Shown here: one piece after another, positions 1 to 50,109 of the stretch
Layout: each line of letters starts with the position of its first letter
Numbering within the stretch: position 1 is the first letter of the stretch
Origin: a virus
Virus record (IMG/VR): IMGVR_UViG_3300028653_000022
Span: 1 to 50,109 of that record
Strand: one strand, 5' to 3'
Length of the DNA stretch: 50,109 nucleotides
Translations under genes and position numbers: made by a program
Notes under the pieces: model-generated
Told to the model about the DNA's origin: nothing
Seen by the model: the letters and a program-made list of their open reading frames with translations, nothing else
Databases searched by the model: none

Positions 1-1
1 C

Positions 2-3000
2 CTTAATCCGTATGTTAAGGATACTGCGTGGCTGCGGAACTTCCGAGCGAATGCTGCGGTTGGAGATTTCTCTACGATCGATCTGCGCCCGCTTGATAAG
101 TTAGCTGTCGCTTCTCCCGATCTTCCCGATGTGGTCTTCGCTCCGAAAGACTGGAAGAATCCAACTACCAGTGGATTCACCATCTGGGAAATGAAGGCTG
201 TTCCTGGGGCTGCTGAGAAGATGCCAAAGTTCCAGATGGTTGACGAGGCTTCAAGCTTGGGCGAGCTTCAGTCGAAGCTAGCGGATAAGGCAGCGATGAG
301 ATACGACGGGCTTACTGCGGTGAACAAAGCTGATAGCATGACCTTGAGTAAGGACTTGGTTCTTCAGGGCAAGCTTCAGCAGCTTAATTCAAAGACCTAC
401 GATCCATTTCCTGAAGAGGTAAGCAAAGGTTTCATCAGACCTAAGCTTCGAGGATATCTCTCACCAACCGAGGCTCAAGACGCAGCGTACGCGGCGATCG
501 GAAACGGAGGGAATGCCTTTCATGTCAAGCTCGATGAGACTCCACAGATGGTTAGAAAGATCGCAGCGAACGAGAGCTTCTTAACCGACGGCGCTCCGTT
601 GACGCTCGTTCCGACTAGCCCTGAGAACGCGAATGCGCTCGCGATCATCTCGAATCCGGCGACGCCTGAAGCTCTCACCGCCGCGCAAGCTTTCGCCGAC
701 AAGGCTGTCGCTGCCAACTCTGGCTGGACAGCAGATACTGCTCGGGCGCACTATCTCGTTCAGAATGGATACGATGGCATATTCGATCCGGATACTGGGA
801 CGATTCAATCGTTCTTCCCTTCAAGGATGAAGTGGATTACGGATCAATTCGATTCAGCTACAGGAAAGCTTCTTCCTAGTACGAAAGCGAGACTCATGGC
901 TTCAGGGCCCTTGGGTACGAAGGTTTCGATTCAAGCAAAGATCGCTACGGTCCTCGGAAAAGACTCTCTCGCAGCGAGCCCTACGACGCTTGCAAATGTA
1001 GCTATGTCGAAGTTTAAGGGAGAGCTGAAAGACCCGGATGTGAAGAACTTCGTCACTCAGATCGTAGACGCTAAGGGAGTCGCGCATACGGATATCTCGA
1101 TTCAGCGCGGTCTTCTCGAAGATAGCGGGATTGTGAAAAATCCTGACGGCTCATTGACGGTGAAGATTCCCGATAACATCGCAAGCTTCCAGGATCAGAA
1201 GACCTTTGTCACGAAGCTTCTTAAAGGAATGGACGACCTAGGTACGGGGAAGATAGACAAGCTCGCTAAGATAGCTCGAACGAAGGCGATCAACAGCGCT
1301 CCGTCGAAGTTCACGCTTCCATTCGAGAGCGAAAGCGCGAACCATGCGTGGCTTCAGTCGGTGGCTAAGAGCGAGTTCTCAGGTGTTGATCTTATTCGAA
1401 ATACTGACGGAGGCTACTCGCTTCAAGACAAGGCGTATAAGACTATTGGAACCTTCGACACGCTCGCCGAGGCTCGAGACGCTATGCTCATGTCGAGCTT
1501 AAGCGAGAGCTTTCTTAAAGGCGATCTCTATCGTCAGGGCTATCGTCTCTCAGGAGATAAGAAGGTTGGATATACGCTCGGAGGGCCTGGGCTCGCCCAT
1601 CCCATTCACGGGGATTCGATTCAAGACGTAATCAAGACTATTGATTATAAGCCTTCGACCATTTCCAATAGGCTCGCACCGAGAGACATCGATATCACTC
1701 CAGGCACGACGAGGGTCACGTTCGATGGAAACAAGGTCGTAGCTTCGAGGCAAGAGGTGGCGCAAGCTTTAGATAAGTTCGAGAATCCTGACGAGCTTGC
1801 GAAGATGGTTGGTGTTGCCAAGCTCCATGCTGGAGATATCTATAAGGTCGCTGATGACTATGTTCGAGTGGATGTCCCAGGCTTAGGAGTTACTAGGTAT
1901 TTCAATACAGTAAGTGAAGCGAAGGCTTTCCTCGAGACTGATTTCAATTCGATGTCAGCGCTCAAGAGTGCAGCCAACCGAAAGGGAATCTCGATCTATC
2001 ACGATTATAACACCGGAGGGTATATTCTCGGCGATGGAGAGAAAGTCTTAAACGCCAAGAACGCGAGCGAAGTGCAGACGATCTTGAAAAGCTATCCAGA
2101 CACTCCAGGGGCGAGGGAGATTCTTTCTGCTCTCGATCCTCAAGCGGATGAAGCGGTGAAACAAGCGATTGAGCTAGTCGATCGAGACATGATGCGAGAG
2201 TGGAAGACGGGAGACTTCGGCGAGACTGCCGTTCGCTGGGATGCGAGCATTCTCGATGAGAAGCCAAGCGTCACTTCTCGAGGCTTGGGTAAGATGAGTC
2301 TACTCGGACAGGGAAGAGAGCATTTCGGAAGCTACGATCGATATACTGAAACAACGGTTAATCGAGAGCTGAAACTCACGGAACTTGGAAAGCTGCGAGA
2401 TATGTCTAGCCGTCAAGCCCAAGCGATGTATCAACAGCTAGACGATGATATTCGGCTTCATGAAGCTATCTTCACCGATGAGAAAGGGCGAGAGATGAAG
2501 GTTGATCGCAGACAAGCGATCGCAGCGTACATTGAAGCTGAAGGCATTCCTGAGTCTTTACCTGAGACGAAAGCCAAGTTCGGCGAGCTGTCTACGCATG
2601 AAGAAAGCGTTATGCAGCGAGTGAAAGACTTGTTTAAGGAATACGCTAAGAGATTCGGCGTCGACCCTTCGACATATATCAAGGGATATATGTCTCACAT
2701 TCGAGCCAGCATTCTTGCTGATCCGAACATTGCCACTTGGGCGATCGATGCCGATGATGTTCTTGGCAATACCTATCATGGACTCGAGAATGCTCCAAAG
2801 CCGCTACGAGCGTTCTTTCATCACGAGAGAGCAGAAGCGCTTCTCGACGCTTCGATGGAGTCTGACCCGTTAGCTATTCTCAATAGGTATGTCACTCAAG
2901 GGAATAAGGAGTTCTTCCTTCGTCAGCCTATTCAGGATACTCTTGATTACTTCAGAAGGAACGGAGGTAACATTCCCTCTGACGTAATCGAGCACACGTT

Positions 3001-4246
3001 GTATGACATTCAATCGATGGCGAACGGGCATAAGATGCAAGGATTTCAGGAAGCTCAATCGATGCTTGACTCCTTTCATGCAGCGCTATCTAAGATGCCT
3101 GGAGTCAATAAGTTTATCAAAGACACTCCAGGAGGAAGCGCAAAGCTTCTTCAAGGCTGGATCAATCTCACGTACTTGGGAAAGGTAGCTTTCCGCCCTT
3201 GGCTCGCAGCGAGAAATATCATTCAAGTGGAGCAGACGCTAGGATGTCGGATAGGATTCGAGCCTACGAACGCGGCGCTCAAGCAAGTCTTAGGCGAAGG
3301 CAGAGAGGAGCTGATGCTCAGGCTTCGCAAGCAAGGTTTGCTTCTACGTGATACTCCTGCTGCCGCGGACCTAGGTCAGAGTCGACTCTCTAAGCTCACG
3401 CGAGCGGGAATGAACGGGATATATGCGGCGGATGATATCGCTCGAGCTGTCTCATGCGTGGCCGCGGAGAACCTTCTTCAGGAAGGCGTGGACACATGGA
3501 ATCGTGGCGCGTTCGAAAGGATTTCTCGAAACACTCCGAAAGGCGCGATTGAGAAGTTCAAGGACTTCACCGAGCTTAGGCAGATTTCCGCAGGGAAGCC
3601 GGAGCTGGCCGATCAGATCGCAGAGCTAGCTTTATCCGGCAAGAGTGAAGAGCTAGCCCAAGCGAAGAAGCTCTTTGCTCAAGAACTCTCGAACCAGACT
3701 AACCCGAACTTCGCTCGATTCCAGCAGCCTCATTTCTATACCGCCTCGCTTCCGGGATACCTCTTCGGTCGTCTCTCAACCTTTACTACGATGTCGAGGG
3801 AGAACATTTTCCGAGGCTGGCAAGCTTCGCAAGGCATTGCGAATAAAGCCCTCTTCATCGGAAGATACGTAGGCTTAGGACTCGCGCTTAAGAAAGGCAT
3901 GGAAGCCATAGGCATAGACGGTAAGGACTTCTCCCCGGGGTATAGTGCTCTCTTTGGTGGTGGTCCGCAGTTCTCCGAAGCGATCGACCTCGCTCGCTCA
4001 GCCGGAAGCGGAACGACGAACTCGAACGCTCGCGAGACGATAGAGAAAGCCTATCTTCCTTTCTACTTCGATGAGTCTCAAGGTAAGCTTCAAGGAAACC
4101 TTAGTCTCGGGAATCCTGAACACCTTCCTGGGTCGATCCCTGGGACATTGCAGTTGCATTATGCTCATCAGATGGCTTTGGCGCTCGAGAGGGACGACTA
4201 CTGGAAGGCTTTCCTTTGCGGCTTGACGATACCCGTGAAGAAGTAG
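2..4246 (+). CDS. Giant internal virion/ejection protein, C-terminal part (5' end outside window)
   Basis: The reading frame is open from base 2 (no stop before the first possible start at 131), so this is the 3' part of a larger gene; 1414 codons are visible. By position, next to the ejection-type genes at the right edge, and by its size and helical Ala/Lys/Glu-rich composition, it is probably the T7 gp16-like ejection protein that enters the host with the DNA. I see no lytic transglycosylase motif here. At roughly residues 245-275 of the visible part, a segment around GYDGIFDPDTG then FFPSRMKWI resembles the C-terminal signature of ADP-ribosyltransferase-like domains of phage polyvalent proteins. 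This is weak, because the other ART motifs are not obvious. The last 146 bases overlap the convergent gene ending at 4101. Structural role likely; enzymatic role uncertain. Confidence 0.75.
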   Translation, partial: LNPYVKDTAWLRNFRANAAVGDFSTIDLRPLDKLAVASPDLPDVVFAPKDWKNPTTSGFTIWEMKAVPGAAEKMPKFQMVDEASSLGELQSKLADKAAMRYDGLTAVNKADSMTLSKDLVLQGKLQQLNSKTYDPFPEEVSKGFIRPKLRGYLSPTEAQDAAYAAIGNGGNAFHVKLDETPQMVRKIAANESFLTDGAPLTLVPTSPENANALAIISNPATPEALTAAQAFADKAVAANSGWTADTARAHYLVQNGYDGIFDPDTGTIQSFFPSRMKWITDQFDSATGKLLPSTKARLMASGPLGTKVSIQAKIATVLGKDSLAASPTTLANVAMSKFKGELKDPDVKNFVTQIVDAKGVAHTDISIQRGLLEDSGIVKNPDGSLTVKIPDNIASFQDQKTFVTKLLKGMDDLGTGKIDKLAKIARTKAINSAPSKFTLPFESESANHAWLQSVAKSEFSGVDLIRNTDGGYSLQDKAYKTIGTFDTLAEARDAMLMSSLSESFLKGDLYRQGYRLSGDKKVGYTLGGPGLAHPIHGDSIQDVIKTIDYKPSTISNRLAPRDIDITPGTTRVTFDGNKVVASRQEVAQALDKFENPDELAKMVGVAKLHAGDIYKVADDYVRVDVPGLGVTRYFNTVSEAKAFLETDFNSMSALKSAANRKGISIYHDYNTGGYILGDGEKVLNAKNASEVQTILKSYPDTPGAREILSALDPQADEAVKQAIELVDRDMMREWKTGDFGETAVRWDASILDEKPSVTSRGLGKMSLLGQGREHFGSYDRYTETTVNRELKLTELGKLRDMSSRQAQAMYQQLDDDIRLHEAIFTDEKGREMKVDRRQAIAAYIEAEGIPESLPETKAKFGELSTHEESVMQRVKDLFKEYAKRFGVDPSTYIKGYMSHIRASILADPNIATWAIDADDVLGNTYHGLENAPKPLRAFFHHERAEALLDASMESDPLAILNRYVTQGNKEFFLRQPIQDTLDYFRRNGGNIPSDVIEHTLYDIQSMANGHKMQGFQEAQSMLDSFHAALSKMPGVNKFIKDTPGGSAKLLQGWINLTYLGKVAFRPWLAARNIIQVEQTLGCRIGFEPTNAALKQVLGEGREELMLRLRKQGLLLRDTPAAADLGQSRLSKLTRAGMNGIYAADDIARAVSCVAAENLLQEGVDTWNRGAFERISRNTPKGAIEKFKDFTELRQISAGKPELADQIAELALSGKSEELAQAKKLFAQELSNQTNPNFARFQQPHFYTASLPGYLFGRLSTFTTMSRENIFRGWQASQGIANKALFIGRYVGLGLALKKGMEAIGIDGKDFSPGYSALFGGGPQFSEAIDLARSAGSGTTNSNARETIEKAYLPFYFDESQGKLQGNLSLGNPEHLPGSIPGTLQLHYAHQMALALERDDYWKAFLCGLTIPVKK

Positions 4247-4835
4247 CGATCGCTTTCACTCTTCGAACGAACTGCTCGACCGAAGCTATAGGTACGATCA
4301 CCTCGTAGGCTGGATCAAGAAACTCGACCGTTCCACGGACGTTCGCTCTCTCGGAGTACCGATCAATCTCGTATTTATACTCGAGCAGTCTTTTGGAATT
4401 GAACTCGTTCCCTTCGATGTCGATGAGTGTAAGCTCGAGCTTACGAAGGTCGGGCAAGGTCTTTAGCATATCAGAAACAATCTTTCTTCTCCGATAGAAG
4501 TAGCACTTCACCGTGTCGCAGCTCACGCCTGCGAGCTTAGCCAAGCCCTGAATGCTACTAGGTAGATTCTTGTCATGCGCGTGATCCTTGTGCCAAACGG
4601 CGAACTTTGAGTAGATACTTAAGGGATTGTACGAGGCCTTATCGGGAAGAACTGCCATGTGAGTTTGAGCTACTCCTGAGCGTTTAAGGATAGTCACCAC
4701 GGTATCTTTGGAAATACCGCACGCCTTCGCAGCTTTGCGAAGACTTCCGAAATGCTGATAGGCTGCGATTACTTTCTCGATCTTCAACCCATGTCGTACC
4801 GTCTTCAGTTCGTGCCTGTCGTACTCATCGCTCAT
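4101..4835 (-). CDS. Double helix-turn-helix protein of the replication operon
   Basis: A 244-residue protein starting at the ATG that overlaps the helicase stop (TGATG) with AAGGAG upstream. Two helix-turn-helix-like segments are visible: GSLRKAAKACGISKDTVV at about residues 30-48 and GLAKLAGVSCDTVKCYFYRR at about 96-115. It is therefore probably a DNA-binding protein, either a transcription regulator or an origin/primase accessory factor. The C-terminal 60 residues are low-complexity, Ser/Arg/Lys-rich and probably disordered. The final 49 codons are antisense to the end of the convergent virion gene. It is the last gene of the minus-strand unit. No known family is recognised beyond the HTH segments. 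Confidence 0.7.
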   Translation of the reverse strand: MSDEYDRHELKTVRHGLKIEKVIAAYQHFGSLRKAAKACGISKDTVVTILKRSGVAQTHMAVLPDKASYNPLSIYSKFAVWHKDHAHDKNLPSSIQGLAKLAGVSCDTVKCYFYRRRKIVSDMLKTLPDLRKLELTLIDIEGNEFNSKRLLEYKYEIDRYSERANVRGTVEFLDPAYEVIVPIASVEQFVRRVKAIATSSRVSSSRKGKPSSSRPSRAPKPSDEHNATAMSQGSTQEGVQDSRD

Positions 4836-6283
4836 CAGATTTCTCCTTCTGCCTTCGCGCCCAGCCATCTCTCGCCGCACCATTTATATATCTCTTTCGT
4901 GTTCGAACTTGGATATGTTCGCAAGGTTTGGCTCAAGTATATTTCTATCTTTCCTTCTTCGCTAAGAAGCGTCAATCCCTCTCTAAGCTCGGCGGCGGTG
5001 AACTTTCCTTGTCGTAGAAGCGTCATTCGAGTGATGTCGGGATGAGAGCGAACGTATTCCTCAAGCCTTCCGATGAATGGTTTCACATCCTGCTCGAATC
5101 CTCGCACCATTGGAAGAGATTCAAACCATGTCTTCTTAATTAACATGAGAGCTGATTTTACATCCTGAAGGCTTATTATCTTATCTCTTGAATCGTATCT
5201 CTGTATTCGAAGTAGAAACGCAATCTTAAGAACTAGCACCGTAAATCGACTTTTCATGCCTTGATATTGAGTGTCTTCTTCCAGCTCGTCTGCCCATTTA
5301 TTATACCACTTGTCATAGAACTTATCGGCTTCGGGAGAAAGGTCGTACTCTCCAACTGTTACTTGAGCTATCCAAGCTAGTCTCTTCGCTAGCTCATCGT
5401 TATCTGGCGAGCCGTCGACTATCCTTGGTCTTGAGAACCTTCTCCCGCAGCGAGTGGGACAGTAGACTAAGACTGTGCGAGAGAGGAAGCCGTCGCTTCT
5501 CATTCCTTCGCCGATAGATGCGCGAAAACCTTGAAGCGTCGTTCCAGCGAGCATCGTCGTATGTAGATTCTTTAGTATCATTACTTCTTTAGCTTTACGA
5601 TAGGTAAATGGCTGATCGCAATCGTAGAAGGCAAGAAGGTTATCAGACAAGCCTACGTTGTACTTCTGCATTCCAGCGAACGTAGCGAACTCGTGCGCGA
5701 TGATAGCGGCTTCAGCAGTTTTCGAGTACCAGAGTTTTCTTCCTGTCTTCGGATTGATTATTGGCTCGTTATTTTTATCTCTAAAGAAGAAGCCTTTGCT
5801 TCCTCGAGGTTCCTTATACTTAGGATTGAGTGCATCGATGAGCCCTTCCGGAGTAGCCTTGTCTGCGACGACATTTATATATTTTATTAACCTCATATTA
5901 GGGTCTTCGATAAGCTTCTGAAACGTAGTAAGAAGCGTCGTCGCGTCGTTGATAGCCTCGGTCTTATGCGCGATGCCCGCAGGGCCGACAAGGACACAGT
6001 AGAAGTTTGACCATAGCTTTTTCGGCCCAAACCTTACCCACGCTTCGCGCTTGACTGCGGAAGAGAGAACGAAAAGCGTCGACCAGATAGTGAAAAGCGT
6101 CGTGACTTCCTTGCCTCGATGGCGAAAGACGCAATCAGTGATGAAGCCTTTGTCTTTCGGCAAGACCTCATCACCTGGGTCGTCACACCAGAACTTATCT
6201 CCAGCTGCCAATTCATCGAATGGAATTGGAGCTTCGGGGTCTCGCGTTTGCTTTGGCGTTCTTACTAGCTTTCCACTCTTCAT
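4835..6283 (-). CDS. DUF3987-like P-loop protein, candidate replicative helicase
   Basis: A 482-residue protein. The segment VLVGPAGIAHKTEAI (about residues 97-111) resembles the irregular P-loop of DUF3987-type phage helicase/primase-associated ATPases (typically GPP.x.RKSTAI), with Lys-Thr retained. A later LAGTTLQGF-type segment and helical C-terminus fit a RecA-like ATPase followed by a winged-helix-like tail. It lies directly downstream of the DNA polymerase catalytic gene, overlapping its last 71 bases, and is coupled to the next gene by TGATG, so it belongs to the replication operon. No other helicase is visible in the window, which supports the assignment. The motif is degenerate, so helicase activity is an inference. 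Confidence 0.55.
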   Translation of the reverse strand: MKSGKLVRTPKQTRDPEAPIPFDELAAGDKFWCDDPGDEVLPKDKGFITDCVFRHRGKEVTTLFTIWSTLFVLSSAVKREAWVRFGPKKLWSNFYCVLVGPAGIAHKTEAINDATTLLTTFQKLIEDPNMRLIKYINVVADKATPEGLIDALNPKYKEPRGSKGFFFRDKNNEPIINPKTGRKLWYSKTAEAAIIAHEFATFAGMQKYNVGLSDNLLAFYDCDQPFTYRKAKEVMILKNLHTTMLAGTTLQGFRASIGEGMRSDGFLSRTVLVYCPTRCGRRFSRPRIVDGSPDNDELAKRLAWIAQVTVGEYDLSPEADKFYDKWYNKWADELEEDTQYQGMKSRFTVLVLKIAFLLRIQRYDSRDKIISLQDVKSALMLIKKTWFESLPMVRGFEQDVKPFIGRLEEYVRSHPDITRMTLLRQGKFTAAELREGLTLLSEEGKIEIYLSQTLRTYPSSNTKEIYKWCGERWLGAKAEGEI

Positions 6284-7046
6284 AGCTTTTCATTTCTCCC
6301 CATGAGGTTAGCGACACTTCTATGTCAGCTGGAAAGATCACATCTCTATTCCACAGATGCCGAGGCTTTTCCATTATTCTTTTTAGCGTCTTAGCGCAGA
6401 GGTCGATGTCAGCTATTGGGCATTCGATTACATTAGAATCGTGAACGGTGGCGACGAGTCTCCAGTTTACGTGCTTTTTACATTCGTCATACAGCTCGAT
6501 TAAGCTTTCATTTTCGATATCTCCCGCTGTGCCTTGAATGGGAGTATTGATTCCTTCTCTCTCTATCTCTTCGTTCGTGCCTAAGAAGAAGCGCTTTCTT
6601 CCCGTTGCCGTGACGCATGTTCTCGTATCTCTGGCAGTCGAGGCAGCTTTCTTGAATCCTCGATCAAGACCCGGATGGGCTTCGAAGTATTTTCTATCGG
6701 CTGTTCTGAATTGGGCCATAGTAAAGTTAAGCTCGGGAACGTCAGCTGATACACGTTCGTATATACCACGGATACCTCCTCCATAGCTTCGGCCGAAGAC
6801 GAAGACCTTTGCAGCTCTTCGGATAGTTTTCCAACTAGGATGTTTCTCGTCTATTCCAAACATGACTTTTGTATTCTCATCATGAATGTTCTTTCCTTGT
6901 TCGAACATTTTTTGCAGCGGAATATCCTCGAACTCATAAGCCATGACTCTAAGCTCAAGGTTCGAGAAGTCTCCAGCTACGAAGGCACAGAGCGCTTCAG
7001 GAACGAAGACGCTCTTTGCCTCGCTTGGAAGGTTTTGCCAATTCAA
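6213..7046 (-). CDS. DNA polymerase A, C-terminal catalytic part of a split polymerase
   Basis: A 277-residue protein carrying the palm/fingers motifs of family A polymerases. Motif A is AGDFSNLELRVMAYE (Asp26), the motif B/O-helix is RRAAKVFVFGRSYGG (Lys80, Phe84, Tyr88), and motif C is LVATVHDSNVIE (His202, Asp203; Ser replaces the usual Glu). It starts at NWQNLPS, which in an intact PolA directly follows the GRLSS segment. That segment is the end of the gene at 8735-10561, so the two proteins together make one polymerase. The start is a TTG overlapping the previous stop (TTGA), with GGGAG seven bases upstream, so it is set up for independent translation. It should form the active enzyme with the UDG-exonuclease part. 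Confidence 0.9.
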   Translation of the reverse strand: MNWQNLPSEAKSVFVPEALCAFVAGDFSNLELRVMAYEFEDIPLQKMFEQGKNIHDENTKVMFGIDEKHPSWKTIRRAAKVFVFGRSYGGGIRGIYERVSADVPELNFTMAQFRTADRKYFEAHPGLDRGFKKAASTARDTRTCVTATGRKRFFLGTNEEIEREGINTPIQGTAGDIENESLIELYDECKKHVNWRLVATVHDSNVIECPIADIDLCAKTLKRIMEKPRHLWNRDVIFPADIEVSLTSWGEMKSYEEWKASKNAKANARPRSSNSIR

Positions 7047-7780
7047 TCTTTCTCTCCCTTAGCCTTAGCCAGCGCGGCGCGGGCGATGTCTCCGCAGTCT
7101 CGCAGCGTGTGTCTTAAAAGTCTTTCCGTGCTTCCCATCTTAAAGCCACCGGCTTCCAGCTTGTCTACATTCATAAGCTCGCCGAATGAGTCCTGATAGT
7201 AGTGGATAGCTTTCTGTTGCTCTTTAGCAGCTATTGCCTCGAGCGCCGCCCGCAATCCCTTGACCAGACCCTCAGCTTCATTTCGCTTGCGTGTTACTGT
7301 TTGGCATTCCCGCTTCCGTGCGTCAATTTCGAGGCGAGCTAAATGCAAGTCTGCCTCGGCGGATTCGGCGCGGGCTTGCGCGTAGCGCTCTATCGCGGCG
7401 GCGGCGGCGGTTATCGCCGCTGTATAATTCTGGGCTGACCACCTTCCAACGAAAGGCATCGGAATTATGTTTTCCGCCAGCTCCCGCGCATCCTTCTCTG
7501 GGGTCGGCTGGCGGGAGGCTAGGAGTGCGGCGATCGCACCTTTGGGAATTATCGCTAGTTGCGACCATTGCTCGCATCGGTGATCTTGCTCGACAAATCC
7601 GCATCCTTCGGAGCACCAATAACGATCCTCTCCGCTCTCCGCTTTGGGCCTGGCCTCGAGGTTGAGGATGGCGAGGGCCTGGTTGATCCTCAGCGCGGCG
7701 TCGTCTATCTGCAAAACATTAAGCCAGTGGTTTGCGTTGATAAGGTTGTCCCGTGCGATGTCGATCTGCTTTTGCGTCAT
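7043..7780 (-). CDS. Cassette protein of unknown function, coiled-coil and Ala-rich
   Basis: A 245-residue protein starting at MTQKQIDIARDN. That ATG has GGAGG six bases upstream and overlaps the previous stop (ATGA), so longer starts were not used. A Cys pair and His (YWCSEGC.. then DHRCEQW) near residues 58-72 may bind metal. A long Ala/Glu/Arg-rich helical region follows. The overall look recalls Ea22/ead-type accessory proteins of phages, but no family is established. The gene is richer in G+C, with GCG/GCC codons, than its neighbours, and is the last gene of the five-gene cassette that splits the polymerase. Its TGA overlaps the TTG of the polymerase catalytic part. Confidence 0.65.
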   Translation of the reverse strand: MTQKQIDIARDNLINANHWLNVLQIDDAALRINQALAILNLEARPKAESGEDRYWCSEGCGFVEQDHRCEQWSQLAIIPKGAIAALLASRQPTPEKDARELAENIIPMPFVGRWSAQNYTAAITAAAAAIERYAQARAESAEADLHLARLEIDARKRECQTVTRKRNEAEGLVKGLRAALEAIAAKEQQKAIHYYQDSFGELMNVDKLEAGGFKMGSTERLLRHTLRDCGDIARAALAKAKGEKD

Positions 7781-7902
7781 ATCTGCCTCCATACAAGACA
7801 AAAAGCCTCGAAGTATATCGTCAAGTCCTCTCCGCGCTTGCCGGCCGCAGAGCATCCCCACACAATAGCGCGTAGCACGGTGTCCCGATCATGCTCGCTC
7901 AT
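7777..7902 (-). CDS. Small cassette protein (41 aa)
   Basis: A 41-residue protein, MSEHDRDTVLRAIVW at the start and CLVWRQI at the end. The ATG has AGGAG five to ten bases upstream and overlaps the stop of the previous gene (ATGA); its own stop overlaps the next ATG in the same way. The tight coupling on both sides is the main support that it is translated. No function recognised. Confidence 0.6.
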   Translation of the reverse strand: MSEHDRDTVLRAIVWGCSAAGKRGEDLTIYFEAFCLVWRQI

Positions 7903-8111
7903 GGTTTTCTCCTTTCGGCGAGCATCGCGTCGGCCTGGTCGTAAGCCCAGTGTGCCAGTTTTTCGGACGAAACTTCTCCAATGTTGGGATGCGCACTCAT
8001 TCCCGCGAGCGCCTGCCCGGCGAAGTAGTCGCGAAGGGACATGCCCCCTGACATGGCACTCTCCACAGTCCAAACGGGGAATGCATTCGGCCCATCATCA
8101 CGCTCGTTCAT
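7899..8111 (-). CDS. Small phage/prophage-type protein with a GGMSLRDYFAGQAL motif
   Basis: A 70-residue protein beginning MNERDDGPNAFPV, chosen because the ATG follows a GGGGGG stretch and overlaps the preceding stop (ATGA). The segment GGMSLRDYFAGQALAG followed by a C-terminal AYDQADAMLAER helix is one I recognise from small uncharacterised proteins common in proteobacterial phages and prophages. Function unknown. It is the best hint that the cassette came from a different phage lineage. Confidence 0.7.
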   Translation of the reverse strand: MNERDDGPNAFPVWTVESAMSGGMSLRDYFAGQALAGMSAHPNIGEVSSEKLAHWAYDQADAMLAERRKP

Positions 8112-8287
8112 ATTCCCCCCCTTGGATCGTCCATCGTTCTTCGCAAGCCGAAGACTTGCCCTACATTCGTGCATGGATGTTTCTTAGTAAACTCAGGATC
8201 GACCGCGATGAAGCGAGGACCGGAAAAGAATCGCTTGATTCTTTCGAGTAAGGATAGCTCTCGCTTAGCGTAATACTGATGTTTCAT
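8108..8287 (-). CDS. Small basic cassette protein (59 aa)
   Basis: A 59-residue protein starting MKHQYYAKRELSLLERIKRF, with AAGGAGG upstream and ATGA overlap with the preceding membrane-protein gene. Its stop overlaps the next ATG. The N-terminal half is basic and helical. No family recognised; support is coupling and ribosome site. Confidence 0.55.
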   Translation of the reverse strand: MKHQYYAKRELSLLERIKRFFSGPRFIAVDPEFTKKHPCTNVGQVFGLRRTMDDPRGGI

Positions 8288-8724
8288 TTCCTTTCCCTCC
8301 TTACAACTCTTTTCCACCAGTGATGCTGATATCCTATTTCGTAAATGCCTACGATTACTCCCCATAGACCCAATCCTATTGCAGCATACTCAATTTGGAT
8401 GTTTGGATCAGATATAGTTTGGCCTGTCTCAGGTATTGATCGCCCAGTGGTTAAGCTCACGTCAAGATTTGATCCTATATGTATGATGTTAGTAAGATGT
8501 GGATATGCATACGCACCTATTAATGTTCCAACCAATGCGCCAACTACTCCAGACACAACTGATCCTTCGCTGTAAAGAAGGAACAGTTTCATTGAGTGAT
8601 TGAACTTAACGTCATCGTCATATCTTAATTGATTATTAAACGTGAATCCTTTAGAGACTGAGAGCTGCGCCCATAATGATTGGAGGAATATTGAAACTAG
8701 AACGATAACCAAGAGCTTACGCAT
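8284..8724 (-). CDS. Small membrane protein, first gene of the polymerase-splitting cassette
   Basis: A 146-residue protein with a signal-peptide-like start (MRKLLVIVLVSIFLQSLWAQ) and two further hydrophobic segments near residues 55-75 and 112-132, ending in a basic tail (KRVVRRERK). It starts ten bases after the stop of the polymerase N-terminal gene, with GGAGG in the gap. It is AT-richer than the genes that follow it, so the cassette itself is mosaic. The role is not clear; possibilities are superinfection exclusion or lysis control, neither supported by a motif. Confidence 0.65.
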   Translation of the reverse strand: MRKLLVIVLVSIFLQSLWAQLSVSKGFTFNNQLRYDDDVKFNHSMKLFLLYSEGSVVSGVVGALVGTLIGAYAYPHLTNIIHIGSNLDVSLTTGRSIPETGQTISDPNIQIEYAAIGLGLWGVIVGIYEIGYQHHWWKRVVRRERK

Positions 8725-8734
8725 CGTTTCCTCC

Positions 8735-10561
8735 TTAATCGTTTCCAGATGATAGCCTTCCAGTGGCTGTTCCGTGAATCTTGAACAGTGGATGCACTCT
8801 CCCGTCTGGCCCGATGTCGAAATCTGTATAGGTGGAGAGCATCTTTGCCGTCTTCTGTCTCTTCTGAAATAGCATTAAAGCCAAGCGGAGAAGCTCAAGA
8901 TCGGCGAGCCTTTTCTTATGCTCCGCTGTTGGTTTTCGAAACTTAGAAATCAACTCGTACTCAGTGTTTGCAGCAAGACGAGAGAGAAGCAAAGCTTTCT
9001 CATCCTTCGAGTAACCAGTCTTGTTTCTCTTTACCATCGACTTCGATCGAGGTAGAGGTCTTACTTGATCGTAAATGTCGACCTTAGTTTTAAGCTCGGC
9101 ATATTTCTTCGTGTTCTTTTTCTTCTTCGATCCCTCAACGTCATATTCTGAAAGCTCATTTATCCAAGCTTCAAGGTTCTTCGGCCCTTCACCGTAGAAC
9201 CAATAGCTCAAGTGATGCGGAGATTGAAGGTTGAAAGATTCAGGAAGATTGCCGATCGTTCTTAGCTGAGATTCAAGCGTAGCTAGCTCAAGCTCAAGCT
9301 CTCTCTTCCAAGCGTTAAGCCTTCCTCTATCTAGCTTCATCCCGTTGTAGGTCAGCTCGAGCGTAGGACGAATGAGCTTGAGCGAATAGTCGTAGTAAAT
9401 ATGCTCGGTTCCAGTTTCTTTCAAGTCCTGAAGAAGCGGTTTCAAGACTTGATGTAAAACGACTGAGTCGCGACAGTTATAGGTCCGAAGGTCAATGTCC
9501 GGTGTTTGGCACATTCGTGAAAACTTGAGCTTAACATCCTTCCAGAATGGCGTGGCTCCATAGATGGATACAATATACCCAAGATTATGCGGCAGCTCCG
9601 GATGGATAGCGTGATGTATAAGCAGTACATCGTGTTCGATCCTTCCAATCTTAAAACCATTGGATTCTAATACGCTCACGTCGAACGGAGCGTTCTGATA
9701 CATCGTAGGGCATTTCTCAAGTATCTCGTAAAGACAGTTTTTCACTCGGATTAAGTCTCCGTTCTTCCAATACGGGATGAAGCCTTGAGAGTAGAATGGA
9801 ATCGAGAAAGCTTCTTCGGAAGACAAGGCTAAGCTCATAGTAAAGACTTCTGCTTCGTAATAGGTGAGAGCTGTCGTTTCCGTGTCTACTCCAAGCAAGG
9901 GCTTTCGCTTGAGGATGTCCTTCGTCCTTGCTTCGATATCTCGAACAGTTGGGAAAAGTAGAAAGTCTTCTTTCGGAGGAGTATATCCTTCGGTTGCGAT
10001 CGAGATTGCTTTATTAATATCATTGATACAGGTTGGCTCTTCTGACCACTGTCCGCGAATGATGTAGCTTGGATGAAACGTAGGGACTACCCAGAAGTCT
10101 TTCCCCGCGACCGTCGCTTTATATACCGAGCCTCGAATCTTATGTATCGCACCTTCAATTCCAAGTGCGCTTGAAGGCTTATTTCCTAGCGTAATTAACG
10201 TCCGCACTCCCTTCGCATGAAGCTCAAGCAGTTCTTGCTCAAGCCCAGGACGACACATCTCTAGGGCTTCAACTCCTTCGCTTGAATCAAGGTCATTCTC
10301 CGGAGGTCGGCAGTTGATTAGATTGAGCACATATACATTGTGACGATGGATACCGGCCTTGGCAAGCATCCGGTCAAGCTCCTGGCCTGCGGAGCCTACG
10401 AAGGGGCGACCTTTCTCATCTTCATCCTTCCCTGGAGCTTCTCCGATGAGCGCTAGCTTAGGCTTATCACTAGCGCTCTCGCCGCGTACCTTAGTGCAAT
10501 ACCCGGCGAGAGCGCATTCGGAGCATTTACTTTTCGTTCTTGTGATTCGATACGTTGTCAC
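8735..10561 (-). CDS. Uracil-DNA glycosylase (family 4) fused to PolA 3'-5' exonuclease, N-terminal part of a split polymerase
   Basis: A 608-residue protein. Residues 1-175 are a family-4 UDG: Fe-S cysteines 13, 16, 84 and 103, the motif GEAPGKDEDEKGRPFVG at 40-56 and HPS at 163-165. From about 220 a DnaQ-like proofreading domain follows with DTET (226-229), YQNAPFD and YNCRDS as Exo I-III. Thumb and early palm then run to ATGRLSSGND, where the protein stops just before motif A. UDG-PolA fusion is known from phage SPO1. The start is a GTG overlapping the preceding stop (GTGA) with GGAGA upstream. The catalytic remainder is encoded at 6213-7046. It should excise or sense uracil at the replication fork, proofread, and bind the second polymerase subunit. 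Confidence 0.9.
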   Translation of the reverse strand: MTTYRITRTKSKCSECALAGYCTKVRGESASDKPKLALIGEAPGKDEDEKGRPFVGSAGQELDRMLAKAGIHRHNVYVLNLINCRPPENDLDSSEGVEALEMCRPGLEQELLELHAKGVRTLITLGNKPSSALGIEGAIHKIRGSVYKATVAGKDFWVVPTFHPSYIIRGQWSEEPTCINDINKAISIATEGYTPPKEDFLLFPTVRDIEARTKDILKRKPLLGVDTETTALTYYEAEVFTMSLALSSEEAFSIPFYSQGFIPYWKNGDLIRVKNCLYEILEKCPTMYQNAPFDVSVLESNGFKIGRIEHDVLLIHHAIHPELPHNLGYIVSIYGATPFWKDVKLKFSRMCQTPDIDLRTYNCRDSVVLHQVLKPLLQDLKETGTEHIYYDYSLKLIRPTLELTYNGMKLDRGRLNAWKRELELELATLESQLRTIGNLPESFNLQSPHHLSYWFYGEGPKNLEAWINELSEYDVEGSKKKKNTKKYAELKTKVDIYDQVRPLPRSKSMVKRNKTGYSKDEKALLLSRLAANTEYELISKFRKPTAEHKKRLADLELLRLALMLFQKRQKTAKMLSTYTDFDIGPDGRVHPLFKIHGTATGRLSSGND

Positions 10562-11133
10562 TTTTTCTCCCTGAGTGGAAAAGAAACAACCGGGAAGTGT
10601 CGAATAACTCCCCAGGGATGATGAGCACCCATGATAAATGCGACCAGCTCCCTTGTCGTGACTGAAACCACGTCGATATAGCAGGGAGCATTCGCGTTTA
10701 CTGGGTAGATTTCAGGCTCTATCCAAGGCTGCTCGATTGGAGAATATCGAATCTCAGTGACCTTGAAGTTAGGCCAGTGAAACTTGCGAATGAACACCGT
10801 GAGATAGTTCACGAGTTCGAACCACGGCGCTCGCTTGTAATCTTCAACCCAGGCAATGATGAAGAACTTCCAGTCGCGTAACGTCGCTAGAAGCTCGATC
10901 ATCTGGCTTGAGTCGACATCGGTGACGAGGAGCGAGTCGATAAGCACAGCTTGAAGCCGAGTCTCGCCACTCTTCACCTTGTCGTAAGCGTCGTGAATCT
11001 TCGAAGCCAGCTCGTTAGAGGACAGCTCTACCGACTCGGGATCATCGCTAACCCCGAGTCGGATATGGAGGGCGAAGTGCCCGCCAAGCGTGCCTCCTTC
11101 GATCGGCTTGTAACTAATCTCGGAGACACGCAT
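10558..11133 (-). CDS. Unknown protein of the replication operon
   Basis: A 191-residue protein with an alternating beta/alpha pattern: LQAVLIDSLLVTDV, then WKFFIIAWVEDY, then WPNFKVTEIRYSP. It looks like a globular enzyme-like fold, but no catalytic motif is visible and it has a single Cys. It lies between the DUF669-like gene and the UDG-polymerase gene, overlapping the latter by four bases (GTGA), which suggests a role in replication or nucleotide metabolism. The ribosome site is weak. Confidence 0.6.
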   Translation of the reverse strand: MRVSEISYKPIEGGTLGGHFALHIRLGVSDDPESVELSSNELASKIHDAYDKVKSGETRLQAVLIDSLLVTDVDSSQMIELLATLRDWKFFIIAWVEDYKRAPWFELVNYLTVFIRKFHWPNFKVTEIRYSPIEQPWIEPEIYPVNANAPCYIDVVSVTTRELVAFIMGAHHPWGVIRHFPVVSFPLREKK

Positions 11134-11136
11134 AGC

Positions 11137-11688
11137 TTAGCGCTTCTTCGAAGACGAGGCCTTCTTCGGGCTTGCCTTCGAACTCGTCTTATGCGAGCTG
11201 ACCGCGCCATCGTCGGCGAGCCACAGATGCACCGAGCCGTCTTCGTCCTTCTGCGTGAGGACGGTGTTCTCGGGCTGCGGATCGCCATCGGCGTTCTTGC
11301 CCATGCGCAGGCCGAGCTTGGCCTTGACCTTCATGCCGGCGAAGTCCTCGGTCTCGTATCCGTCGTCGTCGAAGTCGACGCTCGCGGCCTTGCACAGGTC
11401 GGCGAGTTCGTCCGCGGCCCTGGTGTCGTTCTCCTTGTAGCTCGGGTGCTCGGGCAGGAGCTGGATGACGCGGCGAATGTACTTCCTGCCTTGGGTCGTC
11501 TTGCCCGTCTTCTCGTCGTCGGGCCCGTCGAGGACGATCATCGGGAAGCTGTGAACGAGACAGGGTGAGTTCTCGCTCTCTTTGACTATGACCTCGCCGA
11601 TTTCGAAGACATAATCGCCCTTAGGAAGGGTGAAGTCTTGAGCCTTGACGCCGGTGGACGTGTCGATGCCGGGAACCTTTACCTTCAT
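11137..11688 (-). CDS. DUF669-like phage protein, probable ssDNA-associated protein
   Basis: A 183-residue protein starting MKVKVPGID (AGGAGT seven bases upstream; the longer upstream start lacks a site). The N-terminal pattern, PKGDYVFEIGEVIVKESENS followed by a long beta-rich domain, matches the layout of DUF669 proteins. These are small phage proteins that sit beside Sak4/Erf-type recombination genes and are thought to bind single strands. The C-terminus is Lys/Ser-rich and probably disordered. It is encoded next to the Sak4-like ATPase, as is usual for this family. Confidence 0.55.
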   Translation of the reverse strand: MKVKVPGIDTSTGVKAQDFTLPKGDYVFEIGEVIVKESENSPCLVHSFPMIVLDGPDDEKTGKTTQGRKYIRRVIQLLPEHPSYKENDTRAADELADLCKAASVDFDDDGYETEDFAGMKVKAKLGLRMGKNADGDPQPENTVLTQKDEDGSVHLWLADDGAVSSHKTSSKASPKKASSSKKR

Positions 11689-11692
11689 GTGC

Positions 11693-11926
11693 TTACTCCT
11701 TTTTCTCGATGAGAGCCTTGGCCTCATCGAATGCCAGATCGATATCGCAGATAAGCAGAGCCTTATCCACGATTTTCAATTGCCCCTTGATCGCTTTGCG
11801 GGCAACTTTGAGATTCCTGATCGACGGGTCGAGCTTCGCCTCGGTCAAGAGATTGTCCGCGTCGACCAACCCGGTAGGCTCGAGAATCTTCTTAATCTTG
11901 CCTACCTGTTTGTCCGTTAGTGCCAT
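11693..11926 (-). CDS. Small helical protein (77 aa)
   Basis: A 77-residue protein with AAGGAG upstream of its ATG, rich in Lys, Ala and Leu and predicted all-helical (KIKKILEPTGLVDADNLLTE). It sits between the Sak4-like and DUF669-like genes and is co-transcribed with them. No family recognised; possibly a small accessory factor of the recombination module. Confidence 0.6.
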   Translation of the reverse strand: MALTDKQVGKIKKILEPTGLVDADNLLTEAKLDPSIRNLKVARKAIKGQLKIVDKALLICDIDLAFDEAKALIEKKE

Positions 11927-11956
11927 TGCTTTCTCCTTGAGTTTTAAGGGCTCCCC

Positions 11957-12793
11957 CTATTTTCTGACGTAATACTTCTCGAGCTTCTTGAAGCTTGGGT
12001 CTTCGCAGGCTTCGAGCGGAATGCCCTTCCTGCTTCCGACGAACTCTATGCCTCGCAGCTGGCACGGAGTTAGGTAGAAGCGAGCATTCCCGTCCTTGCC
12101 CATCTCGCTAAAGTGGTAATAGATTTCGTCGAAGAAGTGCGGAAGCCTATCGCCGAGGGCCTGCCCTACCATCGCCGGAGCCTGATACCTCCTTTGCATA
12201 TCGTCTTGCTTATCCGCCAGCTCTGCGGTCATGACGACGTGCATCGGAAGCGTCTTGCAGATGTCGATGATAGAGAAGAAACGCTGCATGATGAGATTGT
12301 AATCCTGAAGCTGTAGCGTTTCCATGTGGCTTCCGTTCTTATCCGAGTGAGTCTCCTCGCTCGTAATCTCATGAGAAAACAGATCGCAGAAGCTCGTGCC
12401 TGAGTCGATGATGAACGTCTTCGGTTCGTATCCAAAAGACTTGATCTCTTCCCACATATTGCCCTTGTGGTACTTCAGCTCTAGGGCTAGCTGGCGCAAG
12501 TCTTTCCAGCCGTACAGCTCATCCTCTGTCATCTCCTCGGACCAGCGAACAAAGGGAAACACGCACGGGTCGACATGGCAGTTCACCGGAACATCGGAAG
12601 ACAGGCCTGCGTCAGCATTCGCGATGACGGGGTCGGGAAAGGTAAGAGCGAAGTGAGTCTTGCCTACTTTCGATTTCCCAACCGAAAGAACTCTCACGAA
12701 TGGCGAGCTTTGCTCGCTCATTCTTTGCGTATATCTTCGTACTGGCTCAGCTTTCGGCTTGGCTTTAGCTGCTGGCTTCTTATCTACTGCCAT
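11957..12793 (-). CDS. Sak4-like RecA-fold ATPase (AAA_24 type)
   Basis: A 278-residue protein with Walker A GKSKVGKT (residues 39-46) and Walker B KTFIIDSG (125-132). The first 20 residues are Lys/Ala-rich. This arrangement and length fit the Sak4 family of phage single-strand annealing/recombinase ATPases, which work with a phage SSB during recombination-dependent replication. An SSB gene and a DUF669-like gene are present in the same strand block. The ATG at 12793 has GGAGGAAACG upstream. Confident on the ATPase, moderately confident on the Sak4 role. Confidence 0.8.
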   Translation of the reverse strand: MAVDKKPAAKAKPKAEPVRRYTQRMSEQSSPFVRVLSVGKSKVGKTHFALTFPDPVIANADAGLSSDVPVNCHVDPCVFPFVRWSEEMTEDELYGWKDLRQLALELKYHKGNMWEEIKSFGYEPKTFIIDSGTSFCDLFSHEITSEETHSDKNGSHMETLQLQDYNLIMQRFFSIIDICKTLPMHVVMTAELADKQDDMQRRYQAPAMVGQALGDRLPHFFDEIYYHFSEMGKDGNARFYLTPCQLRGIEFVGSRKGIPLEACEDPSFKKLEKYYVRK

Positions 12794-12805
12794 CGTTTCC
12801 TCCTC

Positions 12806-13069
12806 TTAGTCTCTGAACCTAGTGTCTAGGGCCTTCGTCGTTGGTGAAACGTCTGTCCATATAATGAACGCTACATAGCTTTCTTCAAGCTTCGAGTTTT
12901 CTATGCTCGTTATGCTTCCGGGAGTCCTTCCTGCTGAGCTTCCTATTCCAGCGTAGTAGAGGTTTCGCTGAAACTTTATCGACTGATAACCGTAAACCGC
13001 TATGAAGCTTTCTACCACATCGATGAAGTCTTGCTTATTTGGCTGCTCGATTATTTTAAGATGCGTCAT
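12806..13069 (-). CDS. Hypothetical 87-aa protein
   Basis: The protein starts MTHLKIIEQPNKQDF at the ATG overlapping the stop of the radical-SAM gene (ATGA). It shows an alpha/beta pattern with a Gly/Ser-rich turn (GIGSSAGRTPGS) near the middle. No family recognised. Coupling to the radical-SAM gene suggests the two work together. Confidence 0.6.
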   Translation of the reverse strand: MTHLKIIEQPNKQDFIDVVESFIAVYGYQSIKFQRNLYYAGIGSSAGRTPGSITSIENSKLEESYVAFIIWTDVSPTTKALDTRFRD

Positions 13070-14013
13070 TCGAGATCCCAATTTATCCCAGACCAGTGAG
13101 GATCGAGGGAATAGAAGGTTTGCGAATGATCGGAATGCACGTAGACTTTCCGATCATCTCCATGCCTGAACTGAACGATGCCCTTTGTTCCGGTAAGGAC
13201 GTAGGCTGAAGAGCAGAGCTTGCATGGCTCGTTTTCAGGATATCCTTTCGTCATTTCTTTTCTTCGTTCCATGATCGTTTCCCAAGAATCCTTGTTCACG
13301 TTTCCAAGAACGTACTTGCTCCGGTCTGGCGTTCGTTCGCAGAGAAGCACGTCTCCGTTGAAAAGGACGACAGGATTTCCCTCGAGAAGTGAGTGGCATT
13401 TCTGCGGAAGCGCAACGTAGGTTGGAGAGTTGAACTTGCTTCCGTATTCGAAATACCTTGAGCGAAGAACGAAGTCCACTTTCGTATTGAATAGCCAGAG
13501 CTTGACGAACTTCTCGAACTCAATCTCGCTCTGCCCGTTATCTACCCAGCGTACGGCGATCCAAGGAGTCTTCCGATCTCCTCGAAGCTCGAGAGCTGTA
13601 TGCACGAACTCTTGAGCTTGCTCGAGAGGGATGAGCCCGCGTCTCATAGCATAGGAATGAAGACAGAGCCCATCCATTGAGACGATGTAAACGTAGCACG
13701 CGGTATCGGGCTCGACGAGCAAAGGAATGAGACTCTTCCCGACGAAGCCTGAAACGGGAATGGATACGCGAAGCTTAAGCTCCTTCATTCGCTGCATGAA
13801 GTGAGCGAAGTTCTTGTGGTTCATAGAATCGCCGTGGAACTGTGGAAGGATCATCGTTCCTTCGGGAATGTTTCGATTGGCATTCTCGAATGTCTCGTTA
13901 TCCATATCTCCATCGAAGGGACCGTCAACGAAGCTCCGAAAACATCCGACGCATTTTGCATAGCATCGAGCGCTCCATTCCTGCACGACGTACAACGGCT
14001 TAAACTTTTCCAT
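13066..14013 (-). CDS. Radical SAM protein with SPASM-like C-terminal cysteines
   Basis: A 315-residue protein. CYAKCVGC (Cys17, Cys21, Cys24) is the CX3CX2C radical-SAM cluster motif, at the end of an initial strand. The C-terminal third contains CERTP, then GNVNKDSWETIMERRKE and CKLCSSAYV, the typical layout of a SPASM/twitch auxiliary cluster region. Such proteins generate a 5'-deoxyadenosyl radical to modify peptides, RNA or small molecules; the substrate is unknown. It starts at an ATG with AAGGAG upstream and is followed immediately by an 87-aa gene that could encode a partner or substrate. Radical SAM enzymes are uncommon in podoviruses of this size. Confidence 0.85.
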   Translation of the reverse strand: MEKFKPLYVVQEWSARCYAKCVGCFRSFVDGPFDGDMDNETFENANRNIPEGTMILPQFHGDSMNHKNFAHFMQRMKELKLRVSIPVSGFVGKSLIPLLVEPDTACYVYIVSMDGLCLHSYAMRRGLIPLEQAQEFVHTALELRGDRKTPWIAVRWVDNGQSEIEFEKFVKLWLFNTKVDFVLRSRYFEYGSKFNSPTYVALPQKCHSLLEGNPVVLFNGDVLLCERTPDRSKYVLGNVNKDSWETIMERRKEMTKGYPENEPCKLCSSAYVLTGTKGIVQFRHGDDRKVYVHSDHSQTFYSLDPHWSGINWDLE

Positions 14014-14030
14014 TCACATCTCCTTTTATC

Positions 14031-14060
14031 AGTCTAGCATACGCGACGATAGTGTCGCAA
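14031..14060 (-). promoter_or_regulatory. Weak promoter candidate before the radical-SAM gene
   Basis: On the minus strand, TTGCGA (14060-14055), an 18-base spacer and TAGACT (14036-14031) preceded by TG (extended -10) lie just upstream of the ribosome site of the radical-SAM gene. The spacer contains a small hairpin (GCGAC/GTCGC). Similarity to sigma-70 consensus is only moderate. Confidence 0.3.
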
Positions 14061-14063
14061 GTT

Positions 14064-14603
14064 TTATTCACAAGTTTTCAAACTTTCAAGCTCGATTCTC
14101 ATCTTGGCGAAGGCTTTTCTTCTCACGTATTGGATTCCGTTTATCGTTAGGTTCCATTTCTTAGCCACGATGTCTTGTTTTATATATCGAAAATCGCAGT
14201 CAAGTATGATTGATTTCTCTCTTTCGTCTAAAACTTTCATCGCTTTCCTAATCGCTTCGCACGTAATCGATCGTTCAAGCTCAGCGTCGGGAAGCTCGTG
14301 ATTGGAAACGGCGATGATATAAGGAACGGTGTCGATTCGTTTGACGTTTCTCGATCTATTGTGATAGGGCTTATTCCAAGCGCGAAAGCCGTCTCGCATC
14401 GCGCTCATGATCTTGTGATGAGCATAGGTTTTGAAGCAGGCGTTAGATTTAGAATCATACTTGTCTATCGCGGCTTTAAGCCCGATGAAGCCGTAAGATA
14501 TAAGCTCATCTAGTTCCATGACATCTGGAATGTGTCGTTTGTAAATACGAGCGAGAGCTTCGACATAGTTGAGATAATTTTCCACTTCTAAACTCTCACT
14601 CAT
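14064..14603 (-). CDS. Sigma-70-family RNA polymerase sigma factor (FliA/SigF-like)
   Basis: A 179-residue protein. Region 2 is clear: LARIYKRHIP, DELISYGFIGLKAAIDKYD and FKTYAHHKIMSAMRDGFR, the last being the -10 recognition helix area with the ALRDG-like signature of FliA-type sigmas. Region 4 (LDEREKSIILDC, then KWNLTINGIQYVRRKAF) is present but divergent. The length is short, as in phage and ECF/FliA-like factors lacking region 1. It probably redirects host RNA polymerase to late or middle phage promoters. No phage RNA polymerase is seen in the window, which fits. Confidence 0.85.
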   Translation of the reverse strand: MSESLEVENYLNYVEALARIYKRHIPDVMELDELISYGFIGLKAAIDKYDSKSNACFKTYAHHKIMSAMRDGFRAWNKPYHNRSRNVKRIDTVPYIIAVSNHELPDAELERSITCEAIRKAMKVLDEREKSIILDCDFRYIKQDIVAKKWNLTINGIQYVRRKAFAKMRIELESLKTCE

Positions 14604-14611
14604 AAAACTTC

Positions 14612-14872
14612 CTACTTGTAACGATAGTATAGTAAAGATTCTACATAGTCCTTTGAAGATATAGGCTTGTCTTTATATATATTTTGGCTCATCTTATTCC
14701 CGGTCTCGATTCCGGCGTTCAGCATCCAGTTGGCAAGACCGGATAAGCTTATGCATTTTCTTCTAATCTCAACGTAATCGATGAGAAGCTCTTTGAGCTT
14801 CGGACCGATCGTTTCGCATTCGTCGATGACGTCGTTAAGATCAAGCATGAGGGTCTGAGTCCGCTCGGTCAT
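14612..14872 (-). CDS. Hypothetical 86-aa protein
   Basis: A helical protein (MTERTQTLMLDLNDVIDECE) lying just upstream of the sigma-factor gene and overlapping the 3' end of the preceding gene by 32 bases. The ribosome site is poor; an internal ATG at MLDLND is an alternative start. No family recognised. Confidence 0.5.
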   Translation of the reverse strand: MTERTQTLMLDLNDVIDECETIGPKLKELLIDYVEIRRKCISLSGLANWMLNAGIETGNKMSQNIYKDKPISSKDYVESLLYYRYK

Positions 14873-15026
14873 CGCCGCTTGCGTGCTTGTCCCAAAGGTC
14901 AGCTTTATCTTTCATTTGAAAGTAGCCTTCAAGCAATTTCTGCACCACCCAGTTGTACTGGTTCGCGCCGCGGCGAGCACAGTCTATAGCCGACTCTAAT
15001 GTCTGCTCAGGCTCGAACTTCATCAT
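14841..15026 (-). CDS. Hypothetical 61-aa protein
   Basis: Starts MMKFEPEQTLESAIDCARRG with AAGGAG five bases upstream of the first ATG. Acidic, helical, with an Asp/Ser/His-rich tail. It overlaps both neighbours slightly, consistent with a compact operon. Function unknown. Confidence 0.55.
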   Translation of the reverse strand: MMKFEPEQTLESAIDCARRGANQYNWVVQKLLEGYFQMKDKADLWDKHASGDDRADSDPHA

Positions 15027-15207
15027 GTAAGCTCCTTTTCGCCTCAGTCACTTGCCAAGCGTGAATGGCTTCGATGAGAGAAGCGCGGTCGCAGTAGCCA
15101 GCGCGAAAGGCCATGAAGATTCCAATGAGAATCGGAAACTCCATCGGTTCGACTTCGATCGAAACGAGATTCGATGGTTTCATGTCTTCTGGGCAGAGGA
15201 TGTTCAT
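15007..15207 (-). CDS. Hypothetical 66-aa protein
   Basis: Starts MNILCPEDMKPSNLVSIEVE at the ATG that overlaps the preceding stop (ATGA) with AAGGA upstream, rather than at the longer in-frame start. It contains a hydrophobic FPILIGIFMAF segment too short to be a confident membrane span. Function unknown. Confidence 0.55.
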   Translation of the reverse strand: MNILCPEDMKPSNLVSIEVEPMEFPILIGIFMAFRAGYCDRASLIEAIHAWQVTEAKRSLHDEVRA

Positions 15208-15359
15208 TTTGGATTCCTTTGCTTCTGCCAGTAGATCACGTCTCTGATGAAGTCCCATACTTTTACGATGAGAGCTATGAAGAGCACTATCGCCGCGAGG
15301 GCGGATAGAATTGTATAGAACATGACTAGCCAGGTCATAGGATTAGTTTTATCGATCAC
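15204..15359 (-). CDS. Small single-span membrane protein (51 aa)
   Basis: A GTG start at 15359 with GCAGGAGG eight bases upstream (the site lies inside the last codons of the nuclease gene) gives a 51-residue protein. It has one clear transmembrane segment (LVMFYTILSALAAIVLFIAL) and a basic C-terminus (YWQKQRNPK). It could be a holin-like or exclusion protein, but nothing specific identifies it. Confidence 0.6.
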   Translation of the reverse strand: MIDKTNPMTWLVMFYTILSALAAIVLFIALIVKVWDFIRDVIYWQKQRNPK

Positions 15360-15363
15360 TTCT

Positions 15364-16317
15364 TCAACCTCCTGCGATGATATCATCGATTGGTTCAATG
15401 ATTTCTGACATCTTGAACTTCCCAGTTCTTCGCCTAAATCCATTGGGCACTCGTGAGCCAGAGACGAGCGTGCTGCGGCATATTTCCGCAAACTCACAAG
15501 GACGGTTATATGCGTTGCAATAGTAACCGTTCCTTGAGAAGATCGCCGGATCGTGCCCGTGATAGACAGCGTTCATCTTCTGAGTGATTTCGAGCGCTTT
15601 CTGAGACATCGAGCGAGAGAAGAACTCAATATCCGCTGGCTCTCGGTAGACGAAGTCTCCGCGGTAGTTTTTCACTCTCTGCGAGTCTTCGGTGTTAGAC
15701 GAAAGAAAGGTAATATCTGGAACGACCGCGGTCACTCGGCAGCGGTACTTCTTCTCCGCTCCCCACCAGTATCCGGTTACTTGATCGCCATATTGAATGT
15801 TAATCAGTGTTGATTTGATTGACCAAGACGAAGTCTTGGTTTCAAAGATAAGAACATTCTCATACTTGTCTCTAGCGATCATATCGAGTCTCATCGTGAA
15901 ATGCCACGACGGACGGCCAGGGAAGGGAACGCGAATCGCCCGTTCGACATCGATGATGGAGAGCGATTTCTGATCGCTAAAGCCCCACTCGTGAATCCAA
16001 GAACTAAGCATCGCTGGAGTTCTCTCGAGCGTTCGGAGATACTCTTCTTGGCTCTCGAACTCTTTCTTCCTAGCTTTGATTTCACTCTTGACTAAGTCTA
16101 TCGCTCGCTTCTCCTTAAGCGTTCGATACCATTCGGCTTTACCTGCGTGAAAGGCTCCTCCAGCGAGCAGAGGAGTTGCGATGAAAAGAGTTTCGAGTCG
16201 TGGAGGACCGAATCTGATATACGCTTTTCTTTCACAGCATTGATAAAGATTATAAAAGTGAAAGCCCGAAGCACTAGCTGAGCGCTCAGGCTTGGGGCTT
16301 ACGGTTTGTCTTGCCAA
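15364..16317 (-). CDS. PD-(D/E)XK nuclease, Cas4/RecB-like with Fe-S cysteines
   Basis: A 317-residue protein. RLDMIARD (Asp145) and FETKT (Glu159, Lys161) form the D...ExK nuclease core. Cys27/28 in YQCCERKAYI together with Cys267, Cys274 and Cys280 near the C-terminus give the split four-Cys arrangement of Cas4/AddB-type iron-sulfur nucleases. It is expected to process DNA ends, acting with the Sak4-like recombinase. The start is uncertain: a TTG at 16317 overlaps the preceding gene by 19 bases. It lies two genes downstream of a solitary type I-C CRISPR repeat, on the same strand. That is notable because type I-C systems use a Cas4 protein. Confidence 0.8.
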   Translation of the reverse strand: MARQTVSPKPERSASASGFHFYNLYQCCERKAYIRFGPPRLETLFIATPLLAGGAFHAGKAEWYRTLKEKRAIDLVKSEIKARKKEFESQEEYLRTLERTPAMLSSWIHEWGFSDQKSLSIIDVERAIRVPFPGRPSWHFTMRLDMIARDKYENVLIFETKTSSWSIKSTLINIQYGDQVTGYWWGAEKKYRCRVTAVVPDITFLSSNTEDSQRVKNYRGDFVYREPADIEFFSRSMSQKALEITQKMNAVYHGHDPAIFSRNGYYCNAYNRPCEFAEICRSTLVSGSRVPNGFRRRTGKFKMSEIIEPIDDIIAGG

Positions 16318-16553
16318 CTGTCTTTCCAGGTGTCTTTAGCGAAGCTAGGCATGACGACTGAGCCTATCATCGTATAGCCTTCGCCGTAGGTCTCTCCTCG
16401 CCATTTAAGATCGGTCGGCCGTTTAGCGCTGCCGGCAATCTTCGGCTTCACGCTCCATGCCCAAGCGATGCCATCAGCGTTGTAACACGCTCCGATCGTG
16501 TTCTCTGGCATCTTTTCCCACTTAGGATTCCAGATCGTCTTCTTCTTTGCCAT
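16299..16553 (-). CDS. Hypothetical 84-aa protein
   Basis: Starts MAKKKTIWNPKWEKMPENT with AGGAGG six bases upstream, and overlaps the end of the DUF115-like gene by 32 bases. Trp- and Lys-rich and probably a small globular beta protein. No family recognised. It sits between the DUF115-like and Cas4-like genes in one operon. Confidence 0.6.
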   Translation of the reverse strand: MAKKKTIWNPKWEKMPENTIGACYNADGIAWAWSVKPKIAGSAKRPTDLKWRGETYGEGYTMIGSVVMPSFAKDTWKDSWQDKP

Positions 16554-17670
16554 TCTTGTCCTCCTGTATGATCTCGAGATGTTTGTAGTATTCGACTGAG
16601 AAATTGATAAGCTTAAGCATTATGTTATATGCCCATTCGTCGGAAGATAGCGGAATGGTATTCATTCCGACTTCGAAGGCGTGCATGATAGGCGGAGTCT
16701 CGCCTGGAGCGAGCGTTTTGTAGAGCTTCGAAGATTCTTGAAGCATGACGAAGCGATTCTCTCGGTCTTTCGTTCGAGTCGAAATATGAACGATATATAA
16801 CATCTGAATCGCATAACCGAGAGAGATGAGATTCGTTTGAAGATCGAAGATGAAGGCTGGAATGCGTATCGCACCTTCGCTCTCCTCCTTATTTTGCTGA
16901 ACTTGTCTCGGAAGGAAAGTATGGATATAGCTTCCGTCTTCGAGCTTTCTCGAACTCGGTGCTCGAAGTAGCGGGTCTTCCGTAAGCCATCCGCAACAGT
17001 CGACGCCGAGATATACTCGCTTAGACGACGATTCACCGCACAAGACTTCGGCGATTCCGAGCATGACGTTCGCTACGCAGCCGGCTTGAGAGATGTAAAG
17101 ATGAATCTCAGGGAAGAGAGCGTGAAGGATGTCGTTATACGCGATGTCGCGTGAGCCTCCATATTCGAGATAAGGCAGATAGAAATAGAGCTGATCGTAT
17201 CTAAAGGGCGATTTTTCATCGTACCACGACTTATCCGCGGTGACTGAGATTGCTATTTTGTATTCTGAGAGTTTTTCCCAATCGATATCTAGTTCCTTAA
17301 TCGCTTTCATCTGATCCGGAGACGAATCGGCTACAACGATGATGTCTGGATGGCGATCGTAAACAAGGAGATTGCCTACGCACGTGGGCCCACACATGAG
17401 AAGCATTTTCGGATCGTCGTCAGGAAGGTCGCAAGCGATCTTCATAGCTGACGGCCCTGAGCCGAGGACGACGAGAGACTCGCGACCAGAGAATATCTCG
17501 GCTAAGGCTCTGACATCTTGAGGATGCGGGATGGTTTTGATTAACGATTGAATGTTATCGAACCAGGAAGGGATGAAGTGTTTTAGCGCGTTGTTCGACA
17601 CGTCTAGGCCTTTCTCATTCCAGAGAGCAATCTGATTAGACTCTTCCTCGGTTAGCTTTCCATCATACAT
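16522..17670 (-). CDS. DUF115/MptE-like protein
   Basis: A 382-residue protein starting MYDGKLTEEE, with AAGGAG six bases upstream (longer starts would run into the CRISPR repeat). The Rossmann-like segment SLVVLGSGPSAM (about residues 65-76), the PDIIVVADSS segment (108-117) and a later QAGCVANVMLGIAEVL helix match the layout of DUF115 domains. Those are found in motility-associated (Maf) glycosyltransferase-like proteins and in 6-hydroxymethylpterin pyrophosphokinase MptE. The substrate in a phage is unknown; a role in sugar or nucleotide transfer is plausible. The ribosome site directly abuts the 3' end of the solitary CRISPR repeat, so its expression may be tied to that element. Confidence 0.6.
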   Translation of the reverse strand: MYDGKLTEEESNQIALWNEKGLDVSNNALKHFIPSWFDNIQSLIKTIPHPQDVRALAEIFSGRESLVVLGSGPSAMKIACDLPDDDPKMLLMCGPTCVGNLLVYDRHPDIIVVADSSPDQMKAIKELDIDWEKLSEYKIAISVTADKSWYDEKSPFRYDQLYFYLPYLEYGGSRDIAYNDILHALFPEIHLYISQAGCVANVMLGIAEVLCGESSSKRVYLGVDCCGWLTEDPLLRAPSSRKLEDGSYIHTFLPRQVQQNKEESEGAIRIPAFIFDLQTNLISLGYAIQMLYIVHISTRTKDRENRFVMLQESSKLYKTLAPGETPPIMHAFEVGMNTIPLSSDEWAYNIMLKLINFSVEYYKHLEIIQEDKNGKEEDDLES

Positions 17671-17681
17671 AGACTCTCCTT

Positions 17682-17713
17682 GTTTCAATCCACGCGCCCG
17701 CGAAGGGCGCGAC
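17682..17713 (-). CRISPR. Solitary type I-C CRISPR repeat (single unit, no array)
   Basis: On the minus strand these 32 bases begin GTCGC, form a 7-bp stem (CGCGCCC / GGGCGCG) around a TTCGC loop, and end in the invariant GTGGATTGAAAC of type I-C repeats, whose last 11 bases form the crRNA 5' handle. Length, stem and both conserved ends match canonical I-C repeats. There is no second repeat 60-75 bases away on either side and no cas operon in the window. The unit begins seven to eight bases after a U-tract terminator-like hairpin, and its last base is next to the AAGGAG of the DUF115-like gene. Solitary repeats of this kind in phages are known as Racr elements, RNA anti-CRISPRs that sequester Cas proteins. 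Confidence 0.88.
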
Positions 17714-17719
17714 AAGGAA

Positions 17720-17792
17720 CTAAAAATGAAGCGAGCCCGAAGGTTTCAAGAATTGGCGACGCCATAGCTTGAAAGCTCAACTGACTCGCTTC
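17720..17792 (-). ncRNA. Structured small RNA / complex terminator hairpin upstream of the CRISPR repeat
   Basis: Minus-strand bases 17792-17728 fold into three nested helices: GAAGCGAG with CTCGCTTC (8 bp), TTTCAAG with CTTGAAA (7 bp), and TGGC/GCCA around a GTC loop. ATTTTT follows directly. With the promoter at 17842-17813 this defines a short transcript of about 85 nt. It may be an ordinary intrinsic terminator with an unusually elaborate stem, or a true small RNA whose leaky terminator lets some transcripts reach the CRISPR repeat and the DUF115-like gene. Confidence 0.6.
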
Positions 17793-17812
17793 GGACGTGA
17801 ATGGCTAGATTC

Positions 17813-17842
17813 AGTATAGACGATGAATCATTCCGGTGTCAA
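17813..17842 (-). promoter_or_regulatory. Near-consensus sigma-70 promoter for the small RNA / CRISPR-repeat unit
   Basis: On the minus strand TTGACA (17842-17837), an 18-base spacer and TATACT (17818-17813). It starts about 15 bases after the stop codon of the preceding gene, and the expected transcript begins near 17806. It is the best -35/-10 pair I found in the window, and its immediate downstream elements are non-coding. Confidence 0.65.
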
Positions 17843-17855
17843 GTTTTGTCTGAAA

Positions 17856-18473
17856 TCAGCTCCTCATGGCTGAAGTCGTCGTTTTCACGCCCCTGGCTCC
17901 GGGAATGCCGAGGTCTTCGCTCTTTTTCGCTCGGGCTTGGGCATTGAGCCAGGAAGCGTTGACTTCGACGGCTTCTTGAGGAATGCGACCATCGAGAATG
18001 GCTGAGAGGAAGACTCCGAAGTCGACGACTTCTCCCGACCACAGCTCACGGAAGCTTAGGCCCTGAACCTCGGGGATGTAGGGCTTGGCAGCGATCGCAG
18101 CTGCTTTCTCGTCGTTTCCCTTCTCGAGGGCTTTCTCGATCTTTACTTCTTGCGCCTTTCGATGAAGCTCATCATAGCGCACTAGAGCGGTTCTGATGGA
18201 AGCTTCTCCTTGCTCGAGAATGTCGTCGACCTCTTTCGGAAGCTTCTTCGCCGCGTCGTACGCGGCCTTGGCTTCGTCGATCTTGGGCTTGGTGAGAGCT
18301 TTCAGCTCTTTGCGAAGGTAAGCAAAATCCTTGACGGCGACTCCAGCTTCTTCGAACTGCTCCGCGGTCTTGACGATCGGATTCTGCCACTTCGTAAGCA
18401 GAGCTATCGCGCGCTTCTTGAGAGAGACGATTTCCAGGTTCTTCTCGACGGTTATGACTTCTTTCTTTGCCAT
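17856..18473 (-). CDS. Uncharacterised coiled-coil phage protein (205 aa)
   Basis: An N-terminal two-thirds rich in Lys/Glu/Ala heptads forms a long coiled coil. It is followed by a small domain (LSFRELWSGEVVDFGVFLSAI, then VEVNASWLNAQARA and LGIPGARGVK). This two-part layout is one I recognise from common phage proteins of unknown function in early/replication blocks. The start has AAGGAG upstream. Last gene before the promoter of the CRISPR-repeat unit. Confidence 0.65.
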   Translation of the reverse strand: MAKKEVITVEKNLEIVSLKKRAIALLTKWQNPIVKTAEQFEEAGVAVKDFAYLRKELKALTKPKIDEAKAAYDAAKKLPKEVDDILEQGEASIRTALVRYDELHRKAQEVKIEKALEKGNDEKAAAIAAKPYIPEVQGLSFRELWSGEVVDFGVFLSAILDGRIPQEAVEVNASWLNAQARAKKSEDLGIPGARGVKTTTSAMRS

Positions 18474-18477
18474 GAGA

Positions 18478-18729
18478 TTAGCTCCTTCGCATATAGCGTT
18501 TGGTTTTAGCCGGTACGTATTCGGCTAGTCGAAACTTAGAAATAAGCTCGACTAAATTATGATCGTATCCGAGGATTGTCACGTACAGCTTGTCCTCAGA
18601 TACGATCGTTAAGGCTCCGAGTTTCTCGAGCCTATCGCGCACCTCTTCCGAAGTCGCCCCATCGACTTGTCCGACAAGCGTACGCTTCTCATGAAGCAAT
18701 GGGGCGATTGAATAGACTGCTACTGTCAT
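18478..18729 (-). CDS. Hypothetical 83-aa protein
   Basis: Starts MTVAVYSIAPLLHEKRTLVG; ferredoxin-like alternation of strands and helices, basic C-terminus (KTKRYMRRS). The ribosome site is weak. It lies four bases before the coiled-coil gene and six after the DUF932 gene. No family recognised. Confidence 0.5.
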   Translation of the reverse strand: MTVAVYSIAPLLHEKRTLVGQVDGATSEEVRDRLEKLGALTIVSEDKLYVTILGYDHNLVELISKFRLAEYVPAKTKRYMRRS

Positions 18730-18735
18730 TTTGTT

Positions 18736-19707
18736 TTACGCGGTTACTCCGCAGACCTTCTCGATAGCTTTGAGGAAGCTATCCTGAATCGTGCCTCCGT
18801 TCATGAGATTGACGAAGCGATTCTCCTTCCAGTTTTCCATCTTGCGACTCGGCTCTGCGTGGCTATCGAAAGCCGCCGCAGCTTGAGCGATGCACCAGGC
18901 CGTTCCGCGGTAGGGCTTAAGATCGTCGACGATGGTCGCGTTGGCGAACTGCTGAAGAACCTTGAGCCGATTCGTCGTCTCGCGAGGAGCCGCGTCCTCT
19001 TTCTCCGGCCAGACCTCGTTGATGATGTCGAGGTAGGTCGGGCGATCGATCTTCGTGCTGACGAGCGAGGCTGCGGCCATCGCCAGGCGATCGGTGTACT
19101 TTTCCGAAAGCCCAAGCACGTCGAAGGCGAGCTTTCTCTTCTCGTCGAGATTGCCTGTGTGCTTGTACGAGTACTTGTTCGCAGCTCCGGACATCGCCGC
19201 GTTCCAGGTATTCTGACAAACGACTCGAGTCGACGTGAAAGTAACGCTTGAGGAAGTTTGACCATCATGCCAGACTGAAATGAGAAGGTATGGCTTGAAA
19301 GAATCGTTGAGAATGAGGACTTCCGGAGTGTGAGCGAGGAGGAAGACGAGCTTCCCACCGAAGAGACAGCCGACCGACTCGAACGTGACGTCCTTCTCGA
19401 GAAGCTGCTCTGCCCAGTCGAAGCCGTCGATGTTCTGATCGATCTGATACCGATCGGAGCATAGGCCAAGAGGGCGATTGTCTACGTCGCGAGTGAGGAC
19501 GAATTGCTTGTCGTAGAGAAGCGGATTTCCATCCTGATCGGGAAAGTACACCGGGCGCTTGACGACGAGAAAGTTGCAATACGCTGCGACGATCGCGTCG
19601 ATTTTCGTAAGCTTGCGATCTACGACGTTTCCGAGGCCGTGCCAAGCAGGCAGGTTGAAAAGCATGAGAGCGTTCTTCCCGTTGATCTGGTCGATGTTAG
19701 CGGACAT
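18736..19707 (-). CDS. DUF932 phage/plasmid protein
   Basis: A 323-residue protein with the family hallmarks: PAWHGLGNVV near the N-terminus, then TSTRVVCQNTWNAAMSGA in the middle, and a helical C-terminal half. DUF932 proteins are widespread on phages and plasmids; their role is unresolved but they are often near recombination or single-strand-binding genes. It overlaps the end of the GP88 gene by 11 bases. Confidence 0.8.
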   Translation of the reverse strand: MSANIDQINGKNALMLFNLPAWHGLGNVVDRKLTKIDAIVAAYCNFLVVKRPVYFPDQDGNPLLYDKQFVLTRDVDNRPLGLCSDRYQIDQNIDGFDWAEQLLEKDVTFESVGCLFGGKLVFLLAHTPEVLILNDSFKPYLLISVWHDGQTSSSVTFTSTRVVCQNTWNAAMSGAANKYSYKHTGNLDEKRKLAFDVLGLSEKYTDRLAMAAASLVSTKIDRPTYLDIINEVWPEKEDAAPRETTNRLKVLQQFANATIVDDLKPYRGTAWCIAQAAAAFDSHAEPSRKMENWKENRFVNLMNGGTIQDSFLKAIEKVCGVTA

Positions 19708-20329
19708 AGGTAGACTCCTTCTTGGAATGCTTATCCTCTCGTACGAGAGGATTGGTCACTGAGCCGTGAATGTGAAAAGCTACGCTTTCTCCAGCATGAA
19801 GATACCAGCACTTATGACCGCACGAGACGCACTTTCCTGGGCAGATGTAGGTTTCATAAGCGAGCTGATACTTACGAAGAATGAAAGCGTTCGGCCGATC
19901 GAGCTTCTGGTCGAAGAATGAAGCATCGATTTCGTGAGACTTGACTATGACGAGGTTCTCTTGAGGAGAAATGGCCTTGGTCTTCGTAAAATCGAGAAAG
20001 CGAATGTAAGGGAAAAGCCGAGCGAGATAGATCATCATGTCGAGATAGCGAGCGTCGGGAATGTCCCCTCCAATGTGGTAGCGGAAGTACTGAGGATGCT
20101 TTTTTCTTAAGAAGGCTTCAAGCTCGGTGAAGAACTGACCGGGATCGTTTTTCCAAAGCTCGAAGTTCTCATGCCATGCGATCTTGGTTTGCTTGTAAGC
20201 TTGATACAATCCTTGAGCGTAACAATAGACAGCGCATGAGATCCCTACTGGACATGAAATGACCGGAGGAAGCGAGATGTTTGGGCAGCGTCCGATCTTG
20301 CGATTGCCTGGAGAAATGTGGAGCTTCAT
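19697..20329 (-). CDS. GP88-family phage protein (Cys-rich, radical-SAM-like)
   Basis: A 210-residue protein starting MKLHISPGNRKIG at the ATG overlapping the previous stop (ATGA). Cysteines 15, 26, 32 and 36 in a CPNISLPP..SCPVGISCAVYC context, FRYHIGGDI, a FTKTKA strand, and a C-terminal CPGKCVSCGHKC cluster (163-174) are the features I associate with the mycobacteriophage gene-product-88 family. The cluster and barrel-like strand pattern suggest an Fe-S enzyme related to radical SAM proteins; the reaction is unknown. Confidence 0.7.
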   Translation of the reverse strand: MKLHISPGNRKIGRCPNISLPPVISCPVGISCAVYCYAQGLYQAYKQTKIAWHENFELWKNDPGQFFTELEAFLRKKHPQYFRYHIGGDIPDARYLDMMIYLARLFPYIRFLDFTKTKAISPQENLVIVKSHEIDASFFDQKLDRPNAFILRKYQLAYETYICPGKCVSCGHKCWYLHAGESVAFHIHGSVTNPLVREDKHSKKESTYVR

Positions 20330-20748
20330 AGGTCTTGTCCTAGATATCTTCGAGTGATAGCGAGAAGCTCGGCTTTTCTCATGCTCTCGGCAGAAAGCCA
20401 CATATTCTGCCCGCCTTGATAATCTCCGAGCTTGGAGATTGTACGGATGCAGAAGCCGAGATTGCAATACAACTCGAGACTTCCAAAGAGGTGAAAGCCC
20501 TTATTCACCTTCTCGTCGAAGGCTTGAAGATGAATGTCTCCTGAGACGGCGCTTCCGCCTGCGTTGAACCAGACGTTATAGCCGAGCGGATATTCGAGAA
20601 CATCGAGCTTCTTGGCTATCTCTCGAAAGTAAGACTTCGAGACTAGCTTCCAATTCTCCTTGACAGCCCAGGCGTACTCGCTCCCAGGATTATAGCCTTT
20701 GACTAGAGCGAGAAGGAATGCGTCTTCACGAGTGGATGGAGTTTGCAT
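20326..20748 (-). CDS. Hypothetical 140-aa protein
   Basis: Starts MQTPSTREDAFLLALVKGYN with AAAGGAG upstream and a TAATG overlap with the preceding gene. It contains Trp- and Tyr-rich strands (YPLGYNVWFNAGGSAVSGDIH) suggestive of a beta-rich domain. Function unknown; coupled to the GP88-family gene by ATGA. Confidence 0.6.
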   Translation of the reverse strand: MQTPSTREDAFLLALVKGYNPGSEYAWAVKENWKLVSKSYFREIAKKLDVLEYPLGYNVWFNAGGSAVSGDIHLQAFDEKVNKGFHLFGSLELYCNLGFCIRTISKLGDYQGGQNMWLSAESMRKAELLAITRRYLGQDL

Positions 20749-21077
20749 TAGTCCTCTCCTTTAATCTCTTTGTACGTTATCTCGAGAGCTTCGAGATCGA
20801 CGGTATAGAGATACTTGGTATCTCCGTAAAGCTCTGGAGTGCATGGCTCGAACTCGGATGCTTGCCATCTGTTGAAGTCGTAGGTATAATCCGGCCTGTT
20901 GTTAATTATGAGCCATCCGATGCTTTGGCTCGCGTTGTTTCGATAGGTTTTGTCGCGAACCTTATCGAGAAAGGCGTTGAGAATGGGAAGCATAGCTTCT
21001 GGATACCCATCCCAATGGTGACAGAGCCATAGCGATTCGTACTTGTCCTTTACGACCACCTGACAACGAGTAGACAT
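20748..21077 (-). CDS. Uncharacterised phage/bacterial small protein (RCQVVVKD..HHWDGYP type)
   Basis: A 109-residue protein starting MSTRCQVVVKD with AAGGAG upstream. The N-terminal strand, then LWLCHHWDGYPEAMLPIL, belongs to a family I recognise as widespread in phages and bacterial genomes with no assigned function. Single domain, probably cytosolic. Confidence 0.65.
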   Translation of the reverse strand: MSTRCQVVVKDKYESLWLCHHWDGYPEAMLPILNAFLDKVRDKTYRNNASQSIGWLIINNRPDYTYDFNRWQASEFEPCTPELYGDTKYLYTVDLEALEITYKEIKGED

Positions 21078-21130
21078 GATGGAACTCCTTAAAACTTTGG
21101 AATGACATGCGATCTACGGCTAAGATCGAA

Positions 21131-21172
21131 TAGCGCCGGAGGGCAGTGACGCCCTCCCCTACGTTCGGCGCT
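21131..21172 (-). other. Minihelix-like structured element
   Basis: On the minus strand an outer 6-bp stem (AGCGCC with GGCGCT) encloses a 9-base linker and a perfect 7-bp hairpin (GGAGGGC / GCCCTCC, six-base loop). The hairpin stacks directly on the 3' side of the outer stem, and the element ends in an unpaired A. The topology equals an acceptor stem plus T-arm, as at 21916-21955, and both elements share TAACTA(A/G)GCGC at the 5' side. No U-tract follows, so it is not a standard terminator. Confidence 0.5.
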
Positions 21173-21175
21173 TAG

Positions 21176-21511
21176 TTACTTAGAACTTGACCGTATTGTT
21201 AGTAGCCATCTTTCCATTCCCCTTTCCCGGGCAATCCGGTCGTCAGCCTCTCGTTCGGAGCCCTCGCGCAATTCGGCTATCGTGTAGTCGCGCTCGAATG
21301 CTCCGCCCTCGTCTTTTATCGCGAAGTCCACTTTTTCCCTAGCGATAGCCATGAGCCAGAACGGGTCCTGGCCTGCCCGGAGAACTTGAACCATGAGCGC
21401 TTGCAAGTGATTAGGACCATCGCCTATATTGCACGGCGCGAAATTGTGCTCCTTGAGCCAACGCCTAAGCGCAACCCTCTCAGCAGCCTCGTGCCTCCTT
21501 GAATAGCTCAT
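21176..21511 (-). CDS. Hypothetical 111-aa protein with divergent composition
   Basis: Starts MSYSRRHEAAERVALRRWL at the ATG overlapping the preceding stop (ATGA). Helical and rich in Arg/Glu, with an REGSEREADDRIARERG C-terminal region. Codon use resembles the GC-rich genes of the polymerase cassette more than its neighbours. No family recognised; possible accessory gene. Confidence 0.55.
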   Translation of the reverse strand: MSYSRRHEAAERVALRRWLKEHNFAPCNIGDGPNHLQALMVQVLRAGQDPFWLMAIAREKVDFAIKDEGGAFERDYTIAELREGSEREADDRIARERGMERWLLTIRSSSK

Positions 21512-21699
21512 AAGTCTACCATTTCGTAAAAAGACCACCAGCGTTTGCCGATGACGTAGCCTATGTGAACGGTTGAGCCGTCTTTTCGATCGACGTAGAC
21601 TTTATCTGCGTGGCTATAGCCAAGTTCAGCTAGGAGTTCCTTTCTTGGATGCTTTCCGGGTATCCGGACGGTCTCGCCGTATTCGTTTCGGGCTAGCAT
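21508..21699 (-). CDS. Hypothetical 63-aa protein
   Basis: MLARNEYGETVRIPGKHPRK at the start; a small beta-rich protein (KVYVDRKDGSTVHIGYVIGK). Start overlaps the stop of the 57-aa gene (TAATG) and its stop overlaps the next ATG. Function unknown. Confidence 0.55.
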   Translation of the reverse strand: MLARNEYGETVRIPGKHPRKELLAELGYSHADKVYVDRKDGSTVHIGYVIGKRWWSFYEMVDL

Positions 21700-21872
21700 T
21701 ATCTTGCCTCGGAGTAGATAGCATCGAGACGACGAAGCTCTCGAGCTTCCGAAGAAACAAGGTATAAGGTTTTTGATTTACGAATGGCGAAAGCCGAAAC
21801 TCGATTGCGAGAATCGCGCTTTTCGAGAGCTTCGCGGAATCGTTCGCACGCTTCGATGAGTTGAGAATCCAT
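21699..21872 (-). CDS. Small 57-aa protein
   Basis: An unbroken frame from the ATG at 21872, with AAGGAG eight bases upstream: MDSQLIEACERFREALEKRD at the start, a strand-like VSAFAIRKSKTLYLVSS in the middle, and a Ser-Glu-Ala-Arg end. The stop overlaps the next start (TAATG). Short but well supported by ribosome site and coupling. Function unknown. Confidence 0.6.
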   Translation of the reverse strand: MDSQLIEACERFREALEKRDSRNRVSAFAIRKSKTLYLVSSEARELRRLDAIYSEAR

Positions 21873-21915
21873 AGACTATCTCCTTAACTATGCAATAGAG
21901 CTTCATACGAAGCTA

Positions 21916-21955
21916 TAGGCGCCGCCGGAGTTGAACCGGCGAGCGGTAAGCGCCT
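21916..21955 (-). other. tRNA-like minihelix (acceptor stem plus T-arm, no D or anticodon arm)
   Basis: Minus-strand bases read AGGCGCT, eight linker bases starting TA (as at tRNA positions 8-9), a T-arm GCCGG-TTCAACT-CCGGC with 5-bp stem and 7-base loop, then GGCGCCT pairing with the first seven bases, and a discriminator-like A. CCA is not encoded. This is the top half of a tRNA without the other arms. It lies between the ssb gene and the 57-aa gene. It could be a degenerate tRNA, a minihelix RNA recognised by tRNA enzymes, or an RNA processing signal. Confidence 0.55.
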
Positions 21956-21971
21956 AGTTAGAGATTAGAGA

Positions 21972-22346
21972 TTAGAGCCCCGAATCGTGATCGCCCATCC
22001 ATTCGGCGTCGTTGTTCGCGGGGCGATTGTCTTTGGCTTTATCGAGCTTCTTGAGAATCGGCTTGAACTCGACGTGCTCGGCGATGATGTAGGCTTCGTA
22101 GGTCTTACCATCCGAGAAGAGGTAGCTCTCAAGATGTCCGACGATGCGCAAGCCGTTACCGGCATCGAGATGGGAGAGGCAGGCCTGGGCGAGCTTGCCA
22201 GGATTCACTCGGACCGAGAACTGGTTGTTGTCAGGACTCATTCCTGAGATATTGACTTTGAGAACGAAGCTGACAGTCCCGTTGAGAGAAAGAGTTGGAT
22301 CGTAAACGAGATAGCCTTCGATGAGAATGGAATTGAGGTTGTTCAT
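21972..22346 (-). CDS. ssb: Single-stranded DNA-binding protein (OB fold)
   Basis: A 124-residue protein starting MNNLNSILIEGYLVYDP with AAGGAG upstream. The first strand (LNSILIEGYLVYDPTLS), a central FVLKVNISG strand and VRVNPGKLAQ, GNGLRIVGHLESY segments match bacterial/phage SSB proteins. The C-terminal tail is acidic (AEWMGDHDSGL) but lacks the canonical DIPF tip that recruits host proteins. It should coat single strands for the split polymerase and the Sak4-like ATPase. Confidence 0.8.
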   Translation of the reverse strand: MNNLNSILIEGYLVYDPTLSLNGTVSFVLKVNISGMSPDNNQFSVRVNPGKLAQACLSHLDAGNGLRIVGHLESYLFSDGKTYEAYIIAEHVEFKPILKKLDKAKDNRPANNDAEWMGDHDSGL

Positions 22347-22373
22347 GGAAAGCTCCTTAGAGAATTGCAATAT

Positions 22374-22429
22374 CGGTTCTAGGAACCGTGAAGGTAGTCT
22401 TAAGGTTTGAGGATTAAACTTAAGACTAC
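22374..22429 (-). promoter_or_regulatory. Two strong hairpins in the ssb leader
   Basis: Between the 155-aa gene and ssb, an 11-bp perfect stem (GTAGTCTTAAG at 22394-22404 with CTTAAGACTAC at 22419-22429) is followed by a 6-bp stem with triloop (CGGTTC/GAACCG, 22374-22388). Neither is followed by a U-tract, so they look like leader or processing structures rather than terminators. Confidence 0.45.
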
Positions 22430-22450
22430 TACCATAGTTGCTAGAAAAGA

Positions 22451-22918
22451 TTAGTATTTCTCGACGCTATAGGCTTCAGCGCGCTCTTTACTAAGAGTAT
22501 CGAGACGCTGGTAGCATTGGCAAAGCCAAGAGAGAATGTGAGATTCGAAGGTCTTGGCATCGATTTCGATGCTTGAGGAGCCTTGGCTTTCACGATATTC
22601 AACTGTCGTGTGAGACTTTCCGCGGTCGTCGCAGGTTCCGTGAAGAATGACGCGGAACCACTTTGAAGTGAGCTGAGTGCTGATGGAGGTATAGTTTTTG
22701 GCTTCCCACTCTTCAAAGTTCCAGGTGAGCATGATAGTACCGAAGCGCCCAACGACTGACTTGAGCTTGGATTTGAGCGATTTAGCATAGGTCCATGTTT
22801 CAAGGAAGTCCTCAAGCTCACCGATGATTTGCTTGTTAGATTCGCGAGAGCTCCAGAAGGAGTTGTCAAGGCCTGCGAATGTGTCTTCTTGACTTAGCTT
22901 GAGATGAGCATAATTCAT
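22451..22918 (-). CDS. Hypothetical 155-aa protein
   Basis: Starts MNYAHLKLSQEDTFAGLDN with AAAGGAG upstream. Mixed alpha/beta: a helical N-terminal third, then strands (FGTIMLTWNFEEWEAKNYTS, WFRVILHGTC) and a helical C-terminus with Cys-x-Cys. No family recognised. It is preceded by a long structured non-coding stretch. Confidence 0.6.
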   Translation of the reverse strand: MNYAHLKLSQEDTFAGLDNSFWSSRESNKQIIGELEDFLETWTYAKSLKSKLKSVVGRFGTIMLTWNFEEWEAKNYTSISTQLTSKWFRVILHGTCDDRGKSHTTVEYRESQGSSSIEIDAKTFESHILSWLCQCYQRLDTLSKERAEAYSVEKY

Positions 22919-23681
22919 AATCTAGCTCCTTTGCTGATGGCTATAATGATCCCGCTATGCGGGATTTAGAGACGATTTAGAGACTACTTGAGAAAAGAGA
23001 CTGTCCCTAGGCTGATGTTTAGATACTATCTAGTGATTAAATTGAGCGATATATGTAAAAGCTAGCGTGAAGGCTAGCTAGAATGTGAAGGCGAGAGTGA
23101 AGCGAGCGAAGTTTTTAAGCTAAGGTCTAAGCGAATAGCAAGAAGCGAAGGCGAGAATGATTTACGATCGAGACTGACGGCCAATTGCATAGCTGCGAGC
23201 TCGAAGCCGGGTGATGAAAGGTCAATGCTAGGCATTGAATACCCCCAAAGGATAGAGACTGGAGACTGGAGACTGAAGAGCTTAGGCGCTCTATTCTCGC
23301 GCCTATGGCCTACCTTTCACCGATAGGCCTAAGCGCGAGCTTAGAGAGTCTAAGGCTTGACGGCTTGAATTACCACTATGGAACGGCTTTGGAGAATCTG
23401 TAGGTGGCGTTTTCCACCTACTACCACTCGAGTGATAGTGCCGACTGGTAGACCTAGCTACGGCATGGTTGTACGCCGAAGACGCTAGCTACAATACTGG
23501 TTTAGGATACAACCCTTGCCAGCTTATTTCAAAGAACCGCAATCATATCCGCTAGATATGCGACTGGTAGTGAATTAGGCCGCGCCGTCACTACCAACTA
23601 GCTACGATTGCGCATCGATCGGGCTTGTAACCGATCCGCCGCATTGATAGCAAGGCGCAAGGCCTTGCTATTACTCTGCGA
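22919..23681 (-). ncRNA. Candidate large structured non-coding RNA
   Basis: A 763-base gap without a convincing frame, in a genome where most genes overlap. It contains many perfect stems: ATAGCAAGGC/GCCTTGCTAT (23647-23671), CGCAATC/GATTGCG closing a branch (23538-23612) over GGTAGTGA/TCACTACC (23566-23595) and CATATC/GATATG, the pairing of GGCA..GGTTGTA with TACAACC.TGCC (23462-23520) around a TTCG tetraloop, GTAGGTGG/CCACCTAC (23400-23421), and TAGGCGC/GCGCCTA near 23283-23306. A GGAGACT triplication lies near 23257-23277. Strand is assigned from the flanking genes. Size and setting recall GOLLD/ROOL-type ornate RNAs of phages, but I cannot confirm a family. Confidence 0.55.
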
Positions 23682-24143
23682 TTAGGCCGTGAGCTTAGAG
23701 CCTTTCTTGATTAGGATAGGCGCGGGCTTGGAAGCTTCGGCCTTGACAAGCACAGTGGACGCGGGTATGGGCGCGGTATTCTCGGACGGAGCGTCGGCGA
23801 GGGCGAGGAAGGCGAGCCATATCTTCTCGGCATTCTTGGAAAGGTGGTAGACGTGAGAGTCTTTCACGCTATTCTTGAATGCGGAGTAGAGAGCACTAAT
23901 TCCAGGCCAATTAGCATTAATATCGTCGATGCAAAGGAGATTCGCAAGCTCGCGAGAGCCCTTGCCCTTAGCGGCGTTCATGACCTTTTCGAATATGACA
24001 GCATTCTCGTTTTCGACGCGGTACGCGGTCGTGGTGTCAAAGGCCGGGCGCGCTTTTTTGGGAGTGCCGAGCGAAGCCATGACGAGAGCGACTTCGGAGG
24101 CTTCACAAGTGACTTCGATACCGTTGACATTGAGCTTTACCAT
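23682..24143 (-). CDS. Hypothetical 153-aa protein
   Basis: Starts MVKLNVNGIEVTCEASEVA (GAAGGA nine bases upstream; a start seven codons earlier is possible). A short beta-rich N-terminal segment is followed by a helical, Ala-rich body and a Lys/Ala/Pro-rich tail (KPAPILIKKGSKLTA). A 6-bp hairpin GTAGGC/GCCTAC lies just upstream. No family recognised. Confidence 0.6.
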   Translation of the reverse strand: MVKLNVNGIEVTCEASEVALVMASLGTPKKARPAFDTTTAYRVENENAVIFEKVMNAAKGKGSRELANLLCIDDINANWPGISALYSAFKNSVKDSHVYHLSKNAEKIWLAFLALADAPSENTAPIPASTVLVKAEASKPAPILIKKGSKLTA

Positions 24144-24211
24144 GATACGATCCTTCGTAGGCATTGCCTACTCTTTGCAATATATCCTGGCCATACGGCC
24201 GGATTATCTAA

Positions 24212-24457
24212 CTACCTAGCGAGAGTATAGATATGCATGATTCTTTCCATAGCTAACATCTCGTCTATGTTACATACGTAATTGCGATCGCTGAATACGC
24301 GATTCGCGGCGGCGTTGCCCTGGTCTATTGCTACGTCGTCATATTGATTAGTAGTAGGGCTGGAGTCGTGAATATGAGCATAGGTAATCTCATATGCGGC
24401 GCTAGCTTCGCAACAGATAGCGTTAATCTCGAGCGCCCTTGCTAATGACATGTCCAT
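24212..24457 (-). CDS. Small 81-aa protein, first gene of the leftward operon
   Basis: Starts MDMSLARALEINAICCEASA with CGGAGGAAAATC upstream. Helical, with paired Cys in the first helix. As the gene nearest the divergent control region it is likely expressed early. Function unknown. Confidence 0.6.
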   Translation of the reverse strand: MDMSLARALEINAICCEASAAYEITYAHIHDSSPTTNQYDDVAIDQGNAAANRVFSDRNYVCNIDEMLAMERIMHIYTLAR

Positions 24458-25660
24458 GATTTTCCTCCGTGGCGATTTTCGGCCGCCAAAAAAGACATTG
24501 CAAGCAGCGGGCCAAAGGGGGCAATTCACAGGTTATGCACAAGTGATAGAAAGATAAGGGAAGAGGTTAGGAAAATGTAATAAAGATGGATAAAGACTAA
24601 GGAAAAGAGGGAAGTGGTAGAAAAGCAATTTGAGTGAAAAGAGAAATAAAAAATAGTTACTAACAGGATATGCACAGAAGGCAGGAAATAGACGATTGTG
24701 TCAAATAGAGACAATTTGAGAAAATGAGGCGAAAATGCGGAGAAAAATGACACAATATGCAAAAAAAGGCATGAAAAATGGGGTATTTTGACGCAAGTGG
24801 CTAGAATAGAGGACGAGTAAGTGATTATGATAGAAGGAAATAGCATTGTGGATAGGGAATAATGGATATTTATGCAAAGGGAATGATAGATTTATGCAAA
24901 TTAGTGCCATTCTCTTACCATTAGTTGTCACATTAGTTGATAGTTTTTGCTATGTAAGTGATTATGAGAGAAGGAATAGACGGAATATACAGTCTAGCAT
25001 TAGTTAAATTCACTAACTAATGTATGCATGGTAGCATGGTATAGGGGATGAAAATGTTATAAGGATATAATTTTGTTATATGTTTATAAGCTTTTTTATA
25101 ACATAAGTATAACAATTGCCTTAAAAAACTATATTTTTATAACAACTACTTTTCACCACTTCTAACTAATTAACTAACGCTTTAGACTAAATATATACTA
25201 AATATATACTACATATATACTTACATACACTTTTTTACTAACTAATCTAGTAACTAATGATGAGATAATGAGATAAAGCCACATGTGTTATGAATTGATA
25301 ACAAGCAAGGCTAGCAATGCTTTGACATTTAGGCGCAATTTGTCATAAAGAGACGACCGTCCATAGGTGTCGAGCATTGTACTCTCTTATATGCAATTTT
25401 TACCATATACCCATGATCGCTTGATCCTATGGCATACGTAACACAAATATAACTAAAGGATACTCAAATTGATTACAATTTAATAACCACTTCGCATCAG
25501 GCAAAAATGGGATACGGCTACCTCGCACCCAATGTATGCATCTCCCAAAATCGAGCCATTTTTCAGAAGTAACACTTTTGTCTCCAGTCATCTCTCCTCA
25601 GTCTGTATCTTAGCATGCAAACGTCTTCTCAATTTCTCAAGCCTAAAGCTCTTATCATCC
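24458..25660. other. AT-rich divergent control region, probable replication origin
   Basis: About 1.2 kb with no credible gene, between the leftward and rightward gene blocks. TTATGCACA (24533-24541) matches the DnaA-box form TTATNCACA; ATATGCACA (24668-24676) and TGTGGATAG (24847-24855, reverse orientation) are one-mismatch copies. The motif ATTAGT/ACTAAT recurs at least eight times between 24900 and 25260. GTAAGTGATTATGA.AGAAGGA occurs at 24817 and 24954, TTTATGCAAA occurs twice, and GTTATAA/TTATAAC steps cluster near 25060-25150. A TTGACA at 25322 has only a poor -10 partner. Promoters for both directions probably lie here but are not resolved. Confidence 0.55.
25186..25218. repeat. Three tandem 11-bp units (ACTAAATATAT type)
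   Basis: ACTAAATATAT, ACTAAATATAT, ACTACATATAT in direct tandem, followed by a degenerate fourth unit. Located in the AT-rich control region; candidate iteron or DNA-unwinding element. Confidence 0.6.
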
Positions 25661-25781
25661 GATAATTCTATATGACCTTACTCTTTTCCAAAGACTGTCT
25701 CTGTTCAGACTCAAGCGAAAGCTGTCTTCCCAAGCCCATCTTCTCCTGCTCTCCGCCTTCATTTCTCAAGCCTAAAGCTCT
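25632..25781. repeat. 21-bp direct repeat pair upstream of the small-terminase gene
   Basis: ATTTCTCAAGCCTAAAGCTC followed by T occurs at 25632-25652 and again at 25761-25781, with a further ATC shared after one mismatch. The copies are 129 bases apart, just before the packaging genes. They could mark a pac/cos-type or regulatory site, or be a recent local duplication. Confidence 0.65.
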
Positions 25782-25911
25782 CATCTCGATCTCGCTCTCC
25801 TGCCCAATCTGCGGCAAGCCCTGGAAATCCGTCGTCGTCGTCGCCGTCGTTTCTTCCGAAGCTTCTCGCTTCTCGCGCTTTTCCTCTAGCTCTGAGGAAG
25901 TGGAAACGTGA
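25672..25911 (+). CDS. Possible small zinc-binding protein (79 aa)
   Basis: An open frame whose stop overlaps the GTG of the terminase small-subunit candidate (GTGA). It contains CPICGKPW, a zinc-knuckle-like half site, but is otherwise Ser/Pro-rich and has no ribosome site. It also spans one copy of the 21-bp repeat. It may be real because of the coupling, or a chance frame in pyrimidine-rich DNA. Confidence 0.3.
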   Translation: MTLLFSKDCLCSDSSESCLPKPIFSCSPPSFLKPKALISISLSCPICGKPWKSVVVVAVVSSEASRFSRFSSSSEEVET

Positions 25912-26381
25912 AACGTCTCGACGAGTACGAAATAGAAGAGCTGGCAGAACTCGCAGATAGCGACTTCCAAGGCACGGTTCAATCCGAAGCTCGCACCCTC
26001 GTTCCCGATGCCTTCGACACCTATCGCGAAGTCATGGCTTCAAGCCCAGACGATCAAGCAAGGCTTAAAGCAGCGGATAAGGTTATCTCTCTAGCCGGTT
26101 TTGAAGAGAAGCAATCAGCTCTCAATTCGTCAATCAGCGAAGAAGTCTTCAAGATGGCTCTAGCCGGTCTCGGCCAGCTCGCCGGAATTGCTCGGGTCTC
26201 TTCAAACGTCGAGGCTATCCTTCGAAACGTAACTCCAGCGGCAAGCGATCCTAGAGCCGTAGTCGCTCTACCTTCTCCGTCAGTCGATGACTCTCCACTC
26301 AATCGCAAGCTTCCCGACGAGAATGAAGAAGTGGCTACGATTCTTCAGAAGGAACGGTATGAAATCCGAAATCCAGAGTAG
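25908..26381 (+). CDS. Terminase small subunit candidate
   Basis: A 157-residue acidic, helical protein starting at a GTG (MKRLDEYEIEELAELADSDF). The segment RLKAADKVISLAGFEEKQ resembles the second helix-turn region of many small terminases, which bind the packaging initiation site. It lies at the head of the rightward operon, with holin- and spanin-type genes and the large terminase following, as in T7-like phages. The assignment rests on position and a weak motif. Confidence 0.5.
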   Translation: MKRLDEYEIEELAELADSDFQGTVQSEARTLVPDAFDTYREVMASSPDDQARLKAADKVISLAGFEEKQSALNSSISEEVFKMALAGLGQLAGIARVSSNVEAILRNVTPAASDPRAVVALPSPSVDDSPLNRKLPDENEEVATILQKERYEIRNPE

Positions 26382-26577
26382 CGATCGCGGAGCGATTGAC
26401 CATCTAGCGTCACGAGACTCGACTCTAGCTTCATTTCAGCCCTTGGAAATCTCCAACCTTCCTAAAGAAAATGAGCAGTTTACAGATGAAGGATTTAAGC
26501 GTAAACTTAAAGTATCGTTAGACAAAGCTAAGGCTAAAGCTAAAGCAAGCGAAGCCAAGACAAGGAGAAAGCAATGA
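26359..26577 (+). CDS. Hypothetical 72-aa protein with Lys/Ala-rich tail
   Basis: Starts MKSEIQSSDRGAIDHLASRD with AAGGAA four bases upstream, overlapping the end of the preceding gene by 23 bases. Its TGA overlaps the ATG of the holin candidate. The tail KAKAKAKASEAKTRRKQ is strongly basic. Function unknown. Confidence 0.5.
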   Translation: MKSEIQSSDRGAIDHLASRDSTLASFQPLEISNLPKENEQFTDEGFKRKLKVSLDKAKAKAKASEAKTRRKQ

Positions 26578-26855
26578 AGTGGTACCAGAAGTTTTGGATT
26601 TGGTTGAAAGCCGTCACCTCTCATCTCGTTAAGTTCATCGCAGACTTGCTCACGAACGATAAGGGCTGGGCCGACGTGAACAAGATTCTTGGAATCCTCT
26701 TCGCCCTAACTGGCCTGCTTGCCGTAATCCGCCCTTCGAATCCCATTCCCTTCGGCACCTTCGTCGCGATCGAGACGGCCGCGAGCGCCTTCTTAGGAAT
26801 CAGCCTCGTCGGAAATGCTCAAGTAGCGAAGTCAAGCGAACCTCCTAGGTACTAG
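26574..26855 (+). CDS. Holin candidate
   Basis: A 93-residue protein with a basic, amphipathic N-terminus (MKWYQKFWIWLKAVTSHLVK) and two hydrophobic segments (ILGILFALTGLLAVI and FVAIETAASAFLGISLVG) separated by a Pro/Asn turn. Size, topology and position next to spanin-like genes and before the large terminase match class II holins of T7-like phages. It would permeabilise the inner membrane at lysis. Confidence 0.6.
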   Translation: MKWYQKFWIWLKAVTSHLVKFIADLLTNDKGWADVNKILGILFALTGLLAVIRPSNPIPFGTFVAIETAASAFLGISLVGNAQVAKSSEPPRY

Positions 26856-26857
26856 GT

Positions 26858-27382
26858 ATGAAGCGATGGGAAAGCCCATTCCCTTATGGATTAAGGTCGT
26901 CTCTTTGCTTCTTGCTTGCCTGCTGTTTTTCGCTATTGGCACCTATGTGGGTCGGATCGCAAACAACGCCGACCTCGCCCGAGCCACCGCTCAGCTGGAC
27001 AAGCTCCGATCTGACGACGATGCCCTCCTGGGACGACTTGGAACAAGCCTCGGCAACGCTCTCGCAGAAAGCGACCGACTTGCTCGGGCAGGCGCAGGAC
27101 TTGAACAGTCAGCTCGCGCAGTTGCAGTCCTCGCTAACGGACTCCACGACGCTATTAGCTCAATCGCTCGCTATGAGAAAGCAAGAGGCAATTCTATCGG
27201 ATCGAATACTCCAGACCAAGCTAAATGAGAATAGCTATTGGAGAGACGCGGCGATTCTGGCTAGCTCGGTTGCGATTGGAACTCTCGCTGATAGCTATAC
27301 TGGGGCCCTATGGAGCACAGGAGTCGGCCTCATTCTCATAACTACCGATCAAGTGTTTAGATTCTTCAAGATATGGAGGTAG
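26858..27382 (+). CDS. Spanin-like membrane/coiled-coil protein
   Basis: A 174-residue protein: a hydrophobic signal with a lipobox-like LLAC (about residues 18-22), a Pro/Thr-rich linker (TTPTSPEPP), a coiled coil (residues 65-125) and a C-terminal hydrophobic segment (DAAILASSVAIGTLAD..STGVGLILI). It could be an outer-membrane-anchored or two-ended spanin that disrupts the outer membrane. Another frame beginning eight bases downstream encodes a second membrane coiled-coil protein. Confidence 0.5.
   Translation: MKRWESPFPYGLRSSLCFLLACCFSLLAPMWVGSQTTPTSPEPPLSWTSSDLTTMPSWDDLEQASATLSQKATDLLGQAQDLNSQLAQLQSSLTDSTTLLAQSLAMRKQEAILSDRILQTKLNENSYWRDAAILASSVAIGTLADSYTGALWSTGVGLILITTDQVFRFFKIWR
26866..27228 (+). 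CDS. Rz-like inner-membrane spanin candidate, nested in another frame
   Basis: A 120-residue protein with an N-terminal transmembrane anchor (IKVVSLLLACLLFFAIGTYVG) and a long helical periplasmic part (LARATAQLDKLRSDDDALLG onward), the classic i-spanin layout. It is wholly contained in the gene at 26858-27382 in a different frame. Nested spanin genes are known, but here both frames look like membrane coiled-coil proteins and neither has a strong ribosome site. Confidence 0.45.
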   Translation: MGKPIPLWIKVVSLLLACLLFFAIGTYVGRIANNADLARATAQLDKLRSDDDALLGRLGTSLGNALAESDRLARAGAGLEQSARAVAVLANGLHDAISSIARYEKARGNSIGSNTPDQAK

Positions 27383-27386
27383 GACT

Positions 27387-27539
27387 ATGCCGGAAGAGGA
27401 AGTGGAGAGCGTAGATAGCTCAGGCAATGTCAATGAGCAAGAAGTTCAAGTGGCAAACAACGACCCGAGTCTAACTGCCCCGAACGGCGTGCCCTATCCA
27501 ACTGCCGCACCGGGAATCGGAGATGTAAAAAAGTGGTAA
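27387..27539 (+). CDS. Small acidic protein (50 aa)
   Basis: Starts MPEEEVESVDSSGNVNEQEV with GGAGG eight bases upstream and ends in VKKW. Acidic N-terminus and Pro-rich C-terminus, probably disordered. It overlaps the GTG of the next gene by seven bases. Function unknown. Confidence 0.55.
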   Translation: MPEEEVESVDSSGNVNEQEVQVANNDPSLTAPNGVPYPTAAPGIGDVKKW

Positions 27540-27808
27540 AAGACATTTCGCCCGATGCTTATTCCTTGGTAATTAATGCCTTGATGATATCGGGCGTGAG
27601 AAAGGCAACTAAGTATCTCAGCAGTGACTTTGTTATTCATGCGACATGGCGGTTTAAGCCTAGGGAAAACGCTAAAAGGCGCGAGATTGTCGTTACGTTT
27701 GGAGCGCCAAACTATGATGACAAGAGCTATATTCGTCGCGTGAAGCGATCTGGCGAAACATTTCCAATCACGAATATACGGTTGATAAAATGGCAAAAAA
27801 AGAAATAG
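27533..27808 (+). CDS. Hypothetical 91-aa protein
   Basis: GTG start inside the end of the 50-aa gene (GGAG eleven bases upstream). Basic alpha/beta protein (HATWRFKPRENAKRREIVVT, then IRLIKWQKKK). No family recognised; position just before the large terminase. Confidence 0.5.
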   Translation: MVKDISPDAYSLVINALMISGVRKATKYLSSDFVIHATWRFKPRENAKRREIVVTFGAPNYDDKSYIRRVKRSGETFPITNIRLIKWQKKK

Positions 27809-27819
27809 GATCAGTCTGA

Positions 27820-29613
27820 TTGAAAACGTATAAACGAATCGCGAATGACGATGGGAGCATCACGACCTTCGAGATTCCGAAGCATTTCGCGATTAGGCCG
27901 CATAGGGAAGCCCCGGATTTTCCCAATTTCTCAGTATCTCAAGCGAGAATAGTCGATCTTTTCGCTGATATCTCGAGTGCTCATCCAACCACGGATATAA
28001 AATCGACGCTAGACTTAATGCGACAAGCAGGATTGGTCAATCTGTGGTTCTTTCTCAAGGTAATCGCTGGAGCGTATGGTCCGTACTCTGATTTAGATGA
28101 TGAACTGAATCTCGATATGTGCAACTGGAGACAATCGGACTCATGCATGGCACCTGGAGCGAGGTTTATCGCGCTCATGCCTCGAGGTTTTAGGAAATCT
28201 ACGGTGTTTACGCACGGCGCGCTCGCATGGATAGTCACGAGAGACGGAGAGAGGAGGATTAGACTCGTCAACGCGATCATTTCACGCGCGGAAGATTTCA
28301 AGCATCTAGTTCAGAGAACGGTTGACTCGAATCCGCTGTATAAAGTGCTTTATGGCGATGGTTGGACGATGCCTGATGGCGAGATAATTCCTTCTCGCGT
28401 TCCGATGCCTAATGCGAAGAACTGGAACGAAGAAACGATGATAATGCCTACGAGGATTAAGTTCGCGCCTGAGCCTACGATTAAGTCAGCTGGAGTGACA
28501 GGTTCCGGCGAAGGCGATCACCATACGGATATCTCGATCGACGATCCGATCGGACTCGATGCGATAGATTGGCAGTATCAAGCGACGACCATGATGGAGA
28601 ATGCGAAAAAATGGATGAACACGAACCTAACCGCGCTTCTCATCACGCCAAAGCAAGACCGAATAGGAATCGTCGGGACGAGGTACGCACAGGACGATTG
28701 CTATGCGCCGTTTGTTTTAGATGCAAAAGAGGTTGTGGGAGTTATAGACGAGGATACGGTGCCGATTCCTGGCGGTTCATGGAGCGTTTACTATCGACTG
28801 GTGCAAGAAGAAGGCCAGATGATAGCGCCGAATATCATCGATGAGGGACAGCTGGCGAAGATGGACGCTTGGACAGCTGCGTTGCAATATTGGAATAAGC
28901 CGAAGAAGTCTGGACTGAATGAGTTTACGAAGTATGTAGTCAAACCGTGTCGCTTGTTTCATGATACAGCTAGCAATCTAGTTCTCATTTCATTTCGAGA
29001 CGAGATGACAGATAGCATTAAGACGCTTAACGCAGCTACGCTTACTGGAGTCATATCAACTGATGCTGCGTCTACGGATAGAGGGATAAGCGTGCTCACG
29101 TCGAGAACTTCGATTGGAGTGCATTTCATGGACGATCAGAATAGAGACTTTCGAGTCTGGAGTAGAGTCGGATATTTCTCTATGGATCAGGTGTTCGACG
29201 CGATATTTGAAGCGTGGAAAGCTTTTCCAGGATTGCTTCAAGGAACGCTGTTCGAGACTAATGCGATGCAGAAGGGATTGTATCAGCTTCTTGACAAGGA
29301 ACAGGATCGGAGGAAAATATTCATTAGCTTGAAGGAAGCTCCAGCGAAGGGAGATAAGCTTGCGAGAATTAGAGCCGTCGTCGGATGGTTCTTCGCGCAA
29401 GGGCTTATCTATTCCACTCCGGAGGCTTCGATTGATTTTCAACAGGAAAAAGATAGCTTTCCATCGAGACACTTAGACGTGCTCGATGAGACGGAAAAAG
29501 CTCTTTCGTATATGAAGAGACCTGCGAATGTCGAAGAGATTATGCTCGCTGAAGAAGCCGAGAACGAGCACATGATGGAAGTAGTCGAGTACGATAATGC
29601 ATTCGGTTACTAA
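27820..29613 (+). CDS. terL: Terminase large subunit
   Basis: A 597-residue packaging motor. The ATPase P-loop is PRGFRKST (residues 121-128) and Walker B is DISIDDP (237-243). The RNase H-like nuclease has Asp415 (ISTDAAST), Glu479 (LFETN) and an Asp near 552-555 (RHLDVLDE). It couples ATP hydrolysis to DNA translocation through the portal and cuts the concatemer. The start is a TTG at 27820 with AGGA upstream. The frame overlaps no neighbour, and the portal start follows ten bases after its stop. Confidence 0.92.
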   Translation: MKTYKRIANDDGSITTFEIPKHFAIRPHREAPDFPNFSVSQARIVDLFADISSAHPTTDIKSTLDLMRQAGLVNLWFFLKVIAGAYGPYSDLDDELNLDMCNWRQSDSCMAPGARFIALMPRGFRKSTVFTHGALAWIVTRDGERRIRLVNAIISRAEDFKHLVQRTVDSNPLYKVLYGDGWTMPDGEIIPSRVPMPNAKNWNEETMIMPTRIKFAPEPTIKSAGVTGSGEGDHHTDISIDDPIGLDAIDWQYQATTMMENAKKWMNTNLTALLITPKQDRIGIVGTRYAQDDCYAPFVLDAKEVVGVIDEDTVPIPGGSWSVYYRLVQEEGQMIAPNIIDEGQLAKMDAWTAALQYWNKPKKSGLNEFTKYVVKPCRLFHDTASNLVLISFRDEMTDSIKTLNAATLTGVISTDAASTDRGISVLTSRTSIGVHFMDDQNRDFRVWSRVGYFSMDQVFDAIFEAWKAFPGLLQGTLFETNAMQKGLYQLLDKEQDRRKIFISLKEAPAKGDKLARIRAVVGWFFAQGLIYSTPEASIDFQQEKDSFPSRHLDVLDETEKALSYMKRPANVEEIMLAEEAENEHMMEVVEYDNAFGY

Positions 29614-29623
29614 GGAGAAAGCG

Positions 29624-31747
29624 ATGAGCGACTTTAGCGATACGAATGAAGATGCGCAAGACAACTCGAGACCGAACGAACCTGCGTTCGGCGTGAGCGT
29701 GAGCGACGAGGTGAAGCAAGAGATAATTGCGTATCTTCTCGATGAGCTGGAAGCGGCCGAGAGCGGAAGAGCGGCGAGAGCAAAGAAGTGGATCAAGTGG
29801 AGACGGCAGAGAGAGGCGGATGCGGAGAGCGCATCTGGAGAGCACATACTTGATAATGCGAGCAGGATACAGCCTCCGCTCACGCAGATTCACGCGCAAG
29901 CGGCGTACTCGAAAGTAAAAGGATATTACGACACAACGAAACCTTGGTTCTGGCAGGTGAGAAGCTCGAGCGATAGTGCGAACGACCATAGCGACGCGAA
30001 GCTTATTACGAAGTATTTAGGCCTGCTTTCTAACTCAGCTATGGACTTGAACATAGAACGAGTGAAGAGAGTAGTCTCTGACGAGGCGACGTTTATGGGC
30101 TTGCTTATGGTTAAGGTCGTCTGGGACACGCTCGAGTGGAAGTTCAAGTCGGACGACGGAAGCACGGGAGTTCCACAAACGGAGACTATGGTCTTTCACG
30201 ACGGCCCGAGTATCATTCCTATTTCTCAAGAGGATACGTACTATCCTCCGTTTTGGGATGAGATTCAGAGAATGCCCTGGATAGCGCATGAGTTGCACTA
30301 TCCGTTGCATGAGTTGGAGAATCGAATCGCTGACGGATATTACCTCGAGCCTGAGGATGATCGGGGAAATCCGATTGATCCGAAGACGTGGCTCAGGACG
30401 GATTTTACGGAAAGTGAAATGGCAAGCGAGAAGCTTAGGGGATTCTCGAGCCGCTCGCCGAAGACGATCGATCTTATGGAGATTCATTTCTTCTGGGATG
30501 TGGATAACGACGGGACTTGGGAAGACATGATCTGGACGATTCATATCAAGTCCAAGACGGTCTTGAGAATGGTGTTCAACTCGATTGCGGCACGAGAGTT
30601 CGAAAGCTTCGGCTTCATTCCGAGAAGCTTCATGCTAGAGTCACGAGGAGTCGGGCAGATTTGCGAGAGTCTGCAAGACGAGGTCTCAGGAACGCATAGA
30701 CTGAGAAACGATGGAATGAAGCTGGCAACGATAAAGATGCTAGCGATGAGAAGACAGGTCTTGAGAGAAAATAAAAATACGATCTACCAAGGAAAGGTCT
30801 GGATCACGGACAATCCGAAAGAGGACATGCAGGCGATCGCGCTAGGCGAGGTGCCTCAGTCGAGCTTGGAAAGCGAGAACATGATCTGGACGCTGACCGC
30901 GCAAGCGGTTGGCCTTTCGAGCGTGGATCGAGGATTTTCAGACCCGACTCTGGGAACGAGAGATACGTTCAAAGGGCAACAGCTTAGGCTTCAACAATCG
31001 GAAAATATTATGTCGACGATTATCGAGTCGACAAGCGAAAGCTGGGCAAGGGTAGGAATGCTCGTGTTCTTTCAGCTCGTGAGAAATGCGAGCCGAGTGA
31101 TATGGAATGAGAAGCAGCTTCAACGTCTGACGAACGATGAGATAGATCAATTGGAAAAAATACTCTCTATGCCTATGAGCGAGGTGCCGAGAAGATTGAA
31201 GTTTGAGATATATACGACTGATGTAGAGAATAGCTACGAGGCAAGACGAGACACGATCATGCAGCTCATGCAGTTGACATTTCAAGCTCAACCGCAGCTC
31301 GTTCAGCTTTCGCAAGCGATATTCGGCCCTCAAGGGATGCAGATGAAGCAGCAGGCCCCAGAGGCGTGGAATCAGCTTCTGGAGATTTACGTGGGAAGCG
31401 TAAATCTGCTTAAAGAGGCGTATGTCTTCGCGGATTTCAACGAGAGCGAGAACTATCTTCAGGACGTGGGTAAATGGCAAAAGCTCATCGAGATGATGAG
31501 GACGACGAATGCCCAGCAGCTCTCGGCGATTAATGCCGCTGGGCAAGCGCAGCAAGGAGCGATGAATGGAGGACAGCCAGGACAAGCAGGACAGCCTGGA
31601 CAGCCGGGGCAACCAATGGGATCTGGGCCAGGAGTACAGACCCAGCTTGGCCCGCCTGCTATCGGAGCCGGAGCCCCTGTCTTCGGAGCCCAGCCCACAG
31701 CAAACGCAGGAACGGGCGTTCCTCCAGCGAATGGCGGAGCTAGCTAG
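29624..31747 (+). CDS. Portal (head-tail connector) protein
   Basis: A 707-residue protein starting MSDFSDTNEDAQDN with AAGGAG upstream. Position directly after the terminase, size and pattern fit podovirus portal proteins: an N-terminal helical region, a central QVRSSSDSANDHSDAKLITK segment, and a long helical crown. The C-terminal 80 residues are Gly/Gln/Pro-rich (GQPGQAGQPGQPGQP) and probably flexible. It forms the dodecameric gate for DNA packaging and ejection. The last 182 bases are shared with another frame. Confidence 0.85.
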   Translation: MSDFSDTNEDAQDNSRPNEPAFGVSVSDEVKQEIIAYLLDELEAAESGRAARAKKWIKWRRQREADAESASGEHILDNASRIQPPLTQIHAQAAYSKVKGYYDTTKPWFWQVRSSSDSANDHSDAKLITKYLGLLSNSAMDLNIERVKRVVSDEATFMGLLMVKVVWDTLEWKFKSDDGSTGVPQTETMVFHDGPSIIPISQEDTYYPPFWDEIQRMPWIAHELHYPLHELENRIADGYYLEPEDDRGNPIDPKTWLRTDFTESEMASEKLRGFSSRSPKTIDLMEIHFFWDVDNDGTWEDMIWTIHIKSKTVLRMVFNSIAAREFESFGFIPRSFMLESRGVGQICESLQDEVSGTHRLRNDGMKLATIKMLAMRRQVLRENKNTIYQGKVWITDNPKEDMQAIALGEVPQSSLESENMIWTLTAQAVGLSSVDRGFSDPTLGTRDTFKGQQLRLQQSENIMSTIIESTSESWARVGMLVFFQLVRNASRVIWNEKQLQRLTNDEIDQLEKILSMPMSEVPRRLKFEIYTTDVENSYEARRDTIMQLMQLTFQAQPQLVQLSQAIFGPQGMQMKQQAPEAWNQLLEIYVGSVNLLKEAYVFADFNESENYLQDVGKWQKLIEMMRTTNAQQLSAINAAGQAQQGAMNGGQPGQAGQPGQPGQPMGSGPGVQTQLGPPAIGAGAPVFGAQPTANAGTGVPPANGGAS

Positions 31748-31952
31748 AGGGCTGATTTCTAGCGAGTATTGGGAGCTGGTGAGCTTGGTCTTGATCGAAG
31801 GACTTGAGGACGCGAAGGGCGCTTTGGAGAATGAGGCTACGGATGATAAGAGGATACGGGTATGTCAGGGAGAAGCGAAGGCTTACCGAGACGCATACAA
31901 CTACGTAGTCCGATTGTCGAAGTACAGCCCGGAGGAAACCGATGGCAAATGA
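31566..31952 (+). CDS. Hypothetical 128-aa protein overlapping the portal 3' end
   Basis: The well-formed part is MAELARGLISSEYWELVSLV through the C-terminal helix KAYRDAYNYVVRLSKYSPEE, from 31731. The ATG at 31566 has AAGGAG six bases upstream and is the best start, which makes the N-terminal 55 residues a second reading of the portal's low-complexity tail. It resembles short helical proteins found after portals in related phages. Function unknown. Confidence 0.55.
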   Translation: MEDSQDKQDSLDSRGNQWDLGQEYRPSLARLLSEPEPLSSEPSPQQTQERAFLQRMAELARGLISSEYWELVSLVLIEGLEDAKGALENEATDDKRIRVCQGEAKAYRDAYNYVVRLSKYSPEETDGK

Positions 31953-32745
31953 AGTAGAAAACGAGCCTGAAGAAGAAGCCCAGGAAGAGATTGAGGTCGT
32001 CGTTGGAGACGTGAAAGAAGAAGCCCCGGCGACTAATGTCACGCTTACCTCGGAAGAGTTCGCTGCGCTTAAGGCTTCAGGCGACAGCGCTAAGGCGCTT
32101 CAGCTGGGCTTGGAAGGCCTGTCTTCGAAGCTCGTTCCTCAAGCTCAGGCTCCCGCGGTAAATGCCCCAACGGAAACACCTGAGGAGTATTACGCAGCTC
32201 ATGCCGATGATCTGTTCGACAAGGACAAGGGAGGAAAAGTCCTTGCCGAGTACTCGAAGCGGGTCATGGAGAGAGAGTACGGGCCCATGTTCTCGAACGT
32301 CAGCGCTCAGCTCGTGGCGACAAGGAAAGAGCTGCTTGAAACTCGCGATCCGATGTATAAGAAGTACTCGAGCGAAGTGGAAGCACTTGTGAAGAGTCTT
32401 CCGGCGAGCGCTCAGCTCCAGCCGGATATCTACGAACGAGCGTGGCAGAACGTCAGGCAGAAACATCAGCCTGAGATTGAAGAGGAAAGCGTCAATGCTC
32501 GAGTGGAGGCGGCGGTAGAGAAGAAGCTCAAGGAGCTTGGAATCGACTCAAAAGCGACGAAGGGAAACGAAAGGCCTCCGGCGTATGCCAATTCAGCGGC
32601 AAGAAGCGGCGGGAGCGCTCCAGGATCGTCGAAAAGGACAGTGAGACTGCCGGATGAGCAGACGAGAGTGAAGCTCGAACGAGAGGCCCTGAGAAAGGGG
32701 CTTGACTTCAACGACCTGCTTAGGTCGAAAGGATATGTAGACTAA
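31942..32745 (+). CDS. Scaffolding protein candidate
   Basis: A 267-residue, highly acidic, helical protein with GGAGG upstream. The acidic N-terminus (VENEPEEEAQEEIEVVVGD), Ala/Gln-rich centre and basic C-terminus (GSSKRTVRLPDEQTRVKL) are the usual features of scaffolds that template procapsid assembly. Its position between portal and capsid genes agrees. The stop overlaps the next ATG (TAATG). Confidence 0.6.
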   Translation: MANEVENEPEEEAQEEIEVVVGDVKEEAPATNVTLTSEEFAALKASGDSAKALQLGLEGLSSKLVPQAQAPAVNAPTETPEEYYAAHADDLFDKDKGGKVLAEYSKRVMEREYGPMFSNVSAQLVATRKELLETRDPMYKKYSSEVEALVKSLPASAQLQPDIYERAWQNVRQKHQPEIEEESVNARVEAAVEKKLKELGIDSKATKGNERPPAYANSAARSGGSAPGSSKRTVRLPDEQTRVKLEREALRKGLDFNDLLRSKGYVD

Positions 32746-33578
32746 TGGCAAAGACAACGAAAACTAAGGTTCAGGAGAAGCCCGCTAAGGAAGCTCGAGC
32801 GATAGTGACGGAAATACCGTCCGAGGACTCGAAGCTCAAACAAGTGTTTAAGGTCATCGAGCTTACGAGCGAAGAAGAAATCCTGAAGTACGATACGACT
32901 CCAGGGGTAGAGCTTGAGTTCGACCCGGTTCAGTTCAAGAAGCTGGATGACAGCTTCGTGGCGATTCTGAGACCGAGCGCTCAGAAAGCGTACTGGCTCG
33001 CGAAGGCGGAGTTCGAGTCGAGAGTGAAGCTCGCCAACCGGGCGCTGTTTGAGACTCCGACAGCGGTCGACCCAATGACGAAACTGCTCGACGGTCCGCA
33101 CGGAAGATCGAATCCGCTCGTGCGGGATCAGGAGGAGGTGACGAAGTTGCTTCCGGGGTATTACGTCACATGGAGAGTCGAAGGTGGTCAGGGAGACCTG
33201 GAACAGGCCCTCGCGTCGGGATTTCGTGTCATCAGGCGTCCGAAAGACGCGAGTGAGAAGAAGCTCAGTCCGCTCGAATGGAGTGGAGATCGGTGGACGA
33301 TCAGAGATGGGACCGTCGATCCGATCAGCAGGGACGAAATCTACAACGTCCTCGTCGTCATTCGAGAAGGAGCATGGAAAGATAACCTCACCGCGATGAG
33401 CATGGTGAGCCACAATGCGTATGCGGCGAATAAACAGCAGTTCGTGGAAGGAATCGATAACATTTCACGAGATGCTTCGAGCGCGAAAGAGCGCATTCAG
33501 ATTTCCGACCTTGACGAGATGCATGTCGAGGAACATACTATAGTACAAGATGGTAAACGGATTCATGTGAATCCGTAA
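32745..33578 (+). CDS. Hypothetical structural-module protein (277 aa)
   Basis: Lys-rich N-terminus, then a beta-rich body (ELEFDPVQFKKLDDSFVAIL, YYVTWRVEGGQGDLEQAL) and a helical tail. It sits between the scaffold candidate and the capsid decoration gene, so a role in head assembly is likely. A perfect 9-bp hairpin covers its last codons and stop. Confidence 0.5.
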   Translation: MAKTTKTKVQEKPAKEARAIVTEIPSEDSKLKQVFKVIELTSEEEILKYDTTPGVELEFDPVQFKKLDDSFVAILRPSAQKAYWLAKAEFESRVKLANRALFETPTAVDPMTKLLDGPHGRSNPLVRDQEEVTKLLPGYYVTWRVEGGQGDLEQALASGFRVIRRPKDASEKKLSPLEWSGDRWTIRDGTVDPISRDEIYNVLVVIREGAWKDNLTAMSMVSHNAYAANKQQFVEGIDNISRDASSAKERIQISDLDEMHVEEHTIVQDGKRIHVNP

Positions 33579-33611
33579 GTATAGGTAATCAGGCAACCTT
33601 TAATAGCCTGA
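33557..33611 (+). promoter_or_regulatory. Tandem hairpins between the scaffold region and the capsid genes
   Basis: ACGGATTCA/TGAATCCGT (33557-33576) overlaps the stop codon of the previous gene, and TCAGGC/GCCTGA (33589-33611) follows. There is no U-tract. They may stabilise or process the capsid mRNA or tune read-through from the scaffold genes. Confidence 0.4.
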
Positions 33612-33626
33612 AAGGACGTTGGAGGA

Positions 33627-34124
33627 ATGGCTAACACAAACGCTCCCTATGGATTCCGCCTGTGGTCGCGACTGACGGCAGGCAACGGCGGGAGCGTCAT
33701 GTCTCCCGTTCAGCTCAAGGTTGCGTCGGCGACGGTGCTCGCGGTAGGCGATCCTGTGAAATCGGTGGCGGGAGTAGGCTCTCGCGCTGCGACGACCAAT
33801 GCGATCTACGGGATTTGCAACTCGCCTGTTCCGGGATGGAATGAGACGGCGACGGCGGTTCACTATCCCGACATCATCCCCGCGGATGATGAGAGCGTGT
33901 TCCGCGCACAGAGCATCGGCTCGGTCAACGCGACCGTAGGCTATTGCGGGCTTCCCACGAAGTACCGTATCGGAGGCGCGACCTCGGGCTATACCGGGAT
34001 CGACCTATCGCACACGACAGGCGGCGTTCTCACAGTCATCGGCCTCGCCCCTGGGTCCGCGTATGGCACCTATGCCGAGCTGCTCGTCATGGTAGCTCGC
34101 GGCGCCTTCGTCGGGCAGATATAA
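33627..34124 (+). CDS. Capsid decoration/head protein
   Basis: A 165-residue, Gly/Ala/Ser-rich beta protein starting MANTNAPYGFRLWSRLTAGNG. The opening ANTNAPYGFR and the GDPVKS element are typical of small head proteins encoded just before podovirus capsid genes, where they act as decoration or head-stabilising proteins. It is followed 12 bases later by the capsid gene and shares its higher G+C codon use. Confidence 0.65.
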   Translation: MANTNAPYGFRLWSRLTAGNGGSVMSPVQLKVASATVLAVGDPVKSVAGVGSRAATTNAIYGICNSPVPGWNETATAVHYPDIIPADDESVFRAQSIGSVNATVGYCGLPTKYRIGGATSGYTGIDLSHTTGGVLTVIGLAPGSAYGTYAELLVMVARGAFVGQI

Positions 34125-34136
34125 GGAGTAGCAGCT

Positions 34137-35036
34137 ATGGCAATAATGTCTGCTGCAAGGCTATCGCAACTCTGGGAGAAAGACCTAACCCGCGAGTTCT
34201 TCGACGAGTACGAGCGCTGGCCTTCGATTCTCACCGACGTGGTCCACGTAACGAACAACGATTCGGATCACTACATCAAGGAAGGCCTGATGACGAGCCT
34301 GGGTGCTGCCCCGGCGGTGCAAGACGGGCAGGCCTTCCCCTTCGACGCCTTCTACCAGGGTCCGGAGAAGATCGTCTACTTCAACGAGTACGGGCTCGCC
34401 GTTCAGGCGACTCGCGTTATGATGGAGGACGATCGCCAGGACATCATGAAGCAGATCGCGAGGGAGCAAGCGAAGGCGATGGCCTATACCATCGAGCTTC
34501 AGGGCTGGGATTTAATCAATTCCGGCTTCGGCCTGACTCGCGTCGGCCTCGATTCCGCGGCCCTCTTCTCCGCCAGCCATCCGGCCTACGGGCCCGGTGG
34601 TTCGACCCAGTCGAACCTGCTCACCGGAAGCCTTTCGAAACTCAACCTTCAGGCTGCGATCGACAAGTTCGCGAACCTCACGAACGAGCGCGGGATTCCC
34701 ATCTACGCTATGCCGCCTTTCCTTCTCACGATCCATCCGCAGAACAGGTGGATGGCCGAGATTCTCGGCGGCAGCGAGTACGACCCGGATTCCGCGGGCA
34801 ACGCCATCAACCCGGTGAAGGGGAAGTTTCAGTTCAAGATGGTCCCCTTCTTCACGAGCACTACCCAGTGGGCATTGTTCGACGAGCAGATGCACGACCT
34901 GCGGTGGATTTGGAGAAGGAAGATCAAGTACGAGCCCGCAGTCGACTTCATCACGGGGAACTGCCTGTGGAAGGCCCACATGCGAGCCCTCGCGACCTTC
35001 TTCCACTGGCGGGGTGCCGTCGGATCGGCGGGTTAA
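34137..35036 (+). CDS. Major capsid protein (HK97 fold)
   Basis: A 299-residue protein. The LFSASHPAYGPGGSTQSNLL loop, the FDAFYQGPEKIVYFNEYGLA strand region and the C-terminal KYEPAVDFITGNCLWKAHM region match phage capsid proteins of the HK97 fold with the Mu-gpT-like LF..HP signature. There is no N-terminal protease-cleavage delta domain, consistent with a separate scaffold. Codon use is more GC-rich than in neighbouring genes, as often seen for the most abundant virion protein. Confidence 0.88.
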   Translation: MAIMSAARLSQLWEKDLTREFFDEYERWPSILTDVVHVTNNDSDHYIKEGLMTSLGAAPAVQDGQAFPFDAFYQGPEKIVYFNEYGLAVQATRVMMEDDRQDIMKQIAREQAKAMAYTIELQGWDLINSGFGLTRVGLDSAALFSASHPAYGPGGSTQSNLLTGSLSKLNLQAAIDKFANLTNERGIPIYAMPPFLLTIHPQNRWMAEILGGSEYDPDSAGNAINPVKGKFQFKMVPFFTSTTQWALFDEQMHDLRWIWRRKIKYEPAVDFITGNCLWKAHMRALATFFHWRGAVGSAG

Positions 35037-35039
35037 GTC

Positions 35040-35444
35040 ATGGCAAGAGGCAAAACGATTGCCACCGGCACGACGAGCTTCGTCGGGAATCCGGACATCG
35101 GCGGCGTGCCGACCATGAAGGGCACCGGGACGAAGCTTGCGATCGGCTGGAACGGGGCAGGCGCGACGAGCGTAAGCTTCACGATGATAGGAGATATCCA
35201 GCCCAAGGGCGGGACGCCTCCGACTGGAAGCTCGTTCGGCACGGCCACGCCGCTCACGGACGTGATCCGCGAGGCGCTCCTCGTGAAGATCAGCGCGCCT
35301 GCTGCTCCGGTGGACGTAACCGACAAGGCCACGATCACCGGGGACAACACCGTGAAGCTCACGGGAATCACCGCGGCGAATGCCTCGAATGCCTACTTGT
35401 TCGTCGTCTTCGACGAGGCGGACAAGATGGGTGCGAAGCGGTAG
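35040..35444 (+). CDS. Small structural protein (134 aa)
   Basis: Gly/Thr/Ala-rich beta protein starting MARGKTIATGTTSFVGN, three bases after the capsid stop. Composition and position fit a second decoration or capsid-associated protein. No family recognised. Confidence 0.5.
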   Translation: MARGKTIATGTTSFVGNPDIGGVPTMKGTGTKLAIGWNGAGATSVSFTMIGDIQPKGGTPPTGSSFGTATPLTDVIREALLVKISAPAAPVDVTDKATITGDNTVKLTGITAANASNAYLFVVFDEADKMGAKR

Positions 35445-35456
35445 AGGACAGACGTA

Positions 35457-36020
35457 ATGGGCCAGCCTGAAGGCCAGGTCCAGTACTATACTCGGGAGCA
35501 GGTGCTAGGGAGTTCTTCCTTGGCATCTGTTCCCGTTGTTTCTAATGCGACTGATATCAGTTTCGATTCGAGAGATAACTCGATCAACAGCGTGACGACA
35601 GATTTTCTCGCTTTGCTTTACGCTCCAGGGATGCTTCTAGTGATCACGGGAAGCGTGAGAAATAATAAGACGCTTCTTATCAAGACAGTTACTCAGAGAA
35701 AAATGATCGTCATGGAAGACTCGATAGCTCCGGAAAGCGCGGGATCGAGCGTGTCGATCAACGGGGCTACGGTTCTCAGGGCTAACCAGGGAAATATCGA
35801 TGGGCCCAAGCTCGGCGAGAGACAGTACATCTGTACCGTGTGCAATCAGGCGTTTCCGGAATCGAAAATGCAGTATTTTAGAGGTAAGTGGTACTGCCAG
35901 CCGAACGGAGACTACAAGGATATCGCGTCGATTCTCAAGGTCGAATGGGCGAGAGGATACAGACCTGCGGGCTTTGGCACTAATGATGACCGGGTCGTTC
36001 CGCCGATAATTAAGGGGTAG
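35457..36020 (+). CDS. Structural protein with a zinc-finger-like C-terminal motif
   Basis: A 187-residue protein with AGAGGA upstream. The first 110 residues are beta-rich. CTVCNQAF followed by GKWYCQPN (about residues 127-153) gives a CxxC...C half site that probably binds zinc, perhaps with another residue. Position suggests a head completion or neck protein. Confidence 0.5.
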   Translation: MGQPEGQVQYYTREQVLGSSSLASVPVVSNATDISFDSRDNSINSVTTDFLALLYAPGMLLVITGSVRNNKTLLIKTVTQRKMIVMEDSIAPESAGSSVSINGATVLRANQGNIDGPKLGERQYICTVCNQAFPESKMQYFRGKWYCQPNGDYKDIASILKVEWARGYRPAGFGTNDDRVVPPIIKG

Positions 36021-36023
36021 ACT

Positions 36024-37130
36024 ATGTCGCAAACAATACCTGGCCTGCCTGTAGCCTCAGTCATAAGTTCTGTTGCGAAGCTGTGGATTAACGACCAAAG
36101 CGTCAATCCGAGTGATGAGAGCATGTCGATGCTTCAACTCGTGGGATTGCTTCAGAATAATACGGCGCTTCACACTGGAGACTCGCCTTTCACTCTTGGC
36201 ACTCAGATGCCTTCGATTTTCTCGATACTCACTTCTGGAAATCCATTCACGTTCAACCTTCCAATGGCGGTAGGCTCTGGGCTTCAGGTAGAAATCAAGA
36301 AGATAGATTCAGACGCAGGCTATGTCTCTATCGTTCCGAATAGCACCGATGTCATCGATGCGAATGGGAATCATCCGTACATCCTCGCGTATCAGTACCA
36401 ATCAGTAAAGCTCACCGATGTGGCTGTGGGATATTGGGAAGTATCTCTATCTGGAAAGAGAACTGTAGTTGGGATCAACTCAGGCTCGTATGTTATCAAT
36501 TCTTCTCCCGATTGCGAGTTTTTCATCAATTCCGCTTCAGCTATAACGCTTCCGGCGCATCCATTCACTGGGCAGAGGCTGACGTTCAAGAACGATGGTG
36601 CGTATACCGCAGTCATAAGCGCAAACTCAGGGCAGACGATCGGAGTGATGGGCTCGGCGAGCTTCTCTCTCTACGCTGCGGATGATTACGTGACGCTCGA
36701 GTTCGGAGGAACGAACTGGTTCGTGGTTGCGACCAATGGCCCTGTGGTTACGCTCAATCAGTCCGGAGATGTCACGACGACGAATCTCGTCGGATGGGTA
36801 GTGGTTGGAAATGGAACCACGATAGCGTCGCTCGCTCTAGGTATTTACGATATCGAAGCGGATTCGACGGTCTATGCTGCGGCTCAAGGACCGAACCTAG
36901 CTCTGGCTTTGGGCATTCTCATCGCAGGAGTGACGACGCTGGTTTCCAACTCGAGAACCGAAGGACAGATGAACGCTGGAGGTTATTATCCTATTCATCT
37001 AGGAGTGAAGGGCTATCAGCTCAGCGTAGCTGGAACGATCGAGCTTCTCTATGACTCGAGCAATACGAGCAATAAGATCATAGGCTCTGGAAACGACTTC
37101 TCACAGATCACGATAAGAAGAATCGGCTAA
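36024..37130 (+). CDS. Virion fiber/spike-like structural protein (368 aa)
   Basis: Ser/Thr/Asn-rich, strongly beta-forming sequence with several repeated strand-turn units (GYWEVSL, FINSASAITLPAHPFTGQRL, DDYVTLEFGGTNWFVVAT). The last is the type of stem seen in phage tail fibers and head fibers. The N-terminal 50 residues are helical and may attach to the particle. Receptor binding is possible but not shown. Confidence 0.5.
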   Translation: MSQTIPGLPVASVISSVAKLWINDQSVNPSDESMSMLQLVGLLQNNTALHTGDSPFTLGTQMPSIFSILTSGNPFTFNLPMAVGSGLQVEIKKIDSDAGYVSIVPNSTDVIDANGNHPYILAYQYQSVKLTDVAVGYWEVSLSGKRTVVGINSGSYVINSSPDCEFFINSASAITLPAHPFTGQRLTFKNDGAYTAVISANSGQTIGVMGSASFSLYAADDYVTLEFGGTNWFVVATNGPVVTLNQSGDVTTTNLVGWVVVGNGTTIASLALGIYDIEADSTVYAAAQGPNLALALGILIAGVTTLVSNSRTEGQMNAGGYYPIHLGVKGYQLSVAGTIELLYDSSNTSNKIIGSGNDFSQITIRRIG

Positions 37131-37142
37131 TGGGAGCGCAGC

Positions 37143-37424
37143 ATGAATTGGGAAGGCATCACAGCCATCGTCGCGTGCGGTGGGCTTCTGTTTACGATTG
37201 TGGGATTCGCGGTCACTATAGGCAAGCTTGTGGCTAGGTTCGAGGTTCTGGAGAATCGAGTGTGCGAGGACAGGGATCATAACTCTGACCAGCACAAGGA
37301 GTTTTATACGACTGTGCGAAGCGTCGAAGGTCTTCAAGTGTCTCTTACGGCATTAGGAAAAAACGTAGATGAGGTGAAAGCGGCCGTAGTCGAGATACAT
37401 ACGCTTCTGCTTAGGAGACCGTAA
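37143..37424 (+). CDS. Holin-like protein with one transmembrane segment and coiled coil
   Basis: A 93-residue protein with GGGAG upstream: an N-terminal membrane span (ITAIVACGGLLFTIVGFAVTI) and a charged coiled coil. The layout recalls XhlA-type holin-associated proteins or i-spanins. The stop overlaps the next start (TAATG), coupling it to the DUF5675-like gene, so the two may form a second lysis unit. Confidence 0.45.
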   Translation: MNWEGITAIVACGGLLFTIVGFAVTIGKLVARFEVLENRVCEDRDHNSDQHKEFYTTVRSVEGLQVSLTALGKNVDEVKAAVVEIHTLLLRRP

Positions 37425-37894
37425 TGAAGCTGAGTTGGAAAAGAGACGACGGAAAGCTCAGCTATAACGATGTCACTATCGATGTCGTTTGCGATGTGAG
37501 AAATGAGCTTAACGGAAGACGAGCGTTGTCTGAGAAAGTCGTCTATAGCGAGCTTCCGAATGGAGATAAGGGAGTGCCGTACATGCCCAGGCCTTTCCCA
37601 CTAGGCGTCTGGAATGTCGTCGCGGTAATTCCCAAGGAGAATCCATACGAGGCTCCGGAGTTCATTTCTACTGATGCGTGCCAGATACTCGACGTATGGT
37701 CGGTGGTCGATGGGCATTACGGAGATAAGACGGGAGACAATGTCGAGGATTATGGATATGGGCTTCACAATTCTACGAGTGCGACGACGCTAGGCTGTGG
37801 AAGAATAGTAAGCTCGAAAGATAGGGAAGATTTGAGCAAAGCGATAAAAACTGCGCTTCTTGCGAAAGAAGAAGTGATTCTGGAGGTGGTGTAA
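37424..37894 (+). CDS. DUF5675-like protein, candidate peptidoglycan-acting enzyme
   Basis: A 156-residue protein. The PRPFPLGVWNVVAVIP segment and GLHNSTSATTLGCGRIVSS (a His followed by T.GC) resemble the DUF5675/YkuD-like layout, where His and Cys form an L,D-transpeptidase-like active site. No other endolysin is visible in the window and a holin-like gene lies immediately upstream, so a lysis role is plausible. Similarity is limited to short motifs. Confidence 0.4.
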   Translation: MKLSWKRDDGKLSYNDVTIDVVCDVRNELNGRRALSEKVVYSELPNGDKGVPYMPRPFPLGVWNVVAVIPKENPYEAPEFISTDACQILDVWSVVDGHYGDKTGDNVEDYGYGLHNSTSATTLGCGRIVSSKDREDLSKAIKTALLAKEEVILEVV

Positions 37895-38185
37895 ATGGGT
37901 GCTGTAGTTCCGACCAATGGTTTCATGCGAATGGCGAATACGGACGTGTACACGGACCCGTCGCCATATAAGGAGCTTCAGATCAGGGCGATCAGCTGGG
38001 TCGGAGCGACAGCAGCGGGAGAAGCGGCGATAACCGACGCCACGGGAGCTACGGTCTGTATGCTCTCCGTGCCTGCTGCGCACACGCAGGCCACGCTCGA
38101 CGGGCATTTCTGGCAAGATACTCGGCCCTGGCTCACGCCTATCACGGCGATCGTGCCCACGGGTAAGCTATTCATCGCGATATAG
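37895..38185 (+). CDS. Small structural protein (96 aa)
   Basis: Starts MGAVVPTNGFMRMANTDVYT right after the previous stop, with GGAGG ten bases upstream. Ala/Thr-rich beta protein, likely a minor virion component. No family recognised. Confidence 0.5.
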   Translation: MGAVVPTNGFMRMANTDVYTDPSPYKELQIRAISWVGATAAGEAAITDATGATVCMLSVPAAHTQATLDGHFWQDTRPWLTPITAIVPTGKLFIAI

Positions 38186-38194
38186 GAGGACAAG

Positions 38195-38326
38195 ATGGCG
38201 AAGAAGTGGCCTCAAGCGGTCGACGCGAAGAAAGTCGCCTCGGCGACGATGGCTGGCGGAGTGGCGGAGAAAAAGATCATCGTCGCGGATAACGCGAAGA
38301 AAGCCGCCAAGAAGGCGAAGAAATGA
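38195..38326 (+). CDS. Tiny very basic protein (43 aa)
   Basis: AGGAGG precedes the ATG. MAKKWPQAVDAKKVASATMA at the start and AKKAAKKAKK at the end give a histone-tail-like composition. Its stop overlaps the next start (ATGA). Possible DNA-binding or internal head protein. Confidence 0.5.
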   Translation: MAKKWPQAVDAKKVASATMAGGVAEKKIIVADNAKKAAKKAKK

Positions 38327-38499
38327 ACGCGAAGCGAAAGGCGAGCGCGAGCACAGATGGAGGAAGGAACTCGACTCCGACGGCGAGTGAAAAGAGTAAC
38401 GTCGTCGGAGCGGTTCCGGAGAAGACGAAGCAGGGCCCTAGCGGGGCCACGGCGAGAAACCAGGACATGGCGAGCCGGAAAATGAATCGAGGCTGCTAA
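38323..38499 (+). CDS. Tiny basic disordered protein (58 aa)
   Basis: MNAKRKASASTDGGRNSTPT at the start; Ser/Lys/Arg/Asn-rich throughout, ending RKMNRGC. Coupled to the 43-aa gene by ATGA and ending directly at the next ATG. Probably disordered; possible packaged or assembly protein. Confidence 0.45.
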   Translation: MNAKRKASASTDGGRNSTPTASEKSNVVGAVPEKTKQGPSGATARNQDMASRKMNRGC

Positions 38500-39528
38500 A
38501 TGAGCTACGCCCTTACGGATATGATTATCGAGGTATTTGAGAACCTCGGAGAAACCACAGATTTATATCCGTATGGGGCGACGTATGGAGTTGTGAGTTT
38601 AGCTTCGCCTGGAGCCCAGAGGATTCTCAAGTGGCTCAATCGAGCGTATCGAAAGGTATGCAACACTCAACTTCCAGACGGGACGTTCATTCGTTTTAGA
38701 ACGCTCGAGCGACATGCGTTCTTTACTCAGAGCGTGCTTCATACGACGATCAACTCGGTTACCTCTCCCACCGTGATTAAGGTGAATGGGCTATTTTCAA
38801 TCACGAATAAGTATTCTAATTGGATTGTCGACATCGGAGCCCCAGACGCGGACTCGCAAGGAACTGAGCAGCATCTGATTATAGCTAATAACACGAACAG
38901 CCCTCCGAAGCTTACCTTAGCGAATCCTTTAGTCACGACTCCGCTAACTGGCACTCCGGTGAATATTTACAAGAAATGGTGGGCTTGCAGCTTGAATAAC
39001 AATTCAAGCTACTACCATCCGAACGAGTTCATATCTATCGATCCGAAAGAAGACTTCCTCTCTGCTATGTGGATTTTCGATATTCAGTCGATGAGGGATA
39101 TAAAGAGATATGAAGAAAAAGCTCCGTTACGAAAGAATATCCTTGCCAATATGTATCCTGGAATGTTCTGGGATTTGGAAACACCCGCCGGTGGCTGGGG
39201 AAGCCAGGCGACGTCGGGCGGACTCGCGCCTGGAAGTATCGGCGGCGGGATTGAGTTCGACGTTGCGCCGATCAATGGTCTCACGTACGAGCTTCATTAC
39301 TACGGATTGAATGAGGCTCTGGTTTCGTCTAACCAGCAGATCATGATTCCGGATCAATTCACCGAGATGCTGGTGAAATGGGCGACGAAGACCGGGATGC
39401 TTAGAGACAGGGAATGGGACGCTGCGTACGCTCTGAGAAAAGAGTTCGAGACTGACATGGCGACAGCGGTTCAGGATGGCGCGATGCGATTCGAATACGA
39501 TCTGCCCTATCTCTGGATCGATCGCTAG
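38500..39528 (+). CDS. Head-tail adaptor/tail structural protein candidate
   Basis: A 342-residue protein starting MSYALTDMIIEVFENLGETT directly after the previous stop. Helical N-terminus (RILKWLNRAYRKVCN), beta-rich middle and a helical C-terminal third (FTEMLVKWATKTGMLRDREW, then AYALRKEFETDM). This is the profile of adaptor proteins that dock under the portal in podoviruses. Assigned by position and profile. Confidence 0.5.
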   Translation: MSYALTDMIIEVFENLGETTDLYPYGATYGVVSLASPGAQRILKWLNRAYRKVCNTQLPDGTFIRFRTLERHAFFTQSVLHTTINSVTSPTVIKVNGLFSITNKYSNWIVDIGAPDADSQGTEQHLIIANNTNSPPKLTLANPLVTTPLTGTPVNIYKKWWACSLNNNSSYYHPNEFISIDPKEDFLSAMWIFDIQSMRDIKRYEEKAPLRKNILANMYPGMFWDLETPAGGWGSQATSGGLAPGSIGGGIEFDVAPINGLTYELHYYGLNEALVSSNQQIMIPDQFTEMLVKWATKTGMLRDREWDAAYALRKEFETDMATAVQDGAMRFEYDLPYLWIDR

Positions 39529-39537
39529 GAGGACTCG

Positions 39538-42135
39538 ATGTCCGACATCAATCATCCTCCTGTAAATCCACTTGATATCTCAAGCCAGAATCAGAAAAGC
39601 TTCTTTCCATTCTCTGCGTTTGAATCCGACGATCCGAATAAAACCTCAACTCCATTCATCAGGATCAAAGCTCCGTGGAGTTTACAAGGAACGACGACTG
39701 GGCCGCAAGGTCTTCAGGGAATGCAAGGCATTCAAGGCGGTCCTGGGGCTCAAGGGAATCAAGGAACAACTGGAAGCCAGGGCTTAGGCATTCAAGGCTC
39801 GCCGGGGAATAGCATTCAAGGGACACAAGGGACACAAGGAATAAGCGCTGCGGGCAGTCAGGGTGCTCAGGGTATTCAAGGGCATGATGGGTCGACGGGA
39901 ATCACTGGAAGTCAGGGCGCTGCGGGAACATCGGGGTCACAAGGAATCCAAGGGACGCAAGGAAAGCAGGGAGCAACTGGTTCTCAAGGAGCTAACGGAA
40001 CTCAAGGGGCCATCGGCTCTACGGGAAGCCAAGGAGCCTCTGGTACGACGGGCGCGCAAGGGACTCAAGGGAATATCGGCGGCACCGGGGGAACGGGTAG
40101 CCAGGGAGCTACGGGTGCTCAAGGGACGCAAGGGATTCAAGGCAAGCAGGGGACTACGGGATCGCAAGGAAACCAGGGAACAACCGGGGCAGGGGCGCAA
40201 GGCGCGACGGGAGCGCAAGGTCTTCAGGGAGTACAAGGTCCAGGTTCAGGAAGCCAGGGGCTCCAGGGTATTCAAGGGCCGAGCGGTGGCGTTCAGGGGA
40301 CTCAAGGTATCCAGGGAAAGCAGGGTACGACCGGGAGTCAGGGAACTCAGGGGATTCAGGGAGCGACTGGAAGTCAAGGAAGTACTGGAAGTCAAGGAGC
40401 TACGGGAACTAGCATTCAGGGTATTCAGGGGATTCAAGGATATTTAGGAAGCACCGGAACTCAGGGGGCAGGTGGTGCTACAGGAAGCCAGGGCGCCGTT
40501 GGAAGTGGTAGTCAAGGAGTTCAAGGGATAGTAGGAAGCCAAGGAGCTACAGGCATTCAAGGCTCGAATGGGGCTCAAGGAATACAGGGTGTAGTTGGAA
40601 ACTCGGGAGTCTGGCCTTCGGACTCTTTACTTCAAGCGTATTACGCCTTTTCTACTTCGGCTAACTTACTCACCGACAGCGGGCCTAATGGATATACGCT
40701 TGTGCAGAATGATGCAGGGAACTTGGTTGTCTGGGTATCTGAAGCGATGCTTGGTGGAGGAGCATATTGGTCTGGGGTGTCTGGGGAGTATCTTAGAAAT
40801 ATCATTACACGAATATGGCCTGGGGCACCGGTTTCACTTTCGTTCTTCTTTCAGATTACGGCGCTTCCTGCCACATGGGCAGCTATAGCATTCCTTGGAG
40901 ATTACGCTGGGGCATACGTGGACTCGAGCGGAAACTTTAGGGTTAGGCATAACGTCGCCATTCCCGCAGGAACAGTAAATGTCAACGATGGTGCTTGGCA
41001 TTGTGGTGGAATGACGTATGACGGAACTACGTTTACTGCGTACCTCGATGGGCAAGTATACTATTCGGTCAACGACACGATTACGAAAGCAAGTTCGTTC
41101 CAGCTTGGAAATGACCCGAATGCTTCAGGGCGATTCTTCACGGGATATATAGATGAAGTTCGATCCTACAATGTCTGTCTCACCGCGATACAGATGGAAG
41201 CGCTTTGGGCCATGCCTGGAGTCGGCTCGCTTGGTCCACAAGGTATTCAAGGTATTCAAGGAACTCAGGGCATTCAAGGGACGCAAGGAATACAGGGATT
41301 TCCAGGAACTCAAGGAACACAGGGCTTGGGCGCTCAAGGAGCTTCGGGGTCTCAAGGGGCTTCTGGAAGCCAAGGGACGCAAGGAGTTCAGGGCATACAG
41401 AGCGTCCAGGGAAACCAGGGGTTACAGGGAAACCAGGGTACGCAAGGGACACAAGGCATTCAAGGAATTACTGGGCTTGGTTATAATGGACTAACGTCTA
41501 ATACTTCATGGACGACTACGACTGGATATTTCTCATTCAGTGTCAACCAAGCGTATCATACGAATGCGTTTGAAATTGGGCAGTATGTAATTATAAGTAA
41601 CACGGTCCATCCGGAATATTATGGGATTGCTCAGATAGCAGATTACTCTGGATATGCTACTACGATGAATGTGATGTACGTGAGCGGAAGCTTTGGTCCG
41701 TATTCGAATTGGGTTATAAATATATCGTCTCCTGTGGGTATTCAGGGAGTGCAGGGGACACAAGGAAAGCAGGGGATTCAAGGGATTCAGGGAATACAGA
41801 GCGTCCAAGGAACTCAGGGCATTCAAGGTGTTCAAGGTCTGGGCTCAATGAATCCGTCGGACAATCCGCTGGAAGCAACAATGAATATACTTGCTGCCAG
41901 CTACTGGGTAGTCCCTCAAGGCGTGTACTATATATGTGAAAAATACGCGGACTCGTATCAACTATCCGCTCAAGTTCGAATATATGGTAATAACATAGCG
42001 ATAGGATATTTATCTAATTGGACAGCTGCTTTTACAATCGTATCTGGTGGTGTTACCTATGGAAATGACGGATGTGTAATGATTGTGAACGGAGATTCAG
42101 GCGGAGCGCACGATATTAGGTATATAAAGTATTGA
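39538..42135 (+). CDS. Collagen-like tail fiber with LamG-like domain
   Basis: An 865-residue fiber with AGGAGG upstream. Residues 1-50 are a probable attachment segment, and 55-355 are Gly-X-Y repeats dominated by GTQGIQG and GSQGATG with few prolines. About 358-565 is a LamG/concanavalin-like domain (LLQAYYAFSTSANLLTDSGP, then DGAWHCGGMTYDGTTFTAYL and GYIDEVRSYN). More Gly-X-Y repeats, a small beta insert (650-735), a third Gly-X-Y stretch and a beta tip of about 95 residues follow. The collagen-like parts should form trimeric stalks, and the LamG-like part may bind host glycans. It is followed by glycan-related genes. Confidence 0.82.
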   Translation: MSDINHPPVNPLDISSQNQKSFFPFSAFESDDPNKTSTPFIRIKAPWSLQGTTTGPQGLQGMQGIQGGPGAQGNQGTTGSQGLGIQGSPGNSIQGTQGTQGISAAGSQGAQGIQGHDGSTGITGSQGAAGTSGSQGIQGTQGKQGATGSQGANGTQGAIGSTGSQGASGTTGAQGTQGNIGGTGGTGSQGATGAQGTQGIQGKQGTTGSQGNQGTTGAGAQGATGAQGLQGVQGPGSGSQGLQGIQGPSGGVQGTQGIQGKQGTTGSQGTQGIQGATGSQGSTGSQGATGTSIQGIQGIQGYLGSTGTQGAGGATGSQGAVGSGSQGVQGIVGSQGATGIQGSNGAQGIQGVVGNSGVWPSDSLLQAYYAFSTSANLLTDSGPNGYTLVQNDAGNLVVWVSEAMLGGGAYWSGVSGEYLRNIITRIWPGAPVSLSFFFQITALPATWAAIAFLGDYAGAYVDSSGNFRVRHNVAIPAGTVNVNDGAWHCGGMTYDGTTFTAYLDGQVYYSVNDTITKASSFQLGNDPNASGRFFTGYIDEVRSYNVCLTAIQMEALWAMPGVGSLGPQGIQGIQGTQGIQGTQGIQGFPGTQGTQGLGAQGASGSQGASGSQGTQGVQGIQSVQGNQGLQGNQGTQGTQGIQGITGLGYNGLTSNTSWTTTTGYFSFSVNQAYHTNAFEIGQYVIISNTVHPEYYGIAQIADYSGYATTMNVMYVSGSFGPYSNWVINISSPVGIQGVQGTQGKQGIQGIQGIQSVQGTQGIQGVQGLGSMNPSDNPLEATMNILAASYWVVPQGVYYICEKYADSYQLSAQVRIYGNNIAIGYLSNWTAAFTIVSGGVTYGNDGCVMIVNGDSGGAHDIRYIKY

Positions 42136-42149
42136 GCAAGGAGTTTTAT

Positions 42150-43124
42150 GTGAATAGATGTCTAGCTAAAAGAGCGATCGACCTCGGAGGAAGTCTGGTT
42201 CCGCTAGTCATTTCAAAAGAGTTAAGCGGCGGAACGGGTCTGATGAATCCTTCGATCTTTCTCGATGGAGAGAGAATACTTGTTTTGGTTAGGCATACAA
42301 ACTACGTGCTTTATCATTCGGAGAAGATTAAGTTTTGCCATACGTATGGGCCGTTGCAATATTTACATCCAGAAAACGACATGCATTTAAGAACGGATAA
42401 CTTCATTCTTGAGCTTGATCGAGAGTCGTTGGAGACGATAAACATAAGCAAAATAGCCACGGCTAAGTTAGACAAGCCGTGTGATTGCGTATTCATAGGA
42501 CTCGAGGATGCGAGGCTGTTCCGCTGGGAAGGAAAGCTTTTCATCTGCGGAGTTAGGCGAGACATGGATACGAGGGGAACGGGAAGGATGCAGCTCTCGG
42601 AGCTGAGTGAGAGCTTCGTGGAATTGAATAGATACGTGATTCCAACTCCGAATGGAGCCGACTCATATTGCGAGAAGAACTGGATTCCAATGCTGGATGA
42701 TCCGTTTGTATTCTTGAAATGGCTCAATCCTGTGGAGATTGTGAAGTATTCGATAGATAACGGGAATACGGAAACGGTCTTCTTAGACGATTCCAAGCCA
42801 CTAGCGATCGCCGATCTTCGTGGAGGTTCACAAGTTTTGAATTATCACGGATACAGAATCGCGGTTGTGCATGAGACTCATAGTCATTCGACTCCGTTGG
42901 GAAATAAGAATGCGACATATAGACACAGGATCATCGCGCTAGATGAGAAGAACCAGCTCGTAAGAAAGAGCGAGCTGTTTAGCTTCATGGATGCAGAGAT
43001 TGAGTTCTGTTGCGGGTTATCTCTCATCGACGATATGTTTGTCATGTCGTTTGGATTTCAAGATAATGCTTCGTTCTTACTTACGGTTCCGCAGGAGCTT
43101 CTATGCTCAATGGTGGGAATATGA
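42150..43124 (+). CDS. GH130-like five-bladed propeller protein
   Basis: A 324-residue protein. A GTG at 42150 with AAGGAG six bases upstream is the best start. MNPSIF..GERILVLVRHTNYV, GLEDARLFRWEGKLFICGVRRD, NGADSYCEKNWIPMLDDPF and YRHRIIALDE follow the pattern of GH130-type mannoside phosphorylase/hydrolase-like proteins that accompany glycosyltransferases. It may trim or recognise a sugar on the virion or host surface. It lies just after the collagen-like fiber and is coupled to the next gene (ATGA). Confidence 0.6.
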   Translation: MNRCLAKRAIDLGGSLVPLVISKELSGGTGLMNPSIFLDGERILVLVRHTNYVLYHSEKIKFCHTYGPLQYLHPENDMHLRTDNFILELDRESLETINISKIATAKLDKPCDCVFIGLEDARLFRWEGKLFICGVRRDMDTRGTGRMQLSELSESFVELNRYVIPTPNGADSYCEKNWIPMLDDPFVFLKWLNPVEIVKYSIDNGNTETVFLDDSKPLAIADLRGGSQVLNYHGYRIAVVHETHSHSTPLGNKNATYRHRIIALDEKNQLVRKSELFSFMDAEIEFCCGLSLIDDMFVMSFGFQDNASFLLTVPQELLCSMVGI

Positions 43125-44350
43125 AATCGATAGATAATTTGCTTCTCGATTATGTAGAGAATACTTTTGGAAGCGAGGAAAACTTCGGTCTTGCCTATTG
43201 GTACAAGGAGAATAAGCAATGGGCTGCGGCTGTGTCGTTCTTCTTGCGCGTAGCCAATTACGCTGAAGATGAGCATGAGCAATATGATGCGCTAATCAAT
43301 GTGGCTTACTGCTTTATGCAATTACCCGATCGAGTGGCGACAGTGAAGACGCTTCTTCTCCATTGCATTGGCTTAAACGCTACGAGGCCCGAGGCCTATT
43401 ATCTTTTGGCCTACCTTTGCAGCTCGAATAAGTGGTATGTCGAAGGATATACGTGGGCTAGTTTGGGTCTTCAGCTTTGTAGCTTCACTCTCGAGCATGT
43501 GAAAGATGTAGGTTATAACGGAAAGTATAATCTTATGTTTGAGAAGGGGCATTGCGCCGATTGGTGCGATCGGGTGGAAGAGGCGAAGGAGATTATGCTT
43601 AGCCTTGCTGATGTAAAAGACATGGATATAAATACGATGTGGGCGGTAAATAGAAATCTACGATACGCTGGAACGATTGGAAACGTAGTTGAGAAGCATA
43701 ATATGTATACGAGTGAGGATTACGAAAGGCTGAGATACAAGTTTGACGGAGCCGAGAAGATCGAGCGAAACTGGTCAGAGGTGTATCAGGATATGTTCGC
43801 TTTGACGATGAACGACGGAAGGGAGAATTGTAGGTATCTTGAGATTGGAGCTAACGATCCGACGCACTATAGCAACTCATTTCTGCTTGAGAAGTTTGGA
43901 TGGGATGGAATATCGATCGAAATTAAGGAGGAAGAGGTTGCGAAGTGGAAGGGAGTGAGAAATAATAAGATATTGAATAAGGACGCTTTGACTATAGACT
44001 ATGCTTCGCTACTCAAGGAGAAGGTTTACCATTATCTTCAGGTAGACTGCGAGCCTCCGGAAACGTCGTTCAATATCTTACTTCTCATTCCATTCGATAC
44101 AGTTACGTTCGCATCCATTACCTTCGAGCATGACTACTGCGAGAAGTATGAAGATAAATATCGAACGCTGTCGAGAAAGTTCTTGAAAGCCTATGGCTAT
44201 CAACTGGTAACTCCTGACGTTTCTAAGGTCGGAGTGTGCGCCCCATTCGAGGACTGGTATGTTCATCCGAGCCTAGTCGACCCTAAGCTTGCGAAGATTT
44301 TCACGCGGGGCCCTGGCGGAACGGACGTTAAGAAGCTATTCTTAAGCTAG
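43121..44350 (+). CDS. TPR protein fused to FkbM-type methyltransferase
   Basis: A 409-residue protein starting MKSIDNLLLDYVENTFGSEE at the ATG overlapping the previous stop. Residues 20-190 are TPR-like helices (NFGLAYWYKENKQWAAAVSF, RPEAYYLLAYLCSS). The C-terminal half is a SAM-dependent FkbM-like methyltransferase (RYLEIGANDPTHYSNSFLLE, then YLQVDCEPPETSFNILLLIP). The TPR part matches those of glycosyltransferase-linked proteins. It probably methylates a sugar, perhaps one attached to the fiber. Confidence 0.7.
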   Translation: MKSIDNLLLDYVENTFGSEENFGLAYWYKENKQWAAAVSFFLRVANYAEDEHEQYDALINVAYCFMQLPDRVATVKTLLLHCIGLNATRPEAYYLLAYLCSSNKWYVEGYTWASLGLQLCSFTLEHVKDVGYNGKYNLMFEKGHCADWCDRVEEAKEIMLSLADVKDMDINTMWAVNRNLRYAGTIGNVVEKHNMYTSEDYERLRYKFDGAEKIERNWSEVYQDMFALTMNDGRENCRYLEIGANDPTHYSNSFLLEKFGWDGISIEIKEEEVAKWKGVRNNKILNKDALTIDYASLLKEKVYHYLQVDCEPPETSFNILLLIPFDTVTFASITFEHDYCEKYEDKYRTLSRKFLKAYGYQLVTPDVSKVGVCAPFEDWYVHPSLVDPKLAKIFTRGPGGTDVKKLFLS

Positions 44351-44362
44351 GAGAAAGGCTGT

Positions 44363-46294
44363 ATGGCGAATAAACCGGGTTCCCCTACTCCAATGTTTTC
44401 TATGGGATTGCCCTCGCCTCAGCCTATTGTCACCAGGCCGCTGCTTGGTATCGACTGGTCGGGTCCGGAGACTAACCTTAAGCCTGGGGCTTTCCTCGAT
44501 CTTCAAGACTTAGTAGTGACGCAAAAAGGGCTCTATCGAATACCGGGATATGATTCGTTTCTCGGCGGAGCACAGTGGTATCCGAGAGAAAGCCCAGTTC
44601 TGCTCACGTCTTCCTGGGGCACGAACGGGGTGCAGTATCCTTATCTCATCACTGAGAATCGAGTGTTCTACGTCACTCCGACCGCGTATCAGCTCATCGC
44701 CTGGGGATACAGCGACGGTACGGTGAAGACGAATGGGCTAGACGTGACCGGGCAAGGGACGTTATGGCTAGACCTTGGAATCAACTCTGGCGATCTGATT
44801 ACGATAAGCGGCGTTGACTACGTCATCGACACGGTGGTTTCGAATACTGAGATTCTGCTTCGATCCACGGCAGGAGTGCAAGCTTCGTGGATGGCTTATA
44901 GCATCTCTCGTTTGCTCAACGCAAGCTCGCTCGGCCTCGTCGATTCGTGCCAAGTGAATGATATTACGCTTGGGCAGTATCTGGCGATAGCTTCTCCGAA
45001 TGTCCAACCGATAAAGATTCTTCCGATCGTACAATCGATGCAGAACCTCATTCCGAGTGCAGCCAAGCAGCCTGCCTCTGGTGGATTCAAGGCGCAAGCG
45101 ATCGCTTTCAGCCTCGGTCGAGTCTTCTGTGGCAATCTTCAGGATGGAAGTCTAGGCCAAGCGAGGACGAGGATACGCTGGAGCAAAACAACTGACACGA
45201 CGGACTTCAGCGATCCGACAGCTTACCTTGATCTGATGAGCCAAGCTTCTGCGTTTTCAGGCGCGATACAGAGAATGGTTCCTCTTGGAACAATGCTCGT
45301 CGTCTATCTCGACGATGCGATCTTCGTAGGATCGCCTTCGAATACGCCAAATCTTCCGTTATCTTTTCAGCAGATTCCGACAGGAAGGGTAGGAATCGCC
45401 GGACCGAGAGCTGTGGTAAGCGTAGCCCTTCCTCGAGACGAGACGAACGTCTGGGGAGTTAATACTACGGGGCATTTCTTCGTAGGTTTCGATAACGTGT
45501 ATTTTCTCTCATCTTCGAATCTATCTCTCATGCCTATCGGAACTAACATCGTTCGAGAGTCGATCTTCAAATGCAAGTATCCTTCGAGGATTCAGACTGC
45601 AATCGATTGGCCTAGAAGAAGAATACGATTCGGCTTTCCGATGAACACGTCGAAGATCGAGAAGATATTCGAATACTGCTGGGAGACGAAGGAATGGAGC
45701 TACGAAGCTCGTACGACATCGATCGTAGCGAGCCTATCGGTTTCGTCTTCATGGGACTTGATTCAGATGGCTACTGTACTTGGGGATGTTATGGTTACGA
45801 TGAACACAGGCGATGACATGTGCTTGAGCCAGGGAGTTCCAGGGAACATGCAATGGTCTCACTTCGTAGATAATAATAACTATTCCCTTTGGGCTTCATC
45901 CTCGAATGAGAACGATTCCAACCCCGACGGCTCAGTCTTACCGATACGGATTGAAACTCCAGACTACGACGAGGGAGCACCAGGTATGGTGAAGTTCTGG
46001 AAGCTCCTTAGACTCAAGCTCAACTGGGACCCTGAGACGGTGCCGAACGCGGACATCGTGCTTAACGTCGAGCTGAGCGTGAACCGAGGAAGAGACTGGA
46101 GGCCGTTAGGTTTAATGACGATCGCACAAGGGAACGATGAAGGATATATAAACTTTAGAGCTACTGGACCTCATATTAGGTTTAGACTTACGTCTAGCTC
46201 TAAAGTCACTCCGTACTACATCGTCGAGATGACAAGGCTCGCTTCCCTTCGCGGCGTGCAGACTGACCGGAGACAGCAGAATGCCTCAAGTTAA
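44363..46294 (+). CDS. Tail tube/nozzle-type structural protein
   Basis: A 643-residue beta-rich protein starting MANKPGSPTPMFSMGLPSPQ with AGGAG upstream. LKPGAFLDLQDLVVTQKGLYRIPG at the N-terminus and many short strand repeats resemble podovirus tail nozzle/tubular proteins (T7 gp12-like or P22 gp10-like). These extend the adaptor and contact the fibers. Position before the ejection-protein genes agrees. Confidence 0.55.
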   Translation: MANKPGSPTPMFSMGLPSPQPIVTRPLLGIDWSGPETNLKPGAFLDLQDLVVTQKGLYRIPGYDSFLGGAQWYPRESPVLLTSSWGTNGVQYPYLITENRVFYVTPTAYQLIAWGYSDGTVKTNGLDVTGQGTLWLDLGINSGDLITISGVDYVIDTVVSNTEILLRSTAGVQASWMAYSISRLLNASSLGLVDSCQVNDITLGQYLAIASPNVQPIKILPIVQSMQNLIPSAAKQPASGGFKAQAIAFSLGRVFCGNLQDGSLGQARTRIRWSKTTDTTDFSDPTAYLDLMSQASAFSGAIQRMVPLGTMLVVYLDDAIFVGSPSNTPNLPLSFQQIPTGRVGIAGPRAVVSVALPRDETNVWGVNTTGHFFVGFDNVYFLSSSNLSLMPIGTNIVRESIFKCKYPSRIQTAIDWPRRRIRFGFPMNTSKIEKIFEYCWETKEWSYEARTTSIVASLSVSSSWDLIQMATVLGDVMVTMNTGDDMCLSQGVPGNMQWSHFVDNNNYSLWASSSNENDSNPDGSVLPIRIETPDYDEGAPGMVKFWKLLRLKLNWDPETVPNADIVLNVELSVNRGRDWRPLGLMTIAQGNDEGYINFRATGPHIRFRLTSSSKVTPYYIVEMTRLASLRGVQTDRRQQNASS

Positions 46295-46718
46295 ACTGTT
46301 AGACGTTGGCGATTCGCTCATTGATAAGCTATGGGAGATTGTATCTCAATCCGGAAGCTTCTACTCGATCGGAGATGGGTCGAGTAGAAAGAGACTCAGA
46401 GATGTGCTTCTCTCTTCAAGCTTCGTACTTGAGTACTCGGGAAGTATTGTGAGGCTGAACGTCGGGGAAGACTACGTCGAGCTTCATCCGATAGTCCTCG
46501 GACATTCGACTATTCGAGATGCTCCGAATGCGATTAAAGCCATATATAATAAGCTCGGGATAATCTTTTCACCTAAGCCGATTAGGTGTACTATTCCAGT
46601 AGAGCTACGCTCAGCCCATAGACTCGCAGAGAGAGCGAATATGACATTCACCGGGGAGACACAAGGGATGCTGTCTAACGTCGAAGTGCTTTGCGATGTC
46701 TACGAATGGAGGCCATAA
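46281..46718 (+). CDS. GNAT-like internal/assembly protein (T7 gp13-like)
   Basis: A 145-residue protein with GGAG upstream, overlapping the tail gene by 14 bases. YVELHPIVLGHSTIRDAPNA followed by HRLAERANMTFTGETQGML follows the layout of the acetyltransferase-like proteins at the start of T7-type internal virion blocks. Acetyltransferase activity is doubtful; a role in virion maturation is more likely. Confidence 0.5.
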   Translation: MPQVKLLDVGDSLIDKLWEIVSQSGSFYSIGDGSSRKRLRDVLLSSSFVLEYSGSIVRLNVGEDYVELHPIVLGHSTIRDAPNAIKAIYNKLGIIFSPKPIRCTIPVELRSAHRLAERANMTFTGETQGMLSNVEVLCDVYEWRP

Positions 46719-46719
46719 A

Positions 46720-47331
46720 ATGTCTACCTTTTTCAAGCCGATAGATACGCTGTCTGGTCAGAGCCAAGCGAGCCAGTATGGATTTACTGATCCGTTCGGC
46801 GACTCTGCTAAGATGTCGCAGAATATCTGGGGGAGTCAAAGTCCGTTGCAGACTGGCCCGATGGGAGTATATAACCAGTACTCTGATCAGATTCTAGGGC
46901 AGCTCTCAGGGCTTTCAGGCCCTCTGCAATCGTCGCTTTCGGACATAGCTAAATATCAAGCGGGCAATGCAACGAACGCTGTTGGCTCGAACTTCGCGAA
47001 TCAAGGCGCTCTGTTCTCAGGAGCTGGGGCCCAGGCTTTCGGGCAGGCCTTCGCGCAGCCCTTCGCCAATGCTCAGGCGCAACTTCAGCAAGGGCAGCTT
47101 CAAGCGGGAAGCGGCGCCTTGCAGCAGCTCCTCGGGCTTTCTGGAAATGCCTACGGAAACGCGCTCACCGCGGGATCGAACCTCATGGAGCACACGTCGG
47201 GGCTTGTCGCTCCGCAGACCTATACCAATCCGAATTACGCTCTTCTCATGCAGTTGCTCGGCGCAGGCTCCGGAGCGGCAAGCGGAGCGGCATCATCCGG
47301 GATTACGAAAGCTATCGCAGCCGGCGGATAA
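46720..47331 (+). CDS. Small internal virion (ejection) protein, gp14-like
   Basis: A 203-residue protein starting MSTFFKPIDTLSGQSQASQY with GGAGG upstream. Ala/Gln/Gly/Ser-rich and helical (GAQAFGQAFAQPFANAQAQL), with Gly/Ala-rich hydrophobic ends. Composition, size and order before two larger ejection proteins match T7 gp14, which forms the outer-membrane part of the ejection channel. Confidence 0.6.
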   Translation: MSTFFKPIDTLSGQSQASQYGFTDPFGDSAKMSQNIWGSQSPLQTGPMGVYNQYSDQILGQLSGLSGPLQSSLSDIAKYQAGNATNAVGSNFANQGALFSGAGAQAFGQAFAQPFANAQAQLQQGQLQAGSGALQQLLGLSGNAYGNALTAGSNLMEHTSGLVAPQTYTNPNYALLMQLLGAGSGAASGAASSGITKAIAAGG

Positions 47332-47343
47332 GGAGAAGCTACT

Positions 47344-49233
47344 ATGGTCACACGAATACCACAACCGACGTTCATAGGTTCTTCTCCCGCTGATGTAGTA
47401 GCTCAAGCCGCGGATACTGGAACGAAATATGCGCAGATAGCTCAGAATGCCATATCCGAGGGCTATAAAGCTTACCAGTCGAAGCAGGAAATCCAGGCTG
47501 CAAAGGATATGGAAGCACAAAAGGAAGCTGCGAATCTAACCCAGCTTAGGCTTGAGCTTCAAGGACGAGACTTATACGATGATCTGTCTAAGCGCGGTCC
47601 GGAGGCGTTAGCGGATAGAGGCGACGAGTTCACGAGCTTCTTCGATGCGCTTCAGCCGGGGAGTGGCAAGGGTATCGTCAGTCAGATGGCTAAAGCTTAC
47701 ACGAGTCACATCGGCGGCTTGAAGCTCGTAAACATGGGCGCTGCGGTCATACAAAGCGCAGGCTTAGGCGATACTACTCAAGCAAGCGCGAGCCCTTCGA
47801 GTTCAGCTCCAGATACTCAAGCTCCAGATACTCAAGCTCAAGCTCAAGCTACAGCTCCTGCCGCTGTGCCTGCTGTGCCTGCGGCTACCCCGGGAGCGCC
47901 CCTGGCTCATTCTCTTTCAGAGAATGCCACCGAGCTAGCGAATAACCTTCAGACCGAAGCGTCGAACTTTCCGCTCATGAATGACTTCAGAGCATGGTAT
48001 AAGCCCAAGCTCGGCCCCGGAGTGAAGCTTAACGATACCGGGACTGTGGCTTCTAATACGGCTTTGCTACAGAATCCTGCGAATGCCTTGGAGTACTTTA
48101 AGTATGTGAAAGAGCTACAGAACAATCCTGACAAGCTCCATTCACTCGTAAACGGTCAGGGTGGGCAAGCTGCGGTTCAGGCTCAGACGAACATGACTAA
48201 AACTTCGGAGACGCTTATTCAATCGACGAGCGGCGTTCCCGCTGCGATCGCTAAGACGGCGACAAGCGGGTTACAGAAACTCGCTGCTGAGCTTACAGGA
48301 GACGGATCGGCGAAGGTAACACCAAAGGAATCAGCTGCGATTACGAGACAGGGTCAGTATCAGGTTAAACTGCTCACTGACTCTCCGATGTATCGCAAAC
48401 TCGTAAGCCTTGGGGCTGATCCTAAGACACTCCAGGATTCTGTAGGCAATCTCCAGAGTCTTATGAACGACTCAAGCCCGGCAACTGCCGAGTCGATTAG
48501 ACTCGCAAGCGCGCTTCCTCCAGATGTGGCAAAAGACATCGTTAGCTATATGAATCAAAGTAGACTAACTGAGCAGATGTACGGAAAGCAAAATCTCGAC
48601 GCGGCAAACGAGAATGATAGACGAGCTGCCATTTTAGGAAAAATATATCACGACATGGCTACGATGAATAACCAAGTCGAGACCTTGCACCAAAGGATCG
48701 CGGCCGAGACGGATTTGAACAAACGTGCGGCCCTAGCAGAATCAGGCAAGACTATTACTCAGGCAGTAGTCGCCGAGAATGCCTATGGCGCGCTACTCGA
48801 TAAGAGAATGAGCGACCACCAGCAGGAGCTAACCAAGAATAACCAGACTGAGACCGCTGCTCAGACGCAACAGTATGCACTAGCAATCGAGGCCTCGGAC
48901 CCGAACCTATCCGCGGCTCACAAGCTGGCAGCTCAGCTTCAAGCGTCAGTCCTAGGCGAAGACTACGGAGTCGCCTATAGCACGGTGACCGCGAAGCATC
49001 TTTTAGGTGCTTCGTTCCTACCTGAGACAGTTCCTGCGTTCGATGTTCCTGTCCCATTCTCAGGGACTCCTCCTGTTGGGACGACCAATCCTCAAATCAT
49101 TAAGCCAGCAGCGGCAGCTCCAGACGTTGGGCAAGCTGCCGCGAGTGGTGCTCTTCCTGGTGGTCAAGGAAGTGCGGTGCCATCGGGCAACGCCGCGGTG
49201 GACGCCTTGACCAAGAAGTATGGTGGGAACTAA
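47344..49233 (+). CDS. Internal virion (ejection) protein, gp15-like
   Basis: A 629-residue, mostly helical, Ala/Gln-rich protein with AAGGAG upstream. A Pro/Ala/Gln linker (about residues 150-190) divides a helical N-terminal part from a long helical body. It would form the periplasmic part of the DNA-ejection tunnel with the small and giant ejection proteins. Confidence 0.6.
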   Translation: MVTRIPQPTFIGSSPADVVAQAADTGTKYAQIAQNAISEGYKAYQSKQEIQAAKDMEAQKEAANLTQLRLELQGRDLYDDLSKRGPEALADRGDEFTSFFDALQPGSGKGIVSQMAKAYTSHIGGLKLVNMGAAVIQSAGLGDTTQASASPSSSAPDTQAPDTQAQAQATAPAAVPAVPAATPGAPLAHSLSENATELANNLQTEASNFPLMNDFRAWYKPKLGPGVKLNDTGTVASNTALLQNPANALEYFKYVKELQNNPDKLHSLVNGQGGQAAVQAQTNMTKTSETLIQSTSGVPAAIAKTATSGLQKLAAELTGDGSAKVTPKESAAITRQGQYQVKLLTDSPMYRKLVSLGADPKTLQDSVGNLQSLMNDSSPATAESIRLASALPPDVAKDIVSYMNQSRLTEQMYGKQNLDAANENDRRAAILGKIYHDMATMNNQVETLHQRIAAETDLNKRAALAESGKTITQAVVAENAYGALLDKRMSDHQQELTKNNQTETAAQTQQYALAIEASDPNLSAAHKLAAQLQASVLGEDYGVAYSTVTAKHLLGASFLPETVPAFDVPVPFSGTPPVGTTNPQIIKPAAAAPDVGQAAASGALPGGQGSAVPSGNAAVDALTKKYGGN

Positions 49234-49236
49234 TCT

Positions 49237-50109
49237 ATGAACCCGGTAGATATTCTTGAGTCCAAGTTCGCTCAGATGTCGAGCGACCCTGAGTTTATGA
49301 AGCTTAACTATCAAGACCAAGCGGCCGTTAGAACCAATGTTACTGCGGCGATCCTGCCCCAAGACCCGGATTATGCGAATCTATCTCCGGAGCAAAAGCA
49401 GGCTGCAACGGAAAGCATAGCTCGGCGAGTGCCTGCGTTGCAGAATAAGACGCTTGAAGGGTACTTAAACGATACGGTTCGTTATGCCCACCACGGAGAC
49501 ATGGATTCAGCTCAAAAGATTGCAGAGCTTTCGGGGTGGAATGCTACGAGTCGAAATAGTTTGATTGTCAATCTCGCTGCGAAAGTGTCTGGAGCGGTAG
49601 GCGTTCCTATTGGAGGCACCGATCTTACGACGAAAGAATCCAGATCGCTCATGGACGGGAGCGATGCTGCCAAGCTCCAAGCGTATTTCAATGACATCGG
49701 CGCGAACGATTCTACGTTTAAGTCGGTTCGAAGCCAAGCAAGCGCAGGCGCTTTCGTTGGACAACTGGGAGACTTCGCGGCGTTGCTCGGAGCACCGGGA
49801 AGCGCAGTTACTGAAGGTCTTATGGGGGTAGTACGAGGCGTGAATCTTACCTCGAGACTTGCGCTCAATACAGCTAAGCTCATCATTCCGGCCGTGTCGA
49901 ATACGATGGTCGGAGCAGTGGGGAATATAGCTCGAGAGAACGCTCTCGCTCTCATTCAGAACAACCCTGGGCTCTACACGGATACGGCGACGAAGTTGCT
50001 CGCAGCGGGGGGAGAGGGGGCGTATCAGAACTTTTTCTTAAGCTTAGGTCTTCAGGCCGCAAGTGACTTCGTCCTTCCCGGAGTGGCAGCGTTGCTACGG
50101 GGCCCGATT
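49237..50109 (+). CDS. Giant internal virion/ejection protein, N-terminal part (runs off the window)
   Basis: The frame starts MNPVDILESKFAQMSSDPEF and is open for 291 codons to the last base. It is helical, with a glycine-containing hydrophobic segment (AGAFVGQLGDFAALLGAPGS) that could insert into a membrane. The ribosome site is weak (GGTGGG). By position it is the gp16-like ejection protein. It and the frame open at the left edge probably belong to one gene of at least 1705 codons. Confidence 0.65.
   Translation, partial: MNPVDILESKFAQMSSDPEFMKLNYQDQAAVRTNVTAAILPQDPDYANLSPEQKQAATESIARRVPALQNKTLEGYLNDTVRYAHHGDMDSAQKIAELSGWNATSRNSLIVNLAAKVSGAVGVPIGGTDLTTKESRSLMDGSDAAKLQAYFNDIGANDSTFKSVRSQASAGAFVGQLGDFAALLGAPGSAVTEGLMGVVRGVNLTSRLALNTAKLIIPAVSNTMVGAVGNIARENALALIQNNPGLYTDTATKLLAAGGEGAYQNFFLSLGLQAASDFVLPGVAALLRGPI

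What the first reader, a model, noticed from the sequence alone, without database searches (positions are those of the whole stretch)
6213..10561. DNA polymerase A split exactly before motif A by a five-gene cassette
Seen: one gene ends ATGRLSSGND and stops; 1.7 kb later another starts NWQNLPS and continues through motifs A, B and C. Joined, the segment reads as an intact PolA, with neither gap nor duplication relative to the usual GRLSS.(3 residues).NLQN(I/L)P spacing. Both pieces have their own start and ribosome site, and the inserted genes are chained by ATGA overlaps. Inferred: a two-subunit polymerase made by clean insertion at a conserved site.
Basis: partly seen in the sequence, partly recalled or inferred. 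Interest (0 to 1): 0.85.

Follow-up and report, generated by a model that had tools for sequence, protein, structure and literature searches.

The report
Phage DNA polymerase in two pieces
In a small group of uncultured phages the gene for the DNA-copying enzyme is broken at one fixed spot into two genes, and almost every phage carries something different in the gap (homing endonucleases, a methyltransferase, unknown genes); the break is older than the five genes seen here and lies at a spot where a known self-spreading DNA element sits in another phage, so the five genes moved into a break that was already there.

Summary
A UDG-exonuclease-PolA gene stops after GRLSSGND (8735). Five ORFs chained by ATGA overlaps follow (1,688 nt, only 10 nt non-coding). 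A second gene starts at NWQNLPS (7046) and carries motifs A, B and C. The C piece corresponds to Klenow residues 675-928, so the break lies just before Asn675, about 24 residues before the motif A aspartate.

The interpretation needs correcting. Five related viral contigs (65-77% identity) are broken at the same codon, but with other contents: nothing, a 111-aa ORF, a methyltransferase, an HNH-AP2 endonuclease, an HNH endonuclease. Unsplit relatives lie outside this clade. The split is therefore older than the five-gene cassette. A distant relative (L049) was split independently at the same codon and also carries an HNH gene. The site coincides with the SPO1 polA intron site, home of the HNH nicking enzyme I-HmuI. 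Both pieces are under purifying selection, no record has another recognised replicative polymerase, and there is no room for an intron.

Best reading: a two-polypeptide PolA created at a homing-endonuclease site, which now serves as a cargo slot. Split phage polymerases are known (Aeromonas phage gp43A/B; MEP401 PolA), so this is a new variant of a known kind.

The parts
8735..10561 (-). N piece of the DNA polymerase (608 aa, GTG start): family 4-like UDG domain (10010-10468), DnaQ-like 3'-5' exonuclease, thumb, ends at TGRLSS + GND
   Evidence: model pLDDT 87.5; Foldseek top hits family 4 UDG and Klenow
8747..8764 (-). TGRLSS motif, last conserved polymerase residues of the N piece (the S before the tail aligns with Klenow Ser671, numbering from own knowledge)
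8738..8746 (-). GND tail: not conserved in length or sequence among split relatives; probably not homologous to the SNP/RDP of unsplit polymerases
8730..8734 (-). GGAGG Shine-Dalgarno-like site for the first cassette gene
8284..8724 (-). cassette gene 1, 146 aa, signal/membrane-like with weak glycine-zipper similarity, GC 40%
   Evidence: no phage homologue
8108..8287 (-). cassette gene 2, 59 aa, no known family
7899..8111 (-). cassette gene 3, 70 aa, phrog_2201-like small phage protein of unknown function, GC 58%
7777..7902 (-). cassette gene 4, 41 aa, no convincing family
7043..7780 (-). cassette gene 5, 245 aa, coiled-coil-like, no family; its stop overlaps the C-piece start (TTGA)
7054..7058 (-). 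GGGAG Shine-Dalgarno-like site for the C piece, inside cassette gene 5
6213..7046 (-). C piece of the DNA polymerase (277 aa, TTG start): palm and fingers, equals Klenow 675-928; motif A Asp at 6969-6971, motif C Asp at 6438-6440
   Evidence: model pLDDT 92; VIA Z 23-25 to PolA structures
4835..6283 (-). DUF3987 primase/helicase-like gene overlapping the C piece; this junction never holds cargo in relatives

Best explanation
This is a family A DNA polymerase encoded as two separately translated polypeptides. The N piece carries UDG, exonuclease, thumb and the TGRLSS strand. The C piece carries the rest of the palm, the fingers and all three catalytic motifs, starting at the equivalent of Klenow Asn675. 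The two most likely assemble non-covalently into one working replicase (inferred). The break arose once in the common ancestor of six related phages, and again independently in a distant lineage, at the DNA site used by HNH homing endonucleases of the I-HmuI kind. The likeliest founder is a free-standing HNH gene, with its own Shine-Dalgarno leader, inserted directly upstream of the AAC-GCN-CAR codons without a splicing ribozyme (inferred). Afterwards the slot was emptied or refilled by other genes. The five-gene cassette in this window is such later cargo. Shown: the split, its age relative to the cassette, the turnover of cargo, selection on both pieces, the lack of intron space. Inferred: assembly in trans, the founding event.
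For: Same break in L002, L007, L008, L011 and L091 with unrelated contents: none, 111-aa ORF, methyltransferase (phrog_24333, 8.7e-49), HNH_3+AP2 (1.6e-11), HNH_3 (5.4e-14). Outgroups L012, L013 and vir526 unsplit. Tree: six split members form one clade (SH-aLRT 100) inside unsplit ones; L049 is separate, AU p 0.0001 against one clade. Purifying selection on both pieces: dN/dS 0.079 (N) and 0.075 (C) for L007-L011, the one close pair; most other pairs are saturated at synonymous sites, with pN 0.13-0.27. No other PolA, PolB or PolC gene in any of seven records, with controls ringing. Inserts have 0-10 non-coding nt. C-piece model equals Klenow 675-928. SPO1 intron plus HNH gene sits at the same codon, exon 2 AACGCTCAGCAA; AACGCTCAG identical in L008 and L091 (PMC2814812 places it at Asn675/Leu676). 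HNH_3 genes at the break in three of seven split records. Cultured phages MEP401/402 replicate with a PolA split about 25 residues further on (PMC10580990).
Against: No HNH gene is left in this window, so its role here is by analogy with relatives. L049 is a long branch and its C piece has no clean start (FNAQ-stop-TVPEEL). The HNH proteins of L011 and L091 share only the HNH core and L091's is only weakly like SPO1's. L011 and L091 would need an ATA or alternative start for the C piece. No biochemical evidence of assembly. The exonuclease-polymerase operon also takes cargo at other junctions, so the split site is not the only slot.
Confidence: 0.72

Rival explanations
1. [quoted passage not shown]
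For: Same codon as the SPO1 intron. In the window a cut GAT|TAAGG...GATTG|AAT would respect group I border rules and give GNDNWQN.
Against: Only 10, 1, 0, 0, 0 and 1 non-coding nt in the inserts, so no room for a ribozyme. Permissive Rfam search finds none in the inserts of window, L011, L091, L049, but does find the SPO1 intron (E 7e-4). L002 has a 1-nt gap and no insert. Rfam missed the putative JA-1 intron, so its silence alone is weak.
Confidence: 0.05
2. The gene first broke by ordinary mutation (stop plus new start) and the junction, now an intergenic site in an operon, later accepted HNH genes and other cargo; homing played no part in the break.
For: L002 is split without cargo. Other junctions of the operon also hold cargo. 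The same question is open for gp43A/B of T4-like phages (PMC2988022).
Against: The break lies at the known SPO1 HNH homing codon; a second lineage broke at the same codon with an HNH gene; HNH genes sit there in three of seven split records.
Confidence: 0.22
3. The polymerase is decaying and non-functional; replication relies on the host enzyme.
For: Gene is interrupted; motif C reads HDS instead of HDE.
Against: Strong purifying selection on both pieces across six phages, all catalytic motifs kept. HDS also occurs in unsplit L012.
Confidence: 0.03
4. A fused polymerase is made at low level by ribosomal frameshifting or bypassing.
For: In L002 the frames differ by +1 at GAG TAA C.
Against: Inserts of 328-1,688 mostly coding nt in the other five, each cargo gene with its own start and most with Shine-Dalgarno-like sites.
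Confidence: 0.03

Closest known systems
Split PolA of Methylophilales phages MEP401/MEP402 and MEP401-type viral genomes (PMC10580990)
   Same: Family A polymerase broken in the same ~40-residue stretch between TGRLSS and motif A; one small ORF between, no intron space; phages grow, so a two-piece PolA works
   Different: Break about 25 residues later (SRYGE* / MILNADAK); no UDG; authors suspected an intron; no cargo turnover or HNH gene described
SPO1 gene 31 group I intron with HNH nicking endonuclease I-HmuI (and Bastille I-BasI)
   Same: Inserted at the same polA codon, exon 2 begins AACGCTCAG as in L008 and L091; HNH gene inside
   Different: Self-splicing intron restores one polypeptide; here no ribozyme and two polypeptides
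gp43A/gp43B split PolB of Aeromonas T4-like phages 25 and 44RR (reviewed in PMC2988022)
   Same: Replicative polymerase in two genes that co-purify; different material at the same break in different phages
   Different: Family B polymerase, different site, seg endonuclease or untranslated spacer
nrdA-a/nrdA-b of phage Aeh1 split by mobE ('genes in pieces', Friedrich et al. 2007, cited in PMC2988022)
   Same: Homing endonuclease insertion gives two chains that work together
   Different: Different enzyme; endonuclease still present
Vibrio phage JA-1 PolA split by HNH (PMC3670811)
   Same: HNH gene interrupts PolA near motif A
   Different: Break inside motif A with ~260 nt non-coding flank, so an intron is likely

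Membership tests
Family A DNA polymerase (DNA_pol_A, PF00476) | Motifs A, B, C with catalytic aspartates; PolA palm/fingers fold | tested here: met
   (1.2e-37), alignment (invariant D26, R76, K80, H202-D203), (Z 23-25 to Klenow, Bst, Taq)
Family A DNA polymerase (DNA_pol_A, PF00476) | Both halves together cover the Klenow polymerase domain | tested here: met
   phrog_17 positions 475-979 on the N piece and 981-1246 on the C piece
Phage 'gene in pieces' polymerase (gp43A/B-like, MEP401-like) | Two separate ORFs, own starts, intact motifs, unsplit homologues in relatives | tested here: met
Phage 'gene in pieces' polymerase (gp43A/B-like, MEP401-like) | Two chains co-purify and are active together | not testable with these tools
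   needs co-expression
Group I intron-interrupted polA (SPO1 type) | Group I ribozyme core in the insert | tested here: not met
   no non-coding space; permissive Rfam searches empty with SPO1 as positive control
Group I intron-interrupted polA (SPO1 type) | Insertion at the Asn675 codon | tested here: met
   PMC2814812
Homing-endonuclease insertion | Endonuclease gene present at the break | tested here: not met
   none in the window; present at the same break in L011, L091, L049
Homing-endonuclease insertion | Enzyme cuts the uninterrupted allele at this site | not testable with these tools
   needs in vitro cleavage of an unsplit polA
Split intein (trans-splicing) | Intein N and C blocks at the ends of the pieces | tested here: not met
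   pieces end GRLSSGND* and begin MNWQNLP, no extra sequence

The most novel reading that the evidence does not exclude
The polA break is a stable cargo slot that selection keeps open: an obligate two-subunit family A replicase, split at the thumb-palm boundary, re-invented independently at the I-HmuI homing codon, with inserted genes that use the replication operon for expression and may act on the polymerase itself.
Probability: 0.2. Interest if true: 0.8.

Novelty: new variant of a known kind. Interest (0 to 1): 0.6.

Why it matters
For split phage polymerases it has been unclear whether the mobile gene causes the break or invades a gene already broken (stated for gp43 in PMC2988022). Here six related phages share one break but carry six different states of the gap. 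That shows the break outlives its occupants and lets sequence alone separate the two steps. The site matches the SPO1 intron site, which links self-splicing introns, free-standing HNH genes and two-subunit polymerases at a single codon. It also points to a natural break between Klenow residues 671 and 675 for building split, switchable family A polymerases.

Tried and rejected
Intron or ribozyme in the insert: rejected for lack of non-coding space and empty permissive Rfam searches. Rfam also missed the probable JA-1 intron, so coding density is the stronger argument. Split intein: no intein sequence. Sequencing error: the L002 split alone could be a GGGG homopolymer error (one G fewer would fuse the frames through GGTSNM-NAQN), but its other large ORFs in the 13.8 kb locus are open, and the other four relatives cannot be explained that way. 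Close homologues in bacterial and archaeal genomes: none found. Further split members by DNA pattern DTRAAYKSNCARAAYHTNCCNNNNGANGC in viral contigs: only the known ones, plus one unsplit polA (L098) and one chance hit. Homologues of cassette genes 1 and 5 in phages, the five split relatives, L012 and L049: none. PHROG N- and C-piece families first looked like split PolAs at this site; MEP401 and JA-1 members break elsewhere. Co-conversion between L007 and L011: identity by window is patchy but not peaked at the junction, so inconclusive.

Full report
WHAT IS THERE. The window is a 50,109-bp virus record. On the minus strand a 608-aa gene (10561-8735) carries a family 4-type uracil-DNA glycosylase domain, a 3'-5' exonuclease domain and the first part of a family A polymerase. 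It ends TGRLSSGND-stop. Five ORFs of 146, 59, 70, 41 and 245 aa follow, each overlapping the next by ATGA and each with a Shine-Dalgarno-like stretch. The last stop overlaps (TTGA) the start of a 277-aa gene (7046-6213) that begins NWQNLPS and holds motifs A, B and C. Of the 1,688 inserted nt, 10 are non-coding. The predicted C piece (pLDDT 92) aligns from its first residue with E. coli Klenow 675-928 and with Bst and Taq polymerases, Z 23-25. The N piece models well (87.5) except for its last 14 residues, the TGRLSS end. That would fit a strand that needs the other piece (inference).

THE SPLIT IS OLDER THAN THE CASSETTE. Scans of viral contigs gave five relatives at 65-77% identity: L002, L007, L008, L011, L091. 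All are broken at the same codon, with different contents. L002 has a single base between stop and start. L007 has one 111-aa ORF. L008 has one methyltransferase (phrog_24333, 8.7e-49). L011 has an HNH_3 + AP2 endonuclease. L091 has a different HNH_3 endonuclease. Non-coding bases in these gaps number 1, 0, 0, 0 and 1. Homologues at 35-40% identity (L012, L013, vir526) are unsplit, reading GRLSSRDPNMQNLP, GRLASKEPNLQNLP and GRLSCRAPNLMNL. A profile scan of about 90 loci found the other polymerases continuous here where the stretch is covered, apart from L049; several are split elsewhere, mostly at the exonuclease-polymerase boundary. In the tree the six form one starred clade inside unsplit sequences, with the window sister to the empty L002.

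L002 carries a caveat. Removing one G from its GGGG run would fuse the frames, and the record may be an older one. Its other large ORFs are open, and the ATG directly before NAQN is a start codon that unsplit relatives lack. Even a fused reading would therefore point to a split ancestor, and the argument does not rest on L002 alone.

A SECOND ORIGIN AT THE SAME CODON. L049, about 25% identical, ends its N piece GRLSSGGEEGEGK-stop and resumes near FNAQ, with several ORFs between, the last an HNH_3 endonuclease. Placing it with the six is rejected (AU p 0.0001), with the warning that it is a long branch. HNH_3 genes are few in these genomes (six in seven records), and three of them lie exactly in the polA break.

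WHY THIS CODON. The group I intron of Bacillus phage SPO1 polA, which encodes an HNH endonuclease of phrog_59, sits at the same place. A published mapping puts it between Asn675 and Leu676 of E. coli Pol I (PMC2814812). Reading the SPO1 record, exon 2 starts AACGCTCAGCAATTCCC (NAQQFP). The C pieces of L008 and L091 start with the identical AACGCTCAG after the start codon. L091's HNH has phrog_59 as its best family (2.5e-29), a family common in introns of Bastillevirinae polymerases (PMC11878797). I infer that this is an HNH homing target and that a free-standing endonuclease, without ribozyme, split the gene. The direct sequence similarity between the L091 and SPO1 enzymes is weak, and no HNH gene remains in the window.

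FUNCTION. Both pieces are conserved. Between L007 and L011, the closest pair, dN/dS is 0.079 (N) and 0.075 (C); the few other pairs that can be estimated give 0.06-0.14, and the rest are saturated at synonymous sites. No second PolA, no PolB and no PolC gene was found in the seven records, while control genomes rang. Protein-primed PolB was not searched. Cultured phages MEP401 and MEP402 have a PolA broken about 25 residues further on (SRYGE-stop / MILNADAK) with one 77-aa ORF and no intron space (PMC10580990), so a family A polymerase in two pieces can support phage growth. Co-purification of the two parts of a split PolB is reported for Aeromonas phage 25 (PMC2988022). Assembly of the two pieces here is inferred, not shown.

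CARGO. The window's cassette is mosaic: GC 40% for gene 1 and 55-58% for genes 3-5, against 46-47% for the polymerase pieces. Genes 1 and 5 have no homologue in phages, the five split relatives, L012 or L049; gene 3 belongs to a widespread small phage protein family. Cargo also enters other junctions of the operon (Sak4-SSB, upstream of the N piece), but never the overlap between the C piece and the DUF3987 gene in the split clade.

VERDICT. Observation confirmed; interpretation partly supported. It is a new variant of a known kind, phage replication genes in pieces, with unusually clear evidence on the order of events and a match to a known homing site.

Noticed in passing
23619-23680 (-): Type P5 twister ribozyme above Rfam's gathering score (47 bits, E 9e-7).
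   Followed up: no
L011 2911, L091 8263: In the two members with HNH cargo the C piece would start at ATA overlapping the HNH stop (ATAA); L091 has an upstream in-frame GTG (8239), L011 only a later TTG (2926).
   Followed up: partly
L032, L037, L039, L064, L066, L072, L083: Other UDG-PolA loci are split at the exonuclease-polymerase boundary (profile position ~375-388), some with 0.2-3.5 kb between.
   Followed up: partly
L049 9047-9110: The C piece of L049 reads FNAQ-TAG-TVPEELRHLWIP: an in-frame TAG right where N678 is expected; start of the C piece unclear.
   Followed up: partly
6438-6440 (-) and relatives: Motif C reads HDS (HDQ in vir526) instead of the usual HDE, also in unsplit L012, so it is a lineage trait unrelated to the split.
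   Followed up: partly
13066-14013 (-): 315-aa protein with a cysteine cluster (CYAKCVGC, CKLC) that resembles a radical-SAM-like protein; no PHROG hit.
   Followed up: no
131-4246 (+) and 4101-4883 (-): A 1371-aa ORF without PHROG hit runs convergently into the replication operon; in L002 a similar large ORF lies at the same place.
   Followed up: no
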